From assembly GCF_900167125.1 (NCBI RefSeq), contig NZ_FUYC01000009.1:1-64000 (forward strand): a stretch of 64,000 nt of DNA. The letters run 5' to 3'. Source of the DNA: Paucidesulfovibrio gracilis DSM 16080 (lineage in GTDB: Bacteria > Desulfobacterota > Desulfovibrionia > Desulfovibrionales > Desulfovibrionaceae). How positions within the stretch are numbered: position 1 is the first letter of the stretch; each line of letters opens with the position of its first letter. The notes beneath the pieces were generated by a model, which worked only from the letters and a program-made list of their open reading frames with translations, was not told the origin of the DNA and did no database searches. This document shows positions 1-64,000 of this stretch, piece after piece. A program made the position numbers and the translations under genes.

Positions 1-1
1 T

Positions 2-205
2 GTGGATACCACGCTTGGCCCGCCCATTGCGGAACAACGCCCCGTTGATGCGGGCAGGGCTGCCGCGCCCCGTTCCGGCTCCAATGTGGATGTGGCGCGG
101 GAGACCGTGGATTTGATCCGTTCGCAAAACGCATTTGCCGCCAATGCCGCCATGGTCCGTGCCTGGGACGAAACCACCGGTCTGTTGGTCAACCGTACGG
201 TCTGA
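2..205 (+). CDS. Flagellar rod/hook-type protein, C-terminal fragment (cut by window edge)
   Basis: Only the last ~67 residues are present; the reading frame is open to the window edge, so the visible GTG is probably not the true start. The end of the protein has the pattern SNVDVARETVDLI followed by a run with QNAFAANAAMVR. This is the C-terminal helix signature of flagellar axial proteins (FlgC/FlgE/FlgF/FlgG family), which packs in the coiled-coil core of rod and hook. It is therefore likely a flagellar axial or axial-like protein, but the subunit cannot be named. It ends well before the next gene, with a possible terminator between. Confidence 0.6.
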   Translation: MDTTLGPPIAEQRPVDAGRAAAPRSGSNVDVARETVDLIRSQNAFAANAAMVRAWDETTGLLVNRTV

Positions 206-369
206 CTTCTTCTCTGTTTTTCAAAAATCATTTCTTCTTTTTTGCAACGCTTATGCAGCGATTCCGACATGTTGCGTGCGCTCTTGCGCGTGCCGGAAAG
301 GGATTCCCTTTGTCCAGGAATTCTGATAAACGCTATTAAGCCCTCTTGCGGGCAAAAAAGTGTGTTTAG

Positions 370-399
370 CCCCGGCCAATGGGTACGGGGTCTTTTTCT
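370..399 (+). terminator. Possible intrinsic terminator after the flagellar fragment
   Basis: Inverted repeat CCCCG/CGGGG (370-374 with 386-390) is followed at once by TCTTTTTC. The stem is short and the next gene's AGGAG ribosome site lies directly behind it, so it could instead be a leader hairpin. Confidence 0.4.
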
Positions 400-413
400 G
401 TCAGGAGAAAAGT

Positions 414-1817
414 ATGGTTCCGAATACTTCCGCAAAGACGGACTTTGATGTGATCATCGTGGGGGGCGGTCCGGCCGGACTGTTCGCCGCGTATTGGCTT
501 GGAGAGCATACCGGGCTGGACGTGCTCGTGGTGGAGAAGGGCAAGCGCAGTCTGAATCGGGTCTGCCCCATTGCCGGTGAAAACGGGTGCATCAAGTGCC
601 GCCCCTGCAATATCCTTTGCGGGGTGGGCGGTGCAGGGTTGTTTTCCGATGGAAAATTGAATTATATTCATAAATTGGGAAAGACAGACCTGACCCAGTT
701 CATGCCTGTTTCCGAGGCCAAGAAGCTCATCGACGAGACGGAGTCCATTTTCAACCGTTTCGGCATGGATGCGGACGTGTATCCCACGGACATGGAAGCG
801 GCCAAGGCCATTCGGCGTGAATCGAAAAAGCACGGCATAGATTTGCTGCTCATCAAGCAAAAGCATTTGGGCAGCGACAATCTGCCCGGACACATCGCGG
901 GGATGGCGGAGCACATCAAGGAGCAGGGTGTGGTTTTCCATACGTCTGAGGACGTGCGCGACGTGCTGGTGGAAGATGGCGCGGTCTGCGGTGTGCGCAC
1001 CAACCGTGGGGAGTATTCGGCTCGTTCCGTTATTCTGGCTCCTGGCCGTGTCGGGGCCGAATGGATGGCCAAGGTGGCCCATGAATTGGAACTCGGCGTT
1101 TCCCAGCGAGGCATCGAGGTAGGGGTTCGCGTGGAGGTGTCCCGCGAAATCATGGAAGATCTTTGCGGTATTATTTATGATCCCACATTCTTCATCCGCA
1201 CGGCCAAATATGATGATCAGACCCGCACGTTCTGCACCAACCAGGGTGGGTTCGTAGCGTTGGAAAATTATCAGGATTTTGTCTGCGTCAACGGCCATGC
1301 CTACACGGGGCGCAAGTCCGACAACACCAACTTTGCCTTCCTCTCCAAGGTGGTGCTGGATGATCCCGTGACGGACAATCAGTCCTATGGGGAGTCCATC
1401 GGCCGACTGGCCACGCTCATCGGTGGGGGCAAGCCTATTTTGCAGCGTTTCGGAGACCTCAAGCGGGGGCGCCGTTCTACTTGGAACCGCATTCGCAACA
1501 GTTCCATCGAACCCACGCTGCGTAATGTGGTCTGTGGCGATATCGCCATGGCCCTTCCGGAGCGTATTCTGACCAACCTTGTGGATGGTTTGGAAAAACT
1601 CAATGAAGTGGTGCCGGGCGTTTCCAACGACGAGACCTTGCTCTATGCCCCGGAAATCAAATTCTTTGCCACGCAGGTGGACACGGATTCCCAGTTGGAA
1701 ACCGGCGTGCAGGGGTTGTTTGTGGCGGGTGACGGTCCGGGGGTTGCCGGAAATATCGTTTCCGCCGCAGCAACGGGACTGATTCCGGCCAAGGCGATTG
1801 CCAAGCGCCTGACGTGA
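414..1817 (+). CDS. NAD(P)/FAD-dependent dehydrogenase, COG2509 type
   Basis: The protein has 467 residues from the ATG at 414, chosen because AGGAG stands seven bases upstream; an in-frame start at 360 has no ribosome site. The N-terminus is a Rossmann FAD site, VIIVGGGPAGLFAAY at about residues 12-26. The C-terminus has the second FAD contact (FVAGDGPGVAGNIVS, about 435-450). Between residues 50 and 68 there is an unusual cysteine group, CPIAGENGCIKCRPCNILC, followed by a glycine run; this is typical of the COG2509 uncharacterised dehydrogenases. Substrate and physiological role are unknown. It is transcribed alone, with a strong terminator downstream. Family assignment is firm, function is not. 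Confidence 0.8.
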   Translation: MVPNTSAKTDFDVIIVGGGPAGLFAAYWLGEHTGLDVLVVEKGKRSLNRVCPIAGENGCIKCRPCNILCGVGGAGLFSDGKLNYIHKLGKTDLTQFMPVSEAKKLIDETESIFNRFGMDADVYPTDMEAAKAIRRESKKHGIDLLLIKQKHLGSDNLPGHIAGMAEHIKEQGVVFHTSEDVRDVLVEDGAVCGVRTNRGEYSARSVILAPGRVGAEWMAKVAHELELGVSQRGIEVGVRVEVSREIMEDLCGIIYDPTFFIRTAKYDDQTRTFCTNQGGFVALENYQDFVCVNGHAYTGRKSDNTNFAFLSKVVLDDPVTDNQSYGESIGRLATLIGGGKPILQRFGDLKRGRRSTWNRIRNSSIEPTLRNVVCGDIAMALPERILTNLVDGLEKLNEVVPGVSNDETLLYAPEIKFFATQVDTDSQLETGVQGLFVAGDGPGVAGNIVSAAATGLIPAKAIAKRLT

Positions 1818-1903
1818 GTATTCCGGCCATAAAATGGCTACCGAAGTGCAACTGACCGTCGAGACGGTCCGACCTCGGGATGCTGTTTTTTGACAGACGC
1901 ATT

Positions 1904-1935
1904 AGCCGCCTTTCTGAATGAGAGGCGGCTTTTTC
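1904..1935 (+). terminator. Intrinsic terminator
   Basis: Perfect 8-bp stem AGCCGCCT/AGGCGGCT (1904-1911 with 1923-1930) followed by a T run. It terminates the COG2509 gene. A separate 7-bp palindrome, GACCGTC-GA-GACGGTC, lies just upstream at 1854-1869. Confidence 0.85.
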
Positions 1936-2014
1936 ATGTCCATGCATTGCCGTAACACGGAAATAAGTGTAACAACGATACCAAACAAAACACGCCATAT
2001 ATGGAGGGGGATTC

Positions 2015-2926
2015 ATGAAGCGTATGGCCGTAATCGTTACGTTATTGTCGTGTGTGTGGGCATTGCCCGTCATGGCCGCATCGTGGAGTATGCAATGTCC
2101 GCCGGGGTGGACCGACGAACGGTCCGGCCTGGGGGATGATTTGGTCAAGCAGTGCATTGCGCCTACACAGGATGCGTTTGTGGAATTGTATGCTTCCCAA
2201 GGGGAAGTGCTGCCCCTGGAGCGGTTGCTTCAGGAGTGGGAAACCGAAATGCTGTCGCGTGGGCTACCATTTCAGTCCCGATTGAAGCAACAGGCCACAA
2301 CGGTGACCGGTGTACCGGCATTGGTCCGGGAATACACCGGTATGGCCAATGGAGCACGATTCCATTCCGTGGTGGCGGGCATGGTGAACAGTGGGCGGAC
2401 ATACGTCCTGCAGGCGTTGTATGTGGAGGATCGTGCGGCGTTGGTTTCCCAGGTTCGCATGGCGCTGGACAGTTTTGTGTTTACCAATGGATCCGGTGGG
2501 GGGTGTGCCGCACAACAGGGTGGCGCGTGGCAGCCTGGCCGGGAACAACCGGGAACGGTCTCCGGGGGCGGAGGATCCGCCACGGCCGGGGCTGGAACCC
2601 AGGTTCCGGGATTGGTGGATCGGGCCTGGAAAACCGGGGGCAATATGAGCGCCAAGTGGGGAGACGCCCATGGATCCGTGGAGCCGGGCAAAGACTATTC
2701 CGTATGGGAATTGACCACCACCCGCAGTGTGGGGCTGCACTTTCGTGATCCGTATAAAAAGGGCAAGCAGACGTACCATGTGGATATCGTGGATAAGCCG
2801 AGCGGGAAATATGTGGCACGGGAGACTGTGGGCATGTTTTCCAAAATCCGGGTAGGCCCGGGCCACTTTATGATCACGGTTCGTCCTGCTTCGGCGTATG
2901 CTGGCTGGAGCTGCGACTGGGAATAG
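2015..2926 (+). CDS. Secreted protein of unknown function
   Basis: The protein has 303 residues. The start ATG follows a strong GGAGGGGG site at 2003-2010. An N-terminal signal peptide is clear: MKRMAVIV, a hydrophobic stretch, then a VMA-A cleavage pattern near residue 22. Residues 23-155 look like a compact domain related in style to small secreted proteins that bind or chaperone. Residues 155-195 are Gly/Gln/Pro-rich and likely a linker. The C-terminal ~100 residues are rich in aromatic and charged residues with a paired Cys near the end. I do not recognise a family. It is monocistronic between two terminators, and probably periplasmic or outer-membrane associated. Confidence 0.7.
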   Translation: MKRMAVIVTLLSCVWALPVMAASWSMQCPPGWTDERSGLGDDLVKQCIAPTQDAFVELYASQGEVLPLERLLQEWETEMLSRGLPFQSRLKQQATTVTGVPALVREYTGMANGARFHSVVAGMVNSGRTYVLQALYVEDRAALVSQVRMALDSFVFTNGSGGGCAAQQGGAWQPGREQPGTVSGGGGSATAGAGTQVPGLVDRAWKTGGNMSAKWGDAHGSVEPGKDYSVWELTTTRSVGLHFRDPYKKGKQTYHVDIVDKPSGKYVARETVGMFSKIRVGPGHFMITVRPASAYAGWSCDWE

Positions 2927-2943
2927 CAGCGGTTTTCCCGCAG

Positions 2944-2969
2944 AAAAAAGGGCTTCGGCCCTTTTTTTT
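2944..2969 (+). terminator. Intrinsic terminator
   Basis: AAAAAAGGGC-TTCG-GCCCTTTTTT hairpin with a stable TTCG loop and a long T run, 18 bases after the stop of the secreted protein gene. Confidence 0.9.
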
Positions 2970-3116
2970 GGTCTTTTTTTAGAAAAGGGATTGACTTTGT
3001 GTCATTCTATTGACAGTGAGGTGGGAGTATAGAGTTCAAGCGGGTTCGCCGCCTTTCCGGTGGGTATGTTGGAGCGGAGGCGACCGCTTGTCCTGTTGTT
3101 TTCCGGAGGAATCAAA

Positions 3117-4133
3117 GTGCTCAATATCGATGGAATCATAGGCGAAAGCCCTGCATTGCAGGAGGTCTTTCAGGTGCTGGGCAAGGTGGCTCCCACGGAT
3201 TCCACTGTCCTTGTCACAGGCGAATCCGGCACGGGTAAGGAATTGCTCGTACGCGCTCTGCACCACAATAGTAGGCGGCGGGATCAACCTTTTGTTCCCA
3301 TCAACTGCGGTGCGATTCCGAAAGAATTGTTGGAGTCGGAGTTATTCGGGCACGAAAAGGGGGCGTTTACCCATGCCATTCGTTCTCGGTCCGGCCGGTT
3401 TGAACTGGCGGACGGGGGAACCATCTTTTTGGACGAAATCGGGGAAATGGATTTTTCCCTGCAAGTCAAGATATTGCGTGTTCTTCAGGAAAAGGAGATC
3501 GAGCGCGTTGGCGGCACGGCCGTCAAAAAGGTGGATGTGCGGGTCGTGGCGGCCACCAACCGGGAACTGGAGCGGGAAGTGGCTGAGGGACGTTTTCGCG
3601 AAGATCTGTTCTATCGCTTGAACGTCATCCCTTTGCAGCTTCCGGCCCTGCGGGAACGCGGCGAGGATGTATTGCTGCTGGCCAAGCATTTTCTCCAGCG
3701 CTTTTGCAAGGATAAGGATCGTGGCGAGTTGCGGCTTTCCCCTGAGGCCGAAAATATGCTCCTGGCTTACTCCTGGCCCGGCAACGTTCGCGAGCTGGAA
3801 AATTTCATGGAGCGGCTTTCCATTCTGTGTGACGGCACCAGCGTGGGCTTGGAGGATCTGCCCGGCAAAATCCTCCGGGAAGTGGGTGAAGAGCCTGTAG
3901 CCCGCCCGGTACCGGCAGCATCGATTCCCGCAGGGTTCCGTTGGCCGCGCCTGCGGGACATGAAGGAAAAGGATTTTGCGCTGAAGGATTTCCTGGAGCA
4001 GATGGAGGACCGTTTGATCCTTGAAGCGTTGGAGCAAGTGGGCGGGGTGAAGAATCAGGCCGCAGAATTGCTCGGCATCAAGCGTACGACGCTGATTGAG
4101 AAAATGAAAAAGCGCAAGCTGCTCGAAGGGTGA
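3117..4133 (+). CDS. Sigma-54-dependent transcriptional activator without receiver domain
   Basis: The GTG start at 3117 is preceded by GGAGGA; the in-frame start at 3060 lacks a ribosome site and adds a region outside the family. The 338-residue protein is almost all AAA+ domain. Walker A is GESGTGKE (residues ~35-42), Walker B is [12 protein letters not shown] (~100-111), and a Fis-type helix-turn-helix occupies the last ~40 residues ([18 protein letters not shown]). There is no N-terminal sensing or receiver domain, so activity must be set by expression or a partner. The sigma-54 contact loop reads GAFTHA instead of GAFTGA. It overlaps or abuts the large TPR gene downstream. It may drive flagellar sigma-54 promoters such as the one at 19268, but nothing here proves this. 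Confidence 0.88.
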
Positions 4134-4186
4134 TCGAGCGGCACTTCCGGCCTTGCACGGGTTTTGCAAGAAGGCGGGGTGTGGAC

Positions 4187-7100
4187 GTGAAACAATTTCC
4201 ACCGCTTGTGCGACCATTGCCCGGACCGGCGTTGTCGGCCCTTGCCTGGATTTTGGCTTTTGCCTGGATGCTGGTGTGGGGAGGCGAGGCCGACGCTGCT
4301 TCCGTGGCCTTCCGTACCCGGGCCGACACGGACGTACTCACGTTTGAGCTTGCCGGATCACCGCAGGAGGCATCCGTACGGCGAAATGGTGCGCGAAGTG
4401 TTCTGGTTCGCCTGCCGGAGGGGGACGTTCTTGAGACAACCGGTCCCTTTACCGGGGCGCGGCTGATCGGGACAGTTTCCCCTGTTGCGGAAGGTGCGCT
4501 GGTGGAATTGAACACCAATGGTTTTGGATACATCTTTACGCCCGTTCCAGGGCAAAATAGCCTACAGGTACAATTTTTCCGCGATCCCACAGGAGCACGC
4601 TGGACCGCGCCCCAGGAGCAGGAGGCAGGAACGCAGGAGACCGCCGTACCCGTTCCGGACGAGCCGAATCCGGCTCCGAACCCGGATACGCCAACAGTCG
4701 CGGTTCCTGAACAGGGTCCGGTCTCTGCCGACATCCCGCAAGTTCAGGAAACGGACTTGCCTGCTGAGGGCGGGGAAGTCCCTGCCGGGCAACAAGGCCG
4801 GAATCCAGTCGGTGTTCCACCGGATCGCGCTCTTGCCTCTCCCCGAACGAATGGGAATTCCCTTTTTTCCGTACCCTACGCCGTGCGCGTGCCGGTTTCC
4901 GGATTGGACAACGAGGTGCGTGTTTCTCCCAGCGAGGTGGGATCCGTGGATATGGATACCGGGTCGGCCCGATTCAAGGCCGTGAATACGGTCGCGGAAC
5001 CGGCGCCGCCCCGGGATGTGTTGCCTCCGACGGGTATTGAGGTGCCGCCTTCCGAATCGGACCAGCCGGGCGTGGAGCAAGGGACGGGCGTTTCCCCGGC
5101 TGACGGCATGACCCGGACGGAGGAGGATTCCGCGACAGTGGCGGCTTCGGAGCCGCCTTCTTCGTCTTTGGAGCAAGAGGCGGCGCAGGCCATGCGCGAG
5201 GCGCAGCAAGCCTATGACCAGGGGGAGGAGGACACCCCGCAACAGGTGTCTGAAGAAGCACCTGTGCAGGAGGAGGCCGTTGCGGATGCGGCTTCGGATG
5301 CCGAACCGCAGCAGGAAGGCGTCCGGGTGGACGACGAAGCCGTCCAGCAATCCATTGACACCATTGAGGCGGAAAACGCCCAGGCCCGCAGCGTGGCTCA
5401 GGACAGTGGGTTGCCACCGGAGCAGGCACAGCGTCTGGAGGCGTTGCAACTGCAATTGCTTAAGGCCCAGTCGCACGTGGCGGCAGGGAAACTGCGTGAA
5501 GCCAGGGACGAACTGGAAAGTATCTTGGCCGCCCCGGAACTGACGTCTGAGATGCGTCTGGAGGCGACATACAGTCTGGGCGGCGTGCTCATGACATTGT
5601 ACAAGGACGCACCGGAAGCGCATTTTGACGAAATTACGAGTCTCTACAAAGAGGCCATGAACGCGGATACGGATTCGCCGAATATCCCTCAGGCATTGCT
5701 GAATCTGGGGTTGATCAATCTGCGCGTCGGCAACCTCCCCGAGGCCCGGGCCTATTTTGATTTGCTCCAATCCCAGTATCCGGACAACGAAAGCGTTCCC
5801 GCCGTGGAATACTATTGGGGAGAGCATTACTACCGGCAGCAGGATTGGCAGGAGGCGGCGGACCGTTTTCAGGATTTCATCGAGCGCTACCCCGAGCAGG
5901 AACGCCTGGCGCGTTTGGCGGCCTTTCGTTTGGCCGAGTCCCTGAAGAATCTCGGATTGTACGATCAGGCTTTTCAGATTGTGGATTATATCGACAAGCG
6001 CTGGCCCCAGGTTTTTGAATCCAATCCAGGGTTCCTCAAGCTGGCTGGTGACGTGGAGTACCACCTCGGCAAGCTGGACCCCGCCAAGGAACATTATTGG
6101 ACCTATTACAATATCAACCCTCAGGCTGAGCAGGCGGATGTCGTGCTGGCCCGTATCGGAGATGTTTTTTTGCGGCAGGACAAGACCCGAGCGGCCCGAA
6201 GCATCTATGAACGCGTGGTGGAACAGTATCCCGATATGGAAGGCGGGCTGATCGCCAAGATGCGGCTGGCCGAGGAAGGCATTTACGACGAACCCACCAT
6301 GCTGGAGATGGTCACGGTTTTTGACCGACCGTTCACGTTGCGTCCGAAGCAGGTCTACACGGAGATCGTAGACGAGCATCCGACCAGTCCGCTGGCTCCC
6401 CTGGCGCTACTCAAGTTGGGCATGTGGCATTTTTACCAGAAGGAATACCCCGAAGCACTGGCCGCAGCCCAGCGTCTCATGGATGAATACCCCCGTAGTG
6501 AGCTGACCGACCGTGCCAGGGAGCTGGGCAATCGGGCCTTTGCCCTGGCCGTGCCGCAGCTGCTGGACCAGGAACGCTATGCCGAAGTGGTGGACTACTG
6601 GGAGCGGTATCCGTTCATCAACGAATCCGAAGGCGAGGAAGGAAACGCCACTCGTATCGGCGTGGCCCGGGCGTATGCCGCTCTGGATCGGTACGACAAG
6701 TCCCTGGCGCTGCTCAAGCCATTCCTGCAGGAAGAGCAGGTGCCGGAATTTTCCGAGATGGCTCTGGCCGTGGCTGCGGACGTATATTTGAAACAACGTG
6801 CCTGGAATCGCATCAACAGTCTTTCCTCATTGGCCACGGAGCATTGGGATTTGTCGGACCGTGCTCGTCGGTTGCTCATGCACGCCAACGCCGTGGCGCT
6901 GGAAAATCTCGGTGAGCATCGCAAGAGTGCGCGGCTTTGGGCGCAGCTGGGTGCGGATGAGGACGTGGAAGCGTTTATCCGTGCCGACTCCCTCTATTTC
7001 ATGGCCAAAGAGGCCATGAAGCATGACGATCTGCGCCGGGTCTTCGTGTATTCGCAGGAGGCGTTGTCCTTGCTGCTTTCCACCAATGGTGATCAGGAAA

Positions 7101-7405
7101 AGATCAAGGATTGCATGCTGATGTCCATTCATGCCACGGAGCGGTCAGGACGCTATCGGCAAGCCTTGAAGTGGGCGTTGGAATACGACAAGTATGTTCC
7201 TGAGGACGATGCCGAGTGGGCTGGGCATCGGTATAAGATTGCACAGCTGTATCGGAAGTCGGGCTTTCCGGAAGAATGGCGGGAGACCATGGAGGGACTG
7301 CGCGACGCTCGGCCTGGAACGCTGTATGGGCGTCTGGCCGCTACCGCATTGGAAACCGAGCAGTTGGAACGCCGCGCCTCGGAGTATGCACCGATTCCCA
7401 ATTGA
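4187..7405 (+). CDS. Large secreted AMIN/TPR-repeat protein
   Basis: The protein has 1072 residues from the GTG at 4187, which has AAGGCGGGG upstream and gives a normal signal peptide (short basic start, hydrophobic core, cleavage near ADA-A). A GTG at 4130 that overlaps the stop of the regulator gene is an alternative start. Residues ~30-130 resemble an AMIN-type beta domain (peptidoglycan binding). About 130-410 is Pro/Glu/Gln-rich and probably disordered. From ~420 to the end there are many TPR-like helical pairs with NLGLINLRVGNLPEARAYF-type repeats, as in YbgF/CpoB or BamD-like scaffold proteins. It is probably a periplasmic envelope scaffold. Coupling to the sigma-54 activator suggests shared control. 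Confidence 0.78.
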   Translation: MKQFPPLVRPLPGPALSALAWILAFAWMLVWGGEADAASVAFRTRADTDVLTFELAGSPQEASVRRNGARSVLVRLPEGDVLETTGPFTGARLIGTVSPVAEGALVELNTNGFGYIFTPVPGQNSLQVQFFRDPTGARWTAPQEQEAGTQETAVPVPDEPNPAPNPDTPTVAVPEQGPVSADIPQVQETDLPAEGGEVPAGQQGRNPVGVPPDRALASPRTNGNSLFSVPYAVRVPVSGLDNEVRVSPSEVGSVDMDTGSARFKAVNTVAEPAPPRDVLPPTGIEVPPSESDQPGVEQGTGVSPADGMTRTEEDSATVAASEPPSSSLEQEAAQAMREAQQAYDQGEEDTPQQVSEEAPVQEEAVADAASDAEPQQEGVRVDDEAVQQSIDTIEAENAQARSVAQDSGLPPEQAQRLEALQLQLLKAQSHVAAGKLREARDELESILAAPELTSEMRLEATYSLGGVLMTLYKDAPEAHFDEITSLYKEAMNADTDSPNIPQALLNLGLINLRVGNLPEARAYFDLLQSQYPDNESVPAVEYYWGEHYYRQQDWQEAADRFQDFIERYPEQERLARLAAFRLAESLKNLGLYDQAFQIVDYIDKRWPQVFESNPGFLKLAGDVEYHLGKLDPAKEHYWTYYNINPQAEQADVVLARIGDVFLRQDKTRAARSIYERVVEQYPDMEGGLIAKMRLAEEGIYDEPTMLEMVTVFDRPFTLRPKQVYTEIVDEHPTSPLAPLALLKLGMWHFYQKEYPEALAAAQRLMDEYPRSELTDRARELGNRAFALAVPQLLDQERYAEVVDYWERYPFINESEGEEGNATRIGVARAYAALDRYDKSLALLKPFLQEEQVPEFSEMALAVAADVYLKQRAWNRINSLSSLATEHWDLSDRARRLLMHANAVALENLGEHRKSARLWAQLGADEDVEAFIRADSLYFMAKEAMKHDDLRRVFVYSQEALSLLLSTNGDQEKIKDCMLMSIHATERSGRYRQALKWALEYDKYVPEDDAEWAGHRYKIAQLYRKSGFPEEWRETMEGLRDARPGTLYGRLAATALETEQLERRASEYAPIPN

Positions 7406-7466
7406 GAACTGTTGACCGATATACGTCAGCGTGTATTATAGGTTTTTGTTTCACGGAGAAGGGGGG

Positions 7467-8288
7467 ATGACAATGAAGCGAGAGCCGATTGTTGCAGGAC
7501 AGTTTTATCCGGCCGATCCTGGAATCCTGGAACGCGAGGTGCGTGGCTATTTATCCCAGGCCGATGTGTCCGAGACCGCGGAGGGACGGACGTTGCTGGC
7601 CATGGTGCCGCATGCGGGCTACATGTTCTCCGGGGGCGTCTGCGGACGGACATTGGGCGAGGCGCGTCTGCCCCGTACCATTGTGTTGCTCGGACCGAAC
7701 CATACCGGCCTGGGGGAGCGCATGGCTGTGTGGGGGCAAGGGCAGTGGGAACTGCCCGGGGGCGGGATACCCATAGCGGAATCCCTGGCGCAGTCCATGG
7801 TGGCCCAGGTGCCGGGATGCACGTTCGATCCGCTGGCGCATAAACGGGAACATTCCTTGGAAGTGGTGCTGCCGTTCCTACGCTGCCTGCATCCGGAAAT
7901 TCAGGTTGTTCCCGTGGCTGTTTCGGAGCCTTCACCGGAAAGTCTTGTGTCTGCGGGGCGGGTTTTGGGAGAATTGCTGGCCGCCTGGGAGGAACCGGTT
8001 TCCTTGGTCGTCAGCTCGGACATGAGCCATTATGTTTCTGAAAAGCGGGCTCATGAGTTGGATCGCATGGCCATTGACGCTCTGCGTTCGCTGGAGCCAG
8101 GCCTGCTATATGAAACCGTGCGCCGGGAGCGAATCACCATGTGCGGTGTGTTGCCCATGACCATGGGGCTGGCGGCCGTCGTGACCATGGGAGCGAAATC
8201 GGCCCGATTGGTGAGCTATGCCACGTCTGCCGAGGTGACGCAGGACGTGGAGCAGGTGGTGGGCTACGCCGGAATTCTTATGGATTGA
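7467..8288 (+). CDS. amrB: Memo-family protein (AmmeMemoRadiSam system protein B)
   Basis: The 273-residue protein starts at the ATG at 7467 behind GGAGAAGGGGGG; an ATG at 7473 is equally possible. Motifs of the Memo family, which is related to extradiol dioxygenases, are visible: VPHAGYMFSG (~residue 47), LLGPNHTGLG (~76), HKREHSLEVVLPF (~125) and SSDMSHY (~185). The histidines and aspartates in these motifs form the putative metal site. In other genomes the family co-occurs with AMMECR1 and a radical SAM protein; neither is encoded in this window. The reaction remains unknown. The gene converges on pnp with a shared terminator. Confidence 0.85.
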   Translation: MTMKREPIVAGQFYPADPGILEREVRGYLSQADVSETAEGRTLLAMVPHAGYMFSGGVCGRTLGEARLPRTIVLLGPNHTGLGERMAVWGQGQWELPGGGIPIAESLAQSMVAQVPGCTFDPLAHKREHSLEVVLPFLRCLHPEIQVVPVAVSEPSPESLVSAGRVLGELLAAWEEPVSLVVSSDMSHYVSEKRAHELDRMAIDALRSLEPGLLYETVRRERITMCGVLPMTMGLAAVVTMGAKSARLVSYATSAEVTQDVEQVVGYAGILMD

Positions 8289-8324
8289 TCTTTTTATTGG
8301 GAGTGGTAGCGCACGAAGCGCATG

Positions 8325-8356
8325 AAAAAGGGACGGTCCTCGGACCGTCCCTTTGT
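8325..8356. terminator. Bidirectional terminator between amrB and pnp
   Basis: Thirteen-bp perfect stem AAAGGGACGGTCC (8327-8339) with GGACCGTCCCTTT (8342-8354), flanked by A and T tracts on both sides. It can end both converging transcripts. Confidence 0.85.
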
Positions 8357-8393
8357 TCTATGCGATGTTTGTCGGCCCGAAGGCGTACGCTTA

Positions 8394-10634
8394 TTAGCGC
8401 CGACGTCCGCCGCCGCGGTTGTCGCGACCTCCGCGATTGTCGCGGCCGCCGCGGTCATTTCGTCCACCACCTCGGCGATCACGACCGCCGCCGGGACGCT
8501 TGAAGTCCTCGATGTTGACTTCCTGTCCAGCCTGCTCCATGAGCCAGGCCTTGCGGGACAGGCGAATACGGCCGCCCGCTTCCAGTTCGATGACCTTGAC
8601 GGTCACTTCCTGGCCAAGCTGCACCACGTCGGAGACATTTTCCACACGTTCCACGTCGATCTGGGAAACGTGCAGCATGCCCTCCACACCGGGCAGGATT
8701 TCCACCAAGGCGCCCACTTCCAAGACCTTGCGCACCGTACCCACATAGTTGCGGCCCGGCACCGGGGTCTGGTCGTAGTATTGGACCATCTCGCGAGCCT
8801 TTTCCAGGGAAGCCTGGTTAGGGGCGAAGATCATCACCTTGCCGGAATCCTCGATGTCGATATCGGCCTGGGTCTCGGCGGTGATGGCTTTGATGTTCTT
8901 GCCGCCGGGTCCGATGACCGAGCGGATTTTCTCGGGATTGATGGTCAATTCGGCCATCTGCGGGGCGTAGGCGGAAAGCTCCTCACGGGGCTTCTCCAGG
9001 CATTCCTGCATGTGTTCCAGGATGTGCAGACGGGCTTCCCGGGCCTGCTTCAGAGCGCGGCGCAGCACGTCCGAAGGAATGCCGGTGATCTTGATGTCCA
9101 TCTGGATCGCGGTCACGCCTTCCGCGGTACCCGCGCATTTGAAGTCCATATCGCCCAGGGCGTCCTCGTCGCCGAGAATATCCGTGAGCACGTAATATTC
9201 ATCGTCTTCCTTGCACAGGCCCATGGCAATGCCGGCCACGGGAGCGTTGATGGGCACGCCGGCGTCCATCAGGGCCATGGTGGCACCGCAGACGGAAGCC
9301 ATGGAGGACGAACCGTTGGATTCCATGATTTCGGAAACCACACGCACTGTGAAGGGGAATTCATCACCCGGCAACACCGGGCTGATGGCCCGCTCGGCCA
9401 GGGCGCCGTGGCCGATTTCGCGACGGCTGGGACCGCGCAGCATGCGGGCCTCACCCACGCAATACGGCGGGAAGTTATAATGCAGCATGAAGTCTTTGTT
9501 GAGTTCGCCGGTCAGGGTCTCGATGCGCTGTTCGTCGCGGGAGGAACCCAGGGTGGCCACGCAGCAGGCGCTGGTTTCGCCGCGGCGGAACAAAGCCGAG
9601 CCGTGGGTCATAGGCAGCAGTCCGACTTCAATGGAGAGGGGGCGCACCGTGGTCAGGTCGCGACCGTCGATGCGTTTGCCTTCTTCCACAATGCGGCGGC
9701 GGACGATCTTCTTTTCAAGTTTGGACAGCACGTCGCCAATGGCCTTGACCTTTTCGGGCTGCTCGGCCCATTTTTCGGCACCGGCATCCTTGACCTTGGT
9801 CTTGACCGCGTCCTTGGCAGCCTTGCGGGCCATCTTTTCCGGCGTGGTCAACGCGGTCTTCAGTTCGTCGGAGACCAGCTCTTCCACGAAAGAGGAGACC
9901 TCTTCGTCTTCCTGCGGTTCGACCACTTCCTGCTTGGGCTTGCCCACTTTCTCCCGCAGAGCGTCCTGCAGGTCGAACAAGGGCTTGATTTGCTCGTGTC
10001 CCCATTCCAGGGCGTCGGCAATGATGGATTCGGAAAGGAAGTTGGCTCCGCCTTCAACCATGACCACGGCATCACGGGTGGCCGCGAAAATGAGGTTCAG
10101 GTCGTTATTTTCTTCCATACCCTGGTAGGTGGGATAGAGCACGAATTCCTTGTTCACATAGCCCACGCGCGCACCCACGACGGGGCCGAGGAAGGGCATG
10201 GGGGAAAGGTGCAGCGCTGCGGAGGCACCTGTCAGAGCAAGTACGTCCGGGTTGGTCTTCTTTCCGGCGGAAAGCACGGTGGCGATGACCTGGACTTCGT
10301 CGCGGAAGCCCTTTTGGAACAGTGGGCGGACCGGGCGGTCAATGAGACGGGAAACCAGCGTTTCCCGCTCGGACGGGCGTCCCACTTCACGGCGGAAGTA
10401 GTTGCCCGGCACGCGTCCGGCGGCGTAGAGCATTTCCTGATAGTTGCAGGTCAGGGGGAAGAATCCACGGTCTTCGGCCAGGGGCTGGTTCACGGCGGTG
10501 ACGAGCACCACGGTGTTGCCGGACTGGATGGTGACCGCGCCGCTGGCTTGGTTGGCCAGGCGCCCGGATTCCAAGGTGATTTCGATGTTGCCCACCTTGG
10601 CGGTCAGGCTGGTTTTGTCAAAAGGTTTGAGCAT
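8394..10634 (-). CDS. pnp: Polyribonucleotide nucleotidyltransferase (PNPase)
   Basis: The 746-residue protein starts MLKPFDKTSLTAKVGNIE. It has two RNase PH-like domains (N-terminal half and about 310-540), a KH domain with the GPGGKNIK loop near residue 565, and an S1 domain with GMLHVSQI near 660. It phosphorolytically degrades RNA 3' to 5'. It is somewhat longer than the E. coli enzyme because of a C-terminal tail of about 35 residues made almost only of Arg, Gly, Asp and Asn (RGG-type repeats). It is the last gene of the rimP-nusA-infB-rpsO operon and lies behind two large RNA hairpins, as in the enterobacterial rpsO-pnp arrangement where RNase III and PNPase control pnp mRNA. Confidence 0.97.
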   Translation of the reverse strand: MLKPFDKTSLTAKVGNIEITLESGRLANQASGAVTIQSGNTVVLVTAVNQPLAEDRGFFPLTCNYQEMLYAAGRVPGNYFRREVGRPSERETLVSRLIDRPVRPLFQKGFRDEVQVIATVLSAGKKTNPDVLALTGASAALHLSPMPFLGPVVGARVGYVNKEFVLYPTYQGMEENNDLNLIFAATRDAVVMVEGGANFLSESIIADALEWGHEQIKPLFDLQDALREKVGKPKQEVVEPQEDEEVSSFVEELVSDELKTALTTPEKMARKAAKDAVKTKVKDAGAEKWAEQPEKVKAIGDVLSKLEKKIVRRRIVEEGKRIDGRDLTTVRPLSIEVGLLPMTHGSALFRRGETSACCVATLGSSRDEQRIETLTGELNKDFMLHYNFPPYCVGEARMLRGPSRREIGHGALAERAISPVLPGDEFPFTVRVVSEIMESNGSSSMASVCGATMALMDAGVPINAPVAGIAMGLCKEDDEYYVLTDILGDEDALGDMDFKCAGTAEGVTAIQMDIKITGIPSDVLRRALKQAREARLHILEHMQECLEKPREELSAYAPQMAELTINPEKIRSVIGPGGKNIKAITAETQADIDIEDSGKVMIFAPNQASLEKAREMVQYYDQTPVPGRNYVGTVRKVLEVGALVEILPGVEGMLHVSQIDVERVENVSDVVQLGQEVTVKVIELEAGGRIRLSRKAWLMEQAGQEVNIEDFKRPGGGRDRRGGGRNDRGGRDNRGGRDNRGGGRRR

Positions 10635-10669
10635 ACGCTCCTCCTCGGGTTGGCATTGTGCCTTCTGGT

Positions 10670-10750
10670 CCGGGAGCGTTAGCCGGCTTGGGGAAGAACT
10701 CCTGCAAACAGGCAGGAACGCTTTCCGCAGCCAACTAAAGGCTCTCCCGG
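10670..10750 (-). promoter_or_regulatory. Long branched stem-loop in the pnp leader
   Basis: On the transcript the outer arms CCGGGAG (10670-10676) and CTCCCGG (10744-10750) pair. Next come GTTAGC (10678-10683) with GCCAAC (10730-10735, one G-U pair), and an inner TCCTGC/GCAGGA-type helix near 10699-10715. The structure ends about 35 bases before the pnp start. In Enterobacteria a comparable helix is cut by RNase III and used by PNPase for autoregulation; the same role here is inference. Confidence 0.6.
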
Positions 10751-10769
10751 ATCAGGTGCATGATGTGGT

Positions 10770-10800
10770 CGGGGGAGGAAACACGGTGTTTCCTCCCCCG
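10770..10800 (-). promoter_or_regulatory. Perfect hairpin between rpsO and pnp
   Basis: Arms 10770-10784 and 10786-10800 (CGGGGGAGGAAACAC and its complement) are fully complementary. No T run follows on either strand, so it is not a classical terminator. It sits 17 bases after the rpsO stop and probably protects the rpsO 3' end or is an RNase III site. Confidence 0.65.
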
Positions 10801-10816
10801 TTGTCGGCTTGCTCTT

Positions 10817-11086
10817 CTACTTGCGCAGACCCAGACGCTGGATCAGATCGCGGTAGCGCTGGATGTCCTTGTTGGCAAGGTACTTCAGCAGCTTGCGGCG
10901 CTGACCGACGAGCTTCAAGAGGCCCGTGCGGGAGTGGAAGTCCTTCTTGTGGACCTTGAAGTGATCGGTGAGGTAGTTGATCCGCTCGGTGAGCAGAGCA
11001 ACCTGCACCTCAGGAGAACCAGTGTCACCTTCGTGACGCTTGTACTCTTCAATGATTTTGTTTTTGTCTTGCGTATCCAGTACCAC
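10817..11086 (-). CDS. rpsO: 30S ribosomal protein S15
   Basis: 89 residues, the usual length. It begins [20 protein letters not shown] and contains the conserved [19 protein letters not shown] region that binds the 16S rRNA central domain, plus the ending [12 protein letters not shown]. The GGAGGTAATT ribosome site is visible just upstream on the minus strand. It lies between truB and pnp, the widely conserved order. Confidence 0.98.
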
Positions 11087-11136
11087 AGCAATTACCTCCT
11101 GTTGTAGGGTGGGCGGCGTCGTTTTCCCGGGCTATC

Positions 11137-12069
11137 TCAGGCCCAGAGACCGCGAAGGATGGCCCATTTGAGTTGTCCGTTCTGAATTTTGGCTTCCACC
11201 AGAGCCAGGGGACCGCCCTCGTTGTCGAGCAGCAGCGCTTGATCCCCGGGGGATCCTCCCAGGAGTTGGTCCGGGGCGTCGGCCACGGGCAACCAGGTAC
11301 CGTTTTTGACCAGTTCCGCCATGGGCGGGGTCAGTCGGTGCCGGGGCCAATGTGGAAGCGCCTCGGCCATGGGAATGACCTTTTCCGGAAAATGTTCCGG
11401 ATCATTCAGAACGTCGTCCAGGCCATGGGCCTGGTGCAACCCGAAGGGGCGGCTCTCCTCCCGGAGAAGGGCCGTGAGCGTGGCTCCGCATCCAAGTCGT
11501 TTCCCCAAGCTGTGGACCAGGGATCGTACATAGGTGCCGGTAGAGCACCTGACGCGGAATTTCGCCACGGGGAGGGTGACGTCCAGCAATTCAGCCGCAT
11601 GAATGGTTACCGGTTTTGTTTTGACCGGAACCTCCTCGCCCGCACGTGCGAGCGAGTAAAGCGGCTTGCCGTTATGTTTAGCCGCCGAATAGGCGGGAAC
11701 ATCCTGTTCTGTCAAGTCCTGCCAGGCGTCGACTGCCTCGCGGACCTGGTCCGGGGTGACGTCCACATTCGTTTCCTGGATGATTTTTCCTTGGATGTCG
11801 AATGTATCGGTACAAATTCCCAGACGAAATTCACCGGAATAGGTTTTGGAATCCTCGCTCAAATAGGGGGCCAGTTTGGTACCCTGCCCAAGGAGAACCA
11901 GCAAAACGCCTTCGGCCAGTGGATCCAGTGTCCCGGCATGGCCGATTTTTCGTTGTCCGAGCTGACGCTTGATGTCCGTAAGGCAACCGGCTGAAGTCGG
12001 ACCCGAGGGTTTATGCAGCACAAGCACGCCGTCGCGTTGGCGTGGATCACGTTTTGGTTTCCTGCCCAT
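11137..12069 (-). CDS. truB: tRNA pseudouridine-55 synthase
   Basis: 310 residues. The N-terminal half has the TruB catalytic motif GHAGTLDPLAEGVLLV (~residue 38), where the Asp is the nucleophile. KPSGPTS near residue 20 and YSAAKHNGKPLY (~130) also fit. The C-terminus is a small PUA-like region. It makes pseudouridine 55 in the T-loop of tRNAs. It starts six bases after nrnA ends, so the two are co-transcribed. Confidence 0.96.
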   Translation of the reverse strand: MGRKPKRDPRQRDGVLVLHKPSGPTSAGCLTDIKRQLGQRKIGHAGTLDPLAEGVLLVLLGQGTKLAPYLSEDSKTYSGEFRLGICTDTFDIQGKIIQETNVDVTPDQVREAVDAWQDLTEQDVPAYSAAKHNGKPLYSLARAGEEVPVKTKPVTIHAAELLDVTLPVAKFRVRCSTGTYVRSLVHSLGKRLGCGATLTALLREESRPFGLHQAHGLDDVLNDPEHFPEKVIPMAEALPHWPRHRLTPPMAELVKNGTWLPVADAPDQLLGGSPGDQALLLDNEGGPLALVEAKIQNGQLKWAILRGLWA

Positions 12070-12074
12070 GATAC

Positions 12075-13049
12075 CTATTCCGCCAGCCCTTGCAAGACCT
12101 GATCGATGCTGTCCACAAGCGTTCGGGTCACGTGTTCAAGAGAGCCGCGCAGGTTTCCGCCGGCAGCGTTTTTATGGCCTCCGCCGCCGAGCAGGGCGGC
12201 AACCCCCTGAATGTCGTCGTCGCCGTTGGATCGCAGGCTGAATTTCCAGTACTCCGGTTCGTCCTCGCGCAGGATGGCGGAAACGCGCACACCGCGTAGC
12301 TGGCGGACGAAATTGACCAGGCCATCGCAGTCCTCGGTACTTGTGCCGGTGCGGCGTTGTGTTTCCAGGTCCGCAACCACGAGACCCATGCGGCCGTCAA
12401 GGTGCATTTCCAGGGTGGCGATGACGGCGGAGAGAAGTTTCAACCGTTGCGGAGTCCACTGGTTGATGATTTTGGGGTTGATTTCACCGGGCTTGACTCC
12501 GGCCCGATACAGGTCAGCGGCAAGCTCCAGGGTTTTGGGCTTGGTGCTGCCGTAGGTGAAGAATCCTGTATCCGTGGCCACGGCCAGGTAGACCGCTTCT
12601 CCCAGCGGGCCTGCAAGCTCCAGATCCAAAGCGTGGGCGATTTCTGCAATCATGGCTCCCACTGCGGGGTAGTCGATATCCACCCAATTCAACGTGCCGA
12701 ATTCCGGATTGCTGATGTGGTGGTCGATGTTCACCGTGCGTTCCGGGATCAAGGCAGCGTCCAGGGCTGTACCGACCCGGTTTTTTGCCCCGCAGTCCAC
12801 CACCAGCGACCATGCCGGAAGCGGGTTCGGCAGTTCCGTGGTAACGGGAGCCGGTAGCTGCACCCAGTCAAAGGCGCGAGGCAATCCCGAAGCGTTATAC
12901 AGGGTGAAACGCTTGCCCAGGGCTTGCAGAATCCAGCCCAGGGCCGCGGTGCTGCCGATGGCATCACCGTCAGGATTGACGTGGGCGGAGATCAGGAAGT
13001 CGTCCTGTTCCCGAAGCAGATCAGCTATCTTGTGGGCCGGAGTGGGCAT
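12075..13049 (-). CDS. nrnA: DHH-family oligoribonuclease / pAp phosphatase
   Basis: 324 residues from the ATG at 13049, which has GAGGA eight bases upstream and overlaps the end of rbfA. A longer in-frame start at 13100 lies inside rbfA. Motifs of the DHH family are visible: SAHVNPDGDAIGS (~residue 20), VNIDHHISN (~105, the DHH motif) and a C-terminal DHHA1 domain ending with GGGGHKNAAGG. It degrades nanoRNA and/or pAp in the cytoplasm. In many bacteria it sits in the nusA-infB operon, as here. Confidence 0.93.
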   Translation of the reverse strand: MPTPAHKIADLLREQDDFLISAHVNPDGDAIGSTAALGWILQALGKRFTLYNASGLPRAFDWVQLPAPVTTELPNPLPAWSLVVDCGAKNRVGTALDAALIPERTVNIDHHISNPEFGTLNWVDIDYPAVGAMIAEIAHALDLELAGPLGEAVYLAVATDTGFFTYGSTKPKTLELAADLYRAGVKPGEINPKIINQWTPQRLKLLSAVIATLEMHLDGRMGLVVADLETQRRTGTSTEDCDGLVNFVRQLRGVRVSAILREDEPEYWKFSLRSNGDDDIQGVAALLGGGGHKNAAGGNLRGSLEHVTRTLVDSIDQVLQGLAE

Positions 13050-13365
13050 AGACCATGTCCTCAAGAAAGGTATCACGCGCAAAGCGCAGTTCCGGAACAA
13101 ATTTGAGCTTCAGACGGCGACCCAGCTTGGAGCGCAGGAATCCGGCCGCGTGTTCGAGTGCGCTTTGCACCTCGGCTTCACGTTCCGAGTCGCCGCTCAT
13201 GGTGTAGAGCGCCTCGGCAATGCGCAGGTCGCGGTTCATGCGCACGCCGCTGATGGTGACCATGTCCAGACGCGGATCCTGCACGTCCTCTACAAGGAGG
13301 GTACCGATTTCGCGTTGGATTTGGTCGGCCAGCCGGATGGACCGGCGGGAAGAGGTAGTTTTCAT
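13021..13365 (-). CDS. rbfA: 30S ribosome-binding factor A
   Basis: 114 residues, family length. It has the KH-like fold signature with VQDPRLDMVTISGV near the start and LRSKLGRRLKLKFVPELRF near the end. It acts in late 16S rRNA maturation. It overlaps nrnA by 29 bases and follows the DUF503 gene by about 20 bases. Confidence 0.96.
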   Translation of the reverse strand: MKTTSSRRSIRLADQIQREIGTLLVEDVQDPRLDMVTISGVRMNRDLRIAEALYTMSGDSEREAEVQSALEHAAGFLRSKLGRRLKLKFVPELRFARDTFLEDMVYAHSGPQDS

Positions 13366-13386
13366 GATGGCCTCGGCTCCTTGGGA

Positions 13387-13677
13387 TTATTCCCCAGAAA
13401 ATACTTCCGTTTCGCAGCGGACCAATTCGGCGGGGGAAATGGCCTCCACCATGGCCAGGGTTTTGGCCAGGCGGCTTTCCACCTTTCGGGTCTCATTGGC
13501 CACCGTGACCACGGCCAGCACCAGGCGGCCGTGTACGTCCTGCGCCTCCACCTCGGAGACCGCCACGTTGAATTTGTTACGGATTTTTTGTTTCAGGCTC
13601 AGGGCCACTTTGCGTTTGCCTTTGAGGGAATTATTGCCGTGCAGCAGAAATTCCAGGCTGAGTACGCCGATAATCAT
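13387..13677 (-). CDS. DUF503 (YlxP-like) protein
   Basis: 96 residues from the ATG at 13677, preceded by GGAGG. The region upstream in frame up to 13794 has no ribosome site and is unlike the family. It begins MIIGVLSLEFLLHGNNSLKGKR, with a ferredoxin-like alpha/beta size and pattern. The family is regularly found between infB and rbfA. The role is unknown, probably linked to ribosome assembly. Confidence 0.88.
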   Translation of the reverse strand: MIIGVLSLEFLLHGNNSLKGKRKVALSLKQKIRNKFNVAVSEVEAQDVHGRLVLAVVTVANETRKVESRLAKTLAMVEAISPAELVRCETEVFSGE

Positions 13678-13821
13678 GGCCTGCCTCCAGCAGGGGAGCG
13701 GCGGGCCGACCCCCCTGAAAACGGCTTGGCCCGTCCGTGCCCGAAGGCCGCGAACGGGAGTGACGAAAGATTCCGGACCGGGCGGGAATCGCAATGATTC
13801 CCGCCCAATGCCTCCGGTTGG

Positions 13822-16764
13822 CTAGTCGATGGTACGGGCCACCTCGCGTTCCTCGAACGCCTCAATGATGTCCCCGACCTTGACGTCGTTGAACCGTTCC
13901 AGTCCCACGCCGCACTCAAAGTCCTTGGCCACTTCCTTGGCGTCGTCCTTGAAGCGTTTCAAGGAGGAGAGCGTTCCGGTGTAGACCACCACGCCGTCAC
14001 GCAGCAGGCGGACCTTGGCGTTACGGGTCAACTTGCCCTGGACCACCATGCAGCCGGCCACGGTTCCGACCTTGGGTACGCTGAAGGTGTCGCGCACTTC
14101 GGCCTGACCGAGATAGTCCTCAACGGTGTCGGGCGTGAGCATGCCGCTCATGGCGTCCTTCACTTCGTTGGTCAGCTTGTAGATGATGTCGTAGAAACGG
14201 ATTTCCACGTTTTCTTGATCGGCAACGTCCTTGATGCGTGCCTCGGGCCGGATGTTGAACCCGATGATGATGGCGTCAGAAGCCGAAGCCAGCAGAATGT
14301 CGGATTCCGTGATGGCACCGGTGCCGCCGTGGCGCACATGCACATGAATTTCGTCCGTGGACAGCTTGCCGAGCGCTTCGGTGACAGCTTCCAACGAGCC
14401 TTGCACGTCTGCCTTGACAATGAGGTTCAGATCCTGGGCCTCGTTTTCCGGGCGGGAAGCCAGGAAGGATTCCAGGGTGACCTTGGCCTTACCCGCAAGT
14501 TCTTTGTCGCGGTGCTTGCCCAATCGGATGGAGGCGATGCGCTTAGCCACCTTGTCGTCCGCCACGACAACGAATTCGTCGCCGGCTTCCGCAATGGTGT
14601 CAAAGCCTTGGATTTCCACCGGAGTGGAAGGACCGGCCTCCTGGATCTTCTGTCCCTGGTCCGTGAACATGGCGCGAATCTTTCCGTGAACCATGCCGCA
14701 GACAAAGGAGTCGCTCTGACGAATCGTGCCTTCGCTGATCAGCACGGTGCCGACGGGACCGCGTCCCTTGTCGAGCTTGGCCTCGACCACGTGGCCGCGA
14801 CCGGGCTTGTCCGGATTGGCCTGCAACTGGAGCACCTCGGCCTGCAGGAGCACCATTTCCAGCAGTTCGTCCAGTCCGGTATGCTGTTTGGCGGAGACGT
14901 TGGCGAAGATGGTTTCGCCGCCCCAGGCTTCCGGCACCAGACCGAGATCGGACAGTTCGCGCATGACGCGGTCCGGGTTGGAGCCTTCCTTATCAATTTT
15001 GTTCACGGCTACGACGATGGGTACCTGCGCGGCCTTGGCATGGCTTACGGCCTCGCGGGTCTGGTCCATAACGCCGTCGTCCGCGGCCACGACGAGAATG
15101 ACGATATCCGTGACCTGGGCACCGCGTTTGCGCATGGTGGTAAACGCTTCGTGGCCCGGGGTATCCAGGAACACGATCTCGCCGCGCCCGGTTTTGACGT
15201 GGTAGGCGCCGATGTGCTGCGTGATGCCTCCGGCCTCGCCGCCCGTGACGTTGGTCTTGCGGATGGCGTCCAGCAGGGAGGTCTTGCCGTGGTCCACGTG
15301 TCCCATGATGGTGACCACCGGGGCACGGGGCTTCAGGGAGTCCGGGGAATCCTCCTCGGGCGGCAGCAGGTATTCCTGTTCGTCAAAGGCCACGTTTTCC
15401 GCTTCGTATCCGAACTCGGCGGCCAGTACGCTGGCGGTGTCGAAGTCCAGGGATTGGTTGATGGTGGCCATAACTCCCAGTCCAAACAGCGTTTTGATCA
15501 GATCCTGGGCCTTGACGCCCATCTGCTTGGCCATGTCGGAAAGACGAACGGTGTCATCCACGCGCAGCTTGCGCTTGGCCGCCTTGAGCGGCTGGGTGTT
15601 CTTGGCGGCCGGCGCGGATTCTTCCTGCCGACGGCGTCCTTTTTTGCGTTTACCGCCGCGTCCACCGAAATTATCGTTGAATTTTTTGCCGCGCTGGTTG
15701 TCGTCGTAGCGGTTGAATTCCACTGTACGGCGATCTTTTTTCTTTTTCCGGCGCGCACCAGCGTCGCTCGTGGGCGGAACCGGCGCTCCATTTTCCTTGG
15801 TGGGCTGGGTAGCGGCGGGAACAGGCGGGAGATATTTGTCCCGGGCTTCGCGCAGGGCGGCCTGTCGGGCGACCTCTGCCGGATCCGGTCGGGAGATCAC
15901 GCGAACGGTAGGCGCTTCCTGTACGGAGCGCTTCTTTTTCTTTTTTTGCTGCTTGGCGGTTTTTTTGCCCTTGTCCTGGTCCTCGGCCTTGCTTTTTTTC
16001 TCCGCGCCGTCCTTGGAAGGGGCTTTCGCCTTTTTTTCCTCGGCTGCGGGGGACTCGGCATCGGCTTCTTTTTCAGGCTGGTCCGCTACGGCCTGTTCCT
16101 GCTCTTGCGGTTCTTCGACCGGAGAAGCGGCCTGCTTGCCGTCCTCGGTCGTGTCCGGGGCAGCAGCCTTGTCCTTGGCCTCAGGCTCGGCCTGGGGGGT
16201 GGCCGATGCGGGGGCTTCGGGAGCAGCGGTTTCCTCCTCCAGTTCCGGTTCGGGAGTGGAGGCTTCCTGTTCGGCGATTTCGTCTTCAGGACGGGAGATA
16301 ATGCGCGCAACCGGGGCGTCGGTCTTGGCGCCTTTGCGCTTGGAAGTTTTTTTGGCGGTGGTGCGGGACGCAGGCTTGCTCGGCTCCTCGGCGGGTGCGG
16401 CGGCAGTGTCCTCGGCAGCCGTGTCCTCCCGCTGGGGGGGGGCGGCGGGCGCGACCGCTTCAGCTTCACCGTCGGTGCCTTCCACCGTTTCGGCATTGAT
16501 GGGTTCTTCCTGGGCCTCCTGCTTTTTGCCACGACCACGGCGCCGTCTGCGCACGATAACGCCCGGCTGCACCTCGCGGCGGACTACTTCGCCGGTGGCT
16601 GACTTTTGGGCAAAGGCGTCCCGAAGCTTATCAACATCTTCCTGTTCCACCGAGCTCATGTGGCTTTTGACCTGCACACCGAGTTCTCGAAGGCGTTGGA
16701 GGATTTCCTTGTTGCTGACGTCCAGTTCGGTCGCCAGATCATGAACTTTGTAGGTTTCCGCCAT
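13822..16764 (-). CDS. infB: Translation initiation factor IF-2
   Basis: 980 residues. It has an N-terminal IF2-N domain ([20 protein letters not shown]), then ~350 residues of Ala/Glu/Lys-rich low-complexity linker, a second IF2-N motif (~400-450), the GTPase domain with G1 GHVDHGKTS (~485) and NKID (~590), and the C-terminal initiator-tRNA domains. It positions fMet-tRNA on the 30S subunit. The start codon overlaps the ylxR stop (TAATG). The long acidic/basic linker gives a very long open frame on the opposite strand, which is an artefact. Confidence 0.98.
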
Positions 16765-16994
16765 TACTTTCCCCCCTTGGGATGCTTCCGCAGACCGAAT
16801 TTTTCAAATCGTTCCCTGCACTTTGCTTGTGTGCAGACGTAAATACCTCGCCCGGGCCGTATCTGGCCGGGATCGTGCTCCAACCGCCCCTGCTCGACGC
16901 GCACGTGGCGCGCCAAGTCATATTTGGGCAGTTTTCGGCGGCAGATCACGCAGGTGCGCATCGGCACGTGCGGCTGCTTTCCGGTGTTCGGCAC
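16764..16994 (-). CDS. YlxR/RnpM family nucleic-acid binding protein (DUF448)
   Basis: 76 residues with the family signature [16 protein letters not shown], then [16 protein letters not shown]. The conserved cysteines and basic residues match DUF448 (YlxR), which has been described as an RNase P modulator in Bacillus. It lies between nusA and infB as in most bacteria and overlaps the infB start. Confidence 0.92.
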
Positions 16995-17008
16995 CGGTTT
17001 CCTTCCTT

Positions 17009-18427
17009 TTATTCGTTGTCCCCGGATGTCGGCTCGCCTTCTTCGGCGTCCTGGTCCACGTCTTCGTTCTCCGCGTTCAGGGGAGCTTCTTCATTCGCGG
17101 GTTCGTCTTCCCGGGGCGTATCGTTTTCTTCCGTCTCTTCCGTGGCGGGCGTATCTTCGTCCGCCTCGTCTTCGGCATCTTGGTTCTGGTATGCAGCGGC
17201 ATTGAAGCCGAGCATGTTCATGGCCGTGCGCAGGTCCGCGATGCGCGATTCCGTCATGCCGTTGACTTCGAGAAGTTCCTCGTCGGTGGCAAGGACCAGC
17301 CCTTCGGTGGTCTCAATGCCCGCGCTCAGGAACGCGTCCACGCTCACCTCGGCTACGCTGGCCAACTGCTCCAGTCCCTTGCGGGCGGCGTTGAGTTCGC
17401 CGTAGCGACTTTCGGTGAAGATGTCTATTTTCCAGCCAAGCAGGCGCGAGGCCAACTTGACGTTTTGCCCTTTGCGTCCGATGGCCAGGGTGAGCTGATC
17501 ATCGGGGACCACCACTTCCAGGACTTCTTCTTCCTCGTCCACAGTGATGCGGGTGATCTGCGCCGGAGACAGCGCATTGCGAGCGTACATGACGATGTCC
17601 GGACTCCAGACAACGATGTCGATGCGCTCACCGCGAAGCTCCTGAACGACGTTCTGGATGCGGGAACCGCGAATACCCACGCAGGCACCCACGGGGTCTA
17701 CATCGCGGTCGCGGGAGTTCACGGCCACCTTGGCGCGCAAGCCCGGGTCGCGGGCAACACCCATGATTTTGACGGTGCTGTCGGCCACTTCCGGCACTTC
17801 ACGCCGGAACAGGGCGGCCATATAGTCCGGGTGCGAGCGGGAGATGGAAACCTGCGGTCCGCGGGATTCCTTCTGCACGTCGATGATGTAGCCCTGGACA
17901 CGGTCACCGCGTTTGTAGCGTTCGCGGGGAATCTGTTCATCCTTGGGCAGCAACGCTTCGGTCCGGCCCAGGTTGATGATCCAGCCGGTGCGGTCGCGGC
18001 GTTGGATGATGCCGCCCACGATTTCGCCCACGCGATCTTTGTATTCTTCGTAAATGATTTCCTGTTCAGCGTCGCGCATGCGCTGGATGATCACCTGCTT
18101 GGCGGATTGGGCCGCGATGCGTCCCAGATCCTCGACCTTGAGCTTGAAGCCCATTTCGTCGTCCAGGCGGACGCCGGGGTCGTGCTGCTGCGCTTCTTCC
18201 AGGGGAATTTCAGAAATTTCGTCATGCACCTCGTCGACGACCACCTTGAACTGGTAGACTTCGATCTCGCCGAGGTCTTCGTTGAAGGTGACCTCGATAT
18301 CCATTGCGTCGCCGTATTTGCGGGCCACGGCGGAACGCACGGCCTCCTCAAGAGTGTCTACCAGCAGGTCACGGTCGATGCCGCGATCTTTACTGATCTG
18401 ATCGATAGCTTTTTTTAATTCCGACAT
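17009..18427 (-). CDS. nusA: Transcription termination/antitermination factor NusA
   Basis: 472 residues from the ATG at 18427, placed behind GGGGGAGG. The frame is open further upstream to 18568 but overlaps rimP. It has a NusA N-terminal domain (MSELKKAIDQISKDRGID), an S1 domain (GDRVQGYIIDVQKES, ~140-200), and two KH domains containing DPVGACVGIRGSRIQNVV (~240) and GRKGQNVKLASRLLGW (~320). It ends with a helix-hairpin-helix piece and a long acidic tail. It binds RNA polymerase and rut/nut RNA. Confidence 0.97.
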   Translation of the reverse strand: MSELKKAIDQISKDRGIDRDLLVDTLEEAVRSAVARKYGDAMDIEVTFNEDLGEIEVYQFKVVVDEVHDEISEIPLEEAQQHDPGVRLDDEMGFKLKVEDLGRIAAQSAKQVIIQRMRDAEQEIIYEEYKDRVGEIVGGIIQRRDRTGWIINLGRTEALLPKDEQIPRERYKRGDRVQGYIIDVQKESRGPQVSISRSHPDYMAALFRREVPEVADSTVKIMGVARDPGLRAKVAVNSRDRDVDPVGACVGIRGSRIQNVVQELRGERIDIVVWSPDIVMYARNALSPAQITRITVDEEEEVLEVVVPDDQLTLAIGRKGQNVKLASRLLGWKIDIFTESRYGELNAARKGLEQLASVAEVSVDAFLSAGIETTEGLVLATDEELLEVNGMTESRIADLRTAMNMLGFNAAAYQNQDAEDEADEDTPATEETEENDTPREDEPANEEAPLNAENEDVDQDAEEGEPTSGDNE

Positions 18428-18470
18428 GGTGCGACCTCCCCCCTCGGAGCACGTCCGAAGGGCTGGGAAT

Positions 18471-18932
18471 TTAAAATTCGTGGACCAGACGGGCCTTCTT
18501 GACTGTCTGCCATTGGATGCGCAAGGGCGCGCCGTCATCCTCCAGCTCGAACGTGTCATCCTCGACACGCAGGAGCCGCCCCTTGAATTTACGTCGTTCG
18601 TTCACTGGATCCTGAAGTTCCACGGCGATCGTTCGGTCTTCGTAGTCGCGCAGTTGGCGGAGTTCGAAGAATTGACGTTCCAGACCGGGGGAGGACACTT
18701 CCAGCACGTAGGAGCCGGGAATGGCGTCCTCCAAATCAAAAACCACGCCCAGGTCACGGCTGACCTTGGCGCAGTCGTCCACGTTCACGCCCTGGTCGCT
18801 GTCGATGAAGATCGAAACCACGGTCTTCTTTCCGGCGGACGGGGCCATAAGTCCCCAGAGCCGGTAGCCCAGGGCGGTTATCTGGCTTTCCGCCAGGTCG
18901 TGGATTCGTTGTTCCAGTTTGCTGCGCTTCAT
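18471..18932 (-). CDS. rimP: Ribosome maturation factor RimP
   Basis: 153 residues from the ATG at 18932 (MKRSKLEQRIHDLAESQ). A longer start at 18971 has no better ribosome site. It contains the family features VSIFIDSDQGVNVDDCAKVS and the YVLEVSSPGLER motif (~residue 80), then an SH3-like C-terminal domain. It is needed for 30S assembly. It is the first protein gene of the nusA-infB operon, about 120 bases downstream of tRNA-Gly on the same strand. Confidence 0.93.
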   Translation of the reverse strand: MKRSKLEQRIHDLAESQITALGYRLWGLMAPSAGKKTVVSIFIDSDQGVNVDDCAKVSRDLGVVFDLEDAIPGSYVLEVSSPGLERQFFELRQLRDYEDRTIAVELQDPVNERRKFKGRLLRVEDDTFELEDDGAPLRIQWQTVKKARLVHEF

Positions 18933-19049
18933 TTCTATATTGCTGCCTGCGGCGGCTGACCGCCCTTCCATAAATAAAAAAGTGGACCCTAAGGCCCACC
19001 CCGATGAACAAGCCCTTAACGGCTCGGGCGGAATTTCCTTCTTGAGCCT

Positions 19050-19125
19050 TGGAGCGGGTGACGGGGGTCGAACCCGCGACACCGAGCTTGGGAAGCTCGT
19101 ACTCTACCAGCTGAGCTACACCCGC
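19050..19125 (-). tRNA. tRNA-Gly (CCC)
   Basis: The minus-strand cloverleaf has acceptor GCGGGTG/CACCCGC, discriminator T and a gene-encoded CCA. The anticodon stem CGAGC/GCTCG encloses loop TTCCCAA, giving anticodon CCC for the glycine codon GGG. The T-arm is GCGGGTTCGACCCCCG-type. It is placed between the promoter at 19164 and rimP, so it is probably processed from the leader of the rimP-pnp operon. Confidence 0.95.
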
Positions 19126-19163
19126 TCATTCACACCAGAGGACGCCTCCTGTGCGAACAAACC

Positions 19164-19192
19164 CTTTTAGGCGCGTCCCGGCGGCTTGTCAA
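19164..19192 (-). promoter_or_regulatory. Sigma-70 promoter for tRNA-Gly and the rimP-pnp operon
   Basis: On the minus strand a perfect -35 TTGACA (19187-19192) is separated by 17 bases from TAAAAG (19164-19169). Transcription would start about 30 bases upstream of tRNA-Gly. Confidence 0.75.
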
Positions 19193-19267
19193 CCGTTATT
19201 TGGAGAGCGAATCCTGTGTCTGGGCGTGTCTTGAAAGCCCATGGTGTCAGTCCTTGGAGGAATGGCG

Positions 19268-19285
19268 TTGGACCAGAAGTTGCAT
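19268..19285 (+). promoter_or_regulatory. Sigma-54 promoter of the flgF operon
   Basis: TTGGACCAGAAGTTGCAT has the GG (19270-19271) and GC (19282-19283) separated by ten bases, exactly as in the -24/-12 consensus. The predicted start (~19295) lies just upstream of the GGAGGTGAC ribosome site of flgF. Confidence 0.75.
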
Positions 19286-19313
19286 CTCCATGGCTGTACA
19301 GGAGGTGACACCC

Positions 19314-20099
19314 ATGCGAGACAGCATGATGAACGCCATGTTCGGCGCAATGTCGAATGAAATCAGAATGAACCAGATCGCCAACAATTTGGCGAACGTC
19401 AACACCACGGCCTACAAAAAGGACAAGGTGGCCTTTCACGACACCTTTTTGCGGTTTGCGCACGACTACATGGTGGATGCGCGTCCATCCTTGCGTGACA
19501 AGGACATGTGGCCCAAGGCGGATCTTTTTGCCAAGCCGAGACTCTCGGATCAGAAGACCGACTTTACCCAGGGCGCCCTTCAGACCACTGGAAACCCCCT
19601 GGACCTCGCGTTGGTGGGGGACGGGTTCTTTCGGGTGCGAACGCCGGACGGCGATTATTTGACCCGCAACGGCAGCTTTCGTCTCAACTCCGAAGGAACG
19701 CTCATTACCGAGCAGGGGTTTGAAGTGCTCGGAACGGGCGGGCCTTTGAGCATTCCGCCTGAAGCACGCAATGTAACGGTGGATGGTTCCGGCCAGGTTC
19801 GGGCCGATGATCAGGTCGTGGGCGTGCTTGAGCTGGTGGATGTGGATGACAAGCGGCAATTGCAGAAAATCGGCAACAATCTCTATCAGATCGACCCCAA
19901 TGGTACGGCCGCTGAAATTCCCCCCGAGGACTTGTCCGTGGAACAGGGATTTTTGGAGCGGGCCAACGTGGAAGTGGTCACCGAGATGGTGGACATGATC
20001 GAAACGCAACGTGCTCATCAGATGTATACTAAGATGATGCAGGGTACGAGCCAGATTGACCAAAAATTGATCACGAGAGTGGGCCGCACCAGCGCGTAA
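19314..20099 (+). CDS. flgF: Flagellar basal-body rod protein FlgF
   Basis: 261 residues from the ATG at 19314, seated behind GGAGGTGACA. The N-terminal axial motif NQIANNLANVNTTAYKKD and the C-terminal helix EVVTEMVDMIETQRAHQMYTK define the flagellar rod/hook family. The order before flgG and the size identify it as FlgF (proximal rod). First gene of the sigma-54-driven flagellar operon. Confidence 0.92.
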   Translation: MRDSMMNAMFGAMSNEIRMNQIANNLANVNTTAYKKDKVAFHDTFLRFAHDYMVDARPSLRDKDMWPKADLFAKPRLSDQKTDFTQGALQTTGNPLDLALVGDGFFRVRTPDGDYLTRNGSFRLNSEGTLITEQGFEVLGTGGPLSIPPEARNVTVDGSGQVRADDQVVGVLELVDVDDKRQLQKIGNNLYQIDPNGTAAEIPPEDLSVEQGFLERANVEVVTEMVDMIETQRAHQMYTKMMQGTSQIDQKLITRVGRTSA

Positions 20100-20119
20100 G
20101 CGGCAGGAGGATTAGTATT

Positions 20120-20902
20120 ATGATGCGATCGCTTTGGACAGCGGCTACGGGCATGGTGGCCCAGCAGACGCACATCGATGTGCTCTCCAACAACCTGGCC
20201 AACGTGAACACGACCGGGTTCAAGAAGAGCCGGGCCGAGTTCGAGGACTTGATGTACCAGACCCTGCGCATGGCCGGAACCATCAATGAGGGCGGCAACC
20301 GTATTCCCACGGGGTTGCAGGTGGGCATGGGCGTGCGGCCCGTGACCGTGCACAAGTTCTTTTCCGAGGGCAACCTCCAGAATACGGGCAACCCTTTGGA
20401 TATCGCCATTGAAGGCGACGGGTTCTTCCTGGTGGACCGCAATGGAGAGGATGTCTACACCCGTGCGGGATCGTTCAAGATCGACAACGACGGGCGTGTG
20501 GTTACGGCTCAGGGATACGCGTTGCAGCCGGAATTTACGGTTCCTTCGGATACCGTGAGTCTGGCCGTGACCGAGGACGGACACATCGCGGCCCTGGACG
20601 CATCCGGACAGGAACTCGCGGCCGCAGATATTCAGATTTACAATTTCATCAACCCGGCCGGGCTGAACGCCGTCGGCCGCAACCTGTACCGGGAAAGCGA
20701 AGCCTCGGGACCGGCCACGGCCGGAACTCCTGGCGACACCAACTTCGGTACCCTGGCCCAGGGGTTCTTGGAAGGCTCCAACGTGGAAATGGTGGACGAA
20801 ATGGTGGGACTGATCATTGGTCAGCGGGCCTTTGAGGTCAACTCCAAGGCGATCACCACGTCCGACGCCATGCTCCAGACCGCCATCAACGTGAAGCGGT
20901 AA
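20120..20902 (+). CDS. flgG: Flagellar basal-body rod protein FlgG (distal rod)
   Basis: 260 residues, beginning MMRSLWTAATGMVAQQTHID with the typical SNNLANVNTTGFKK motif. The middle has TGNPLDIAIEGDGFF, and it ends with the coiled-coil VEMVDEMVGLIIGQRAFEVNSK and TAINVKR. This matches FlgG closely in length and motifs. It follows flgF by 20 bases, with GGCAGGAGG upstream. Confidence 0.97.
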   Translation: MMRSLWTAATGMVAQQTHIDVLSNNLANVNTTGFKKSRAEFEDLMYQTLRMAGTINEGGNRIPTGLQVGMGVRPVTVHKFFSEGNLQNTGNPLDIAIEGDGFFLVDRNGEDVYTRAGSFKIDNDGRVVTAQGYALQPEFTVPSDTVSLAVTEDGHIAALDASGQELAAADIQIYNFINPAGLNAVGRNLYRESEASGPATAGTPGDTNFGTLAQGFLEGSNVEMVDEMVGLIIGQRAFEVNSKAITTSDAMLQTAINVKR

Positions 20903-20926
20903 GCGGCCGAGGAAGGGAGGAAGCGT

Positions 20927-21946
20927 ATGTCGCGTAACAATGCTCGAATCGTTCGCATGGGACGCGTTACCGCGTTTTTGGTGCTCATGGCTCTGGCTGT
21001 CACGCTGCTGGCGTTGGCGGTTCTACCGTGCCGTGCCGCGCACGCGGCCGATCCTGGCTGGAGTTTGCGCATTCGCGAGGCCGCCTGTGTGGAAGGCGAA
21101 CGGGTCCGGCTGGGCGACATTGCCGAGCCTGTGGGAACTATCCGTCCGGAGGTCTGGCGGGAACTCTCGCAACAGACCCTCTGGCAGGGACCGCAATACT
21201 CGGGTCGGCAGCAGGCGTTGCCCCGCAAGCAGATCGAACGGATGTTGGCGTATTATGTGCCGGACGTGGCCGAGGCATGCGTGCTGCCCGGACGATTGGT
21301 GGTGCAACGGGGCGGAAGGGTCTACGGGGGCCGCGCTTTGCAGCGACTGGTTGTCGATTTCTTGACACCCCGCGCCGCATCGCTGGGCGGAGAGCCGGAA
21401 ATCAAAGACGTGCGCGTTCCCTCCTTTGTGTTTCTCGAGAGTCCGTTCGACAAATTGGAGATCGCCCTGAGCAACGACCTGCGTCCGGGCCGGGTGACCA
21501 TGCTCGTACGGGCCGTTGGTGAGGACGGGCGTATTACCCGGCGCATTTCGGCGAGTGCTTTTGTGAATCTTTGGAAGGCCGTGCCGTGTGCCGCTCAGCC
21601 CATCAACCGGCATGACTCCGTGACACCCGATAAGATCACCTTCATGCGCAAGAACCTAGCGTACCTTGACGAGGTTTGGGACGGCAAGAGTGGCGGTCCG
21701 TACCGCATGACCCGTTCCGTTGGGACCGGGCGCCCTCTGGAAATGAGTTTTCTGGAATCCGAACCCATGGTGGGCCGGGGGGACAAGGTCAACCTCGTCT
21801 ATCGTGGTCCGCGCATTACCCTGGCGGTGAAAGCGGAGGCGTTGGCCGACGGCGATCAGGGGCAGACCGTGGAGGTGCGTAACCTGCAAAGCAGCAAGAC
21901 CGTGTTGGCCACGGTCGTGGACCGCAATACCGTGATGGTTCGATAA
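20927..21946 (+). CDS. flgA: Flagellar P-ring assembly chaperone FlgA
   Basis: 339 residues, long for FlgA. A signal peptide covers about residues 1-42 (hydrophobic run ending AHAAD). The C-terminal SAF-like domain has NRHDSVTPDKI, GRPLEMSFLESEPMVGRGD and VRNLQSSKTVLATV, as in FlgA, which helps FlgI polymerise in the periplasm. The additional N-terminal ~130 residues are less conserved. It sits between flgG and flgH, the usual place. Confidence 0.9.
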   Translation: MSRNNARIVRMGRVTAFLVLMALAVTLLALAVLPCRAAHAADPGWSLRIREAACVEGERVRLGDIAEPVGTIRPEVWRELSQQTLWQGPQYSGRQQALPRKQIERMLAYYVPDVAEACVLPGRLVVQRGGRVYGGRALQRLVVDFLTPRAASLGGEPEIKDVRVPSFVFLESPFDKLEIALSNDLRPGRVTMLVRAVGEDGRITRRISASAFVNLWKAVPCAAQPINRHDSVTPDKITFMRKNLAYLDEVWDGKSGGPYRMTRSVGTGRPLEMSFLESEPMVGRGDKVNLVYRGPRITLAVKAEALADGDQGQTVEVRNLQSSKTVLATVVDRNTVMVR

Positions 21947-21957
21947 GGGGTTTGAAG

Positions 21958-22677
21958 ATGATGACGTGCAACAAACATTGGGCAGGTTTTTTCCGGCTCA
22001 CCGTGGCTTTGACAGCTTTTGCATTGCTTGCGGGCTGTGCGGCCAAAAGCGATCCAACGCCCATGCCGGTGCTTTCCGAACCCGCGTATGAGGAACCGGA
22101 ACCCATGGACAATCCCGGATCGCTGTTCACCCCCAACACCGCGGAATTCCTCTATGACGACAATCGTGCTCACCGTGTGGGCGACATTGTGATGGTGGTG
22201 GTCTCCGAGGTGACGGATGCCTCCCAAAAGGCGGAAACCACCACGGACCGCACCTCGGATAACCAATACGGCATTACCTCCCTGCCCGGTACCGACACCT
22301 TGGTGGGCGGGGCGCTTGATACCGTGGGGTTGCAGCCCGGGCTGTCCATCGAATCGAATAATGCGAACGAGTTCGAGGGAACCGGTGAAACCACCCGAGA
22401 ATCCGAACTGTCCGCCACGGTGGCCTCGCGCATTGTCCGCATGCTGCCGGGTCGCGTCATGCAGGTGGAAGGTGCGCGCCGGGTCCGGGTGAACAACGAG
22501 ACGCAGATCCTTGTCGTGCGCGGACTGGTGCGGACCCGTGACATTCGAGCCGACAACTCTGTTCCGTCCAGCTACCTGGCCGAGGCCCAGATCGAACTGT
22601 ATGGCGAGGGAGTGCTTTCAGACAAGCAACGCCCTGGATGGCTGACGCGTATTTTGGATAATGTCTGGCCCTTCTGA
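21958..22677 (+). CDS. flgH: Flagellar L-ring lipoprotein FlgH
   Basis: 239 residues from the ATG at 21958, with AAGGGG seven bases before; a TTG at 21952 is less likely. The lipobox LLAGC is at about residues 24-28, so the mature protein is outer-membrane anchored. DNRAHRVGDIVMVVVSE and VRTRDIRADNSVPSSYLAEAQIELYG are FlgH hallmarks. It forms the L ring around the distal rod. Confidence 0.95.
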   Translation: MMTCNKHWAGFFRLTVALTAFALLAGCAAKSDPTPMPVLSEPAYEEPEPMDNPGSLFTPNTAEFLYDDNRAHRVGDIVMVVVSEVTDASQKAETTTDRTSDNQYGITSLPGTDTLVGGALDTVGLQPGLSIESNNANEFEGTGETTRESELSATVASRIVRMLPGRVMQVEGARRVRVNNETQILVVRGLVRTRDIRADNSVPSSYLAEAQIELYGEGVLSDKQRPGWLTRILDNVWPF

Positions 22678-22717
22678 TCGGGGACCGGTGGAAAGCCAAG
22701 GATAAGGGAGAAAAGGA

Positions 22718-23863
22718 ATGATCAGTCAACGTCACAGCCGCAAGCCGCGTTTACGGACCGGAGACCGCATGGTCACGGCGGTCATCGTGATTCTGCTGTT
22801 GCTTTTGGCTTTTGCGGAGGTGGCCCAGGCCGTGCGGCTCAAGGATATCTCTTCCATCAGCGGCGTGCGTGACAACGAGCTGGTGGGCTATGGCTTGGTG
22901 GTGGGACTTTCCGGCACGGGCGACGGTACCAATTCGAACTTCACGGTCACGTCCATGCGCAACATGCTGGACAAGATGGGTGTGGAGGTGGACGCCACCA
23001 GTCTGCGGCCCAAGAATGTGGCCGCCGTGATGGTCACGGCTAAGATGCCTGTTTCCGCACGGACCGGGGCGCCGTTGGATGTAAGTGTTTCTTCCATTGG
23101 TGATGCCAAGAGCTTGTTAGGTGGGTTGTTGCTCATCACGCCGCTCAAGGGATTGGACGGCAAGGTCTATGCCGTGGCCCAGGGACCATTGACCATTGGC
23201 GGGTTTGCCGCCGGGGGCGAGGCAGCCACGGCCCAGAAGAATATTGCCACTGCCGGACGCATACCCAACGGCGCTATTGTGGAGCGTGAGGTGCCGTTCA
23301 ATTTTAATGAACAAAATCACCTTACCGTGAATCTTTCCGTGCGTGACTTCGGCACCACCATGCAGGTGGTCAATCGGATCAACGCGGTGCTGGGCGGTCA
23401 GTTTGCCAGGGCGCGTGATGTTTCCACCGTGCATCTGGACGTACCGCCCAAGTATCGGGGCAACATGGTGCCGCTGATGGCCTCGCTTGAGAATCTGACC
23501 ATCGCTCCGGACAGCAAGGCCCGGGTCGTGGTGGACGAAAAGACCGGCACCATTGTGCTGGGGAGCGACGTGCGTCTTTCCCGTGTAGCCGTGGCCCACG
23601 GCAATTTGCAGATTGTCATTGCCGAGTCTGCCGAGGTCAGCCAGCCTGGTCCCTTTGCGGAAAATGCGGAAACCGTGGTCACGCCGCAGACCGACATCGG
23701 TGTGGAAGAACAGAACAACCGTCTCATGCTCATGGAAGGGGCAACGCTTCAGGAGTTGGTGGATGGGTTGAACGCCATCGGCGCGGCTCCCCGCGATCTC
23801 ATTTCCATCATCCGTACGCTCAAAGCCGCAGGAGCCTTGTATGCGGAACTGGAGGTCATCTGA
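22718..23863 (+). CDS. flgI: Flagellar P-ring protein FlgI
   Basis: 381 residues. A twenty-residue basic start precedes a long hydrophobic signal segment ending AQA. The mature start [26 protein letters not shown] is typical, with [23 protein letters not shown] later and a C-terminus [21 protein letters not shown]. Built in the periplasm with help of FlgA. The ribosome site is AGAAAAGG. Confidence 0.97.
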
Positions 23864-23865
23864 TC

Positions 23866-24618
23866 ATGTCTACGGCGGAGCAAATGAATGCCATGACCGG
23901 CCAGCTCGCTTCGGGGCGGGCCGAAAGCCAGGAGTTGGTGCGCTACAAGCAACGCATGGACAGCCTCAAGCAGCGTCTGAATGGGGCGCCTGGGGAAGAG
24001 CAGGAGCTTCGGGAAGCCTGCCGTGATTTCGAGGCCGTGTTTATCGGCAAGCTTTGGGAACAGATGCGCCGAACCGTGCCGAAAGAAACGTCCATGCATT
24101 CCAAGCAGGAAGACATGTACCTCTCCATGTTTGATCGTTCCTTTTCCGAGCACATGGCCGATTCCGGCGGCATTGGCCTGGCGGATATGCTCTACGACCA
24201 GTTGGCCTCGCAGCTCAAGTCCGCCAGCCATGACACTCTGGCCGGTGGAGCGGAACTCAAGCCTCTGGACCGCAACGGCAAGCCGGATCTGAAGACGCTG
24301 GAGGAAGTGGCGCTGGATACCCGTTTGGACCCTCACACCAGAGGTCCGGAGCCGGAAATGCCCGAGGAATTGAGCGCGCCGGTGCAGGCCGGGGAAGCCG
24401 TGGCACCTGATGCCGTATCGCCGGATGTCCGGAACCCGAATCCGTCCATTTCGACAACGTCCGAAGCGCCGTCGTCCGTGGGAGCGCTGAGCCAGGCCGA
24501 GGTGAATGCCCGATTAGATCAGCTGGCCCGTGAACTGGGAAGTCGCAGTCGTGAAACTGGCCGGATACTTGCAGAGTATTCCATGACGAGTCCGGCCGCC
24601 GAAGAATGGCGGGAATAA
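23866..24618 (+). CDS. flgJ: Rod-cap protein FlgJ, N-terminal domain only
   Basis: 250 residues. Residues ~45-125 hold the rod-binding domain: EACRDFEAVFIGKLWEQMR, then GGIGLADMLYDQL. The C-terminal half is Pro/Glu-rich, with no glucosaminidase or transglycosylase catalytic residues, so this is the single-domain FlgJ type that caps the growing rod without a built-in wall hydrolase. The start is two bases after flgI; an ATG at 23884 is possible. The end of the protein has a short helical region of unknown role. Confidence 0.85.
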   Translation: MSTAEQMNAMTGQLASGRAESQELVRYKQRMDSLKQRLNGAPGEEQELREACRDFEAVFIGKLWEQMRRTVPKETSMHSKQEDMYLSMFDRSFSEHMADSGGIGLADMLYDQLASQLKSASHDTLAGGAELKPLDRNGKPDLKTLEEVALDTRLDPHTRGPEPEMPEELSAPVQAGEAVAPDAVSPDVRNPNPSISTTSEAPSSVGALSQAEVNARLDQLARELGSRSRETGRILAEYSMTSPAAEEWRE

Positions 24619-24661
24619 AAGACCGTCATAAAAGGATGTTAACGAATTGCGGGGGAAGGTC

Positions 24662-25144
24662 ATGAAGAACCGGATCAAGGAAAATTTGTCCCGCCAGGGA
24701 AAGGCCATGCTGTTGTTGCAGATGCTGCTGGAGGAAGAATTTTCCCGTCTGCAAAAGCGGGATGCGCGTGGTGTGACCCCCATGGAACTGTCCATCCAGG
24801 AACTGATGCGGCAGTTGGTGGCGGAGCGCGAGGACTTGGTCCGCGTGGTCACCATGCTTACCAATGGGAACACGGGGCGGCTGCGCGACTATCTGCCGTC
24901 AATGCCCGAAGAGGAACGGGAAGAAGTGCAGACGCAACTGCGCGCCCTGGATGAACAGGAGCAGCGTTGCGCCCGCCAGGCCGCACAGAATCAGCAGGTT
25001 GCCATGGCCCTGTTTGAGCAGAGCAGCAAGCTTCTGGACTACATGCATTCCAAGGTCAAGCCCACCAAGGTGGAAGGATACGCCGCCAACGGTCGGTACG
25101 CATCACGTCCGGGTGAATCGCATCTGGTGCGGGGAACCTTGTAA
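24662..25144 (+). CDS. flgN: FlgN-family flagellar chaperone
   Basis: 160 residues from the ATG at 24662, behind GGGGGAAGG; a TTG at 24647 is not favoured. It is almost entirely helical and rich in Glu, Gln and Leu, with no membrane segments. Its position directly before flgK and flgL, and the LLQMLLEEEF...ELMRQLVAEREDLV pattern, fit the FlgN export chaperone for the hook-filament junction proteins. The stop overlaps the flgK start (TAATG), indicating translational coupling with its presumed client. Confidence 0.78.
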   Translation: MKNRIKENLSRQGKAMLLLQMLLEEEFSRLQKRDARGVTPMELSIQELMRQLVAEREDLVRVVTMLTNGNTGRLRDYLPSMPEEEREEVQTQLRALDEQEQRCARQAAQNQQVAMALFEQSSKLLDYMHSKVKPTKVEGYAANGRYASRPGESHLVRGTL

Positions 25145-27270
25145 TGTTCGGAGCCAACTCCATACTGGACATGGGCCGTTGGGCCTTGTTCGCCTCGCAG
25201 ATGCAACTGCGCGTTGCGGGCGAAAATATCTCCAATGTGAATACCGAGGGGTATTCACGGCGAACCGTGCGCCTGGAAGAGGGCGTGAGCATCGATTACC
25301 GCCCCGGCCAGATGGGTACGGGCGTGCGGGCCGCCGAGGTGGTTCGGCACTTCGATAAGTTTGTGGAGACCCAGTATCTGGAGCAGGCCAGCAAGCGCGA
25401 ACGCTGGGGGGCGCTGCATTCCTCCCTGCAAACCGTGGAGACGCTGTTCAACGAAGCCAACGGAGTGGGCATCAGTGATTCCATCTCCGAGTTTTTCAAT
25501 TCCTGGAATGATCTTAGCCAGCGGGCCGATGATTACGGCACCCGCAACGATCTGCTGGAAAAGTCCCTGACCCTGAGTTCCACGTTGAAGACCGCCAACG
25601 ACAACCTGGACCAGATGCAACAGCGGATTGAGGAATTGATCACCAACGATGTGACCAATGCCAACACCATTATTGAAAAGATCGCTGAAACGAACCGCAA
25701 CATCAATATTCATGAAAACCTCGGCCAGAACGCGCCCAACAATCTGTACGACGAGCGCGCCCAGTTGATTCGCGACTTGGGCGGTATCATTGACGTCTAT
25801 ACCGTGGATAAGGGCAGCGGGAATCTCACGGTCCTGACCAAGGGCGGACAGACACTGGTGGACGGCTACGAGCATTTCAGCCTGGAGGTGGGCGCTCCCC
25901 AGACCGTGAAGCAGGTGACGGAAGGTTCGGATTTCGACGGCACCGCGTATTTCACGGGCAACGATAATTACGAGTACACTATCGACGTGCTCAGCGACGG
26001 CGTGGTTGGCAGTGCGGGAACACCCAATGTGGCCACCTTCCGGGTGTCCATGGACGGCGGGGCCACCTGGCTCCAGGATGAGGACGGCTCCACCAAGGTG
26101 TTTGAGGCGCGTCCCTACGGCCAGGAAGTACAGGCCAATGATCTGGGGATATATTTCGGCGCCACGAGCAACGCCCGGACCATGCCTGCCAATCAGATGA
26201 AGGCCGGCGATACCTTCACCATCATTCCCCAAAAGGGTTTGTACTGGGTGGAGAATACATCGCACAAGGAGAACATCACTCCCATCATCCGTTTTACGGG
26301 TATGGATGAGGAGCAGCGTACCACGGGCGGCAGCCTGGCCGCGTATTTTAATTTCCGTGACGCCTACGTGGGCAAGTATCGGGATAAGCTGGACGCTTTT
26401 GCGGAAACCATGATCTGGGAAGTGAACCGTCGGCACAGCCAGGGCGCTGGCCTGGAAAAATTCACCTACGTGGACGGCACGTATGCCGTGGACGCGCCGG
26501 ATCGAGCTTTGGGCAGCGATTCCTCTGGGTTGGCCTTTGGCAGCCGTCTGCAATCGGGCAGCGCCATGGTCTACGTTTACAATCAGGAGACCGGGCTGCT
26601 TGCCTCCAGCGCGGCCTTGGATTTTTCGGATGCCGCGGGCCAGCAAAACTTCAATCCGGACATGCACAGTCTGAACGACGTTGCAGATGCGTACAACCGG
26701 ACCTTTGGGGATCATCTTACGGCTACGGTGGTGAACAACCGGTTGCGCGTGGAGGCCAAGGACGGCAAGGAATTTCTCTATGGCGCGGATACGTCGGGCT
26801 TGAACGCGGCTTTGGGAGTGAACACATTTTTCACGGGAACGGATGCCTCCACCATGGAGGTGAACACCCGGATCTCTGGCGACCAGGATTTTCTTTGCGC
26901 CGGGCATGTGAACGGCGCCGGGGAAATGAACGCCGGGGACAACACCACGGCACGGGCCATCAGTGAATTGCAGGATCAGGACGTAAGCATCTACACCGTG
27001 CAGGAAGGCCGTTCCAGCCAGTCGTTGTTGGACTATTACAACGGCATCGTGGGCGGCGTGGGCGCGGACGTGAACACCGCCAAGTTCAACAACACGTACC
27101 ACGAAACCATGGCCGGGGATCTCAACGACCGGCAGCAGGAAGTGGCGGGCGTGAACCTGGATGAAGAAATGGCCAACCTGATTCGCTATCAGCATTCCTA
27201 CACCGCCGCAGCCAAGCTGATCACCACGGCGGACCAGATGCTGCAAACCGTGCTGTCCATGAAGCCGTAA
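25144..27270 (+). CDS. flgK: Hook-associated protein 1 (FlgK)
   Basis: 708 residues, longer than the ~550 of enterobacteria. The N-terminus has LRVAGENISNVNTEGYSRR and the C-terminus GVNLDEEMANLIRYQHSYTAAAK, both FlgK signatures. The extra length lies mainly at residues ~259-372, a beta-rich insert with FRVSMDGGATW and KAGDTFTIIP motifs that recur in FlgL. The insert would be on the outer face of the junction. Confidence 0.96.
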   Translation: MFGANSILDMGRWALFASQMQLRVAGENISNVNTEGYSRRTVRLEEGVSIDYRPGQMGTGVRAAEVVRHFDKFVETQYLEQASKRERWGALHSSLQTVETLFNEANGVGISDSISEFFNSWNDLSQRADDYGTRNDLLEKSLTLSSTLKTANDNLDQMQQRIEELITNDVTNANTIIEKIAETNRNINIHENLGQNAPNNLYDERAQLIRDLGGIIDVYTVDKGSGNLTVLTKGGQTLVDGYEHFSLEVGAPQTVKQVTEGSDFDGTAYFTGNDNYEYTIDVLSDGVVGSAGTPNVATFRVSMDGGATWLQDEDGSTKVFEARPYGQEVQANDLGIYFGATSNARTMPANQMKAGDTFTIIPQKGLYWVENTSHKENITPIIRFTGMDEEQRTTGGSLAAYFNFRDAYVGKYRDKLDAFAETMIWEVNRRHSQGAGLEKFTYVDGTYAVDAPDRALGSDSSGLAFGSRLQSGSAMVYVYNQETGLLASSAALDFSDAAGQQNFNPDMHSLNDVADAYNRTFGDHLTATVVNNRLRVEAKDGKEFLYGADTSGLNAALGVNTFFTGTDASTMEVNTRISGDQDFLCAGHVNGAGEMNAGDNTTARAISELQDQDVSIYTVQEGRSSQSLLDYYNGIVGGVGADVNTAKFNNTYHETMAGDLNDRQQEVAGVNLDEEMANLIRYQHSYTAAAKLITTADQMLQTVLSMKP

Positions 27271-27282
27271 GGGAGGAGCGCT

Positions 27283-28953
27283 ATGCGGGTTTCCCAGCAA
27301 ATGCTCTACGCGCACTACGTGACAAATATGAATGCGTCCCTGACCAACTTGATGGATTTAAACATCAAGGCGCAGTCGCAAAAGCGGATCATCCGGCCCT
27401 CGGATGACCCCGTGGGCATGGAGCGTGTTCTGGATCATCGCGACGCTCTGCGCACCCTTGAGCAGTATAAGGAAAACATCGGCACGGCCAAGGGCTGGCT
27501 CGGGCGTTCCGACTCCACGCTCATGCAGGTCTCTTCGTTGATCACCCGGGCCAAGGGACTGGCGGAACAGGCCGCCACCGGCACGTATGACGAACAGAAC
27601 CGCGAGCAGATCAGCTATGAATTGCGCTCCATCTTCGACCAGTTGGTGGAAATGTCCAACATGGAGTTCGAGGACAACAGCATCTATGCCGGGCACAAGA
27701 CCGATTCCAATGCTTTTGAAAAGATGCTCTGGATGACCACCAATGACCGCGATCTCAACGAAAATACCAATTTTCGCATTGAGGGTAACGCGGATTATAC
27801 CGTGCTCATGCAGTTTTATGATACTTCGGGCGCGGCCGGGGTAGGGGATACGGTCTCCTTTGATTCCGGCAACGTCGGGGTGCGCTATTCCGTGGACGGT
27901 GGAAAGACATTTTTGGATGACGGCACCGTAAGCAATGTGGTGGGCGGCGAGGTCCGGGTGAATTTGCCGCAAAGCGGCGCGTCCGTTGTGTTCTCGGACG
28001 TGCAGCCCGGTGACGGTGTCAAGGCCAATGATCCCGACGATACGGATGACGCGGGCGGCACGTGGGCCTGGCTGCGTCCCTCGGCATTGTATCTCGGGGA
28101 CGACATGGACGCCATCCGGGTCGACAGCATTGGCCAGGGTGTGGAAAACGTCACGGCCACTGCCGAAGGCTCCTTTAAGAGCAACAACGTGGTGGTGCGC
28201 ATTGACAACGATGCTCCCGTGGACATGGATGAGGTCATCGAATACTCCTACAGCTTGGACGGGGGAGCCAGCTGGACCACGGGCAACACCACGTCCGCGG
28301 ACACGACGTCCAACCAGTCGCTGATCACCATTCCGCCGGGCGGCATGCTTACGTTGTCCTCCAACGGCGGAAATACCTTGCAGCCCGGCAGTCAGTTTGT
28401 GATCACGCCTCGCACCTCGTCGGTGAATTTAGGCATTTCCGTGGACGAAACCGTGCGGGTCAACGATGTGGGCAAGGATATTTTCGGGGGACTGTATCAG
28501 GATCCCGACGCCATCCGTGCCAATGGCGGTAATCGGTTGGCCGTATCCAGCGATAATACCGAGGTCGTTTTCGACGACGGCACCGGAGCCAGCACTCTGA
28601 CGGGATCCAATGCCGGGTATACGCGGAACCTTTTTGAAACCGTCGGAAACCTGGTGGCGTTTCTGGAAACCAACAATCAAAGCGGCGTGCAGCGCTGTCT
28701 GGAAAGTCTGGACCGCTCTCAGCAGCAGATTCTCACTGCCGCGGCCAGCGTGGGCGGGCGGGAAAATCGTCTGACCGTGGCCGAGGGGCTGGTGGAGAAT
28801 CTGGAGCTGAACGAAAAGGAACGCATGTCCAGCATCGAGGACGCGGATGTGGCCGAACTCATGACCCAGATTACGCAGGGACAGATCGTGTATGAATCCG
28901 TGCTGCGGTCCACTTCGTTGATCATGAATATGAACCTGATGAAGTTCATCTAG
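27283..28953 (+). CDS. flgL: Hook-associated protein 3 (FlgL)
   Basis: 556 residues, much longer than the ~320 of E. coli. The N-terminus (LTNLMDLNIKAQSQKRIIRPSDDPVGMERVL region) and the C-terminus (ENRLTVAEGLVENLELNEKERMSSIEDADVAELMTQ region) are flagellin-like D0/D1 helices. Residues ~180-385 form an inserted beta-rich region with two copies of a YSxDGGxxW motif. It starts 12 bases after flgK with GGGAGG. Confidence 0.94.
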   Translation: MRVSQQMLYAHYVTNMNASLTNLMDLNIKAQSQKRIIRPSDDPVGMERVLDHRDALRTLEQYKENIGTAKGWLGRSDSTLMQVSSLITRAKGLAEQAATGTYDEQNREQISYELRSIFDQLVEMSNMEFEDNSIYAGHKTDSNAFEKMLWMTTNDRDLNENTNFRIEGNADYTVLMQFYDTSGAAGVGDTVSFDSGNVGVRYSVDGGKTFLDDGTVSNVVGGEVRVNLPQSGASVVFSDVQPGDGVKANDPDDTDDAGGTWAWLRPSALYLGDDMDAIRVDSIGQGVENVTATAEGSFKSNNVVVRIDNDAPVDMDEVIEYSYSLDGGASWTTGNTTSADTTSNQSLITIPPGGMLTLSSNGGNTLQPGSQFVITPRTSSVNLGISVDETVRVNDVGKDIFGGLYQDPDAIRANGGNRLAVSSDNTEVVFDDGTGASTLTGSNAGYTRNLFETVGNLVAFLETNNQSGVQRCLESLDRSQQQILTAAASVGGRENRLTVAEGLVENLELNEKERMSSIEDADVAELMTQITQGQIVYESVLRSTSLIMNMNLMKFI

Positions 28954-29086
28954 CGGGAAGCGCAGGGGAAATTGAGCGGTGAAGGTTCGGGATCACCTGG
29001 ACTTTTTCGTGGTGCTGGGGTAAATCCGGTCCACCGGGACGCCTCCCGGCCCACTATCCCGGCAACGAGGAAAACGGAAGGAACCG

Positions 29087-29326
29087 ATGCTGATTCTCAC
29101 CCGGAAACCCGGAGAAAGCCTTTACCTGGGCGACAACATCAAATTGAAGGTGTTGAGCGTGCAAGGAAAGCAGATCAAACTCGGGCTGGAAGTGCCCGAG
29201 GAGATGACCGTGTACCGGGAAGAGGTGTATTTGCGAATTAAGGAACAAAACCGGCAGGCTCTGGAATGTACAGACCAGGATCTGCTTCAGGCGGCGACGT
29301 TATGGCAGCGCAAGGAAAGCGAGTGA
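29087..29326 (+). CDS. csrA: Carbon storage regulator CsrA
   Basis: 79 residues. It begins [20 protein letters not shown], contains [27 protein letters not shown], and ends with a basic/acidic tail. CsrA is a small dimeric RNA-binding protein that blocks translation at GGA motifs and controls flagellin synthesis in many bacteria. The last 25 bases overlap fliW, its protein antagonist. Confidence 0.97.
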
Positions 29327-29748
29327 TCCAGACCCGCCTCGGCGAACGGGAAATCGCCGAGGACGCCGTGGTTTGCTTCCCGCATGGGCTTATCGGGTTC
29401 GAGGACCGGCGCCAGTTTGTTCTGTTGCAGGTCAACGACGATTCTCCCTTTTTGTTACTGCAGTCGCTGGAAGACCCGGGGTTGGGGCTGTTGGTGGCCG
29501 ATCCTTTGGCCTTTATTGCGCACTACGGCGTTCGTTTGGACGGCGCGGAAAAGCGGATTCTTGGCAATGCGGAGGACGACGAACTCGCGATCCTTACCAC
29601 GGTAAGCATCCCTCGCAACCGGCCCCAGGAGACCACGCTCAATCTTTCCGGTCCCATCGTCATCAATACCAAGGCCCGGGTGGGGTTGCAGTCGCCGCAG
29701 ACCGACTCCTCTTTTCCGCCGCATGTCTTTTTGACTGGTGCGGAATAA
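29302..29748 (+). CDS. fliW: Flagellar assembly factor FliW, CsrA antagonist
   Basis: 148 residues from the ATG at 29302, inside the end of csrA. Motifs [18 protein letters not shown] and [21 protein letters not shown] are typical of FliW. FliW binds CsrA and, when flagellin is free, is displaced; this partner switch couples filament export to flagellin translation. The overlap with csrA gives tight co-expression. Confidence 0.94.
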
Positions 29749-29804
29749 TCGGACACGAAGCAATGTTTTAACGGTGTTGCCGTGCGGCTGGAGAGAGCTG
29801 CACA

Positions 29805-29856
29805 ACGAACGGTCCCGCTTCACTTCAGGGTGAGGCGGGACCGTTCGTTTGTTTTT
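29805..29856 (+). terminator. Strong terminator at the end of the flagellar operon
   Basis: A 19-bp stem (29805-29823 with 29830-29848; one G-U pair) with a six-base loop is followed by TTTGTTTTT. It separates the plus-strand fliW from the converging flgM. Confidence 0.9.
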
Positions 29857-29944
29857 GGCAACAAAACTGTCTGAATATATTGATGATTTATACTGTTGTC
29901 GGGCGCACTTCTCTTGAGACCGAAACGTACTGTCGTTTCGGGGG

Positions 29945-30244
29945 TCAGGTCAGAAGATTGATGTCGTCGCGCAGCAGATTCGCGGCCGCCTTCTTGATGT
30001 CCGGCTTGTACGTGCCGTTGCGGACTCTTTCCTTGAGGTCGCGGACCTTGTCGGCCCGTACGTCCGACGTACCGCCGGCTTCGCTCAAGGCGGCGCCGCG
30101 CAATCTGGCTTCGGAGGAGAGCTGGACCTTGTCACCGCGTTCCGACGCGGTGTTGGATGACGAACCACCCTTGGTCCGCTGGCCCTCCTGGACCTTTTGC
30201 TTGGCGTAGGGATTGAGTTCCCCCGCAATGTGTCTGATATCCAT
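29945..30244 (-). CDS. flgM: Anti-sigma-28 factor FlgM
   Basis: 99 residues. The middle has DKVQLSSEARL and the C-terminal part DVRADKVRDLKERVRNGTYKPDIKKAAANLL, the sigma-28-binding half of FlgM. The N-terminal half is low-complexity and likely disordered, as expected for an exported anti-sigma factor. It is the second gene behind a FliA promoter, giving the classic feedback loop. Confidence 0.92.
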   Translation of the reverse strand: MDIRHIAGELNPYAKQKVQEGQRTKGGSSSNTASERGDKVQLSSEARLRGAALSEAGGTSDVRADKVRDLKERVRNGTYKPDIKKAAANLLRDDINLLT

Positions 30245-30263
30245 ATTGCCTCCCTGAGCCTGG

Positions 30264-30680
30264 TCAAAGCATGGTGTCGTCCACCTTGGCCAGGGTGATC
30301 TCCCACAGCCGCTTTAGGATGCGGTTCTTTTGCGCTCCCGTCAACTCCCTGGCTCCGGTTTCGGTTTCCGTCAGTAGGCGGACATCCCCGCCGTCCAGGG
30401 GGTAATCAAGCAGCACCCTGTTTCCGGTCTCGGTTTCCAGTTGGTCCAGAATGTCTTCGATGACCGGCGAATGGTTGCCGTTGACGATGAGGTTCTCAAT
30501 GATCTCTTTGGCGATGCGCTGCACCAACTCGCGCCGCCTGGCCTCCCGTGAGATGTCCACCTGATCCTGCGCGCCGGATGCGAGCAAGGCTCGCCGGAAC
30601 CGCGCAAGACGCTTCGCACTGGTTAGCTGCCTTCCGTAAGTGTGCAGCATTCTGCGAACTTCAGCAGGACTTTTACTCAC
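30264..30680 (-). CDS. Conserved unknown protein upstream of flgM
   Basis: 138 residues from a GTG at 30680, with TTAGGAGGAA upstream on the minus strand. It is mostly helical and charged, with an N-terminal basic part (MSKSPAEVRRMLHTYGRQL) and two IAKEIIENLI/ILDQLETETG helices. No known domain was recognised. It stands directly behind the FliA promoter and 20 bases before flgM, so it is a late flagellar-class gene. Confidence 0.72.
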   Translation of the reverse strand: MSKSPAEVRRMLHTYGRQLTSAKRLARFRRALLASGAQDQVDISREARRRELVQRIAKEIIENLIVNGNHSPVIEDILDQLETETGNRVLLDYPLDGGDVRLLTETETGARELTGAQKNRILKRLWEITLAKVDDTML

Positions 30681-30704
30681 GATACAGATTTCCTCCTAAT
30701 GTAT

Positions 30705-30731
30705 GTATCGGTTGCCGAGACAAAAACTTTA
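30705..30731 (-). promoter_or_regulatory. FliA (sigma-28) promoter of the unknown-flgM operon
   Basis: On the minus strand TAAAGTTT (30724-30731), an 11-base spacer, and ACCGATAC (30705-30712). The consensus is TAAAGTTT-N11-GCCGATAA, so the -35 is perfect and the -10 differs at two positions. Confidence 0.85.
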
Positions 30732-30837
30732 GGGTTGGGAGCGAAGAAAATCAAAAAAAGGGGGAAGCATTGGTGGACCGGGATGGTGGGTCCATAATCC
30801 GGTGGCGTTCAGTCGGGAAAACGATTATGTCCTGGGC

Positions 30838-31698
30838 ATGTCGAAGGCCATTGAATCCATACTTCTTGTGAGCAAGGAAGGCAATGTCGAGGCCCGGAAA
30901 TTGGGCGAGGAGATTGCGGCGTATCTGTCCGAGCATGGATGCGACGCGCACTGCTGTGAGCATCGGACCGATGCGCCCGGCGATGTGGCGACCGCAGACA
31001 GCCGTCCTTTCGGACTGATCATCGTTCTTGGCGGAGACGGTACGCTCATTAGCGCGGCCCGCCGTCTGTATGCGCTCGGCGCCCCGCTGGTGGGCTTAAA
31101 CCTCGGTCAGGTGGGCTTTTTGGCGGAGCTTTCCCGGGAAAACTGGAAACGCCGTCTGGGGCGCATCCTGGAGGGGCGGTATCGCTTGTCCCGAAGGATG
31201 TTGTTATCGTATTCCGTGCTGCGACAGGGGCATCGGGTGGCGCAGGGCGTGGCGGTCAATGATATTGTGATCAGCCGGGGATCCCTGGCGCGGTTGATCC
31301 GTCTGGGTATGTATTTTGACAACGAGCCCATTACAAGCATGCGGTCGGATGGGGTGATCATCTCCACGCCCACCGGGTCCACGGCCTATAGTGTCTCGGC
31401 TGGTGGTCCATTGCTGTTTCCGGAGACCGACGCCTACAGCGTCACGCCGATTTGTCCGTTTTTGAACGGATTCAAGCCGTTAGTGCTTCCGGCGGACAAG
31501 CCTCTTTCTGTTGAAATCGAAGAATATGGCAAGGTGGCCGACGTCTTTCTCACGGAGGATGGTCAGGAAGTCGTGACCCTGGACTATGGCGATCTTGTGA
31601 CCATTGAACGCTGCCCCGAGCATTTGCTGCTGGCCCAGACGGGCGGCGGCAATTTTTTCTCGCGCCTGATTGGCCGGGGGTTTTTGTTGGGAGGATGA
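30838..31698 (+). CDS. nadK: NAD kinase
   Basis: 286 residues from the ATG at 30838; 30802 is an alternative start without a ribosome site. The GGDGT motif (VLGGDGTLISAARRLY, ~residue 62), LGQVGFLAE (~88), the NDIVISRG motif and SMRSDGVIISTPTGSTAYS define the family. It phosphorylates NAD to NADP. The stop is one base from the start of the DUF89-like gene, so they are co-transcribed. Confidence 0.95.
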   Translation: MSKAIESILLVSKEGNVEARKLGEEIAAYLSEHGCDAHCCEHRTDAPGDVATADSRPFGLIIVLGGDGTLISAARRLYALGAPLVGLNLGQVGFLAELSRENWKRRLGRILEGRYRLSRRMLLSYSVLRQGHRVAQGVAVNDIVISRGSLARLIRLGMYFDNEPITSMRSDGVIISTPTGSTAYSVSAGGPLLFPETDAYSVTPICPFLNGFKPLVLPADKPLSVEIEEYGKVADVFLTEDGQEVVTLDYGDLVTIERCPEHLLLAQTGGGNFFSRLIGRGFLLGG

Positions 31699-31699
31699 T

Positions 31700-33472
31700 A
31701 TGCCCAAATTAAAGGACTACCGTTCCGTTCTCGATATACACCGGGGTGAAGATCCGGCCATGGATGCATTGCTGCTGCATTTCATGACCGAGAACGGTCT
31801 TGAGTACACGATCGACCCGCTGAAAAACGCATCCGCCGAGCAGATTCGCTTTATGGTGGCTTGTGAGGACGATACGTTTTACGCTCCCTGTTCGGACTGG
31901 ATGCTATTGCAGCTGCTCCAGTCCCGTATGTCACCGGAGTTGCAACAGATGTATCTCCAGCAGTGGCACAGGTTTGTGCGGCTTGTGCGCGACTCGTGCA
32001 ATGATCCGGATCAGCGTCGCAAGATTATGAATCTGGCCCGCTATAAATTTCGCATGATCATGGATTCCTGCATAACCATTCCTTCGCGGGTCATGAAACG
32101 GCTCATCACCATCTTCATGTCCCAGAGCGGGATCGACGACCCGCACCGCAAGCGCAAACAGCAGGCCAATGCCCAGGCCGCCAAGATCGTGGAAAGCACG
32201 GAATGGGACCGTTTTGTGAATGCCTGTCCCGAATCCTTCCATACCTGTCGGCGCATGGACGACCTGCGTTTTGAAATGGATTTTCTGGAAATGCAGCGGC
32301 TGCTTTGTGCCTCCACCCTTGGCAACTTTGACCATTGGTCCGAGTTCTTTCAGGATTGCGGCAAGGTGGAGCAGGAACTGCAGCAGCATGAGGATATCTT
32401 CCATGAATTGCACCGCCAGTTCTCACCCAAACGAGGCAGCGGGCCGCTGCGGATTCTCTTTTTGCCCTACAACAGCGGCGGGTTGATTTTCGACCTGCAG
32501 CTTATCCGGGCGTTGCTTCGCTGGGGGCATCGGGTGGTGCTGGCGCTGAAGGAAGGGTTTTATTTCGATGCGCCGTCCTTTTGGGATACGGAGCACGATC
32601 CATTATTGGCCGACTGTTTCAAGGACGCCAGGGTGATCAGCAACGTACGCATCAGCAAGAACGAATTGTTGCGGGAAATGCGCGAACATCCTTTTGTGAT
32701 TATTTCCGACGGCACCCGGGAGCGACTCAATCCCTACCGCATGAGCGTGACCCTGGCGCGGGTCTGGAAGGAAGCCGATCTGATCATGGCCAAGGGGCAG
32801 GAGAATTACCGCCGTACCATTTTGACGAGCCATTCGTTCACCCGGGATATCTTCAGCTATTTCCGGGGGGAGAACGGAAAGCTGGAACTGCATTTCAAGC
32901 CCAAGGCGAGCTGGGCGCGCAAGTTCAGCGAATCGGACATTCTGGCCAAGGCCGAGGCCATCATCGCCGACATGCGCCGTGCTTCGGCCGCAGGCAATAC
33001 CGTGATGTTCTATTCGGGCATTGTGGGGTCCATACCGGGCCAGACCAGCATGGCCATCGAAGTCATGAATACGTTTATCCGGTATTTGCGCTCCCGTTTG
33101 GACGGCGTGTACATCATTAATCCGGCGGAACATTTTGAGGAAGGCATGGACGCCGACGATCTGATGTACATGTGGGAAAAAGTGCAGCGTAGCGGGTTTA
33201 TCAATGTCTGGCGGTTCCAGTCCGTGCAGGATATCGAACGCAGCTTTGAATTGATGAATCGCAAGGTGCCGCCCGTCTGGGCAGGGAAGGATGCCACATA
33301 TTCCACCGGCTGCACCAAGGAGATGAACATCGCCCTGGACGTGCAGCGACGGCATCGGGAATTGCAGATCATTGGTCCCAGCCCGGAAAAGTTTTTCCGA
33401 CGCCGGGAATACGGGGTGGGGAAATTCTGTGACGTCGCCATCGAAGACTGCAACGAGTCCAGCCCGTTATGA
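31700..33472 (+). CDS. DUF89/ARMT1-like domain protein with altered metal motif
   Basis: 590 residues from the ATG at 31700, behind GGGAGGATG. The C-terminal half resembles DUF89 (ARMT1-like damage-control phosphatases): LFLPYNSGGLIFDLQLI (~residue 254) lines up with the DNxGExxFD motif, and ADLIMAKGQENYR (~358) with the conserved aDLVIAKGqgNy segment. The Asp and Glu of the first motif are replaced by Tyr and Gly, so metal binding may be lost. The N-terminal 240 residues are helical and of unknown function. It lies between nadK and mltA. Confidence 0.65.
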   Translation: MPKLKDYRSVLDIHRGEDPAMDALLLHFMTENGLEYTIDPLKNASAEQIRFMVACEDDTFYAPCSDWMLLQLLQSRMSPELQQMYLQQWHRFVRLVRDSCNDPDQRRKIMNLARYKFRMIMDSCITIPSRVMKRLITIFMSQSGIDDPHRKRKQQANAQAAKIVESTEWDRFVNACPESFHTCRRMDDLRFEMDFLEMQRLLCASTLGNFDHWSEFFQDCGKVEQELQQHEDIFHELHRQFSPKRGSGPLRILFLPYNSGGLIFDLQLIRALLRWGHRVVLALKEGFYFDAPSFWDTEHDPLLADCFKDARVISNVRISKNELLREMREHPFVIISDGTRERLNPYRMSVTLARVWKEADLIMAKGQENYRRTILTSHSFTRDIFSYFRGENGKLELHFKPKASWARKFSESDILAKAEAIIADMRRASAAGNTVMFYSGIVGSIPGQTSMAIEVMNTFIRYLRSRLDGVYIINPAEHFEEGMDADDLMYMWEKVQRSGFINVWRFQSVQDIERSFELMNRKVPPVWAGKDATYSTGCTKEMNIALDVQRRHRELQIIGPSPEKFFRRREYGVGKFCDVAIEDCNESSPL

Positions 33473-34719
33473 GGAATGTTGTCGTGCGCTTCAAGGAGTG
33501 GTCGCAGCCCGGCACGGTTGGTTCGCGTTTGGCATTGGGGTTGGTCGCGGTCCTTGTGTTGCTTGCGGGGTGCGCCCCCAGGCAGGTTCCGGACGTCACG
33601 CCCGCGCCGCCGCCTTCTCTGTCGGAGGCGGCCCGTTTTTTGCGCTTTAACCATGGCCGTACCACCACGGAAAGTCGAACCCTGGATCTGCGGACCCAGG
33701 GATTGCATTCATGGATGGAGCTTGACGCGGGACTGCGGTACAGCCTGGACTATCTGCGTGGCAAGCCTGAAAATTCGATTGCAATGGACCGGCACGGCAT
33801 ACGGGTCACCTGGGGGCAGGTCCGGGCCAGCGTAGAGGAGTTGATCCGGCTGTTGCCCTACCTGGATCGTCGTCCCGAGTTGCTGGCCGAACATTTTCGG
33901 TGGTTTGTCCTGACACCGCCCCCGCTTATGACGGGATATTATACGCCTGAGATTGAGGCCAGTCTGGTCCCCCGCCCTGGCTATGAATACCCGATTTACG
34001 GTGTTCCGCCGGATCTGCGTGTGCGTCGACGCGGGCAGTCCGGGGTACCCGCTGTCTATCGTGTTGAAAACGGGCGGGTCTTGCCGTACCATACCCGCGC
34101 CCAGGTGGATCTGGGCAAGGTGCTTGCGGGCAAGGGCTTGGAAATCGCCTGGGCCAAGGATCCCGTGGATGTGTTTTACCTGCAGATCGAAGGCCAGGGG
34201 CGGTTGCGACTGCCGGACGGCAGTGCGCGGCACGTGGTCTACGGTGCGAAGAACGGCCACGATTTCGAAGGGCTAGGGAATATCCTTTACCATAGGGGCT
34301 ATCTGCCCAAGTCCAAACGCGGGCAAAAGTATGTGCGGCGGTTTTGCGCCGAGCATCCCGAACTGGCCCGCAAGCTCATGGCCGAGAACAAGAGTTACGT
34401 GTTCTTTCGTTTTGCGGACCATCCTTCCCTTGGCGCCATTGGCAGGCCGCTCACGCCCATGGTCAGTGTGGCCGTTGATCCCAAATTGCTCCCTTTGGGC
34501 AGCATGATGGTGCTGGACGCGGGCATTCCCCGGCCGGACGGCACGGGAAAACGCCGTGTCCATGGCGTGGTGCTGGCCCAGGATACCGGATCGGCCATCA
34601 AGGGAGCCAGGTTGGATTATTTTATAGGCGTGGGGCATGATATTGAGCCGGTGGCCTGCCATGTCTACAGCCGCGCGACCGCGTACTTGCTGTTGAGCAA
34701 GCGCGCCCTATCCCACTGA
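33469..34719 (+). CDS. mltA: Membrane-bound lytic murein transglycosylase A
   Basis: 416 residues. The start overlaps the preceding stop (ATGA). A lipobox LLAGC is near residues 31-35, so it is an outer-membrane lipoprotein. The MltA domain is recognised by MTGYYTPEIEASL, YLQIEGQGRLRLPDG and NKSYVFFR. The C-terminal 3D domain shows SVAVDPKLLPLGSMM and VLAQDTGSAIKGARLDYF with the catalytic Asp. It cleaves peptidoglycan to 1,6-anhydromuropeptides. Confidence 0.95.
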   Translation: MRNVVVRFKEWSQPGTVGSRLALGLVAVLVLLAGCAPRQVPDVTPAPPPSLSEAARFLRFNHGRTTTESRTLDLRTQGLHSWMELDAGLRYSLDYLRGKPENSIAMDRHGIRVTWGQVRASVEELIRLLPYLDRRPELLAEHFRWFVLTPPPLMTGYYTPEIEASLVPRPGYEYPIYGVPPDLRVRRRGQSGVPAVYRVENGRVLPYHTRAQVDLGKVLAGKGLEIAWAKDPVDVFYLQIEGQGRLRLPDGSARHVVYGAKNGHDFEGLGNILYHRGYLPKSKRGQKYVRRFCAEHPELARKLMAENKSYVFFRFADHPSLGAIGRPLTPMVSVAVDPKLLPLGSMMVLDAGIPRPDGTGKRRVHGVVLAQDTGSAIKGARLDYFIGVGHDIEPVACHVYSRATAYLLLSKRALSH

Positions 34720-34811
34720 CGTTTTCCGGTGTCGAGCGTGACGCCCAATGTTCCCAGAAATTGTTGAGACTTTGTATAACGTAGCAATATCCTAGCATTC
34801 AGGAGCGCCCC

Positions 34812-36245
34812 ATGGCCCAATACGAGGTAGTGATCGGGCTGGAAGTGCATGCCCAGCTCAAGACCGAATCCAAGCTGTTTTGTGCCTGTTCCACACGGTT
34901 CGGCAATGATCCAAATGAAAACGTCTGTCCGGTCTGTTCCGGCATGCCGGGTGTGCTGCCCGTGATGAACGAGAAGGTGCTGGAGTATGCGGCCAAGCTC
35001 GGACTGGCCGTGGATTGCGAGATCAACCGCAAATCCGTGTTTGCTCGGAAGAATTATTTTTATCCCGATTTGCCCAAGGGATACCAGACCTCCCAGTTTG
35101 ATCTGCCCATCTGCGAACATGGCCGGATTGTGATCGAAACGTCCAAAGGTCGGAAAACCATCGGCGTGACCCGTATCCATATGGAAGAAGATGCAGGAAA
35201 ATCGATTCACTCCGCTTCGGAGAACGTAAGTTTCGTCGATTTGAACCGGGCTTGCGTTCCGTTGGTGGAAATCGTTTCCGAGCCGGACATGCGGTCTGCC
35301 GAGGAAGCTGTAGCCTATCTCAAATCGCTGCACTCCATTCTTCGGTATTTGGACATCTGCGACGGCAACATGGAGCAGGGATCGTTTCGTTGCGATGCCA
35401 ACGTGTCCATTCGTCCGCGGGGGCAGAAGGAATTCGGTACCCGCACGGAATTGAAGAACATGAACTCCTTCCGCCATGTGCAGAAAGCCATTGATTATGA
35501 AATTGAACGGCAGATCGACCTGGTGGAGGACGGTGAAGCCGTGATCCAGGAAACGCGGCTCTACAATGCGGATAAGGGGACGACCCATTCCATGCGCGGC
35601 AAGGAAGAGGCGCACGATTACCGCTATTTCCCCTGTCCCGATCTGGTCCCCATGGTGCTGGACGAAGCCTGGATCGCGCAATGGCGGGATGAACTGCCCG
35701 AGCTTCCCACGGTTCGCCGTGAACGCTTTCTCTTGGAGTACGGTCTTGCCGAAGAAACCGCAGTGCAGCTCACCTCCGAGCGGGAAACCGCGGACTTTTT
35801 TGAGGTCGCGGCCCGTGCTGCCACCAGCAAACCGAAGAAAATCGCCAACTGGGTCATGGTGGACGTGGCACATCTGCTGAACGAATCCGGCCTTTCCCTG
35901 GCGGAGTGCAAAGGTTCGCCCGAGTATTTGGCCGCATTGGTGGATTTGGTGGAGGGAGGCACGGTGAGTGCCAAGTCCGCCAAGGATATCCTTTCGGAAG
36001 TGCTGCGTGACGGCGCAGACCCCAAGGCCTTGGTCAAGGAAAAGGGCTTGGCGCAGGAGTCGGATACGGGCGCGTTGGAAGCGGTCATTGAGGAAGTCAT
36101 TACCGAGAATCCGGACGAGGCCGAGCGGGTACGCGCTGGTGACAAGAAGGTCATTGGGTTTTTGATGGGGCAGATTATGCGTAAGACCCAAGGCAAGGCC
36201 AACCCCGGCGTGGTCAGTAAGATGCTGGCGCAGAAGCTGTCGTAA
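34812..36245 (+). CDS. gatB: Asp/Glu-tRNA amidotransferase subunit B
   Basis: 477 residues. It starts [21 protein letters not shown] and has [12 protein letters not shown], the Zn-site cysteines, and [12 protein letters not shown]. The C-terminal YqeY-like domain ends [14 protein letters not shown]. GatB activates and amidates Glu-tRNA(Gln)/Asp-tRNA(Asn). gatA and gatC are not in this window. AGGAG lies seven bases before the ATG. Confidence 0.97.
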
Positions 36246-36380
36246 TTCCGCCATGGGATACCCCCGAAACCAGCTGCGGACATTCAAGGCAGGTGGTCGG
36301 AGCGCGGTTTCCCGGGGCAGCCTCCGGGACATGGCGAAAAACGTGGAACATGGCCGCATGGCGCGCCGTCAGGAGGAAAC

Positions 36381-37421
36381 ATGACCGAGCATATTCAGTT
36401 TTCACCGGAAAAAGATTGCCTTGTTTTGCTGGATCAGCGGGTTCTGCCCAACCGCGAGGATTGGTTTGATTGCACCACAACCGATGAAATTTGTTATGCT
36501 TTGGTTACCATGGTGGTGCGGGGCGCGCCGGCCATCGGGGTGACGGCCGCGTATGGTTGTTATGTGGCTGCGCGCGAGGTGCAAAAAAGCGGTGTTGGGG
36601 AATGGCGGTCTGCATTGGAAGCCAAGCTGGACCAGATCGAGAATGCTCGCCCCACGGCCGTGAATTTGCGCTGGGCCGTGCGGGAGATGCGCCGGATTTG
36701 GAACGAGGCTGGCTCGGTTGCTTTGGGTGAACTCTGCGGCATCTGGCTGGCCCGGGCCAAAGAGATTCACGAAGGCGACATCGCCATGTGTGAAGCCATT
36801 GGCACGTTTGGCGGCGCCCTGATTGCGGACGGCGACACCGTCATGACCCACTGTAATGCCGGAGCCTTGGCCACGGCAGGGTACGGCACGGCTCTTGGAG
36901 TGATCCGCGGGGCCGTGGACCAGGGAAAGCGGATTCAGGTCATTGCCAATGAAACTCGTCCGTTTTTGCAGGGGGCGAGGCTCACGGCGTACGAACTGCA
37001 CCGGGACGGCATCCCCGTGAAAGTGGCCTGCGACAATGCCTGTGCACTGTTGATGAAAAAAGGGCTGGTGCAAAAGGTGGTCGTGGGCGCGGACCGCATC
37101 GCGGCCAACGGCGATGCCGTGAACAAGATCGGCACCTATGGTGTGGCGTTGCTGGCCAAACATTTTGATATTCCGTTTTACGTGGCCGCCCCGGTCTATA
37201 CTATTGATCCGGAAACGCCCACCGGCGACCATGTCCCCATTGAGGACCGTACGCCGCGTGAGGTGACGCACGTCGGGGATCATCAAATCACCCCCGATGG
37301 TGTGGAGGTCTACAACCTGGCCTTTGACCCCACGCCCAACGAATTGATTGCTGGTATCGTCACCGAGAAAGGGGTCTTGTACCCGCCGTATGCGGAGGCC
37401 ATTGCCGCGTTGTTTCGCTAG
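36381..37421 (+). CDS. mtnA: S-methyl-5-thioribose-1-phosphate isomerase
   Basis: 346 residues. [10 protein letters not shown] near the start, [15 protein letters not shown] (~50), [19 protein letters not shown] (~157) with the catalytic Cys, [19 protein letters not shown] (~238) with the catalytic Asp, and PFYVAAP are all MtnA hallmarks. It acts in methionine salvage or, in anaerobes without oxygenase steps, in methylthioribose phosphate recycling. The ribosome site AGGAGGAAAC precedes the ATG. Confidence 0.95.
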
Positions 37422-37721
37422 GGAGCGTTCCGGCAGTCGCTGGATTGCTTCGGATGTGTTATTTTGTCGGGCTGTGAGGATCCGCACCATACCCCGGTCT
37501 CATGCCGGGACGGAAGGCGGATGCTTGCATGTCGTGTCGCAGTCGTGTATGGCTGCGGACCGCTGTTCGGCCATTCCTGCCACGGGCGGCCACCGGGCGG
37601 TTGCGCTCGGTATCGGCCTCCTTTATGATCTCCGTGTAATTTTTTTTCAATCCATAGGTTCGGGAACGGCGCGAACATCGAACGCGTCCCGCAGCCTTCC
37701 CGCAACAAATAGAGAATCGAC
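37422..37721. other. Intergenic region without visible gene
   Basis: Three hundred bases between mtnA and der. Short open frames on the minus strand overlap der or lack ribosome sites. No clear promoter, terminator or RNA fold was recognised. Confidence 0.5.
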
Positions 37722-39239
37722 ATGCCAGCCACTTTCGCACTTATCGGGCGCCCCAATGTGGGGAAGTCCACCCTGTTTAACCGGCTTTTGCGCCGAAGCC
37801 TCGCCATTACGCACGATACGCCCGGCGTAACCCGGGACCGTATCTACGGTGAAGGACTGATGCGTGGTGTGCCGTTCGCCCTCATCGACACCGGGGGCAT
37901 GGTTCTCGGGTTGGAGTCCGACCCGGGGCAGGGTGTGACCGGCCAGGGCTTTGAAGCCGAAATCGTGCAACAGGCCCAGGAAGGGATGGCGGAGTCCCAG
38001 GCCGTGTTGATGGTGGTGGACGGTCGGGCCGGATTGACCCACCTGGACGAAGAAGCCGCACGCTTGGCCCGGCAGAGCGGTAAGCCTGTGCTGTTGATCG
38101 TGAACAAGGTGGACGGCGCGGAATTGGAAGACCAGGCCCAAGTGGAGTTCCACGGATTGGGATTTGAGATGCTTTCCGTGTCCGCTTCCCACGGCTTTAA
38201 CCTGCAAACCCTGCGGGACAGGGTGGCGGATATGGCTCAGGAGTATGCGCCGGACGAACCGCCCTCGGACGTGGAACAGGGTTTGCGAATCGCCTTGCTG
38301 GGGCGGCCCAACGCGGGCAAATCCTCTACCATCAACGCCCTCATCGGTCAGGACCGGCTCATTGTCAGTGATGTGGCCGGAACGACGCGTGACAGCGTGG
38401 ACGTGACCTTTGAGCGGGGCAATAAGCGGTATACATTTGTGGACACCGCCGGGGTGCGCCGGAGAACCAACATTGTGGAGCGCCTGGAGCGGTTTACTGT
38501 GGTGCGCGCCCTCAAGAGCAGCAAAAAAGCGGACGTCACGGTCATGGTGGTGGATGCCATTGAAGGATTGACCCGTCAGGACAAACGGCTGCTGGAATTT
38601 TTGGTCAAGGAGAAGACTCCGTTTCTGGTAACCGTAAACAAAACGGATCTAGTGCCTTCCGGGGCGCTTTCGGATTTGAAGAAGGCGTTCGCCTTTGAAC
38701 TGCGTTTTGCTCCCCATGTGCCGGTGCTTTATACCTCGGCATTGCGGAAAAAAGGGTTGAACAAGGTGTTGCCGCTGGCCGGTCAGATTCATAAGGAATG
38801 CGCCACCAGGGTGGGAACCGGCGTGCTGAACCGGTCCATGACCGAGGCGCTGGAACGGCATCAGCCGCCTGTGGTCAAACGGCGCCGTCCGAAGTTTTAT
38901 TATCTTACTCAGGCGGATGCGGACGTTCCTACCTTTGTGTTCTTCATGAACGACCACACGTTGCTGAAGGACGCGTATCGACGCTATTTGGAGAACCAGC
39001 TCCGCAAAATGTTTGGCATCCAGTACGCCCCCATGCATCTCGTTTTTCGTTCTACGCATGAGAAAAAGGTCAAAGAGCTGAAGCGGGGCATTTCCGCATT
39101 GGGGAAAGTCGGTCCGGGCCGAAAGGTTCCCGGGGGTGAAGAGGAGAGCGCCGAAGGCGTTTCGGCACGAAAAAGCGGGCGTGCCGTGGCCAAGACCGAG
39201 TGGCGGCAAAAAAAACGGCGCCGGGGCGGATCTCGTTGA
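37722..39239 (+). CDS. der: Ribosome biogenesis GTPase Der (EngA)
   Basis: 505 residues with two tandem GTPase domains: GRPNVGKST (~residue 8) and GRPNAGKSS (~190), with NKVDGAELE and NKTDLVPSG as the two G4 motifs. A C-terminal KH-like domain ends near residue 440. The last ~60 residues are a Gly/Lys/Arg-rich extension. It acts in 50S assembly. Monocistronic, upstream of tRNA-Ser. Confidence 0.96.
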   Translation: MPATFALIGRPNVGKSTLFNRLLRRSLAITHDTPGVTRDRIYGEGLMRGVPFALIDTGGMVLGLESDPGQGVTGQGFEAEIVQQAQEGMAESQAVLMVVDGRAGLTHLDEEAARLARQSGKPVLLIVNKVDGAELEDQAQVEFHGLGFEMLSVSASHGFNLQTLRDRVADMAQEYAPDEPPSDVEQGLRIALLGRPNAGKSSTINALIGQDRLIVSDVAGTTRDSVDVTFERGNKRYTFVDTAGVRRRTNIVERLERFTVVRALKSSKKADVTVMVVDAIEGLTRQDKRLLEFLVKEKTPFLVTVNKTDLVPSGALSDLKKAFAFELRFAPHVPVLYTSALRKKGLNKVLPLAGQIHKECATRVGTGVLNRSMTEALERHQPPVVKRRRPKFYYLTQADADVPTFVFFMNDHTLLKDAYRRYLENQLRKMFGIQYAPMHLVFRSTHEKKVKELKRGISALGKVGPGRKVPGGEEESAEGVSARKSGRAVAKTEWRQKKRRRGGSR

Positions 39240-39254
39240 ATCGAAGCGTACGTC

Positions 39255-39283
39255 TTGACAGGAGATACGGGAGAGGGTAAAGC
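39255..39283 (+). promoter_or_regulatory. Sigma-70 promoter of tRNA-Ser
   Basis: TTGACA (39255-39260), 17-base spacer, TAAAGC (39278-39283); start predicted about 35 bases before the tRNA. Confidence 0.65.
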
Positions 39284-39324
39284 CTCCCCCTGGTCACCGT
39301 AACACAGCGGTGTGCAAACCATAT

Positions 39325-39418
39325 GGAGAGGTGGCCGAGCAAGGCTGAAGGCGCTCGCCTGCTAAGCGAGTATAGGGCTAACACTCTATCGGGGGTTCAA
39401 ATCCCCCCCTCTCCGCCA
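39325..39418 (+). tRNA. tRNA-Ser (GCT)
   Basis: 94 nt including the encoded CCA. Acceptor GGAGAGG/CCTCTCC, anticodon stem CTCGC/GCGAG with loop CTGCTAA (anticodon GCT at 39361-39363, codons AGC/AGU). A long variable arm typical of tRNA-Ser is present. The 3' end borders the accessory island. Confidence 0.97.
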
Positions 39419-39433
39419 TATTTCAAAGTATGC

Positions 39434-39470
39434 AGGCTGTCAGTTTCACCGCTGGCAGCCTCTTTGTGTT
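39434..39470 (+). terminator. Terminator after tRNA-Ser
   Basis: AGGCTGTCAG (39434-39443) pairs with CTGGCAGCCT (39452-39461; one G-U), followed by CTTTGTGTTTG. Confidence 0.65.
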
Positions 39471-39547
39471 TGTGGTGGTCCTCGTTGATTGCCCGAGGAT
39501 TGCCCGGGACTTTTTGGCAAAGGATGTAATCAACCAAGGAGGTTTGT

Positions 39548-39769
39548 ATGGAGGACAAATCCCTCTTCGAAGTCGTTGTTATGTTGGTTTTTATTTTTCT
39601 TGCCGGAAGTGTGTTGACTGCCATGGGCTATGCGGTCGTGGTGGTGCTCCCCGGGGAACTGCTGGGGTTTGACCCGCCGTTGGATGAAATGTGGAACTAT
39701 TGGCTTTATGGTTTGGGCGGGGTTGCGTATATAGCGCATGTGCTCAGAAGTGGGACCGTGTTCAAATAG
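39548..39769 (+). CDS. Small membrane protein of unknown function
   Basis: 73 residues with a strong AAGGAGGTTTGT ribosome site. Two hydrophobic segments (about residues 8-36 and 48-65) suggest a hairpin inner-membrane protein. No family recognised. It is the first gene of the region between the two tRNA genes. Confidence 0.6.
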   Translation: MEDKSLFEVVVMLVFIFLAGSVLTAMGYAVVVVLPGELLGFDPPLDEMWNYWLYGLGGVAYIAHVLRSGTVFK

Positions 39770-40141
39770 CCTGTGTGCTGCCTGCTTGTCCCTGGAGAAA
39801 TGGCCGGGGGGAATTCATCGCGAGACGGGGTCTCCCGTGCAGGGGGACGGATAGTTATTGGTTGTACGAAAATAACGGGCTGGAGAGGACGTCCGGCTCT
39901 CTCATTTCAAGCCAGAGTTCCGCCCCCGGCCAGGACCGTGCCGAAATCCACATGAGTCCTAGATCCCACATGAGTCCCCCTTGGTCTACATGACCAGATG
40001 ATTTGCAAAGGGTCAAAATAGCGCCTATATGGATATCGTCTGCAAGCTGCCCTTTTCATGAAAAAGGGTTCAGCCGCAGCCAGCGGCGCCGAACAGAGTG
40101 TTTCAATCAGCGAAACGGCCAAAATCACATGAGAGAGAACC
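39770..40141. other. Non-coding accessory region with short direct repeats
   Basis: No convincing gene. It carries two exact copies of CCACATGAGTCC 18 bases apart (39948-39959, 39966-39977) and a weaker third copy near 39986. A CCCTTTT/AAAAGGG hairpin lies at 40050-40068, without a T run. Confidence 0.5.
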
Positions 40142-40627
40142 GTGAAGGACATACCGTCGGACATCTACCGGGAATGCGATGGATACATGATCCTGCTCAC
40201 GGTCTTGTATACGCACCGGCACTCTCCCGAGAAAGAAAAATGGGAGATGAAACGACAGGCTATCTTCAATGAAATCGACAAGCTGTCGGACGAGAGCATC
40301 GGAAAGAGAGCGCGGGCCGCATTTCAGGAGATGTTCGACCGCGTGAACAGCGCCGATGAATCCGCGTTCGGCTGGTTGTATCCCGAAATTTATCTCCTCA
40401 TCGACACCCTTGACTGGTTCAACAACAATCCCGAGGAATCCGATACGACCAAGGGAGGAATTTTACGAATGAGGACGCGCCTCGAAAAAATCGCAGAAAC
40501 CGCGCCGAACAACTCCCCTAAAGGAATATGGATAATGAGCATCTTCATGGCATACATGAGCGGCGGCACACCCTGGTGGGATAGCCCAGACCCTCTTCCG
40601 AACCTACGAAAACACGCTGATTCCTGA
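40142..40627 (+). CDS. Orphan protein of unknown function
   Basis: 161 residues from a GTG start with only GAGAGAA upstream. It is acidic, rich in Met, Glu, Asp and aromatic residues, and has no signal peptide; a weak hydrophobic patch lies near residue 130. Codon choice is more A-rich than the surrounding housekeeping genes, consistent with transfer. No domain was recognised. Confidence 0.5.
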   Translation: MKDIPSDIYRECDGYMILLTVLYTHRHSPEKEKWEMKRQAIFNEIDKLSDESIGKRARAAFQEMFDRVNSADESAFGWLYPEIYLLIDTLDWFNNNPEESDTTKGGILRMRTRLEKIAETAPNNSPKGIWIMSIFMAYMSGGTPWWDSPDPLPNLRKHADS

Positions 40628-40669
40628 CGCCAAACAGGACTCTGCACGAAAGCGATCGCTCCAAAATGA

Positions 40670-40873
40670 AAGTGGCTCTACAACAACGGGAGTGAGGTTG
40701 TTCGGGAGGCATTGCGGTTCATGGAGACGCACGAGGAGCTGGTCCGGCAGATGAAGATCGACGCGCTCAGGCGGGAACTACGCCTTGGAGCCGAGCAGGC
40801 AGAACGCGGCGAGTTCTTCGAAGACATCATGGAAGACATCATCGCCGAGGCAAGGCAACGCCGAAATGGCTGA
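40670..40873 (+). pseudogene. ParD-type antitoxin remnant (5' truncated)
   Basis: In frame, residues NNGSEVVREALRFMETHEEL followed by LRRELRLGAEQAERGEFFED match the second half of ParD antitoxins (SEVVREALR is the family hallmark). A stop codon at 40667-40669 cuts the frame directly upstream, and no ribbon-helix-helix DNA-binding N-terminus is found. The only ATG (40721) would give a 50-residue fragment. The end overlaps the toxin start by eight bases, the normal parDE arrangement. Confidence 0.7.
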
Positions 40874-41141
40874 TGTCCGCATCACTCCGGCAGCCAAGGT
40901 GCAGTTACTCGACATCTGGAAATACACGACGGAACAGTGGGACGAGGATCAGGCAGACGCCTCCCCGCGCGACATCAAGACCGCATTGGACCGCCTAGCA
41001 GAGAATCCCATGCTCGGTATTCTTCAACCTGAGATTTTTCGTTGTGGGGCTGATATACATTTGGGCTACGGCGCTTATCCAGCGGTGTGGTTTGGTTGGC
41101 AGCCAGAACTGACCTTACGGGAGCCGACAATTTTGGCGTAG
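40866..41141 (+). pseudogene. ParE-type toxin with lost C-terminus
   Basis: 91 residues from the ATG at 40866. The first ~55 residues (RITPAAKVQLLDIWKYTTEQW, DRLAENPMLG) match RelE/ParE toxins. After LGI the sequence no longer resembles the family: the normal ending with HxIFYR and ILHxRMD is absent and replaced by unrelated residues. A deletion or substitution has probably removed the functional end. With the broken antitoxin this is a dead TA locus. Confidence 0.65.
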
Positions 41142-41176
41142 AATTGCGTGGAGCGTTTTGTATGGTTGAGAGCATG

Positions 41177-41212
41177 CAAAAGACCGGCAAATCATCGCTG
41201 ACTTGCCGGTCT
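41177..41212 (-). terminator. Terminator of tRNA-Val
   Basis: AGACCGGCAA (41181-41190) with TTGCCGGTCT (41203-41212). On the minus strand the stem is followed by TTTT, just beyond the tRNA 3' end. Confidence 0.7.
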
Positions 41213-41223
41213 GTTCATTGCAG

Positions 41224-41299
<76 letters not shown>

Positions 41300-41313
41300 T
41301 CGTGAGGAGAAGT

Positions 41314-41342
41314 GTTTAACCAAAAGGCCGGTGGATTGGCAA
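41314..41342 (-). promoter_or_regulatory. Sigma-70 promoter of tRNA-Val
   Basis: Minus strand TTGCCA (41337-41342), 17-base spacer, TTAAAC (41314-41319), just upstream of the tRNA. Confidence 0.55.
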
Positions 41343-41371
41343 GTACTTTTTTGCCTCGGGCCGGAATTTTT

Positions 41372-43492
41372 TTATTTCACTTCCACGGTTTTTCCCGTCG
41401 CTGCATCACTTGATGCACCAAGAAGCGGAGCGGGCATGTCGCGGTCGTAGCAGGTCAAGCCGCAGCGCAGGCAGCGGTTGGCTTCGTAAAGCGCCTCGGA
41501 TTCACTGATGGTGCCTTCCACCTCGTCAAAGCACTGCGTGCGGTCGTCCAGATCGCAGACATGGGGCATGGCCGTGCGTTCCTTCAATTCAACGTCCGTC
41601 ACGTCTTTGAACAGCGTGTAATCCATGAGTCCATGCAGCACGTTGTCGGGAACGGTGACCTTGCCGGACGCGAGGTAGTGATGAATGGCCCGTGCGGCAC
41701 GCCGCCCCGCGCCAATGGCGGAAATGACGAGGCTGGGACCGGTGAACATATCGCCGCCTGTGAAGACATAGGGGATGGCGGTCTGGAGAGTGTCGGGATC
41801 AGCCGCCAGCGTCCGCCAGCGTGTGGCTTCCAGGGGGCATTCCTGGTCCTCTTCATACAGGCAGTCCAGGGCCGGTTTCTGGCCGATGGCCGCGAGTACG
41901 GAATCCGCTTCCAATACGGTCTCCGAGCCGGGAACCGGTTCCGGACGGCGGCGGCCTGACGCGTCTGCTTCGCCGAGACGCATCTGCACATATTTCACGC
42001 CGCAGGCATGGCCGGAATCATCAAGCACCACCTCCACGGGTTGGGCCAGGAACTGGAAGTTCACGCCTTCCTGTTCCGCTCCTTCGATTTCTTCCGGGTT
42101 GGCGGGCATTTCCTCCCTGGATCGCCGATACATCAGTGTTACGTCCGCACCGAGGCGTACGCTTGTTCGGGCCGAGTCAATGGCGGTATTGCCGCCGCCG
42201 ATGACGATGACCCGTTTGCCGATGCCGGTGCGTACGTTCAAGCCGACTTTGGTGAGCATTTCCGTGCCGCTCATGACGCCGGGGGCGTCCTCGCCGGGGA
42301 TGCGCAACGTGGCGTTGGCCCAGGCTCCGATCCCCAGGAATACAGCGTCGTAATTTCGTTCACCAAGAGATTCCAGGGTAATATCCCGGCCGAAGCGTTT
42401 TTCGGTGCGCACTTTGACCCCGAGATCAAGGATGCCCTGGATTTCCCAATCGAGCACATCCTTTGGGAGCCGGTATTCCGGGATGCCGTAGCGGAGCTGG
42501 CCGCCCAGTTTGGGCATGGACTCGAAAATGGTGGGGTTGTGGCCGAAGCGGCGCAGAAAGTAGGCGCAGGACAAACCAGCCGGACCGCCGCCGATGACGG
42601 CCACGCGCTGACCCGTGGAGGGCGCGCAATGCACGGGTAACCGGGTGCCGGAATTCATCTCCCAATCCGCTACAAACCGTTTGAGCATGTTAATGCCCAC
42701 GGGTTCGTCCACATGGCCCCGTCGGCAAACGGTTTCGCAGGGGCGGGGGCAGACGCGTCCGCAAACCAGCAGCAGGGGGTTGCGTTCCTTGATCGTCTGC
42801 ACTGCGCTGGCATAGTCGCCGTTTTTTACGCAGTTGATGTATTTGGGAATATTGATTTCACCCGGGCAGCGCTGGCGGCAGGGAGCCAGGCAGTCCGATG
42901 TCTGGTTGAGATGCAGAAGCGAGTCGGTGACGCCGTAAACGGACATGACTCCCCGGGGGCAAACCTCTTCGCATTTGCCGCAGGCGCGGCAGGCATCTGG
43001 ATTGACGACTGGATATCCGTTTTCGCCCATGAAAATGGCGTCAAACGGGCAGGCGCGAACACAGCTCCCCAAGCCCAGACAACCTTCGGGACACATCTTG
43101 GAACCGCCGTGAAGCAGGTGTTGGGCGCGGCAGTCGGATGCTCCCTCATAGTGATAGTTTTCCTCGGCGCGGATTCCGCCGGTACAGTCCACATGCGCCA
43201 GACGCGGTTCCAGAGTGACCACCTTGAGTCCCATAATCGAGGCCACGTTGCGGGCGACTTCCTCGCCGCCTACGATGCAGACGTCGGCCCCCTCCTTGCC
43301 GGCCACCACGGCAGCGGCGGCTCCGGCGCATCCTGGGTAGCCGCAGCCACCGCAGTTGGCTCCGGCCAGGGCGTCCTCCACTTGGGCCAGGCGAGGGTCT
43401 TCATCCACATACAGCAGACGGGAAGCCACGCCCAGAATAACGGCGGCGGTGAATCCGATGCCCATCAGGGCCAGGAAGGATGTGAAAATCAT
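41372..43492 (-). CDS. rnfB: RnfB fused to a GltD/NfnB-type NAD(P)H-flavin oxidoreductase
   Basis: 706 residues; ordinary RnfB has 180-330. Residues 1-30 are one membrane helix. The RnfB cluster ANCGGCGYPGCAGAA is at ~45-58, followed by a two-cluster ferredoxin domain (CLGLGSCVRACP, CRACGKCEEVCP, ~135-180). From ~199 the protein is GltD-like: the Cys-rich N-terminal unit (CLAPCRQRCPG, CGRVCPRPCETVC), FAD site VAVIGGGPAGLSCAYFL (~298), NAD(P)H site VIVIGGGNTAID (~426), the YRRSREEMPA segment, and a C-terminal CLRCGLTC. It should pass electrons between pyridine nucleotide, flavin and RnfB iron-sulfur clusters on the cytoplasmic side. Last gene of the Rnf operon. Confidence 0.92.
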   Translation of the reverse strand: MIFTSFLALMGIGFTAAVILGVASRLLYVDEDPRLAQVEDALAGANCGGCGYPGCAGAAAAVVAGKEGADVCIVGGEEVARNVASIMGLKVVTLEPRLAHVDCTGGIRAEENYHYEGASDCRAQHLLHGGSKMCPEGCLGLGSCVRACPFDAIFMGENGYPVVNPDACRACGKCEEVCPRGVMSVYGVTDSLLHLNQTSDCLAPCRQRCPGEINIPKYINCVKNGDYASAVQTIKERNPLLLVCGRVCPRPCETVCRRGHVDEPVGINMLKRFVADWEMNSGTRLPVHCAPSTGQRVAVIGGGPAGLSCAYFLRRFGHNPTIFESMPKLGGQLRYGIPEYRLPKDVLDWEIQGILDLGVKVRTEKRFGRDITLESLGERNYDAVFLGIGAWANATLRIPGEDAPGVMSGTEMLTKVGLNVRTGIGKRVIVIGGGNTAIDSARTSVRLGADVTLMYRRSREEMPANPEEIEGAEQEGVNFQFLAQPVEVVLDDSGHACGVKYVQMRLGEADASGRRRPEPVPGSETVLEADSVLAAIGQKPALDCLYEEDQECPLEATRWRTLAADPDTLQTAIPYVFTGGDMFTGPSLVISAIGAGRRAARAIHHYLASGKVTVPDNVLHGLMDYTLFKDVTDVELKERTAMPHVCDLDDRTQCFDEVEGTISESEALYEANRCLRCGLTCYDRDMPAPLLGASSDAATGKTVEVK

Positions 43493-43579
43493 GAACGCTC
43501 CTTGCGAAGACGAAAGCTGAACATACGGATCGAGTTTGTGACCGTGTCGCCTGCTACAGCAGGCCGCTTGTGAGCCGGG

Positions 43580-44158
43580 CTAGGAAATCATGCCCTTAAA
43601 GGCGAAGAACGCCAGGGACATAAGTCCGGCCAGAATCAAGGCGATGGGGGTACCCTTCAAGGATCGCGGTACCCGCACCAAATCCAGCCGTTCCCGTATG
43701 CCGGAAAGGATCACCAGGGCCAACGCAAACCCGACACCCGAGGCAAAGGCGAAGACCACGGCTTTGAAAAAGTCGTATTCCTTGCGTTGCACAATGAGAG
43801 CGATGCCGAGCACGGCGCAGTTGGTGGTGATGAGCGGCAGAAAAATACCCAGTGAACGGTAGAGCGGGGGCAGCATCTTTTTCAGGAACATCTCCACGAA
43901 TTGCACCAGCGAGGCGATGACCAGAATGAAGGCGATGGTTTGCAGGTAGCCAAGGCCCGCGGGAAGCAGCAGATACTCCTGCACCAGCCAGGTGATGGCT
44001 GTGGAAAGGGTTGCCACAAAGACTACGGCCGCGCCCATGCCCCCGGCCACGCTTAAACTTTTTGACGTGCCGATAAAGGGACAGTTGCCCAGGTATTGGG
44101 CCAGGACAATATTATTGACGAATATGGCCGCCAGGACCAGAAGCAGATATTCCTGCAT
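43580..44158 (-). CDS. rnfA: Rnf electron transport complex subunit A
   Basis: 192 residues, six membrane helices. It begins MQEYLLLVLAAIFVNNIVLAQ and contains GNCPFIG and ITTNCAVLG, the inverted-repeat cysteines that with RnfE hold a 2Fe-2S centre in the membrane. Length and motifs are canonical. It starts three bases after rnfE. Confidence 0.97.
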   Translation of the reverse strand: MQEYLLLVLAAIFVNNIVLAQYLGNCPFIGTSKSLSVAGGMGAAVVFVATLSTAITWLVQEYLLLPAGLGYLQTIAFILVIASLVQFVEMFLKKMLPPLYRSLGIFLPLITTNCAVLGIALIVQRKEYDFFKAVVFAFASGVGFALALVILSGIRERLDLVRVPRSLKGTPIALILAGLMSLAFFAFKGMIS

Positions 44159-44161
44159 GGC

Positions 44162-44836
44162 TTAGCGCTCCGTTCCCTTGCACAAGCCGCATGACCCGCA
44201 CTCGTGAGTGGGGTTGGCCCGGGGCGCAAGTCCCCGGCGACGGCGTTGCAGGTTGGTGAAATAGTTCATGGCTCCCAGAACCATGCCCAGGCAGACGAAC
44301 GCGCCAGGTGCCTCAATCATGAAACTGAAGGGTTTGAACGAGGGACCGAAAAGCTCTGCGCCGAACAGGGTGCCGTAGCCTGAGATTTCGCGGATCGCTC
44401 CCAAAAAGGTCAGGGAGAGCGTAAAACCCAGCCCCATGCCCAGACCGTCCGCCACGGAAAGGTGCGGCGGATTCTTGGAAGCAAATGCTTCGGCTCTTCC
44501 GAGGATGATGCAGTTTACCACGATGAGGGAAACAAAGATCCCCAGTTTTTGGTACAGGGTGTAGGCAAAGGCCTGCATGAGCAGCTCCACGGCCACCACC
44601 AGCGAGGCCGCGATAACGATATAGCAGGCGATGCGTACCTTGGGGGGCACAATTTTGCGCACCAGGGAAACGAGCAGGTTGGAAAGGGTGAGCACGAATA
44701 CAACGGCCATGCCCATGCCGAATCCGCCGTCTGCCGTCTTGGTCACGGCCAGCACGGGGCAGAGTCCGAGCACCAGGCGGAAAGGCGGCAGTTCTTTCCA
44801 CAATCCTTTGGAAAATTCCTTCCACATTCTGATCAT
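44162..44836 (-). CDS. rnfE: Rnf electron transport complex subunit E
   Basis: 224 residues and homologous to RnfA, with GLCPVLAVTK in the first half and IVVNCIILGRAEAFAS later, carrying the two conserved Cys. About six membrane helices. The C-terminus has an extra short Cys-containing tail (HECGSCGLCKG), which is unusual and might bind a metal or cluster. Confidence 0.95.
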   Translation of the reverse strand: MIRMWKEFSKGLWKELPPFRLVLGLCPVLAVTKTADGGFGMGMAVVFVLTLSNLLVSLVRKIVPPKVRIACYIVIAASLVVAVELLMQAFAYTLYQKLGIFVSLIVVNCIILGRAEAFASKNPPHLSVADGLGMGLGFTLSLTFLGAIREISGYGTLFGAELFGPSFKPFSFMIEAPGAFVCLGMVLGAMNYFTNLQRRRRGLAPRANPTHECGSCGLCKGTER

Positions 44837-44862
44837 GATTTCTCCATCATGCCGGACCCGCG

Positions 44863-45459
44863 CTATTGCTGCGCGGCTTCAGCAAAGACGCGCCGAAAGT
44901 CGTCCTTCAGGGCCGTGTAAATGGACAGGGCTTTTTTCACAGCCATGACAGAGGCCGTGGACGATATGGTGGCACCGGAAACAGCGTCGATGTCACCGCC
45001 CTGGGAGCGCAGTTCCAGGTTGGTCAGCTCATGCCCGCGGAATTGGCCGGTGAATCCGTGTTTGGCTACACGGGCACCAATCCCCGGTGTTTCCTTCATG
45101 GTGGTTACGCCGATGCCCTGGACCGTGCCGGGATCAAATGTAAATCCTACCATGACGCCGATCTGGCCGCCGTAGCCCCGGCTTTTGGTTTCAAAGGCCA
45201 CACCCAGCAGCTTGTCGTCTTTCTTGGCAGGGAAGACCGTGATCTCCTGGTCCGTATCCGGAATTGTGAATACGTGGCGTTCCTTCACGGGGTCGTTGTT
45301 GAATGTCGGAAACACGGCGGCAATGGCCGGACCTTGGACGAAAGTGAGTTCCTGCTCCACAATGTGCGGGGCCGTGAATTTTTTCAGGCTGGCCAGGGAG
45401 AGTCCGGCCAGGCCGCAGATCAGCGAGAGCACGACAATCATTTTAAGCATTTCGCGCAT
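44863..45459 (-). CDS. rnfG: Rnf subunit G, periplasmic flavoprotein
   Basis: 198 residues. One N-terminal membrane anchor (~8-27), then a periplasmic domain with the covalent FMN motif DAVSGATISSTAS (~residue 165); the Thr in SGAT is the flavinylation site. Such flavinylation needs ApbE, not encoded in this window. The start overlaps the end of rnfD. Confidence 0.94.
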   Translation of the reverse strand: MREMLKMIVVLSLICGLAGLSLASLKKFTAPHIVEQELTFVQGPAIAAVFPTFNNDPVKERHVFTIPDTDQEITVFPAKKDDKLLGVAFETKSRGYGGQIGVMVGFTFDPGTVQGIGVTTMKETPGIGARVAKHGFTGQFRGHELTNLELRSQGGDIDAVSGATISSTASVMAVKKALSIYTALKDDFRRVFAEAAQQ

Positions 45460-46418
45460 CAGTACGCCCCCTCATGCACGATGAGCGGCTTGGGCCGGAT
45501 GCGGTCCAGCAGGGGAGCCGCAAGGTTGGCCAGCAGGATCGCAAAGGCTGCGCCGTCCGGGTGAACGCCCCAGACGCGGATGATGATCAGCAAGCAACCC
45601 GCTAGAAGGCCGAAAAGAAGCGTGCCGATGGGAAAAACAGGGGAAGAGCCGTTGTCCGTAGTCAGGAAAAAGGCCGCGAACAGCGTACTGCCCGCCAGGA
45701 GGTGGAACACCGGTCCCGCGTACTCTTCGGGGTTGATGAGCTGGAAACACAACGCGGTGAGGGTAACGCCGAGGACGAATCCCAGGGGGATGAGCGGCTT
45801 GATGCGGTTCCGTGCCAGGAGCCAGAGACCGCCCGCCAGCACCGGCAAGGTCTGCACGGCCCCGAGTCCGCCGATTTCGTGGCCAAGAAGTAAGTCCATC
45901 AAGGGAACGTCTTCTACGGCCAGATAGCCGAAATGCTTGAGTTCATGGAGAGGAGCCAGGAAATTGGAGTCCAGCAGGGTCAACTCCGTGTTCATGAGTT
46001 CCGGCCAGGAGATGGACAGGATGGCCCAGCCCACGCAGGGCGCGGCAAGGGGGCTGGCCCCGATGCCGCCGAATACGGCCTTGCCCAGGACAATACTTGC
46101 GGCGGCTCCGGCCAACACCAGCCACCAGGGGGCGGAGGCGGGCAGCAGAAAGGCCAGCAGCAGCCCCGTGAGCAGAGCGTGCAGATCGTCCGTTTCGTTT
46201 TCCCGTTCCATAATGCGTGCGCAAAGAGCCTCCACGACAACGGCGGCCGCGGCGCACAAGGCCATGACACGCAAAGCGGGCAGGCCGTAGTTGACCACGG
46301 CCATCACCACTGCCGGCAGGAGCGCCAGCAACGTTTCCAGCATGATGCCGCGGGTGGTTCGTCCGCAATGGATGTGGGGCGGGCAGGACACGGTCAGCAA
46401 AGGAGAGGGCGGACGCAT
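45459..46418 (-). CDS. rnfD: Rnf subunit D without the usual flavinylation threonine
   Basis: 319 residues with about nine to ten membrane helices. The N-terminus SPLLTVSCPPHIHCGRTT is typical of RnfD/NqrB, as is the DNGSSPVFPIGTLLFG near the end. Where other RnfD proteins have an ATPL-type motif with an FMN-bearing Thr in the mid-protein periplasmic loop, this one reads DSNFLAPLHELKHFG (~residue 160), with no Thr. It starts three bases from rnfC. Confidence 0.9.
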   Translation of the reverse strand: MRPPSPLLTVSCPPHIHCGRTTRGIMLETLLALLPAVVMAVVNYGLPALRVMALCAAAAVVVEALCARIMERENETDDLHALLTGLLLAFLLPASAPWWLVLAGAAASIVLGKAVFGGIGASPLAAPCVGWAILSISWPELMNTELTLLDSNFLAPLHELKHFGYLAVEDVPLMDLLLGHEIGGLGAVQTLPVLAGGLWLLARNRIKPLIPLGFVLGVTLTALCFQLINPEEYAGPVFHLLAGSTLFAAFFLTTDNGSSPVFPIGTLLFGLLAGCLLIIIRVWGVHPDGAAFAILLANLAAPLLDRIRPKPLIVHEGAY

Positions 46419-46420
46419 GA

Positions 46421-47608
46421 TCAGGCTTCCTCCGTGTCTTGGGATGGGGCCGTGTTAGGGGGTTGTTCTGCTTGGGCCGAGGCATCGAGCCGGGCCAATT
46501 CGGATTTGGCCAGTTGCAGGTATTGCAGCAGGGGGCGGCGCGCCGGGCAAACATATCCGCAAATGCCGCATTCGAAGCAGGCTGCGACATGGCCGAAACG
46601 GGCACGTTCCCAAAGACCGGCCTCGGCACACATGCTGAGTTCTCCCGGAAACAACCGTGCCGGGCAGTGGCGGGCGCATTGGCCGCAGTTAAGGCAAGCC
46701 GCGTCCCGCACCGGCGGGTAGGTGCTTTGCGGGATGACGGTCACACCGTAATCCTGGAGATGGAGACCGGTATTCAGGTCGAATAGTGCCTGGCCGCACA
46801 GGGGACCGCCGCGCGACACCCGATCTCCTGCATCGGGCAGGGAGCCGGTGGCTTCCAGCAGGTCGTGAACGGGCGTTCCAACCATGGCGCGCAGGTTCCG
46901 GCCTTGGACGGTGAGGAAAACTTCTGTTCGCGGCAGGCCGGTTTCCATGATCCGTCCCAGCGCCATAAGCGTGAAGATGTTGATCACGGTGATTTTTTTA
47001 GAGACGTTTTTTTCGCCGATGGCCTGGAGGATCATGGTTTTCATGCCGTTGGGATGTCGGGGCGGCATCCGGACAACGTCACAGTTGCCGAAAGCCGATG
47101 CATCCACGTCCGGGCCGACCACGGTCACCTGGGTCGGCGTGATCAGCGTGCGGGCCAGGCGAAGCCCTTTCGAAAGCGTATCTCGAAAGTCGCGAAGCAG
47201 CCGTCCGGTGATGAAGATATTCGGTTCCGGTGGGGTGGCGTTGACGACCAATCGTCGGGCGGGTCGCAGGGCGTCCACATCCATGCCGCATTCGCTGAGG
47301 GCGTTTTTCAGTGCGGAGCCGTTCAGGGCGCTCAGATCCCTGGCCGCCACCGGCTCGACGGCCACAGGACCGCTTCGCACAGAGACAAACCCGTCTTGCA
47401 CCCCTGTCACCTCGCCGGCAACCGGAGTATGCGTCCAGGGACCGAGGGGGTGGGCCGGTCGGCCGACAGCGCCGAAGCGGGGAAGTTCCTCCCCGGGAGT
47501 CACCAGGGGGAGGCCTCCACGCAACGGAATGTGGACTTCTTGTGCCTGCGGGGCGTCCTGCAACGGGCTGCCCGGATCAGTATGCAATATGAAATCGTTT
47601 TTGCCCAT
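46421..47608 (-). CDS. rnfC: Rnf subunit C with two 4Fe-4S motifs but no visible NADH/FMN loop
   Basis: 395 residues. The N-terminal barrel-sandwich domain (VHIPLRGG, PVAGEV) and the C-terminal ferredoxin domain with CLNCGQCARHCP (~314) and CFECGICGYVCP (~352) fit RnfC. The glycine-rich GxGGAGFP loop expected before the ECEP motif is not seen: the region reads SALKNALSECGMDVDALRPA followed by NATPPEPNIFI. The protein is soluble and cytoplasmic. Probably unable to bind NADH in the standard way. Confidence 0.9.
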   Translation of the reverse strand: MGKNDFILHTDPGSPLQDAPQAQEVHIPLRGGLPLVTPGEELPRFGAVGRPAHPLGPWTHTPVAGEVTGVQDGFVSVRSGPVAVEPVAARDLSALNGSALKNALSECGMDVDALRPARRLVVNATPPEPNIFITGRLLRDFRDTLSKGLRLARTLITPTQVTVVGPDVDASAFGNCDVVRMPPRHPNGMKTMILQAIGEKNVSKKITVINIFTLMALGRIMETGLPRTEVFLTVQGRNLRAMVGTPVHDLLEATGSLPDAGDRVSRGGPLCGQALFDLNTGLHLQDYGVTVIPQSTYPPVRDAACLNCGQCARHCPARLFPGELSMCAEAGLWERARFGHVAACFECGICGYVCPARRPLLQYLQLAKSELARLDASAQAEQPPNTAPSQDTEEA

Positions 47609-47614
47609 GGACGG

Positions 47615-48388
47615 TTACCTGATGTGACACTTGTCGCAGTCGTTTTCGCCGTAGGGGCCTTTTTGCAGATCCCGGTGGCAGTTCATGCATTGGTCATGGA
47701 AGGCATTGGTGCGCGTGAGTACCAGCTCACGGTCCGGATTCGGAGTGCGGTGGCATTGCTGACACGGGGTGTAAGAGCCGGAATAATTGGTCATATCCTT
47801 CATGCGGTGGCAGGGCGAGCACCCTTTGATGCCTTTGTCGAACATATCGTCGTGACAGGTGGCGCAGCGTTTGTGGGCCGCGTCCCGGAGGCTGGGCATA
47901 TATTCATCCCCGGCGAGGTCATGGCATTGGTTGCAGTGGCCTGGTTCGTCCTCGATATCCGGCCCGTGGTGGCAGGCCTGACAGTCGTCAAAGGCATACT
48001 CTTTGTGTGCTTCGTGGTCGAAGGCCAGCTCGCCGAATTCCGCGTGGTGACATTTCACGCAGTAGCTTTTGTCCGGGAAGGAATTGACGTGCTCGGCGAT
48101 GTAGTCCTGGTCAAAGGATGCGGGATGACAGGAACCGCAGGGGACAGGTTCGGCTTTCGCAGCTTGCTGTCTGTCATGTTCCGTTTTGGTTTCGTGGTGA
48201 CATTGCACGCAGGCTATTTCGTAGTTCCGATGATGGCGAAGGTGGGAGAAAATCACCCGGCCGCCGTTGTTGTGAAACAGAATGCGCACGGGCAGCTTTT
48301 GGGCTGTGGCCGGGAGAAGATATCCAGCCAAGGCCACGGCAAGCAGCAGGCAGACGACTACCGTGATGGGAATGTGGCGTTTTTGCAA
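47615..48388 (-). CDS. Rnf-associated decahaem c-type cytochrome
   Basis: 257 residues with ten CxxCH motifs (CVQCH, CGSCH, CVKCH, CQACH, CNQCH, CATCH, CSPCH, CQQCH, CMNCH, CDKCH). An N-terminal hydrophobic segment (~8-28) is a signal or membrane anchor. The periplasmic cytochrome is placed first in the Rnf operon, six bases from rnfC. The start appears to be a TTG at 48388, because no ATG or GTG lies in frame; TAGG stands upstream. It likely exchanges electrons with the soluble cytochrome c3 pool and RnfG/RnfD. Confidence 0.92.
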   Translation of the reverse strand: MQKRHIPITVVVCLLLAVALAGYLLPATAQKLPVRILFHNNGGRVIFSHLRHHRNYEIACVQCHHETKTEHDRQQAAKAEPVPCGSCHPASFDQDYIAEHVNSFPDKSYCVKCHHAEFGELAFDHEAHKEYAFDDCQACHHGPDIEDEPGHCNQCHDLAGDEYMPSLRDAAHKRCATCHDDMFDKGIKGCSPCHRMKDMTNYSGSYTPCQQCHRTPNPDRELVLTRTNAFHDQCMNCHRDLQKGPYGENDCDKCHIR

Positions 48389-48420
48389 GATGGCGTACCT
48401 AAAATTATTGTTGGGCGGGA

Positions 48421-48450
48421 AGTATAACCATGTTTACCGGACTTCGTCCA
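48421..48450 (-). promoter_or_regulatory. Possible promoter of the Rnf operon
   Basis: Minus strand TGGACG (48445-48450), 18-base spacer, TATACT (48421-48426). The start would be about 30 bases before the cytochrome TTG. Confidence 0.45.
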
Positions 48451-48612
48451 TACCCGCGAAAACCACCGTTGCCGTCGTTTGAAACGGGCTGTTTGCGCCG
48501 TTGTGTAAAAAACAGTGTTTCGTTTGACGGAAAAAGGAACCGGAAACCGCTGAAATAGACTTTGTGGCAGCGCCATGGCCAATTCCGGCGGTTCCGGCAA
48601 GGGATTCCCGAT

Positions 48613-49542
48613 TTAATCGGTTTCCTTGTCAGCATCGGTTTGTGCCGTCTTGAGCCGCTTGGAATAGGACGCGGCTTCGATTCCCGCGACGCATCCTTCG
48701 CCCACGGCCTTGGCGATCTGCAAAGGGGGACCGCAGATGTCGCCAGCGGCGTACACGCCGGGAATGTTGGTACGCTGCTTTTTGTCGGTCTGCACGTATT
48801 TCATGGTCTCGTCCAGTTCCAGCCCAAGAGTGGCGGCCAGCTCCAGGACACCTTTGGCCCCGAGTTCGATGAACACCCCGGCAACATCCAGGCGTGTGCC
48901 GTCCTTGAGTTGTAGACCGGTGACCGCGTTTTCCCCTTCGATGGCTGCGACTTCGGCATTTTCAAGGATGGTGACGCCTTGTTCCCGAGCCTGGGCGAGT
49001 AGTTCCGGAGCCACGTCGAAGCGGTCGTTGATAAGCCAAACCTTTGATGCGGTATGGGAAAGGGTTACGGATCCGCCCACGGCGGCACTCTGGCCGCCCA
49101 CCACTGCCACCGGTTCGTTGCGGAAAAAGCCGCCGTCGCATTCCACGCAATAGCTTACGCCTTTCCCCAGAAGTTCTTTTTCACCGGGGACGCCCAGTCG
49201 ATTGCGACTGGTGCCTGTGGCCAGCACCAGGGAGCGTGCCGTAAAGGTGCGGCCGCTTTCGATGGTCAATTGGAAATGTTTGCCTTGTGGCAGGATGGAG
49301 AGCACGTCTTCTTCAATGATCTCAGTGCCGAAGTTCTCTGCCTGCATCTTGCCGGTTTCGAGCATTTCTTCGCCCGTGATTTTGAGCTGGCAGCAGAAGT
49401 TTTCCACATGCGCCCAAAACAGGCTGCTTTTGTGCATTCTTCCGAGCATGAGCACGTCCGCTTTTTTGCGGGACGCGTGGATGGCGGCCTGAATGCCGCC
49501 GGGACCGGAGCCGAGGATGACGACATCGTAGATTCGATTCAT
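48613..49542 (-). CDS. Thioredoxin reductase-like flavoprotein
   Basis: 309 residues. FAD site VVILGSGPGGIQAAIHASR at the start, the redox pair CVECDGGFF (~residue 132) in place of the usual CA(T/V)CDG, NAD(P)H site VAVVGGQSAAVGGSV (~147; the normal GGGDSA is altered), and GVYAAGDICGPPLQIAKAVGEG at the end. An additional Cys pair, ENFCCQL (~48), stands where standard enzymes have ENFPG. The reductant and protein partner are uncertain; no thioredoxin gene is adjacent. Confidence 0.82.
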   Translation of the reverse strand: MNRIYDVVILGSGPGGIQAAIHASRKKADVLMLGRMHKSSLFWAHVENFCCQLKITGEEMLETGKMQAENFGTEIIEEDVLSILPQGKHFQLTIESGRTFTARSLVLATGTSRNRLGVPGEKELLGKGVSYCVECDGGFFRNEPVAVVGGQSAAVGGSVTLSHTASKVWLINDRFDVAPELLAQAREQGVTILENAEVAAIEGENAVTGLQLKDGTRLDVAGVFIELGAKGVLELAATLGLELDETMKYVQTDKKQRTNIPGVYAAGDICGPPLQIAKAVGEGCVAGIEAASYSKRLKTAQTDADKETD

Positions 49543-49840
49543 GAAAGCTCCTCAATGTTCTACGGTGAAGAGGGCAATCCCCATACTAAAGGCGTGGCGA
49601 AAAAAGGCAAGAGGCAAGCCGCAATTTGTCAGCATGACAGAATTTTCACATAATAGCGGCTCAGGAGGGAGCAGCGGCTTGCATCGTTTTGTCCGTGCCG
49701 CTCCATTCCTGCATGCGAACTGCGTCAGGAGACATGCTCCCCCAGGGAAGGGGAACGCGGTATGACAAAGCAATCGGCGGGGCAGTTGTTTCCGAAGCTG
49801 GGACGGGTCGTGTGCGGCGCGGACCGTTCGAAGTGTTGCT
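49543..49840. other. Intergenic region with a possible minus-strand promoter
   Basis: No gene is seen. TTGCCT (49605-49610) and TAGTAT (49583-49588) with a 16-base spacer on the minus strand could serve the thioredoxin reductase-like gene. Confidence 0.4.
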
Positions 49841-50668
49841 TCAGCCGGAAACAGTTGTTTGCTTGGTACGGGGTTGCGAGAGCGAGGTGTGGTCGGAGGG
49901 GCTGTCGAGTCGAAGCGCTATCTTTCTGCGGAGTTGCCGCATGGGGGCGTCGTCGGGCATGGCCGCGAAAAGGGTCTCGGCATAGCCTCGTTCCCGGTAG
50001 ATGGTGCGGGCTGCGGCATGGTTCAGACCCGCGACCCAGCCGAGCAAGAGCAGACGGAAATCGTTGTGCCAGCGCATGTCCCGATAGTTCGCCGTCTCGC
50101 CGGCCAGTACCTTATTATAAATGGAACGTGTGTACCGTGCGGGGGCATCCTTGGTGTCCAGGGTCACCTTGGAGCTGGCATCGGCTCCGGCAGAGAGATG
50201 TTCTAGGACCACAGGAATGATGTCCAGTTTGTCGCTGTCGCGGACCACGCGAACAACGGTGTTCAGCGGTTCGGGCAGGTCGGGGCGCAGATCGCGGACG
50301 TTGTGCAGGAACACGGCGCCAAGCACGGTGCGGCGTTCAAAGGTGGAGAATCCACTCATGAGGTCTGAATGCAGCAGGGAGGTAATGCCGAGCCGGGCGT
50401 GATTTTTTGACGAGGGATCGTGGAAGGTCGCGTAGGTGCGGTATTGGTCGAACCGACCCGTATCGTGCAGCAGAGCCGCTATGAGCGAGAGTCGTGTCGT
50501 GGCGGCATCAAGCTTCTCGTCGCGCACGATGCGTGCGGCCAGATCCCGCACGCGCAGGCTGTGCCGGATTTTGAGGTCGATGTGGTAGTCGTTGTCGGGG
50601 TCGCCGGTAAGATATCCAGCAACGTAGTTTTGGAAGCGCTCATCCAGTTGTTGAAGAGAAATGGTCAT
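49841..50668 (-). CDS. HD-domain phosphohydrolase
   Basis: 275 residues. The N-terminal half shows IRHSLRVRDLA, then SLIAALLHDTGRFDQY (the HD pair), and a downstream VVRDSDKLDII with the distal Asp, so the metal-binding H...HD...D set is complete. The C-terminal half is helical. Substrate unknown (nucleotide or cyclic nucleotide). It overlaps the following small membrane gene by four bases. Confidence 0.8.
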   Translation of the reverse strand: MTISLQQLDERFQNYVAGYLTGDPDNDYHIDLKIRHSLRVRDLAARIVRDEKLDAATTRLSLIAALLHDTGRFDQYRTYATFHDPSSKNHARLGITSLLHSDLMSGFSTFERRTVLGAVFLHNVRDLRPDLPEPLNTVVRVVRDSDKLDIIPVVLEHLSAGADASSKVTLDTKDAPARYTRSIYNKVLAGETANYRDMRWHNDFRLLLLGWVAGLNHAAARTIYRERGYAETLFAAMPDDAPMRQLRRKIALRLDSPSDHTSLSQPRTKQTTVSG

Positions 50669-50985
50669 GATCGTTCAATGCGGCGTTTGTGGCGGAGATA
50701 TTGCCGTTCGCTCCAGTCTCCCCGCTCATATTCTCGTTTCAGTTCATCCAGTTCCTTACGCCGCAGTTCTTCGGCCTCGGCGTCCAGTTCCTTATCGCGA
50801 AGCAGGCCTTTGGGACCGTGCAGGATGCGCAGAAAACCGGCGATGACTGCGAAAATGGCCACCAAAAAGGCAAGTCGGGCCAAAAGCGGAAGCCAGCTTT
50901 CTCCCGTACCGCTGGTGAAGGGCCAGAATTCCCAGCCTGTGGGGACGGCGCTTTGCGAAATAAAATGCAGAATCGTCGAATCCAT
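50665..50985 (-). CDS. Small membrane protein with SHOCT-like tail
   Basis: 106 residues with one membrane segment (LARLAFLVAIFAVIAGFL, ~34-52), followed by a charged helical linker. The ending LDELKREYERGDWSERQYL resembles the SHOCT motif found at the ends of membrane or stress proteins. It is the first gene of a two-gene unit with the HD protein. Confidence 0.6.
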   Translation of the reverse strand: MDSTILHFISQSAVPTGWEFWPFTSGTGESWLPLLARLAFLVAIFAVIAGFLRILHGPKGLLRDKELDAEAEELRRKELDELKREYERGDWSERQYLRHKRRIERS

Positions 50986-51131
50986 GGCGGCTCCTTACGT
51001 TGTGCTGCCCACACATACTGCCCATGGCGCGCCATGGCAAGGAGGAAGGGGGCCGGTGTCTGGACAGGTCGCCCGGGTTTCCGTATCTTCCCGGTTCGAT
51101 TCCCCACACACCGGAACCATGGGAGTGGATC

Positions 51132-51971
51132 ATGAAGCCGAAGCTGTTGTATATTCTTTGTGCGGTCCTGGCTGTTTGTTGGTTGACCGCGAGCGTTCCC
51201 GCCCAGGCATGGCAGTGGGGACAGGCAAACGAGACCGTCTCACAGACCACCGCGCCGCAGCCCGGTGATTCACAGGCGGCTGCCCCCCGGCAACCGAGCA
51301 GGGAACCCAGGGGATTCGGCTTGCAGTTTATCCCCATTATTTTGATTATCCCGCTGGCCTGGTTGTTTTTTCGAGGGGTTCATCGCCGTCGCGACGATCA
51401 GGATTCAGATTTCCCGTCGTCCAGCAGTGGGAAGGGCGACAGTCGGTTTTCCCAGGAGGACGATCCCGAACATCTCCGGGAAGCATACCGCCGCGCACGA
51501 GCGCAATGGGAATGGATGGAAGGCGGGGAGTCCCGTAAGCCCCGGGAGGCGGCTGCATCTTCCCGGGCGGCGTCGGCATCGGCTGACGGTGGGTTTGATG
51601 AAAGTGAGTTTTTGCGCGGTGCCAAACTGGCCTATGCCCGGTTGACCGAGGCATTCGACGCGCTGGATGCGGATGCCGCAGCTCCGTTCGCCGCCGAGGC
51701 GGTGGTGGAAGGCTTGCGCGCCCGCGCCCGTTCCGGTGCGGTCCCCACAACCACGGAGTTGGTGCTTGTGGAGGCCGAGCTGTTGGAGCATTCCGAGAGC
51801 GGGGAGAGTGAAGAGGCTGTTGTATTGTTCGATGCGTTGGTGCGGCGCGGCAATGAGTCGCCTGAGCCGGAGGAGGTCCGGCAGGTCTGGCGTTTTGGCC
51901 GCGACCCCCGCGACCCGTCGTCCATGTGGCGGCTGGAGCGCATGGAATCCTATAGTGAACCCGCATCCTGA
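51132..51971 (+). CDS. Tim44-like domain membrane protein
   Basis: 279 residues from the ATG at 51132 behind GGGAG. Signal peptide (cleavage near AQA-W), Gln/Pro-rich segment, one membrane helix (FIPIILIIPLAWLFF, ~63-77), an acidic linker, then a Tim44-like C-terminal domain (~155-275; DESEFLRGAKLAYARLTEAF, ending SSMWRLERMES). In bacteria such proteins are membrane-tethered domains of unknown role. Confidence 0.75.
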   Translation: MKPKLLYILCAVLAVCWLTASVPAQAWQWGQANETVSQTTAPQPGDSQAAAPRQPSREPRGFGLQFIPIILIIPLAWLFFRGVHRRRDDQDSDFPSSSSGKGDSRFSQEDDPEHLREAYRRARAQWEWMEGGESRKPREAAASSRAASASADGGFDESEFLRGAKLAYARLTEAFDALDADAAAPFAAEAVVEGLRARARSGAVPTTTELVLVEAELLEHSESGESEEAVVLFDALVRRGNESPEPEEVRQVWRFGRDPRDPSSMWRLERMESYSEPAS

Positions 51972-51983
51972 TGAGGAGTGACT

Positions 51984-52706
51984 TTGGCGAAAGCACCTTT
52001 TGATCCCCGGGCTTCCCTGGACGAATTGCTGCATACGGCGCGTTCGCGCTTTGGTGAGGTGGAGTTTCAGGAAGTGGGGTTAAGCGGCGGTCCGTTGGAG
52101 ATTCTCCAGATCCGGGACATGACCGCATATATCGATAAAATCGTTGCCCGGGCGGGCAATTCCGGTGATGTCCAGTTACCGTTGTGGGCGAAGATCTGGC
52201 CCGGCAGCGTGGTTTTGTCCATGTACCTTGAGCGGTGTCCCCTGGTGGAGCACGGCCGGTACCTGGAAATCGGTGCGGGCGTAGGACTGGCCGGACTGAT
52301 TCTGGCCCGGCGCGGGGTCCATGTGACGCTGACGGACCTGGAGCCGGATGCGTTGCTGTTTTGCCGTATCAACGCTCTGCGGAACGGTCTGGAACAGAAT
52401 GTGGATGTCGTCGCCGCCGACTTCACCCGTGACCGTCTGGAAGGTACTTTTGACGGAATTCTTGGCGGAGAGGTCTTGTTCCGGCAAAGCATGTTCGAAC
52501 CGCTTGGAGCATTTCTCGGTGCGCATCTTGCCCCGCGTCCCGATGCCGAGATCGTGCTCAGCGTGGACAGTCAGCGCGAGGGGATTCCTTTTTTTAAGGC
52601 CGTTTGTACCGATTACGCCATCATGCGTCAGGACGTACCGTTTTCGGACAAGGACTCCGGCGAACAGCGCACGGCCTGCCTCTATCGGATGCGGAGGAAG
52701 TCTTGA
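51984..52706 (+). CDS. Class I SAM-dependent methyltransferase
   Basis: 240 residues from a TTG at 51984 behind GAGGAG; a GTG at 51978 overlaps the ribosome site. The SAM motif YLEIGAGVGLAGLILA is at ~residue 90, followed by VTLTDLEPDALLF. The family resembles METTL/nicotinamide N-methylase-like protein methyltransferases (LWAKIWPGSVVLS before the SAM motif). The stop overlaps the YcaO start (TGATG), so the two products are made together. Confidence 0.78.
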   Translation: MAKAPFDPRASLDELLHTARSRFGEVEFQEVGLSGGPLEILQIRDMTAYIDKIVARAGNSGDVQLPLWAKIWPGSVVLSMYLERCPLVEHGRYLEIGAGVGLAGLILARRGVHVTLTDLEPDALLFCRINALRNGLEQNVDVVAADFTRDRLEGTFDGILGGEVLFRQSMFEPLGAFLGAHLAPRPDAEIVLSVDSQREGIPFFKAVCTDYAIMRQDVPFSDKDSGEQRTACLYRMRRKS

Positions 52707-54433
52707 TGTTGCGACTCGGCAGCTGTCCAAAATCCTACGCCCTGGATCAGGACAAGGTTGTGTCTCCTGCGGATACAGTAGCCAGGGTGCAGGCGTGTCT
52801 GGAAAAATTATTCCCCGGCGTGTTGGCGAAAATCGACCGTGTGGACACGGGACGACTCGGCATCCCCGTGTATGTGAGCGAGTGTGGACCTGACGCACGG
52901 GCCGTCATGCCCACCCGAAAGCAGATGGGCAAAGGTGCCACACCGGACCAGGCCCGGGCTTCGGCTTTGATGGAACTGGTGGAACGCTATAGCTTTTTTC
53001 ATTTCTGGGAGAGTGAGGCCTTCACCCAATTGACCTGGAGCGAAGCCGAGGAACAATGGCCGGAACAGCTGTTGCCTTTGGAGCAGATGCTGCAATCCGT
53101 GGATGAGACCCTGGCGCCCGAACAGGCTCGTACCGTGCTGGATCTGGTGGAGTGGCGGTTTTGTCCGGCATTGGATGTGGCAACGGGCCGGGACGTGGTG
53201 GTTCCTCTGGATTGGTTCAAAAAATTGAACGAATTCAACGGTGCCTCTGCCGGGAACAGCCCTGAGGAATCCATCCTGCAAGGAGCCTGTGAACTGGTGG
53301 AGCGCCATGTCTGTGCGCTTGTTGATCGTGAGCGGCCCGAACTGCCCACCATTGATCCGTCGGATTCCGAGGATACGGTATTGCGGGAACTGGTGGACGC
53401 GTTCGAACGTAACGGTGTTCGCGTGCTACTCAAGGATTTCAGCCTGGGTATGCCCGTTCCCACGGTGGCGGCGGTGGCCTGGGATCCGTCCACATTCCCC
53501 GGCATGAGTGAGATCGTATTCACGGCGGGAACGTCTTCTTCTCCGGTGAAAGCCGCTGTTCGCGCTCTTACTGAGGTGGCTCAACTCGCGGGAGATTTTT
53601 CCACCGGCCGGATTTATGAGGCCTCGGGGCTGCCCAAGTTCACATCGCTGGACCAGTTCGACTGGTTGCGCCGTGGCCCGGTGGTTTCCCTGCGGGAACT
53701 GCCCGATGTGGAACACGATGACATTTATGAAGAATTGTTGACATTGGCCCGCAAGCTGAATGCCCAGGGGTATGCATTGTACAGCGTGGCGACCACGCCG
53801 CCGGGCATGGAAGCTGCGGCGAATTACAATGTTGTGCCTGGATTCGCTTTTCGGGAGCGTACCGCCCATGCCAGCTTGGGATTGTTCGTGGGCCGCTCCC
53901 TGGCTGAGGAAGCGCCGGAAGCCCAGGCCGTGGTGGGGCTGGAGATGTTGGCTGAAGTATATCCTGACGCTCATTTTGTCCCGTTTTTTAAGGGATTGCT
54001 TGCGTTGCGTCTGGAGGATCCCGCTGAGGCGGCGCGCTGTTTTGCCACGGCGGAGCCGTTGCAGCCCGCACCGGAGGAACAGGCGCTGGCCGCATTTTAT
54101 CGGGCCTATGCCTTGAGCCGTCTGGAACGATGGGACGAGGTGGAAGAGCCGCTCTCCCGTTCCGCAGCCCTGGATCCCGGTTTCAAAGAAGTGTTTAACC
54201 TGCGTGGGGTGGCGCGGTTCAAGGCAAAGCGGTATGAAGAGGCAGCCCTGGATTTCAAGGCCGCTTTGGAACTGGACAGTGGTTCGGCTCCGGATTTGGC
54301 CAATCTTGGTTTATGCGAAAAGTTTCTCGGCAACCATGAGGCCGCTACGGATTATTTGAGTACTGCCCTGCACATGGACCCTTCCTTGGACTGGGCCATG
54401 CCGCATCTTGAAGAGTTGCTGGAGGGCGAGTAG
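52706..54433 (+). CDS. YcaO-domain protein with C-terminal TPR repeats
   Basis: 575 residues. The N-terminal ~400 residues are a YcaO ATP-utilising domain: GKGATPDQARASALMELVER (~74-93), SPEESILQGACELVERHVC-type segment (~190), and SSSPVKAAVRALTEVAQLA (~277). YcaO enzymes activate amides for thioamide or azoline formation, and E. coli YcaO contributes to S12 methylthiolation. The C-terminal part (~430-560) is TPR-like (LRGVARFKAKRYEEAALDFK). The gene is coupled to a methyltransferase and followed by dsrC. Confidence 0.85.
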   Translation: MLRLGSCPKSYALDQDKVVSPADTVARVQACLEKLFPGVLAKIDRVDTGRLGIPVYVSECGPDARAVMPTRKQMGKGATPDQARASALMELVERYSFFHFWESEAFTQLTWSEAEEQWPEQLLPLEQMLQSVDETLAPEQARTVLDLVEWRFCPALDVATGRDVVVPLDWFKKLNEFNGASAGNSPEESILQGACELVERHVCALVDRERPELPTIDPSDSEDTVLRELVDAFERNGVRVLLKDFSLGMPVPTVAAVAWDPSTFPGMSEIVFTAGTSSSPVKAAVRALTEVAQLAGDFSTGRIYEASGLPKFTSLDQFDWLRRGPVVSLRELPDVEHDDIYEELLTLARKLNAQGYALYSVATTPPGMEAAANYNVVPGFAFRERTAHASLGLFVGRSLAEEAPEAQAVVGLEMLAEVYPDAHFVPFFKGLLALRLEDPAEAARCFATAEPLQPAPEEQALAAFYRAYALSRLERWDEVEEPLSRSAALDPGFKEVFNLRGVARFKAKRYEEAALDFKAALELDSGSAPDLANLGLCEKFLGNHEAATDYLSTALHMDPSLDWAMPHLEELLEGE

Positions 54434-54455
54434 TCGGAGCCGCGGCTTGAGAGTA

Positions 54456-54484
54456 TTGACAACTCGGGCATGGACATTTATTCA
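54456..54484 (+). promoter_or_regulatory. Sigma-70 promoter of dsrC
   Basis: TTGACA (54456-54461), 17-base spacer, TATTCA (54479-54484). It gives a leader of about 110 bases containing three successive hairpins (54506-54524, 54542-54556, 54555-54569). Confidence 0.65.
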
Positions 54485-54602
54485 AACCGAAAAAGTTTGT
54501 CGAAAAAGCGGTGGATCGCCGCTTATAGGATAAGGAGCGGCCCGGTGCGGCCGGGCGCAGTGTTAGCGCCGAAAGGCTTGCAACGAACCAGGAGGAAAAT
54601 CC

Positions 54603-54920
54603 ATGGCTACTGTTGAATTCAACGGCAAATCCTTTGAAGTTGACGAGGACGGTTTCCTGCAGAGCTTCGACGGCTGGAACCCGGACTGGGTCGAGTACGT
54701 CAAAGAACAGGAAGGAATCGCCGAAATCACCGATGACCACCAGAAGGTCATTGAGTTCCTGCAGGATTACTACAAGAAGAACGGCATCGCCCCGATGGTC
54801 CGTATTCTTTCCAAGGTCACCGGCTTTAAGCTGAAGCAGATCTACGAGCTGTTCCCGTCCGGACCCGGCAAGGGAGCCTGTAAGATGGCTGGCTTGCCCA
54901 AGCCCACGGGTTGTGTGTAA
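54603..54920 (+). CDS. dsrC: Sulfur-relay protein DsrC
   Basis: 105 residues. It begins MATVEFNGKSFEVDEDGFL and ends with the flexible arm GPGKGACKMAGLPKPTGCV, with both conserved Cys (eleven residues apart, the second penultimate). The two Cys distinguish true DsrC from TusE. DsrC carries the sulfite-derived sulfur as a trisulfide from dissimilatory sulfite reductase to the membrane complex DsrMKJOP. AGGAGG is placed eight bases before the ATG. Monocistronic with strong promoter and terminator, as expected for an abundant protein. Confidence 0.97.
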   Translation: MATVEFNGKSFEVDEDGFLQSFDGWNPDWVEYVKEQEGIAEITDDHQKVIEFLQDYYKKNGIAPMVRILSKVTGFKLKQIYELFPSGPGKGACKMAGLPKPTGCV

Positions 54921-54942
54921 TCCACGCAAACCAGTGATGATT

Positions 54943-54972
54943 AAGGCGGAGGCTTCGGTCTCCGCCTTTTTT
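54943..54972 (+). terminator. Terminator of dsrC
   Basis: AAGGCGGAG (54943-54951) with CTCCGCCTT (54960-54968) and a T run. Confidence 0.9.
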
Positions 54973-55085
54973 GTGTCTCTGCCTGCCCGGTGGGTTCAAT
55001 CCCGCCCTGGGGTGTGTTATGAGCCGGTGTTGAAAAACGCGTGGTATCCGACAACGATTGGTCATTCCATACCGAAGGAGAAATG

Positions 55086-55925
55086 ATGGACGGAATTCAG
55101 TTCAATGCCTCCATGCTGCAATCCATGGTGGACATGCTTGTGTATTGGGTGGGACAGTATGGTTTGCGTCTCGTGGTCGCCCTGATTTTGTTCTGGGTCG
55201 GCTTCGTGCTTTCCCGACGGCTGTCCTCGTTGGTGGGACGGCTGATGGAAAAGGGCGGCGTTGATGTCATTCTGGTCAGTTTTGTACGCAATGCCCTGCA
55301 TTATCTGCTTGTGACGGCCGTCGGCATAGCGGCCCTCGGACAGCTTGGCATCAATGTGACATCGTTTCTGGCAGTGCTCGGCGCCGCTGGTTTGGCCGTT
55401 GGCCTGGCGCTCAAGGATTCCCTGTCCAACTTTGCGGCGGGCGTATTGCTCATCTTTTTCCGATTTTTCCGTGTGGGCGACTATGTCACGGTGGGCGGCA
55501 CCTCGGGAACGGTCATGGCCGTGAATTTGTTCAACACCGAGCTGGCCACGCCGGACAACCAAAAGGTCTACGTCCCCAACTCCAGCATCCTTGGGAACGT
55601 CATCGTGAATGTGACGGCCAATGATACGCGGCGCATCGATCTGGTAGTGGGAATCGGATACGGAGACATTATTTCCAAGGCCAAGGGAATTTTAGAAGGT
55701 CTTCTCGCCGCGGACGAGCGTATCCTCAAGGAGCCGGAACCCATGGTCGCGGTGTCGGAACTGGGGGACAGCAGCGTGAATTTTGTGGTGCGGCCCTGGG
55801 TTCGGACGGACGATTACTGGTCTGTCCGGTTTGATCTGATCCGTTCCATCAAGGAAACATTCGACGAACAGGGCGTGACCATTCCGTTTCCTCAGCAGGA
55901 TGTGCATTTGTTCACCGAAAAATAG
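55086..55925 (+). CDS. MscS-family mechanosensitive channel
   Basis: 279 residues; ATG 55086 is preferred over 55083 by distance to AAGGAG. Three N-terminal membrane helices (about 10-30, 50-85, 85-125). TM3 is the pore helix with SFLAVLGAAGLAVGLALKDSLSN, followed by the beta domain (VGDYVTVGGTSGTV) and a C-terminal cytoplasmic vestibule domain. It opens under membrane tension and releases solutes. The size matches E. coli MscS. Confidence 0.93.
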   Translation: MDGIQFNASMLQSMVDMLVYWVGQYGLRLVVALILFWVGFVLSRRLSSLVGRLMEKGGVDVILVSFVRNALHYLLVTAVGIAALGQLGINVTSFLAVLGAAGLAVGLALKDSLSNFAAGVLLIFFRFFRVGDYVTVGGTSGTVMAVNLFNTELATPDNQKVYVPNSSILGNVIVNVTANDTRRIDLVVGIGYGDIISKAKGILEGLLAADERILKEPEPMVAVSELGDSSVNFVVRPWVRTDDYWSVRFDLIRSIKETFDEQGVTIPFPQQDVHLFTEK

Positions 55926-55939
55926 GATTTTTGTGCTAC

Positions 55940-55970
55940 AGCGGACCTCGATTTATTGTCGGGGTCCGCT
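55940..55970 (+). terminator. Hairpin after mscS
   Basis: AGCGGACCTC (55940-55949) pairs with GGGGTCCGCT (55961-55970; one G-U). The following T content is weak, so termination efficiency is uncertain. Confidence 0.5.
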
Positions 55971-56004
55971 TGATTCCGTTACGGCTTTTTGATAGCCGTC
56001 GATT

Positions 56005-56096
56005 TTGCCGATGGGGGTGCTTCGCTTGAGCCGAAGCTGAGATCACACCCTTGGAACGTGAAGCAGTTCGCACTGCCGTACGGAATCTGGCGCAAT
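56005..56096 (+). ncRNA. TPP riboswitch (THI element)
   Basis: Conserved elements appear in order: GGGGGTGC (56013-56020), P3 arm with CTTCG/CGAAG, CTGAGAT (56037-56043), ACCCTTGGAAC (56047-56057), TGA, GCAG/CTGC arm, and the closing GTACGGAA. An imperfect P1 joins TTGCCGAT with ATCTGGCGCAA. The order and sequence match thiamine pyrophosphate riboswitches. It precedes a CytX-type transporter. Confidence 0.85.
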
Positions 56097-56123
56097 ACAA
56101 ATTTGCACCTCTTTTCGCGCAGT

Positions 56124-56155
56124 GCCCCTTGAACATCATCTGAAGGGGCTTTTTT
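56124..56155 (+). terminator. Riboswitch expression-platform terminator overlapping the ribosome site
   Basis: GCCCCTT (56124-56130) with AAGGGGC (56143-56149), followed by six T (56150-56155) and at once the ATG at 56156. AAGGGG is also the only plausible ribosome site, so the same hairpin can stop transcription and hide the ribosome site. Confidence 0.75.
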
Positions 56156-57343
56156 ATGTCCAAACACCAACTTTCCTTTGCCAATCTGTTTTTTCTCTGG
56201 TTTGGTGCGGCCGTTTCCGTGGCCGAAATTCTTACCGGTGGCCTGCTTGCCGATCTGGGGCTGGAAAAAGCCCTGTGGGCCAATGTATTGGGACATCTGG
56301 CCGGAACCGCACTCCTTGTGCTGGCGGGCTGGATCGGATTCCGCGAACGCCTTCCCGCCATCATGTCCACCCGTATTTCCTTTGGCCGCCAGGGTTCGTA
56401 TCTCATCTCCGTCATCAACGTGTTTCAGCTACTTGGCTGGACGGCCTGGATGGTGCTCTTGGGCGGCGGAGCGCTCAACGGCCTGACCACCGCACTCTGG
56501 GGGCTGGACAATCAGATTTTGCTTTCCGCCGTTGTTGGGGCGTTCATCGGATTGTGGGTTTTTTTGGGGATTCGCGGTTTCAAATGGCTGAATATGGTCG
56601 CGGTGAGCCTGCTGCTCGTGTTGACCGTGGTGCTCAGCTGGGTGCTGCTGTCCCGGCCGGAGGCCATTGCCGGCGCAGGCGGAGACGGGCCGTTTCATTT
56701 CGGTTTTGAAATGGCCATCATCATGCCGCTGTCCTGGTTTCCGCTCATCTCCGATTATACGAGCATGGCCAAGACGCGCACCGCTTCCTGGCTCGCGCCG
56801 CTGCTGGGTTATTTTTTGGGCAGTTGCTGGATGTACGGCATCGGCATCCTGGGAGCGCTGCACTCGGGCAGCTTTGATCCCGCGTCCATGATGCTGGCGG
56901 CCAATCTGGGCATGGTGGCCTTGGGCATTATCGGTTTGTCCACCATTACCACTACGTTTCTGGACGTTTACTCCGCCGCTGTTTCCAGTCTGAATATCTT
57001 CCCCAGGTTGAGCCGTCGTTGGACTTCCGTGGTGTTCGCGGTGATCGGCACCGTGCTTGCCATGTATGTACCCATTACCAAGTATGAATGGTTCCTGTAT
57101 GCGTTGGGTTCCGTATTCGCGCCGTTGGTGGCCATTTTGTTGGCGGATTATTATGTGCTGCGCACCGATAAAAGAAAAACATCCTGGGATCCGGCAGCCA
57201 CGATAAGTCTTGCACTTGGCGTTGCCTTGTATTACCAGCTGAAGCCGTTCGGGTTGTTGGTGGGACCGACCCTTGTCACCATCCTGGGCACGTTCGCGCT
57301 GCACCTCGTGGTGCGCCGTTGCGCGACAGCGCTCGGGCGGTAG
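56156..57343 (+). CDS. cytX: Hydroxymethylpyrimidine permease, CytX type (NCS1 family)
   Basis: 395 residues and about twelve membrane helices. FFLWFGAAVSVAEILTGG near the start and PLSWFPLISDYTSMAK (~195) are hallmarks of the cytosine/purine/HMP permease group. The TPP riboswitch in front supports the CytX role: uptake of the thiamine pyrimidine moiety HMP. Start is the ATG at the end of the terminator T run. Confidence 0.88.
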   Translation: MSKHQLSFANLFFLWFGAAVSVAEILTGGLLADLGLEKALWANVLGHLAGTALLVLAGWIGFRERLPAIMSTRISFGRQGSYLISVINVFQLLGWTAWMVLLGGGALNGLTTALWGLDNQILLSAVVGAFIGLWVFLGIRGFKWLNMVAVSLLLVLTVVLSWVLLSRPEAIAGAGGDGPFHFGFEMAIIMPLSWFPLISDYTSMAKTRTASWLAPLLGYFLGSCWMYGIGILGALHSGSFDPASMMLAANLGMVALGIIGLSTITTTFLDVYSAAVSSLNIFPRLSRRWTSVVFAVIGTVLAMYVPITKYEWFLYALGSVFAPLVAILLADYYVLRTDKRKTSWDPAATISLALGVALYYQLKPFGLLVGPTLVTILGTFALHLVVRRCATALGR

Positions 57344-57471
57344 ACGCACCTTGGCACCGCTTTTTCCACGTGGTGCCGGGAAATCGTCGAAGGTCGAGTA
57401 TTGCCTCTTGCCAAACGAGGCGATACCGGCTATATAACTCCGCTCCACGCAATCAATGACAGGAGACCGTC

Positions 57472-57693
57472 ATGAGAAAGGATATCCATCCCAAAGTTTA
57501 TAAGGCCAAAATTCATTGCCACTGCGGCTTTGAAACTGAGATCCTCTCCACCAAGGGAGAGCAGATCGAAGTGGAAATCTGTTCCCAGTGCCACCCCTTC
57601 TACACCGGTAAGCAGCGTTTTGTTGACACTGCCGGTCGTATCGACCGTTTCCGGAAGAAGTACGCCAAGTTCAGTCAGGGCGACGACAAGTAG
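57472..57693 (+). CDS. rpmE: 50S ribosomal protein L31 (zinc type)
   Basis: 73 residues, [19 protein letters not shown] at the start and [20 protein letters not shown] later. The four Cys (CHC and CSQC) form the zinc ribbon of the C+ L31 form. Good GGAGACC ribosome site. It starts the conserved block rpmE-DUF1385-prfA-prmC. Confidence 0.97.
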
Positions 57694-57724
57694 CGGCCCT
57701 GTTTCGGGCCGTGGCCGCGAGAAA

Positions 57725-57764
57725 TGCCTCTGTTGGGCCTGCCCAATGGAGGCGTTCTTGTTTG
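57725..57764 (+). terminator. Terminator after rpmE
   Basis: GCCTC/GAGGC (57726-57730 with 57749-57753) closes an inner TTGGGC/GCCCAA stem and is followed by GTTCTTGTTTG. Confidence 0.6.
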
Positions 57765-57859
57765 TTCGGCGGGCCGGCTGCCCCCGGACGTGCTTTACTT
57801 TTCCGGGGCAAATATTATCCTCGGTGGGTGGCTGAACGTCTTTCCACAGTGAGGTTCCC

Positions 57860-58822
57860 GTGAAATTGACTCGTTTACTCTGCGCTGCTCCCAAGCTTTC
57901 CGTGGGCGGTCAGGCCGTGATCGAGGGCGTTATGATGCGCGCCCGTGACCGGCTGGCCATTGCCGTTCGGCGTCCGGACGGGGAAATCAAGGTGGAGTTG
58001 CGTCCCTGGTTTTCACTCACGAATCGTCCCTGGCTCAAAAAACCGTTTGTTCGCGGTTTTCCCGTTCTGCTGGAAACGATGGTCAACGGCATCAAGGCGT
58101 TGAACTGGTCTGCGGAAGAAGCCCTCGTGGAAGAGGACGAGGAAACCGGCGAAGAAAAAAGCGGGCTGTCCACGTGGCATCTCGTACTCACCCTGGTGGC
58201 GGCCCTGGCCTTTGCCCTGGGGCTTTTTGTCGTGCTGCCCCATTTCTTCTCCGTGGTCATGCAGTGGTGGGGGCTTTCCGGCGACGTGAACGCTTTGTCC
58301 TTTCATATATGGGATGGCCTGTTCAAGATTCTCATGTTTGTCGGATACATTCTGGCTATTTCCCTGATGCCGGACATCCGTCGGGTGTTCCAGTATCATG
58401 GGGCCGAACACAAAACCATCTGGACCTTTGAAAACGGTTCCCGCCTTGTGCCGTCCGAAGCAAGGCAATACAGCCGGCTGCACCCCCGTTGCGGCACCGC
58501 GTTTTTGTTGTTCGTGCTGGCTTTGTCCATCATTCTGTTCACCGTGCTTGTTCCGCTGCTGCTCATGATATGGGCGCCGGAACACTTCGTGCTCAAGCAT
58601 CTGTATATCGTGGCGCTGAAGCTGTTGCTCATGGTGCCGGTGAGCAGTCTGTCCTACGAATTGATTCGGTTTTCCGGAAAATTCCACCGGAATGTCCTGT
58701 GCCGGATGCTTTGTTGGCCGGGTCTGCTGTTGCAGGGGCTGACCACCAAGGAACCCGACGACGCACAGATCGAAGTGGCCATTGCGGCCCTGGAATGCGC
58801 CGTTTCCGAGGAGGGCGCCTAA
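57860..58822 (+). CDS. DUF1385 membrane protein
   Basis: 320 residues from a GTG with GAGG upstream. The start SVGGQAVIEGVMMRARDR is the DUF1385 signature. Four to five membrane helices follow (~110-160 and ~210-280). The loop YHGAEHKTIWTFE and LHPRCGTAFL match the family. The function is unknown, but the gene is often found before prfA, as here; the stop abuts the prfA ATG. Confidence 0.9.
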   Translation: MKLTRLLCAAPKLSVGGQAVIEGVMMRARDRLAIAVRRPDGEIKVELRPWFSLTNRPWLKKPFVRGFPVLLETMVNGIKALNWSAEEALVEEDEETGEEKSGLSTWHLVLTLVAALAFALGLFVVLPHFFSVVMQWWGLSGDVNALSFHIWDGLFKILMFVGYILAISLMPDIRRVFQYHGAEHKTIWTFENGSRLVPSEARQYSRLHPRCGTAFLLFVLALSIILFTVLVPLLLMIWAPEHFVLKHLYIVALKLLLMVPVSSLSYELIRFSGKFHRNVLCRMLCWPGLLLQGLTTKEPDDAQIEVAIAALECAVSEEGA

Positions 58823-59893
58823 ATGTTTAAAAAACTTAACGAGATTGAGGCTTCCTACGACGAGCTGGAACAGCAGCTTGCGGAACCTGATATTTTTAAT
58901 GACCAGGAGCGGTACCGCAAGGTCACCAAAAGCCATAGTGAATTGGGCGAGGTGGTCCGGGTATATCGTGAATATAAAAAGATTTCTGGTGATCTTGCCG
59001 ACAACAAGGAATTGTTGCGGGATAAGGATCCCGACATTCGGGAAATGGCCCAGGCCGAGATTCCGGATTTGGAAGAGCGTCTGGAAGAATTGACCGAAGA
59101 CCTGAAGGTGCTTCTGCTGCCCAAGGATCCCTTGGATGAAAAAAACATTATCCTCGAAATTCGGGCTGGTACCGGTGGCGAGGAGGCTGCGCTGTTTGCT
59201 GCTGATCTTTTTCGCATGTATTCCCGCTACGCCGAGGAGAAGCGCTGGAAAGCCGAACTGATGGAGCAGCACGAAACCGGCACGGGCGGACTTAAAGAAG
59301 TTATCGTCAATATTTCCGGGGAACGGGTCTACAGCCACTTGAAATATGAATCCGGCACCCATCGCGTGCAGCGTGTCCCGGCTACCGAGTCCCAGGGACG
59401 CATTCATACTTCGGCCGTGACTGTGGCGATCTTGCCGGAAGCCGAGGAAGTGGACATGGACATCAAGCCCGACGAAATCCGGGTTGACGTGTACCGTTCC
59501 TCCGGTCCGGGCGGTCAGTCCGTGAACACCACGGATTCAGCTATTCGCCTGACGCACTTGCCCACCGGACTGGTGGTTACGTGTCAGGACGAGAAATCGC
59601 AGCATAAGAACAAGGCCAAGGCTTTGAAAGTGCTGCGTTCCAGGCTGTTGCAGATGGAGCAGGAGAAGGCCAAGGCCGAGCAGGACGCCAACCGGCGTTC
59701 CCAGGTCGGAACCGGTGACCGTTCCGAGCGCATCCGTACTTATAACTTTCCGCAGGGGCGCGTTTCCGATCACCGCATCAACCTGACGCTTTACAAGCTG
59801 GATCAGGTTATGGAAGGCGATCTGGATGATTTTGTGAACGCCCTGAGTGCGCATTATCAGGCTGAGGCGTTGAAGAGTCAGGCCGGTAATTAA
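58823..59893 (+). CDS. prfA: Peptide chain release factor 1
   Basis: 356 residues. The codon-recognition motif PAT (in [14 protein letters not shown], ~188) identifies RF1 (UAA/UAG). The GGQ motif is [15 protein letters not shown] (~228). Length and C-terminal domain are canonical. Methylation of the GGQ glutamine is the job of the downstream prmC. Confidence 0.98.
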
Positions 59894-59941
59894 ACCACGC
59901 GCCGAGCCGACAACGTATTGTAACGTTGGAAGCGCGGTTAA

Positions 59942-60000
59942 GCGCCCGATGCGGGACTGTTCCATCAGACCTGCCCGGGCGTTTTATTTTGAAAGGATGG
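59942..60000 (+). terminator. Terminator or attenuator between prfA and prmC
   Basis: CGCCCG (59943-59948) pairs with CGGGCG (59986-59991), with an inner GCGGG/CCTGC helix, followed by TTTTATTTT. Confidence 0.6.
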
Positions 60001-60019
60001 CGGGTACAGGAGGCTGGGT

Positions 60020-60886
60020 ATGGAGTTGGGCAAGGCGCTTAGAAATGCGACAGAGCGATTGCATCGGGCCGGGGTGGATTCTCCTGCTCTGTCCGCCCGC
60101 CTTTTGGCGGGGAAAGCCTTGTTGCGCACTCCGGAACAACTCCTCATGGAGCACCGCCGGACACTCACGGACGCGGAACTGGCGGCGTTTGAAATCCTGG
60201 TGGGCCGCAGGGAGCGGGGGGAGCCTGTGGCTTATTTGCTCGGGGAACAGGAATTTTATGGTCTACCCTTTTTTGTGACGCCGGATGTGCTCATACCGCG
60301 CCCGGAAACAGAATTACTCGTGGATGCCGCGTTGGATCATCTGCATGATTCCGCGCCGGTCCGTTTTCTGGATTTGGGAACCGGGTCCGGAGCGCTGGCC
60401 GTGGCATTGGCGGCTTCTCTGTCCTATTCCTTGGGGGTTGGCTTGGATCAGAGCGTTGCCGCATTGCGCGTGGCCCAGTCCAATGCCCGCCGCAATGCCG
60501 TGGATGACCGGCTTGTTTTCGTTGAGGGCGATATGGGGCGTCCTTTGCCGGTCGGCGGGGTGGATCTGGTGGTGAGCAATCCACCATACGTCACTCACGA
60601 GGAATATTTGGAGCTGAGTCGGGAAGTGGCGGACTTTGAGCCGCGTGGAGCGCTGGTGAGCGGCGGTCCGGGGGAGGATGGCCTGGACCATGTCCGGCGG
60701 CTTGCGCCCATGGCGGCGCAGAGCTTGCGTCCTGGCGGCTTGTTGCTTGTGGAGATCGGCTGGCAGCAGGGATCGGGCGTGCTGCGTCTATTTCAAGACG
60801 CTGCAAGCGGGTTTCGGGATGCCCGGATTGCGCCTGATCTTGCTGGGCGAGACCGCATGTTGATGGCTTGGCGAACCCGGGATTGA
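60020..60886 (+). CDS. prmC: Release factor glutamine methyltransferase
   Basis: 288 residues. The N-terminal helical domain is followed by VLIPRPETELLVDAALD (~95), the SAM motif FLDLGTGSGALAVALA (~118), and the catalytic NPPY in DLVVSNPPYVTHEEY (~182). It methylates the GGQ glutamine of RF1/RF2. It has an AGGAGG ribosome site. Confidence 0.96.
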   Translation: MELGKALRNATERLHRAGVDSPALSARLLAGKALLRTPEQLLMEHRRTLTDAELAAFEILVGRRERGEPVAYLLGEQEFYGLPFFVTPDVLIPRPETELLVDAALDHLHDSAPVRFLDLGTGSGALAVALAASLSYSLGVGLDQSVAALRVAQSNARRNAVDDRLVFVEGDMGRPLPVGGVDLVVSNPPYVTHEEYLELSREVADFEPRGALVSGGPGEDGLDHVRRLAPMAAQSLRPGGLLLVEIGWQQGSGVLRLFQDAASGFRDARIAPDLAGRDRMLMAWRTRD

Positions 60887-61062
60887 GGGACATTGTTTCG
60901 CAGTGGCGAAAATGCTGCAAATGGTGTTGTGATCTTGCCACGATTGGCGTTTTTGAAACAGTTTTCGGGTGCTGGTTCGTTGTGATTTATTGTTTCTTTT
61001 CAGCTAGATAGAAAAGTGTGAGTGTTGGTATCTATTTTGCTTATGTGGGGCCAGGAGGCGAC

Positions 61063-61992
61063 ATGCTACAGACCACGATTCATTCGACAATTCGCTGCAC
61101 CGGAACTGGACTTCATAGTGGAAAACAAGTCGGCTTGACTTTGCGGCCCGCCACGGAAGATACCGGGATCCTTTTTTCCGTTCGGAACGGCTCCGGCTCC
61201 GTTTTTCTGACCCCTACGCCAGAACTCGTGGTGAGCACCGGATTGGCCACCACCTTGGGCAACGAATCCGCTTCCGTCTCCACTGTGGAGCATCTCATGG
61301 CCGCTGTGCGCGGTATGGGCATCGACAACATCCTTATTGATGTCGACGGCAGCGAACTGCCGATCATGGACGGCAGTGCCGCTCCGTTCGTTTACCTCCT
61401 TAGGGAAGCCGGACTGCGTACGTTGAGCAAGCCCCGGACCTGCTTGGCCGTAAAGAAGCCCATGCTCTTCGAGCAGAACGGGAAGTTCATCAAAGCCAGC
61501 CCCTATGACGGTCTGTTCGTGGACTACACCATTGAATTCGCCCATTCCGCCATTGGTCGCCAGAATTTGGCTCTGGATGTGAGCCCCGAACGATTTGCCA
61601 GTGAAGTGGCCAAGGCCCGGACATTCGGTTTCCTCAAGGAAGTTGAATATCTGCATGCTAATGGTCTGGCTCTTGGCGGTTCCCTGGACAACGCCGTTGT
61701 TTTGGATGATTACGCGGTGCTGAACGAGGAAGGCCTGCGCTATGAAGATGAATTCGTGCGTCACAAGCTGCTTGATTTTATCGGCGATATCGCAGTGCTG
61801 AATCAGCCGTTGCTTGGCCGTTTTGAAATCTTTGCCTCCGGGCATGAGCTGAACAACAAATTTCTCCGCCATCTGCAGGAAAACGCCGAAGAGTATTTGG
61901 AAGAGGTCTCGCGGCCTCTGCCCGTGCGCCCCGCTTCCAAAGAGAAACCGGAACGTGGCGGGGTTATGGAACCCGCTCCGGTTCCCGTGTAG
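61063..61992 (+). CDS. lpxC: UDP-3-O-acyl-N-acetylglucosamine deacetylase
   Basis: 309 residues from the ATG at 61063 behind AGGAGG; the open frame from 61018 lacks a ribosome site. MLQTTIHSTIRCTGTGLHSG is typical. Zinc ligands are in STVEHLMAAVRG (~77) and RHKLLDFIGD (~233). The C-terminal Pro/Arg tail is short. It is the committed step of lipid A synthesis and shows a Gram-negative outer membrane. Confidence 0.97.
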   Translation: MLQTTIHSTIRCTGTGLHSGKQVGLTLRPATEDTGILFSVRNGSGSVFLTPTPELVVSTGLATTLGNESASVSTVEHLMAAVRGMGIDNILIDVDGSELPIMDGSAAPFVYLLREAGLRTLSKPRTCLAVKKPMLFEQNGKFIKASPYDGLFVDYTIEFAHSAIGRQNLALDVSPERFASEVAKARTFGFLKEVEYLHANGLALGGSLDNAVVLDDYAVLNEEGLRYEDEFVRHKLLDFIGDIAVLNQPLLGRFEIFASGHELNNKFLRHLQENAEEYLEEVSRPLPVRPASKEKPERGGVMEPAPVPV

Positions 61993-62048
61993 GCATCAGT
62001 ACTCCAAGGTCTGCGGGAGTGTTTTGGGAAACTCCCGGTCGTCGCACA

Positions 62049-62080
62049 AAAAAGCTCCGCATTTGCGGAGCTTTTTGTTT
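62049..62080 (+). terminator. Terminator of lpxC
   Basis: AAAAGCTCCGC (to 62060), ATTT loop, GCGGAGCTTTT (from 62065), with a T run. A-rich on the other side, so partly bidirectional. Confidence 0.88.
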
Positions 62081-62267
62081 GTGCAATGGGGACGTATCGT
62101 TTTTCCAACAACGTGTTCGCTGACCATTGAAGAAAACAATATCCTGGCTGGTCACCAAGGTGCGGGTGCAAGGCGCAAAAAAATCAGGACGACGGGTACT
62201 TCCTGCACGCGACGATTTGATGTCTTAGAAGCAGCCTCTTAACTGTGCGTTTTTTCCAACAGCGCTG

Positions 62268-63089
62268 TTAGAGCGAAAAATGTGGAGGTATTGGTGCCAA
62301 TAATTCCGCAGGCAACCCTCCACGATGGCGTTTCGGGAGTCGTTCGGCCCGGCCCGATTCCACCTCCCAGGACGTTTCCGATCTGGGCAGGGCAACAACC
62401 AGCAACGGGACCAGGCGTTCCGCTCCTTGGGGGTGTTCGGCGTAGACACGGCAGCGAAGTTGCGGGGAGCGAAGGACTGCTCGAATCTGCACCGCCCCGA
62501 ATCGGGCGGTGCGAAGTCCCAATACGGCGTGGCCCCATGCCGCGTCCGGCGGGGTGCAAAGCAGCTCCAGTTCTCTGGCATGTGGAGCCAGCCACGGAGG
62601 ATAGGAAAGCCGGTCGCTTCGCTGTTCGCGGATGATGTCATTGATGGCGCGGACGCAGTCGTTGACGCGAGCGTACAATTCAGTGGCACCGGGCGGGAGT
62701 GCTTGGAGAAAGGACGCTTGGTCCGTTCCTGTGGTGTGGTCTCCTTGCGCCAGCCGGGCTTCAAATGCGGATCGGGCCGCAAAAAAGTCATGAATCTGGC
62801 GGGATAGTCCGCTGGCGGTGTTGGCCGCGCCACGGGCTTCGCGAAGTTGGATTTCCGGGTGAGTGCGCAAAACCTCAAAAGTAAGCATGGTGCCGGGAGC
62901 CGGGCAGGGAGACATGTTGGTGAGCAGGGCTTCGCCTTCAAAATCGACCCAGGCCATGCCTTCGCCCGCATTACGCACGACACGTCCGGCCACGAGATCA
63001 CCCGGGGTATGTCGGCGCCGAAAGCGGGTGCCGCGGCGTTGGTCCCCGGAGCTGTAGGGCGGATGAGGGCCGTTTGATTGGGAGGGCAT
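62268..63089 (-). CDS. Unknown protein in a flagellar neighbourhood
   Basis: 273 residues. The N-terminal ~85 residues (GDLVAGRVVRNAGEGMAWV, then LLTNMS and PGTMLTFEVLRTHPEIQL) look like a small beta-barrel domain, in style like the low-complexity ends of FliK-type proteins. The rest is helical then alpha/beta. The overlapping longer frame (62225-63121) is Pro/Arg/Cys-rich and judged a shadow. The ribosome site is weak. Same strand as fliL and the two genes below. Confidence 0.55.
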   Translation of the reverse strand: MPSQSNGPHPPYSSGDQRRGTRFRRRHTPGDLVAGRVVRNAGEGMAWVDFEGEALLTNMSPCPAPGTMLTFEVLRTHPEIQLREARGAANTASGLSRQIHDFFAARSAFEARLAQGDHTTGTDQASFLQALPPGATELYARVNDCVRAINDIIREQRSDRLSYPPWLAPHARELELLCTPPDAAWGHAVLGLRTARFGAVQIRAVLRSPQLRCRVYAEHPQGAERLVPLLVVALPRSETSWEVESGRAERLPKRHRGGLPAELLAPIPPHFSL

Positions 63090-63104
63090 GGCGAAAATCC
63101 GGGG

Positions 63105-63521
63105 CTATCCGGCCTGATCAATGATCAGCTGTACCTCTTCCAAAGAAAGCCCGGTGGATTTGGCCAGTCGTTCGGGGGAGGCGCCTTCCTTGTGGCCGGA
63201 TAGGATGATTTGCCGCAGGAAGCTGGGCGATTTGCTGTATTCCCGAGCCTGGGCCAGAAGTTTTTCCAGTCGCTTGGCCTGGGTTTCCAGTTGCTCGTCC
63301 AAAGCCGTAAGCTGTTTTTGTCGCTGCTGGAAGGACTGCACCAGCTCTTGTTCCAATTGCGCATTAAATTGCAGCCGGTTGAGGAATTCTTCCTGGCGTT
63401 CCTGCAGGGTGGACACCAGCGCTTCTGATTTTTTCAAGCGCATGAAGAACGCCGTGACCACACCCAGAAGAACGAGTTCGATAACGGTGAAAAGAATGAG
63501 GAGGATGCCGGTGTTGTCCAT
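63105..63521 (-). CDS. Membrane-anchored coiled-coil protein
   Basis: 138 residues. One N-terminal membrane helix (ILLILFTVIELVLLGVVTAFF, in part ~5-25), then a coiled coil rich in Gln, Glu and Leu (~35-95), and a C-terminal helix-turn-helix-like end SPERLAKSTGLSLEEVQLI. The function is unknown; the tail resembles proteins of the DUF6115 type found in flagellar operons of other bacteria. Confidence 0.65.
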   Translation of the reverse strand: MDNTGILLILFTVIELVLLGVVTAFFMRLKKSEALVSTLQERQEEFLNRLQFNAQLEQELVQSFQQRQKQLTALDEQLETQAKRLEKLLAQAREYSKSPSFLRQIILSGHKEGASPERLAKSTGLSLEEVQLIIDQAG

Positions 63522-63527
63522 GCGGAA

Positions 63528-63848
63528 TCAGACTCGCTTGTTGATGATGTTTCCGGACCAGGGAGAGGCATTGGAAGCGAGAGGCGGTTCTTCCTTGGGC
63601 GGGGACTTTTCCCGCGCCTGTTGACCCGTTTGGCCCTGGCCGGAACCGCCGCCGTCACGGGTTACGGTGCTGCTCTTCTCCTTTTTTTCGATTTCCTTGA
63701 CCCGTGCGCGTTCTGCCTGCTGCTGTTGGCTCAGCAGGTTGGCGAACTGTTCCTGGCGGACCTCGGGGTGTGTTTGTTCCGCCGTGGCCAGCTTGCTGAC
63801 GAAAGGCAGCTGGGAAACCAGGATCGGGTAATCGATGGGAGAAGACAT
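63528..63848 (-). CDS. Unknown protein directly downstream of fliL
   Basis: 106 residues. A short ordered start (MSSPIDYPILVSQLPFVSKL) precedes a Gln/Glu/Lys-rich helical part (LLSQQQQAERARVKEIEKKE) and a Gly/Pro/Ser-rich end. It is soluble and probably partly disordered. It starts four bases from the fliL stop, thus in the same transcript. No family recognised. Confidence 0.6.
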   Translation of the reverse strand: MSSPIDYPILVSQLPFVSKLATAEQTHPEVRQEQFANLLSQQQQAERARVKEIEKKEKSSTVTRDGGGSGQGQTGQQAREKSPPKEEPPLASNASPWSGNIINKRV

Positions 63849-63852
63849 GGCT

Positions 63853-64000
63853 TCACCTCACCAGGTATTTTTCAAAAAGGATCGTCTCGAACCGACCTGC
63901 GGACATGTACTGATTGACCACGGCCAGTAGTTCCTTTTTTAATTGCTCCGTATTGTTCTCATCGGTCAAAAACTGAAGATCCTTATTCCGCATGTAATAA
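63853..64000 (-). CDS. fliL: Flagellar basal body-associated protein FliL, C-terminal part (cut by window edge)
   Basis: The last 48 residues are visible on the minus strand, reading MRNKDLQFLTDENNTEQL, then KKELLAVVNQYM and FETILFEKYLVR before the stop at 63853-63855. The pattern (…LKKELL..VN.....G..E.ILFEKYLVR) is the C-terminal periplasmic domain of FliL. FliL lies at the stator of the flagellar motor. It continues beyond the window. Confidence 0.75.
   Translation of the reverse strand, partial: YYMRNKDLQFLTDENNTEQLKKELLAVVNQYMSAGRFETILFEKYLVR

Follow-up and report, generated by a model that had tools for sequence, protein, structure and literature searches.

The Rnf complex encoded in the window, a stretch of 64,000 nucleotides from Paucidesulfovibrio gracilis DSM 16080, is rather probably a ferredoxin/NADP(H):periplasmic-cytochrome Rnf of the large-RnfB (Tol2) type, in which electrons would leave at RnfG. 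Alignments and structural models showed that its RnfB carries, in series with the ferredoxin clusters, a predicted FAD/NADP(H) domain of the StnC type, and that RnfC is without the FMN/NADH loop and RnfD without the residue expected to hold covalent FMN. The original prediction had not decided whether such a fusion had been described. The fusion and the reduction of RnfC are already known, the fusion having been published for Desulfobacula toluolica Tol2 and Desulfococcus multivorans (PMC5109826). What is added here, as far as our literature searches reach, is the loss in RnfD, its link with an operon cytochrome, the Lys/Glu argument at the FAD-proximal cluster and the division into two fusion types.

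The fusion gene and its operon

The rnfB-gltD fusion gene (41372-43492, minus strand), defined by its open frame, domain matches and an AF2 model, was read as a single frame of 706 aa with zero internal stops, and its ATG start was preceded by AAGGAG at five bases. Residues 1-190 constituted RnfB. They comprised an N-terminal membrane helix (residues 2-26, 43415-43489; a helix in the AF2 model, the RnfB match starting at residue 1), the single-cluster domain CGGCGYPGC...C (Cys47-72, 43277-43354; PF04060 at residues 42-73) and two ferredoxin 4Fe-4S clusters (Cys134-178, 42959-43093; Fer4 matches inside 134-182). This part scored 78.6 bits against TIGR01944, above the cut-off of 68.7, and NF005503 matched residues 1-256 under its cut-off. 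Residues from about 198 to 685 formed a GltD/NfnB-like unit, matched over 198-685 by NF009410 above its cut-off. The unit consisted of a Cys-rich N-terminal domain (Cys201-256 plus Lys271, 42680-42892; PF14691 at 201-282), an FAD site with the motif IGGGPAGLSCA (residues 296-334, 42491-42607; PF07992 at 296-596; Gly301/303/306 kept), an NADP(H) site with the motif GGGNTAID...YRRSREEMPA (residues 427-461, 42110-42214) and the C-terminal CLRCGLTC (Cys674/677/681, 41450-41473), whose CLxCG is common to StnC/NfnABC chains. All of these features lie on the minus strand.

In an alignment of 22 fused proteins, the cluster cysteines of the RnfB part (47/50/55/72, 134/138/144/148 and 168/171/174/178), those of the flavin module (205/209/248/252/256 and 674/677/681) and the GGGxxG of the FAD site were invariant. 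All 36 fusions of the P. gracilis family have Cys201, which is not invariant in the 22-protein alignment. The AF2 model, built with the same 22 fused proteins as input, reached a pLDDT of 81.9 and a pTM of 0.79. Its residues from about 200 to 680 superposed on NfnABC/StnC chains with Z of 41.5-43.1 and rmsd of 1.8-2.5 Å over 467-473 residues (top three matches); Z was 32.0 for P. furiosus NfnL and 31.6 for GltD. The original prediction of RnfB and a complete GltD/NfnB-like module in one 706-residue chain was thus borne out by profile matches, invariant cysteines and predicted fold, and the model kept the FAD/NADP fold.

The canonical rnfCDGEAB gene set was complete at this locus, and the operon ran in the order cytochrome c (10 haems)-rnfCDGEAB with the fusion gene as its last gene; the gaps from the cytochrome gene through rnfC, D, G, E and A to B were 6, 2, -1, 26, 3 and 87 bases. 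The first gene (47615-48388, minus strand as for all genes of the operon) encoded a c-type cytochrome with a hydrophobic N-terminus, 10 CxxCH and a PF02085 match, and ended 6 bp before rnfC. It was followed by rnfC (46421-47608, 395 aa), rnfD (45459-46418), rnfG (44863-45459; NF045876), rnfE (44162-44836) and rnfA (43580-44158). A search for a Rex-type palindrome upstream of the operon gave best matches with 5-6 mismatches, none of them convincing. The host genome (3.18 Mb, 99.85% complete) contained dsrA, and the host is therefore most likely a dissimilatory sulfate reducer.

Cofactor sites of RnfC, RnfD, RnfG and RnfA/E

P. gracilis RnfC scored 138 bits against TIGR01945, whose cut-off is 246, and its Pfam matches were two sub-cut-off Fer4 and nothing else. 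By alignment, the FMN glycine loop (GMGGAGFPT-like) was deleted at residues ~104-116 (47261-47299), and the eight cluster Cys were kept, being invariant in 17 rows. The RnfC model (pLDDT 88.6) had the RnfC fold, with Z of 35.2 to 8rbm_C and 35.0 to 9eri_C, followed by NqrA at 28.4. The loop was scored by alignment together with a wide pattern that admits canonical GGATFP loops. It was deleted in 36/36 fused loci of the order, and was absent in 22 of the 24 unfused loci (one of the 22, L056, being scored from an RnfC fragment that does not cover the loop); L069 and L075 alone had it. Fusion as the cause of the loop loss was ruled out, since separate-RnfB operons of the same family are also loop-less.

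RnfD carries FMN on Thr156 in A. woodii, where Asn123 and Asp249 bind riboflavin (PMC11889175), and on Thr153 in C. tetanomorphum, where UV fluorescence on SDS-PAGE missed RnfD, as published. In P. gracilis RnfD, alignment placed Ala155 at the FMN-attachment Thr and Ala125 at the riboflavin-ligand Asn, with Asp255 kept. Among the 135 rows of the RnfD comparison, three of which were without usable RnfC, the Thr was present in 37/37 loci with the RnfC loop vs 8/95 without it, Asn123 in 36/37 vs 40/95, and Asp249 in 37/37 vs 57/95. We found no mention of RnfD Thr loss in sulfate reducers in the parts of the literature available, which does not prove its absence from print. RnfG kept the GAT motif (once GAS) in all rows shown, with SGATISS as the covalent-FMN motif in P. 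gracilis, and the RnfA/E cluster Cys were kept in 123, 123, 123 and 121 of 123 rows. In P. gracilis both RnfA and RnfE retained both cluster Cys, and RnfE had an additional C-terminal CxxCxxC.

These losses bear on two further claims of the original prediction. Its departure from standard Rnf was strengthened by the missing RnfC loop, and its placing of the pyridine-nucleotide site on RnfB, beside the ferredoxin clusters, gained support in that the RnfC FMN loop was lost and the RnfB module kept its FAD/NADP(H) signatures.

Occurrence of the fusion and its two types

The search for rnfB in the order of P. gracilis covered at least 247 genomes, and 60 stretches were selected from the matches listed, among which rnfB frames were either long (~700-760 aa) or short (~270-400 aa); the second rnf locus of the P. 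gracilis genome (L004) was added. Both RnfB and RnfC were present in 60 loci, P. gracilis included; of these, 36 were fused and 24 were not, figures that are not a frequency as the loci were hand-chosen. All 36 fused loci belong to the family of P. gracilis. In a wider sample, 80 named loci were obtained by scanning genome contigs with an alignment of RnfE; some of them lack RnfB in the stretch. Twenty-five of these were fused, including loci from Desulfobacterales, Desulfacinum, Desulfocarbo, UBP15 and MAGs labelled Spirochaetes and Aminicenantes. The domain order sought by the original prediction was thus found in 61 loci (a few duplicates among them), and the frame was intact in 60/61; the sole exception (L096, Salidesulfovibrio brasiliensis) had a frame change within the flavin part. 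No locus split at the RnfB/flavin junction with both parts adjoining was seen among the order and named loci, so the frame break that would have spoken against the fusion did not appear; since "fused" was defined as one frame, this result depends on split pairs not having turned up. A fusion by chance or assembly was ruled out by the same frame being open in 60/61 loci. Duplicates were left in the tallies (L052/L108 and L091/L097 with identical RnfA+E, L120/L122 nearly identical).

Two types of fusion occurred in the family of P. gracilis. The first (18 loci) included the gene at 41372-43492 and was accompanied by a ten-haem cytochrome in 18/18 and by ApbE in 4/18 stretches; the NADP(H) elements GGGNTA and YRR were kept in 18/18, as was Lys271. 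The second (18 loci) included L004, with a five-haem cytochrome in 18/18 and ApbE in 13/18 stretches. There the NADP(H) motif was degenerate in 18/18, Gly434 being replaced by Thr or Ser and YRR being absent, and the position of Lys271 was His, Glu or Gln. The FAD glycines (Gly301/303/306) were kept in 18/18 loci of both types. Nine genomes, including that of P. gracilis, had both types, and the two P. gracilis copies shared 49% identity. Among the named fused loci, YRR was present in 20/25 and missing in five, one of which is the broken L096.

Association with an upstream cytochrome gene

From 142 loci (62 of the order including P. gracilis and L004, and 80 named), 132 were usable after L061 and L074, with no RnfC in the stretch, and eight more without usable RnfC or RnfD had been dropped. 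The cytochrome table covered the 124/132 loci whose stretch extends 1 kb or more upstream of rnfC, eight with less than 1 kb being left out, and a cytochrome was counted when a same-strand frame upstream of rnfC had at least three CxxCH. Such a frame was found in 76/124 loci, and 76/76 were without the RnfC loop and without the RnfD Thr. It was found in 0/35 loci with loop and Thr and in 0/7 loop-less loci with Thr (0/42 Thr-keeping loci together), compared with 44/4072 random slots in the same loci. Six loop-less, Thr-less loci were also without a cytochrome, and four fused loci kept the RnfD Thr.

A quick tree of RnfA+E with 123 rows required one change for the loop, three for the cytochrome and four for the Thr; for the fusion it required three, in a count that left out 12 rows without whole RnfB. 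An independent-pair test of the cytochrome/Thr association gave p = 1 with too few pairs and no power, and did not show the two traits to be linked independently of kinship. The RnfC loop, RnfD Thr and cytochrome traits go together, though through few ancestral events, and their association may stem from shared descent. Both P. gracilis and a Desulfobacula MAG (L118) fell within the 88 loop-less rows on one side of a starred branch of this tree. The nearest relative of P. gracilis by RnfA+RnfE was a MAG (L095), in a 17-row clade that includes two Pseudodesulfovibrio MAGs, the nearest rows inside the 88-row side being less well supported.

Proposed electron path and alternatives

In canonical Rnf, electrons pass from ferredoxin to RnfB, the RnfA/E cluster, RnfG FMN, RnfD FMN and riboflavin, and the RnfC clusters and FMN, and finally to NAD+ (PMC11889175). 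In P. gracilis the RnfD and RnfC stations look disabled and a nucleotide site lies at the entrance, so the simplest remaining circuit would run, perhaps reversibly, from RnfB over RnfA/E and RnfG to the cytochrome. Cytoplasmic electrons would enter or exit at RnfB, either from ferredoxin or from NADP(H) via FAD and the 4Fe-4S clusters of the module, and the RnfA/E cluster would carry them across the membrane to RnfG. RnfG would exchange electrons with the periplasmic cytochrome, with no return via RnfD to NAD+ at RnfC, and the RnfB-RnfA/E-RnfG step would still be the one coupled to ion movement. Electrons could flow either way: reduction of NADP+ or ferredoxin with electrons from periplasmic H2 or formate, or the reverse. 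We counted in favour of this circuit the intact fusion frames (60/61), the NADP(H) signature in 18/18 loci of the first type and the fact that all cytochrome loci are Thr-less and loop-less. Attempts at ferredoxin:NAD+ coupling in G20 vesicles, which failed (PMC4841214), also speak for it. There are precedents as well. In M. acetivorans, RnfG was proposed as a terminus that donates to cytochrome c without NAD(P) (PMC4023990), and Nqr/Rnf-like two-subunit complexes whose RnfD-like part has no Thr have been proposed in print to pass electrons from NAD(P)H to the outside.

A ferredoxin:NADP+ side branch is unlikely. Exchange would then occur within RnfB, as a soluble-type reaction on a membrane anchor and largely independent of the pump. 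The RnfB clusters and FAD do lie in a single chain, and the module was dispensable in evolution: on the RnfA+E tree, a 19-row clade with separate short RnfB was nested among fused relatives, which suggests that the flavin module was lost there, though counts alone cannot tell gain from loss. However, a side branch does not explain why these operons also lost the RnfC loop and the RnfD Thr, and the membrane helix and single-cluster relay domain of RnfB were kept.

Bifurcation at the fused FAD, with NADPH electrons split between the ferredoxin clusters and a higher-potential branch to the membrane or cytochrome, is very improbable. It has in its favour two possible electron exits, the fold and Arg341, which aligns with NfnL Arg201 of bifurcating NfnB. 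That Arg also aligns with StnC Arg239, and Lys271, kept in 18/18 loci of the first type, corresponds to StnC Lys170 and aligns with a Glu in NfnL. In StnC the GltD-like domain is an NADPH port that passes electrons to clusters and has lost bifurcation; its proximal cluster has Lys where NfnB has Glu, and the Arg near FAD is common to both (PMC10482914). No NfnA-like protein was found among the eight proteins scanned. The original prediction of bifurcation or transhydrogenation inside the complex was thus not sustained, as the FAD-proximal ligand resembles that of non-bifurcating StnC and the RnfC site, the only other expected nucleotide site, is gone.

An ordinary ferredoxin:NAD+ Rnf, with NADH at an altered RnfC site and the RnfB module as an accessory, is hardly probable either: RnfC retains its fold (Z of 35.2 against 8rbm_C) and Desulfovibrio papers name the complex a ferredoxin:NADH oxidoreductase (PMC4215793), but the FMN glycine loop and RnfD Thr are lost, the fold can persist without cofactors as in published NqrA, and coupling attempts in G20 vesicles failed (PMC4841214).

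Several observations count against the path to the cytochrome that we prefer. The eight kept cluster Cys of RnfC are unexplained if no electrons reach RnfC, and P. gracilis RnfD retains the riboflavin ligand Asp255. The six loop-less, Thr-less loci without a cytochrome and the four fused loci with Thr do not fit it, nor does the missing YRR in 5/25 named fused loci and 18/18 fusions of the second type. In D. alaskensis G20, rnf mutants had strong phenotypes and mutants in dhcA, the decahaem gene of the operon, had none, one pyruvate experiment apart (PMC4215793, PMC4841214). A wider proposition, which we put forward tentatively and hold a little short of probable, is that across a large clade, made up of sulfate reducers and members of some other phyla, Rnf is no ferredoxin:NAD+ oxidoreductase. 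The return flavins of RnfC and RnfD would have been lost there, RnfG would deliver to the multihaem cytochrome of the operon, and RnfB would be an NADP(H) port that later became NADP-blind in the five-haem second type and was dropped in one Desulfovibrio clade. On this view the pump would couple ferredoxin or NADP(H) to cytochrome c across the membrane, in one direction only.

Desulfovibrio Rnf has been modelled as a ferredoxin:NADH oxidoreductase (PMC4215793), and the energy balances drawn on that basis need redrawing if RnfC and RnfD have no flavins. In that case it also becomes possible to test directly how sulfate reducers connect their periplasmic cytochromes with NAD(P)H and ferredoxin. 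The Rnf cytochrome has been proposed to link the periplasmic pool with cytoplasmic NAD(P)H and ferredoxin (cited in PMC4287179).

Comparison with known systems

The P. gracilis fusion is a member of a described Rnf type, uncharacterised in the parts of the literature available. Tol2-type Rnf of D. toluolica has an RnfB of ~700 aa with NAD+-binding sites, an RnfC without NADH and SLBB domains and an unverified mode of action, and Rnf2 of D. multivorans is of the same type, with a cytochrome gene in the rnf2 cluster (PMC5109826). P. gracilis shares the ~700-aa RnfB with an added nucleotide-binding domain, the reduced RnfC and the cytochrome in the cluster, and the Desulfobacula MAG locus falls with it among the loop-less rows of the tree. 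In that paper, as far as available, the site was taken as NAD+-binding and an unknown partner was sought at RnfC; P. gracilis adds the NADP(H) signature, the RnfD Thr loss and the ten-haem cytochrome. A 2024 survey read many Desulfovibrionaceae operons as loss of rnfB with gain of an FAD-dependent oxidoreductase (PMC11434368), which is probably the RnfB-GltD fusion.

The module resembles Sporomusa StnC of StnABC and the large chain of NfnABC in its GltD-like FAD/NADPH domain and C-terminal CLxCG (44-47% identity over ~470 residues), and StnC in the Lys at the proximal cluster and the Arg near FAD. Unlike these chains, it is without the NuoG-like part and is attached to RnfB, not to a bifurcating StnAB core. 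It has the GltD fold of bifurcating NfnB and likewise both an FAD and an NADP(H) site, but not the Glu ligand at the FAD-proximal cluster. Compared with canonical Rnf (A. woodii, C. tetanomorphum, A. vinelandii), the six subunits, the RnfA/E Cys, the RnfG FMN motif and the RnfB helix and cluster domain are the same, whereas the RnfC FMN loop and RnfD FMN Thr are lost and RnfB has a flavin module. M. acetivorans Rnf, which uses no NAD(P), likewise has an operon-encoded multihaem cytochrome and a proposed exit at RnfG; it differs in its acceptor methanophenazine and in a possible flavin motif SGTF in RnfD, and no RnfB flavin module is mentioned in the available part of the source (PMC4023990). 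There is also a parallel to the origin of Na+-NQR, in which the RnfC-like subunit NqrA is cofactor-less and the electron-input subunit, NqrF, bears a flavin module for NADH (PMC4014512, PMC12174285). P. gracilis would have arrived at the same arrangement via another enzyme family, since the NqrF module is of the FNR type, and in Na+-NQR the electrons return via NqrB to quinone (PMC4014512, PMC12174285).

Rnf Loci and Flavoenzyme Genes in P. gracilis

P. gracilis carries a second rnf operon on another contig of its genome (locus L004 on C7, 5781-12615), which encodes a five-haem cytochrome and is adjoined by ApbE. Its fused RnfB is 712 residues long and belongs to type 2, the NADP motif being degenerate. 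Elsewhere in the genome, a separate GltD/NfnB-like gene (contig C35, 4556-5821) shares 46% identity with the module of the window's fused RnfB. Directly upstream of the rnf operon in the window and on the same (-) strand lies a thioredoxin-reductase-like gene (48613-49542). In the same operon, the C-terminal end of RnfE bears an additional CxxCxxC (ECGSCGLCKG, 44165-44203), whose cysteines were found in 58-65 of the 123 rows of the RnfE alignment.

Rnf Variants in Other Genomes

Two of the compared genomes carry a type-2 fused Rnf together with a canonical-type second Rnf (loci L069 and L075); the latter retained both the FMN glycine loop of RnfC and the covalent-FMN threonine of RnfD, and its branch was very long in a quick RnfA+E tree. 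A further Rnf variant is represented by seven loci (L056-L058, L060, L063, L065 and L126), in which Rnf is unfused, the RnfC loop is absent and no cytochrome gene was seen, the RnfC of L056 being a fragment and the upstream stretch of L057 shorter than 1 kb. In Desulfobacterales, L107 and L127 are cytochrome-rnfCDGEA operons with no adjoining rnfB, the same arrangement as published for Desulfotignum phosphitoxidans.

C-Terminal Segment of the Fused RnfB

The CLRCG-bearing C-terminal segment of the fusion (residues 674-681, 41450-41473) aligned weakly (2.8 bits) with the N-terminal CLQC segment of NfnL, the bifurcating NfnB-type large chain of P. furiosus. Judging from sequence, it looks as if the segment were permuted relative to that of NfnL. 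The corresponding segment of StnC, the Sporomusa StnABC chain with a GltD-like NADPH domain, is likewise C-terminal, as in the fusion.
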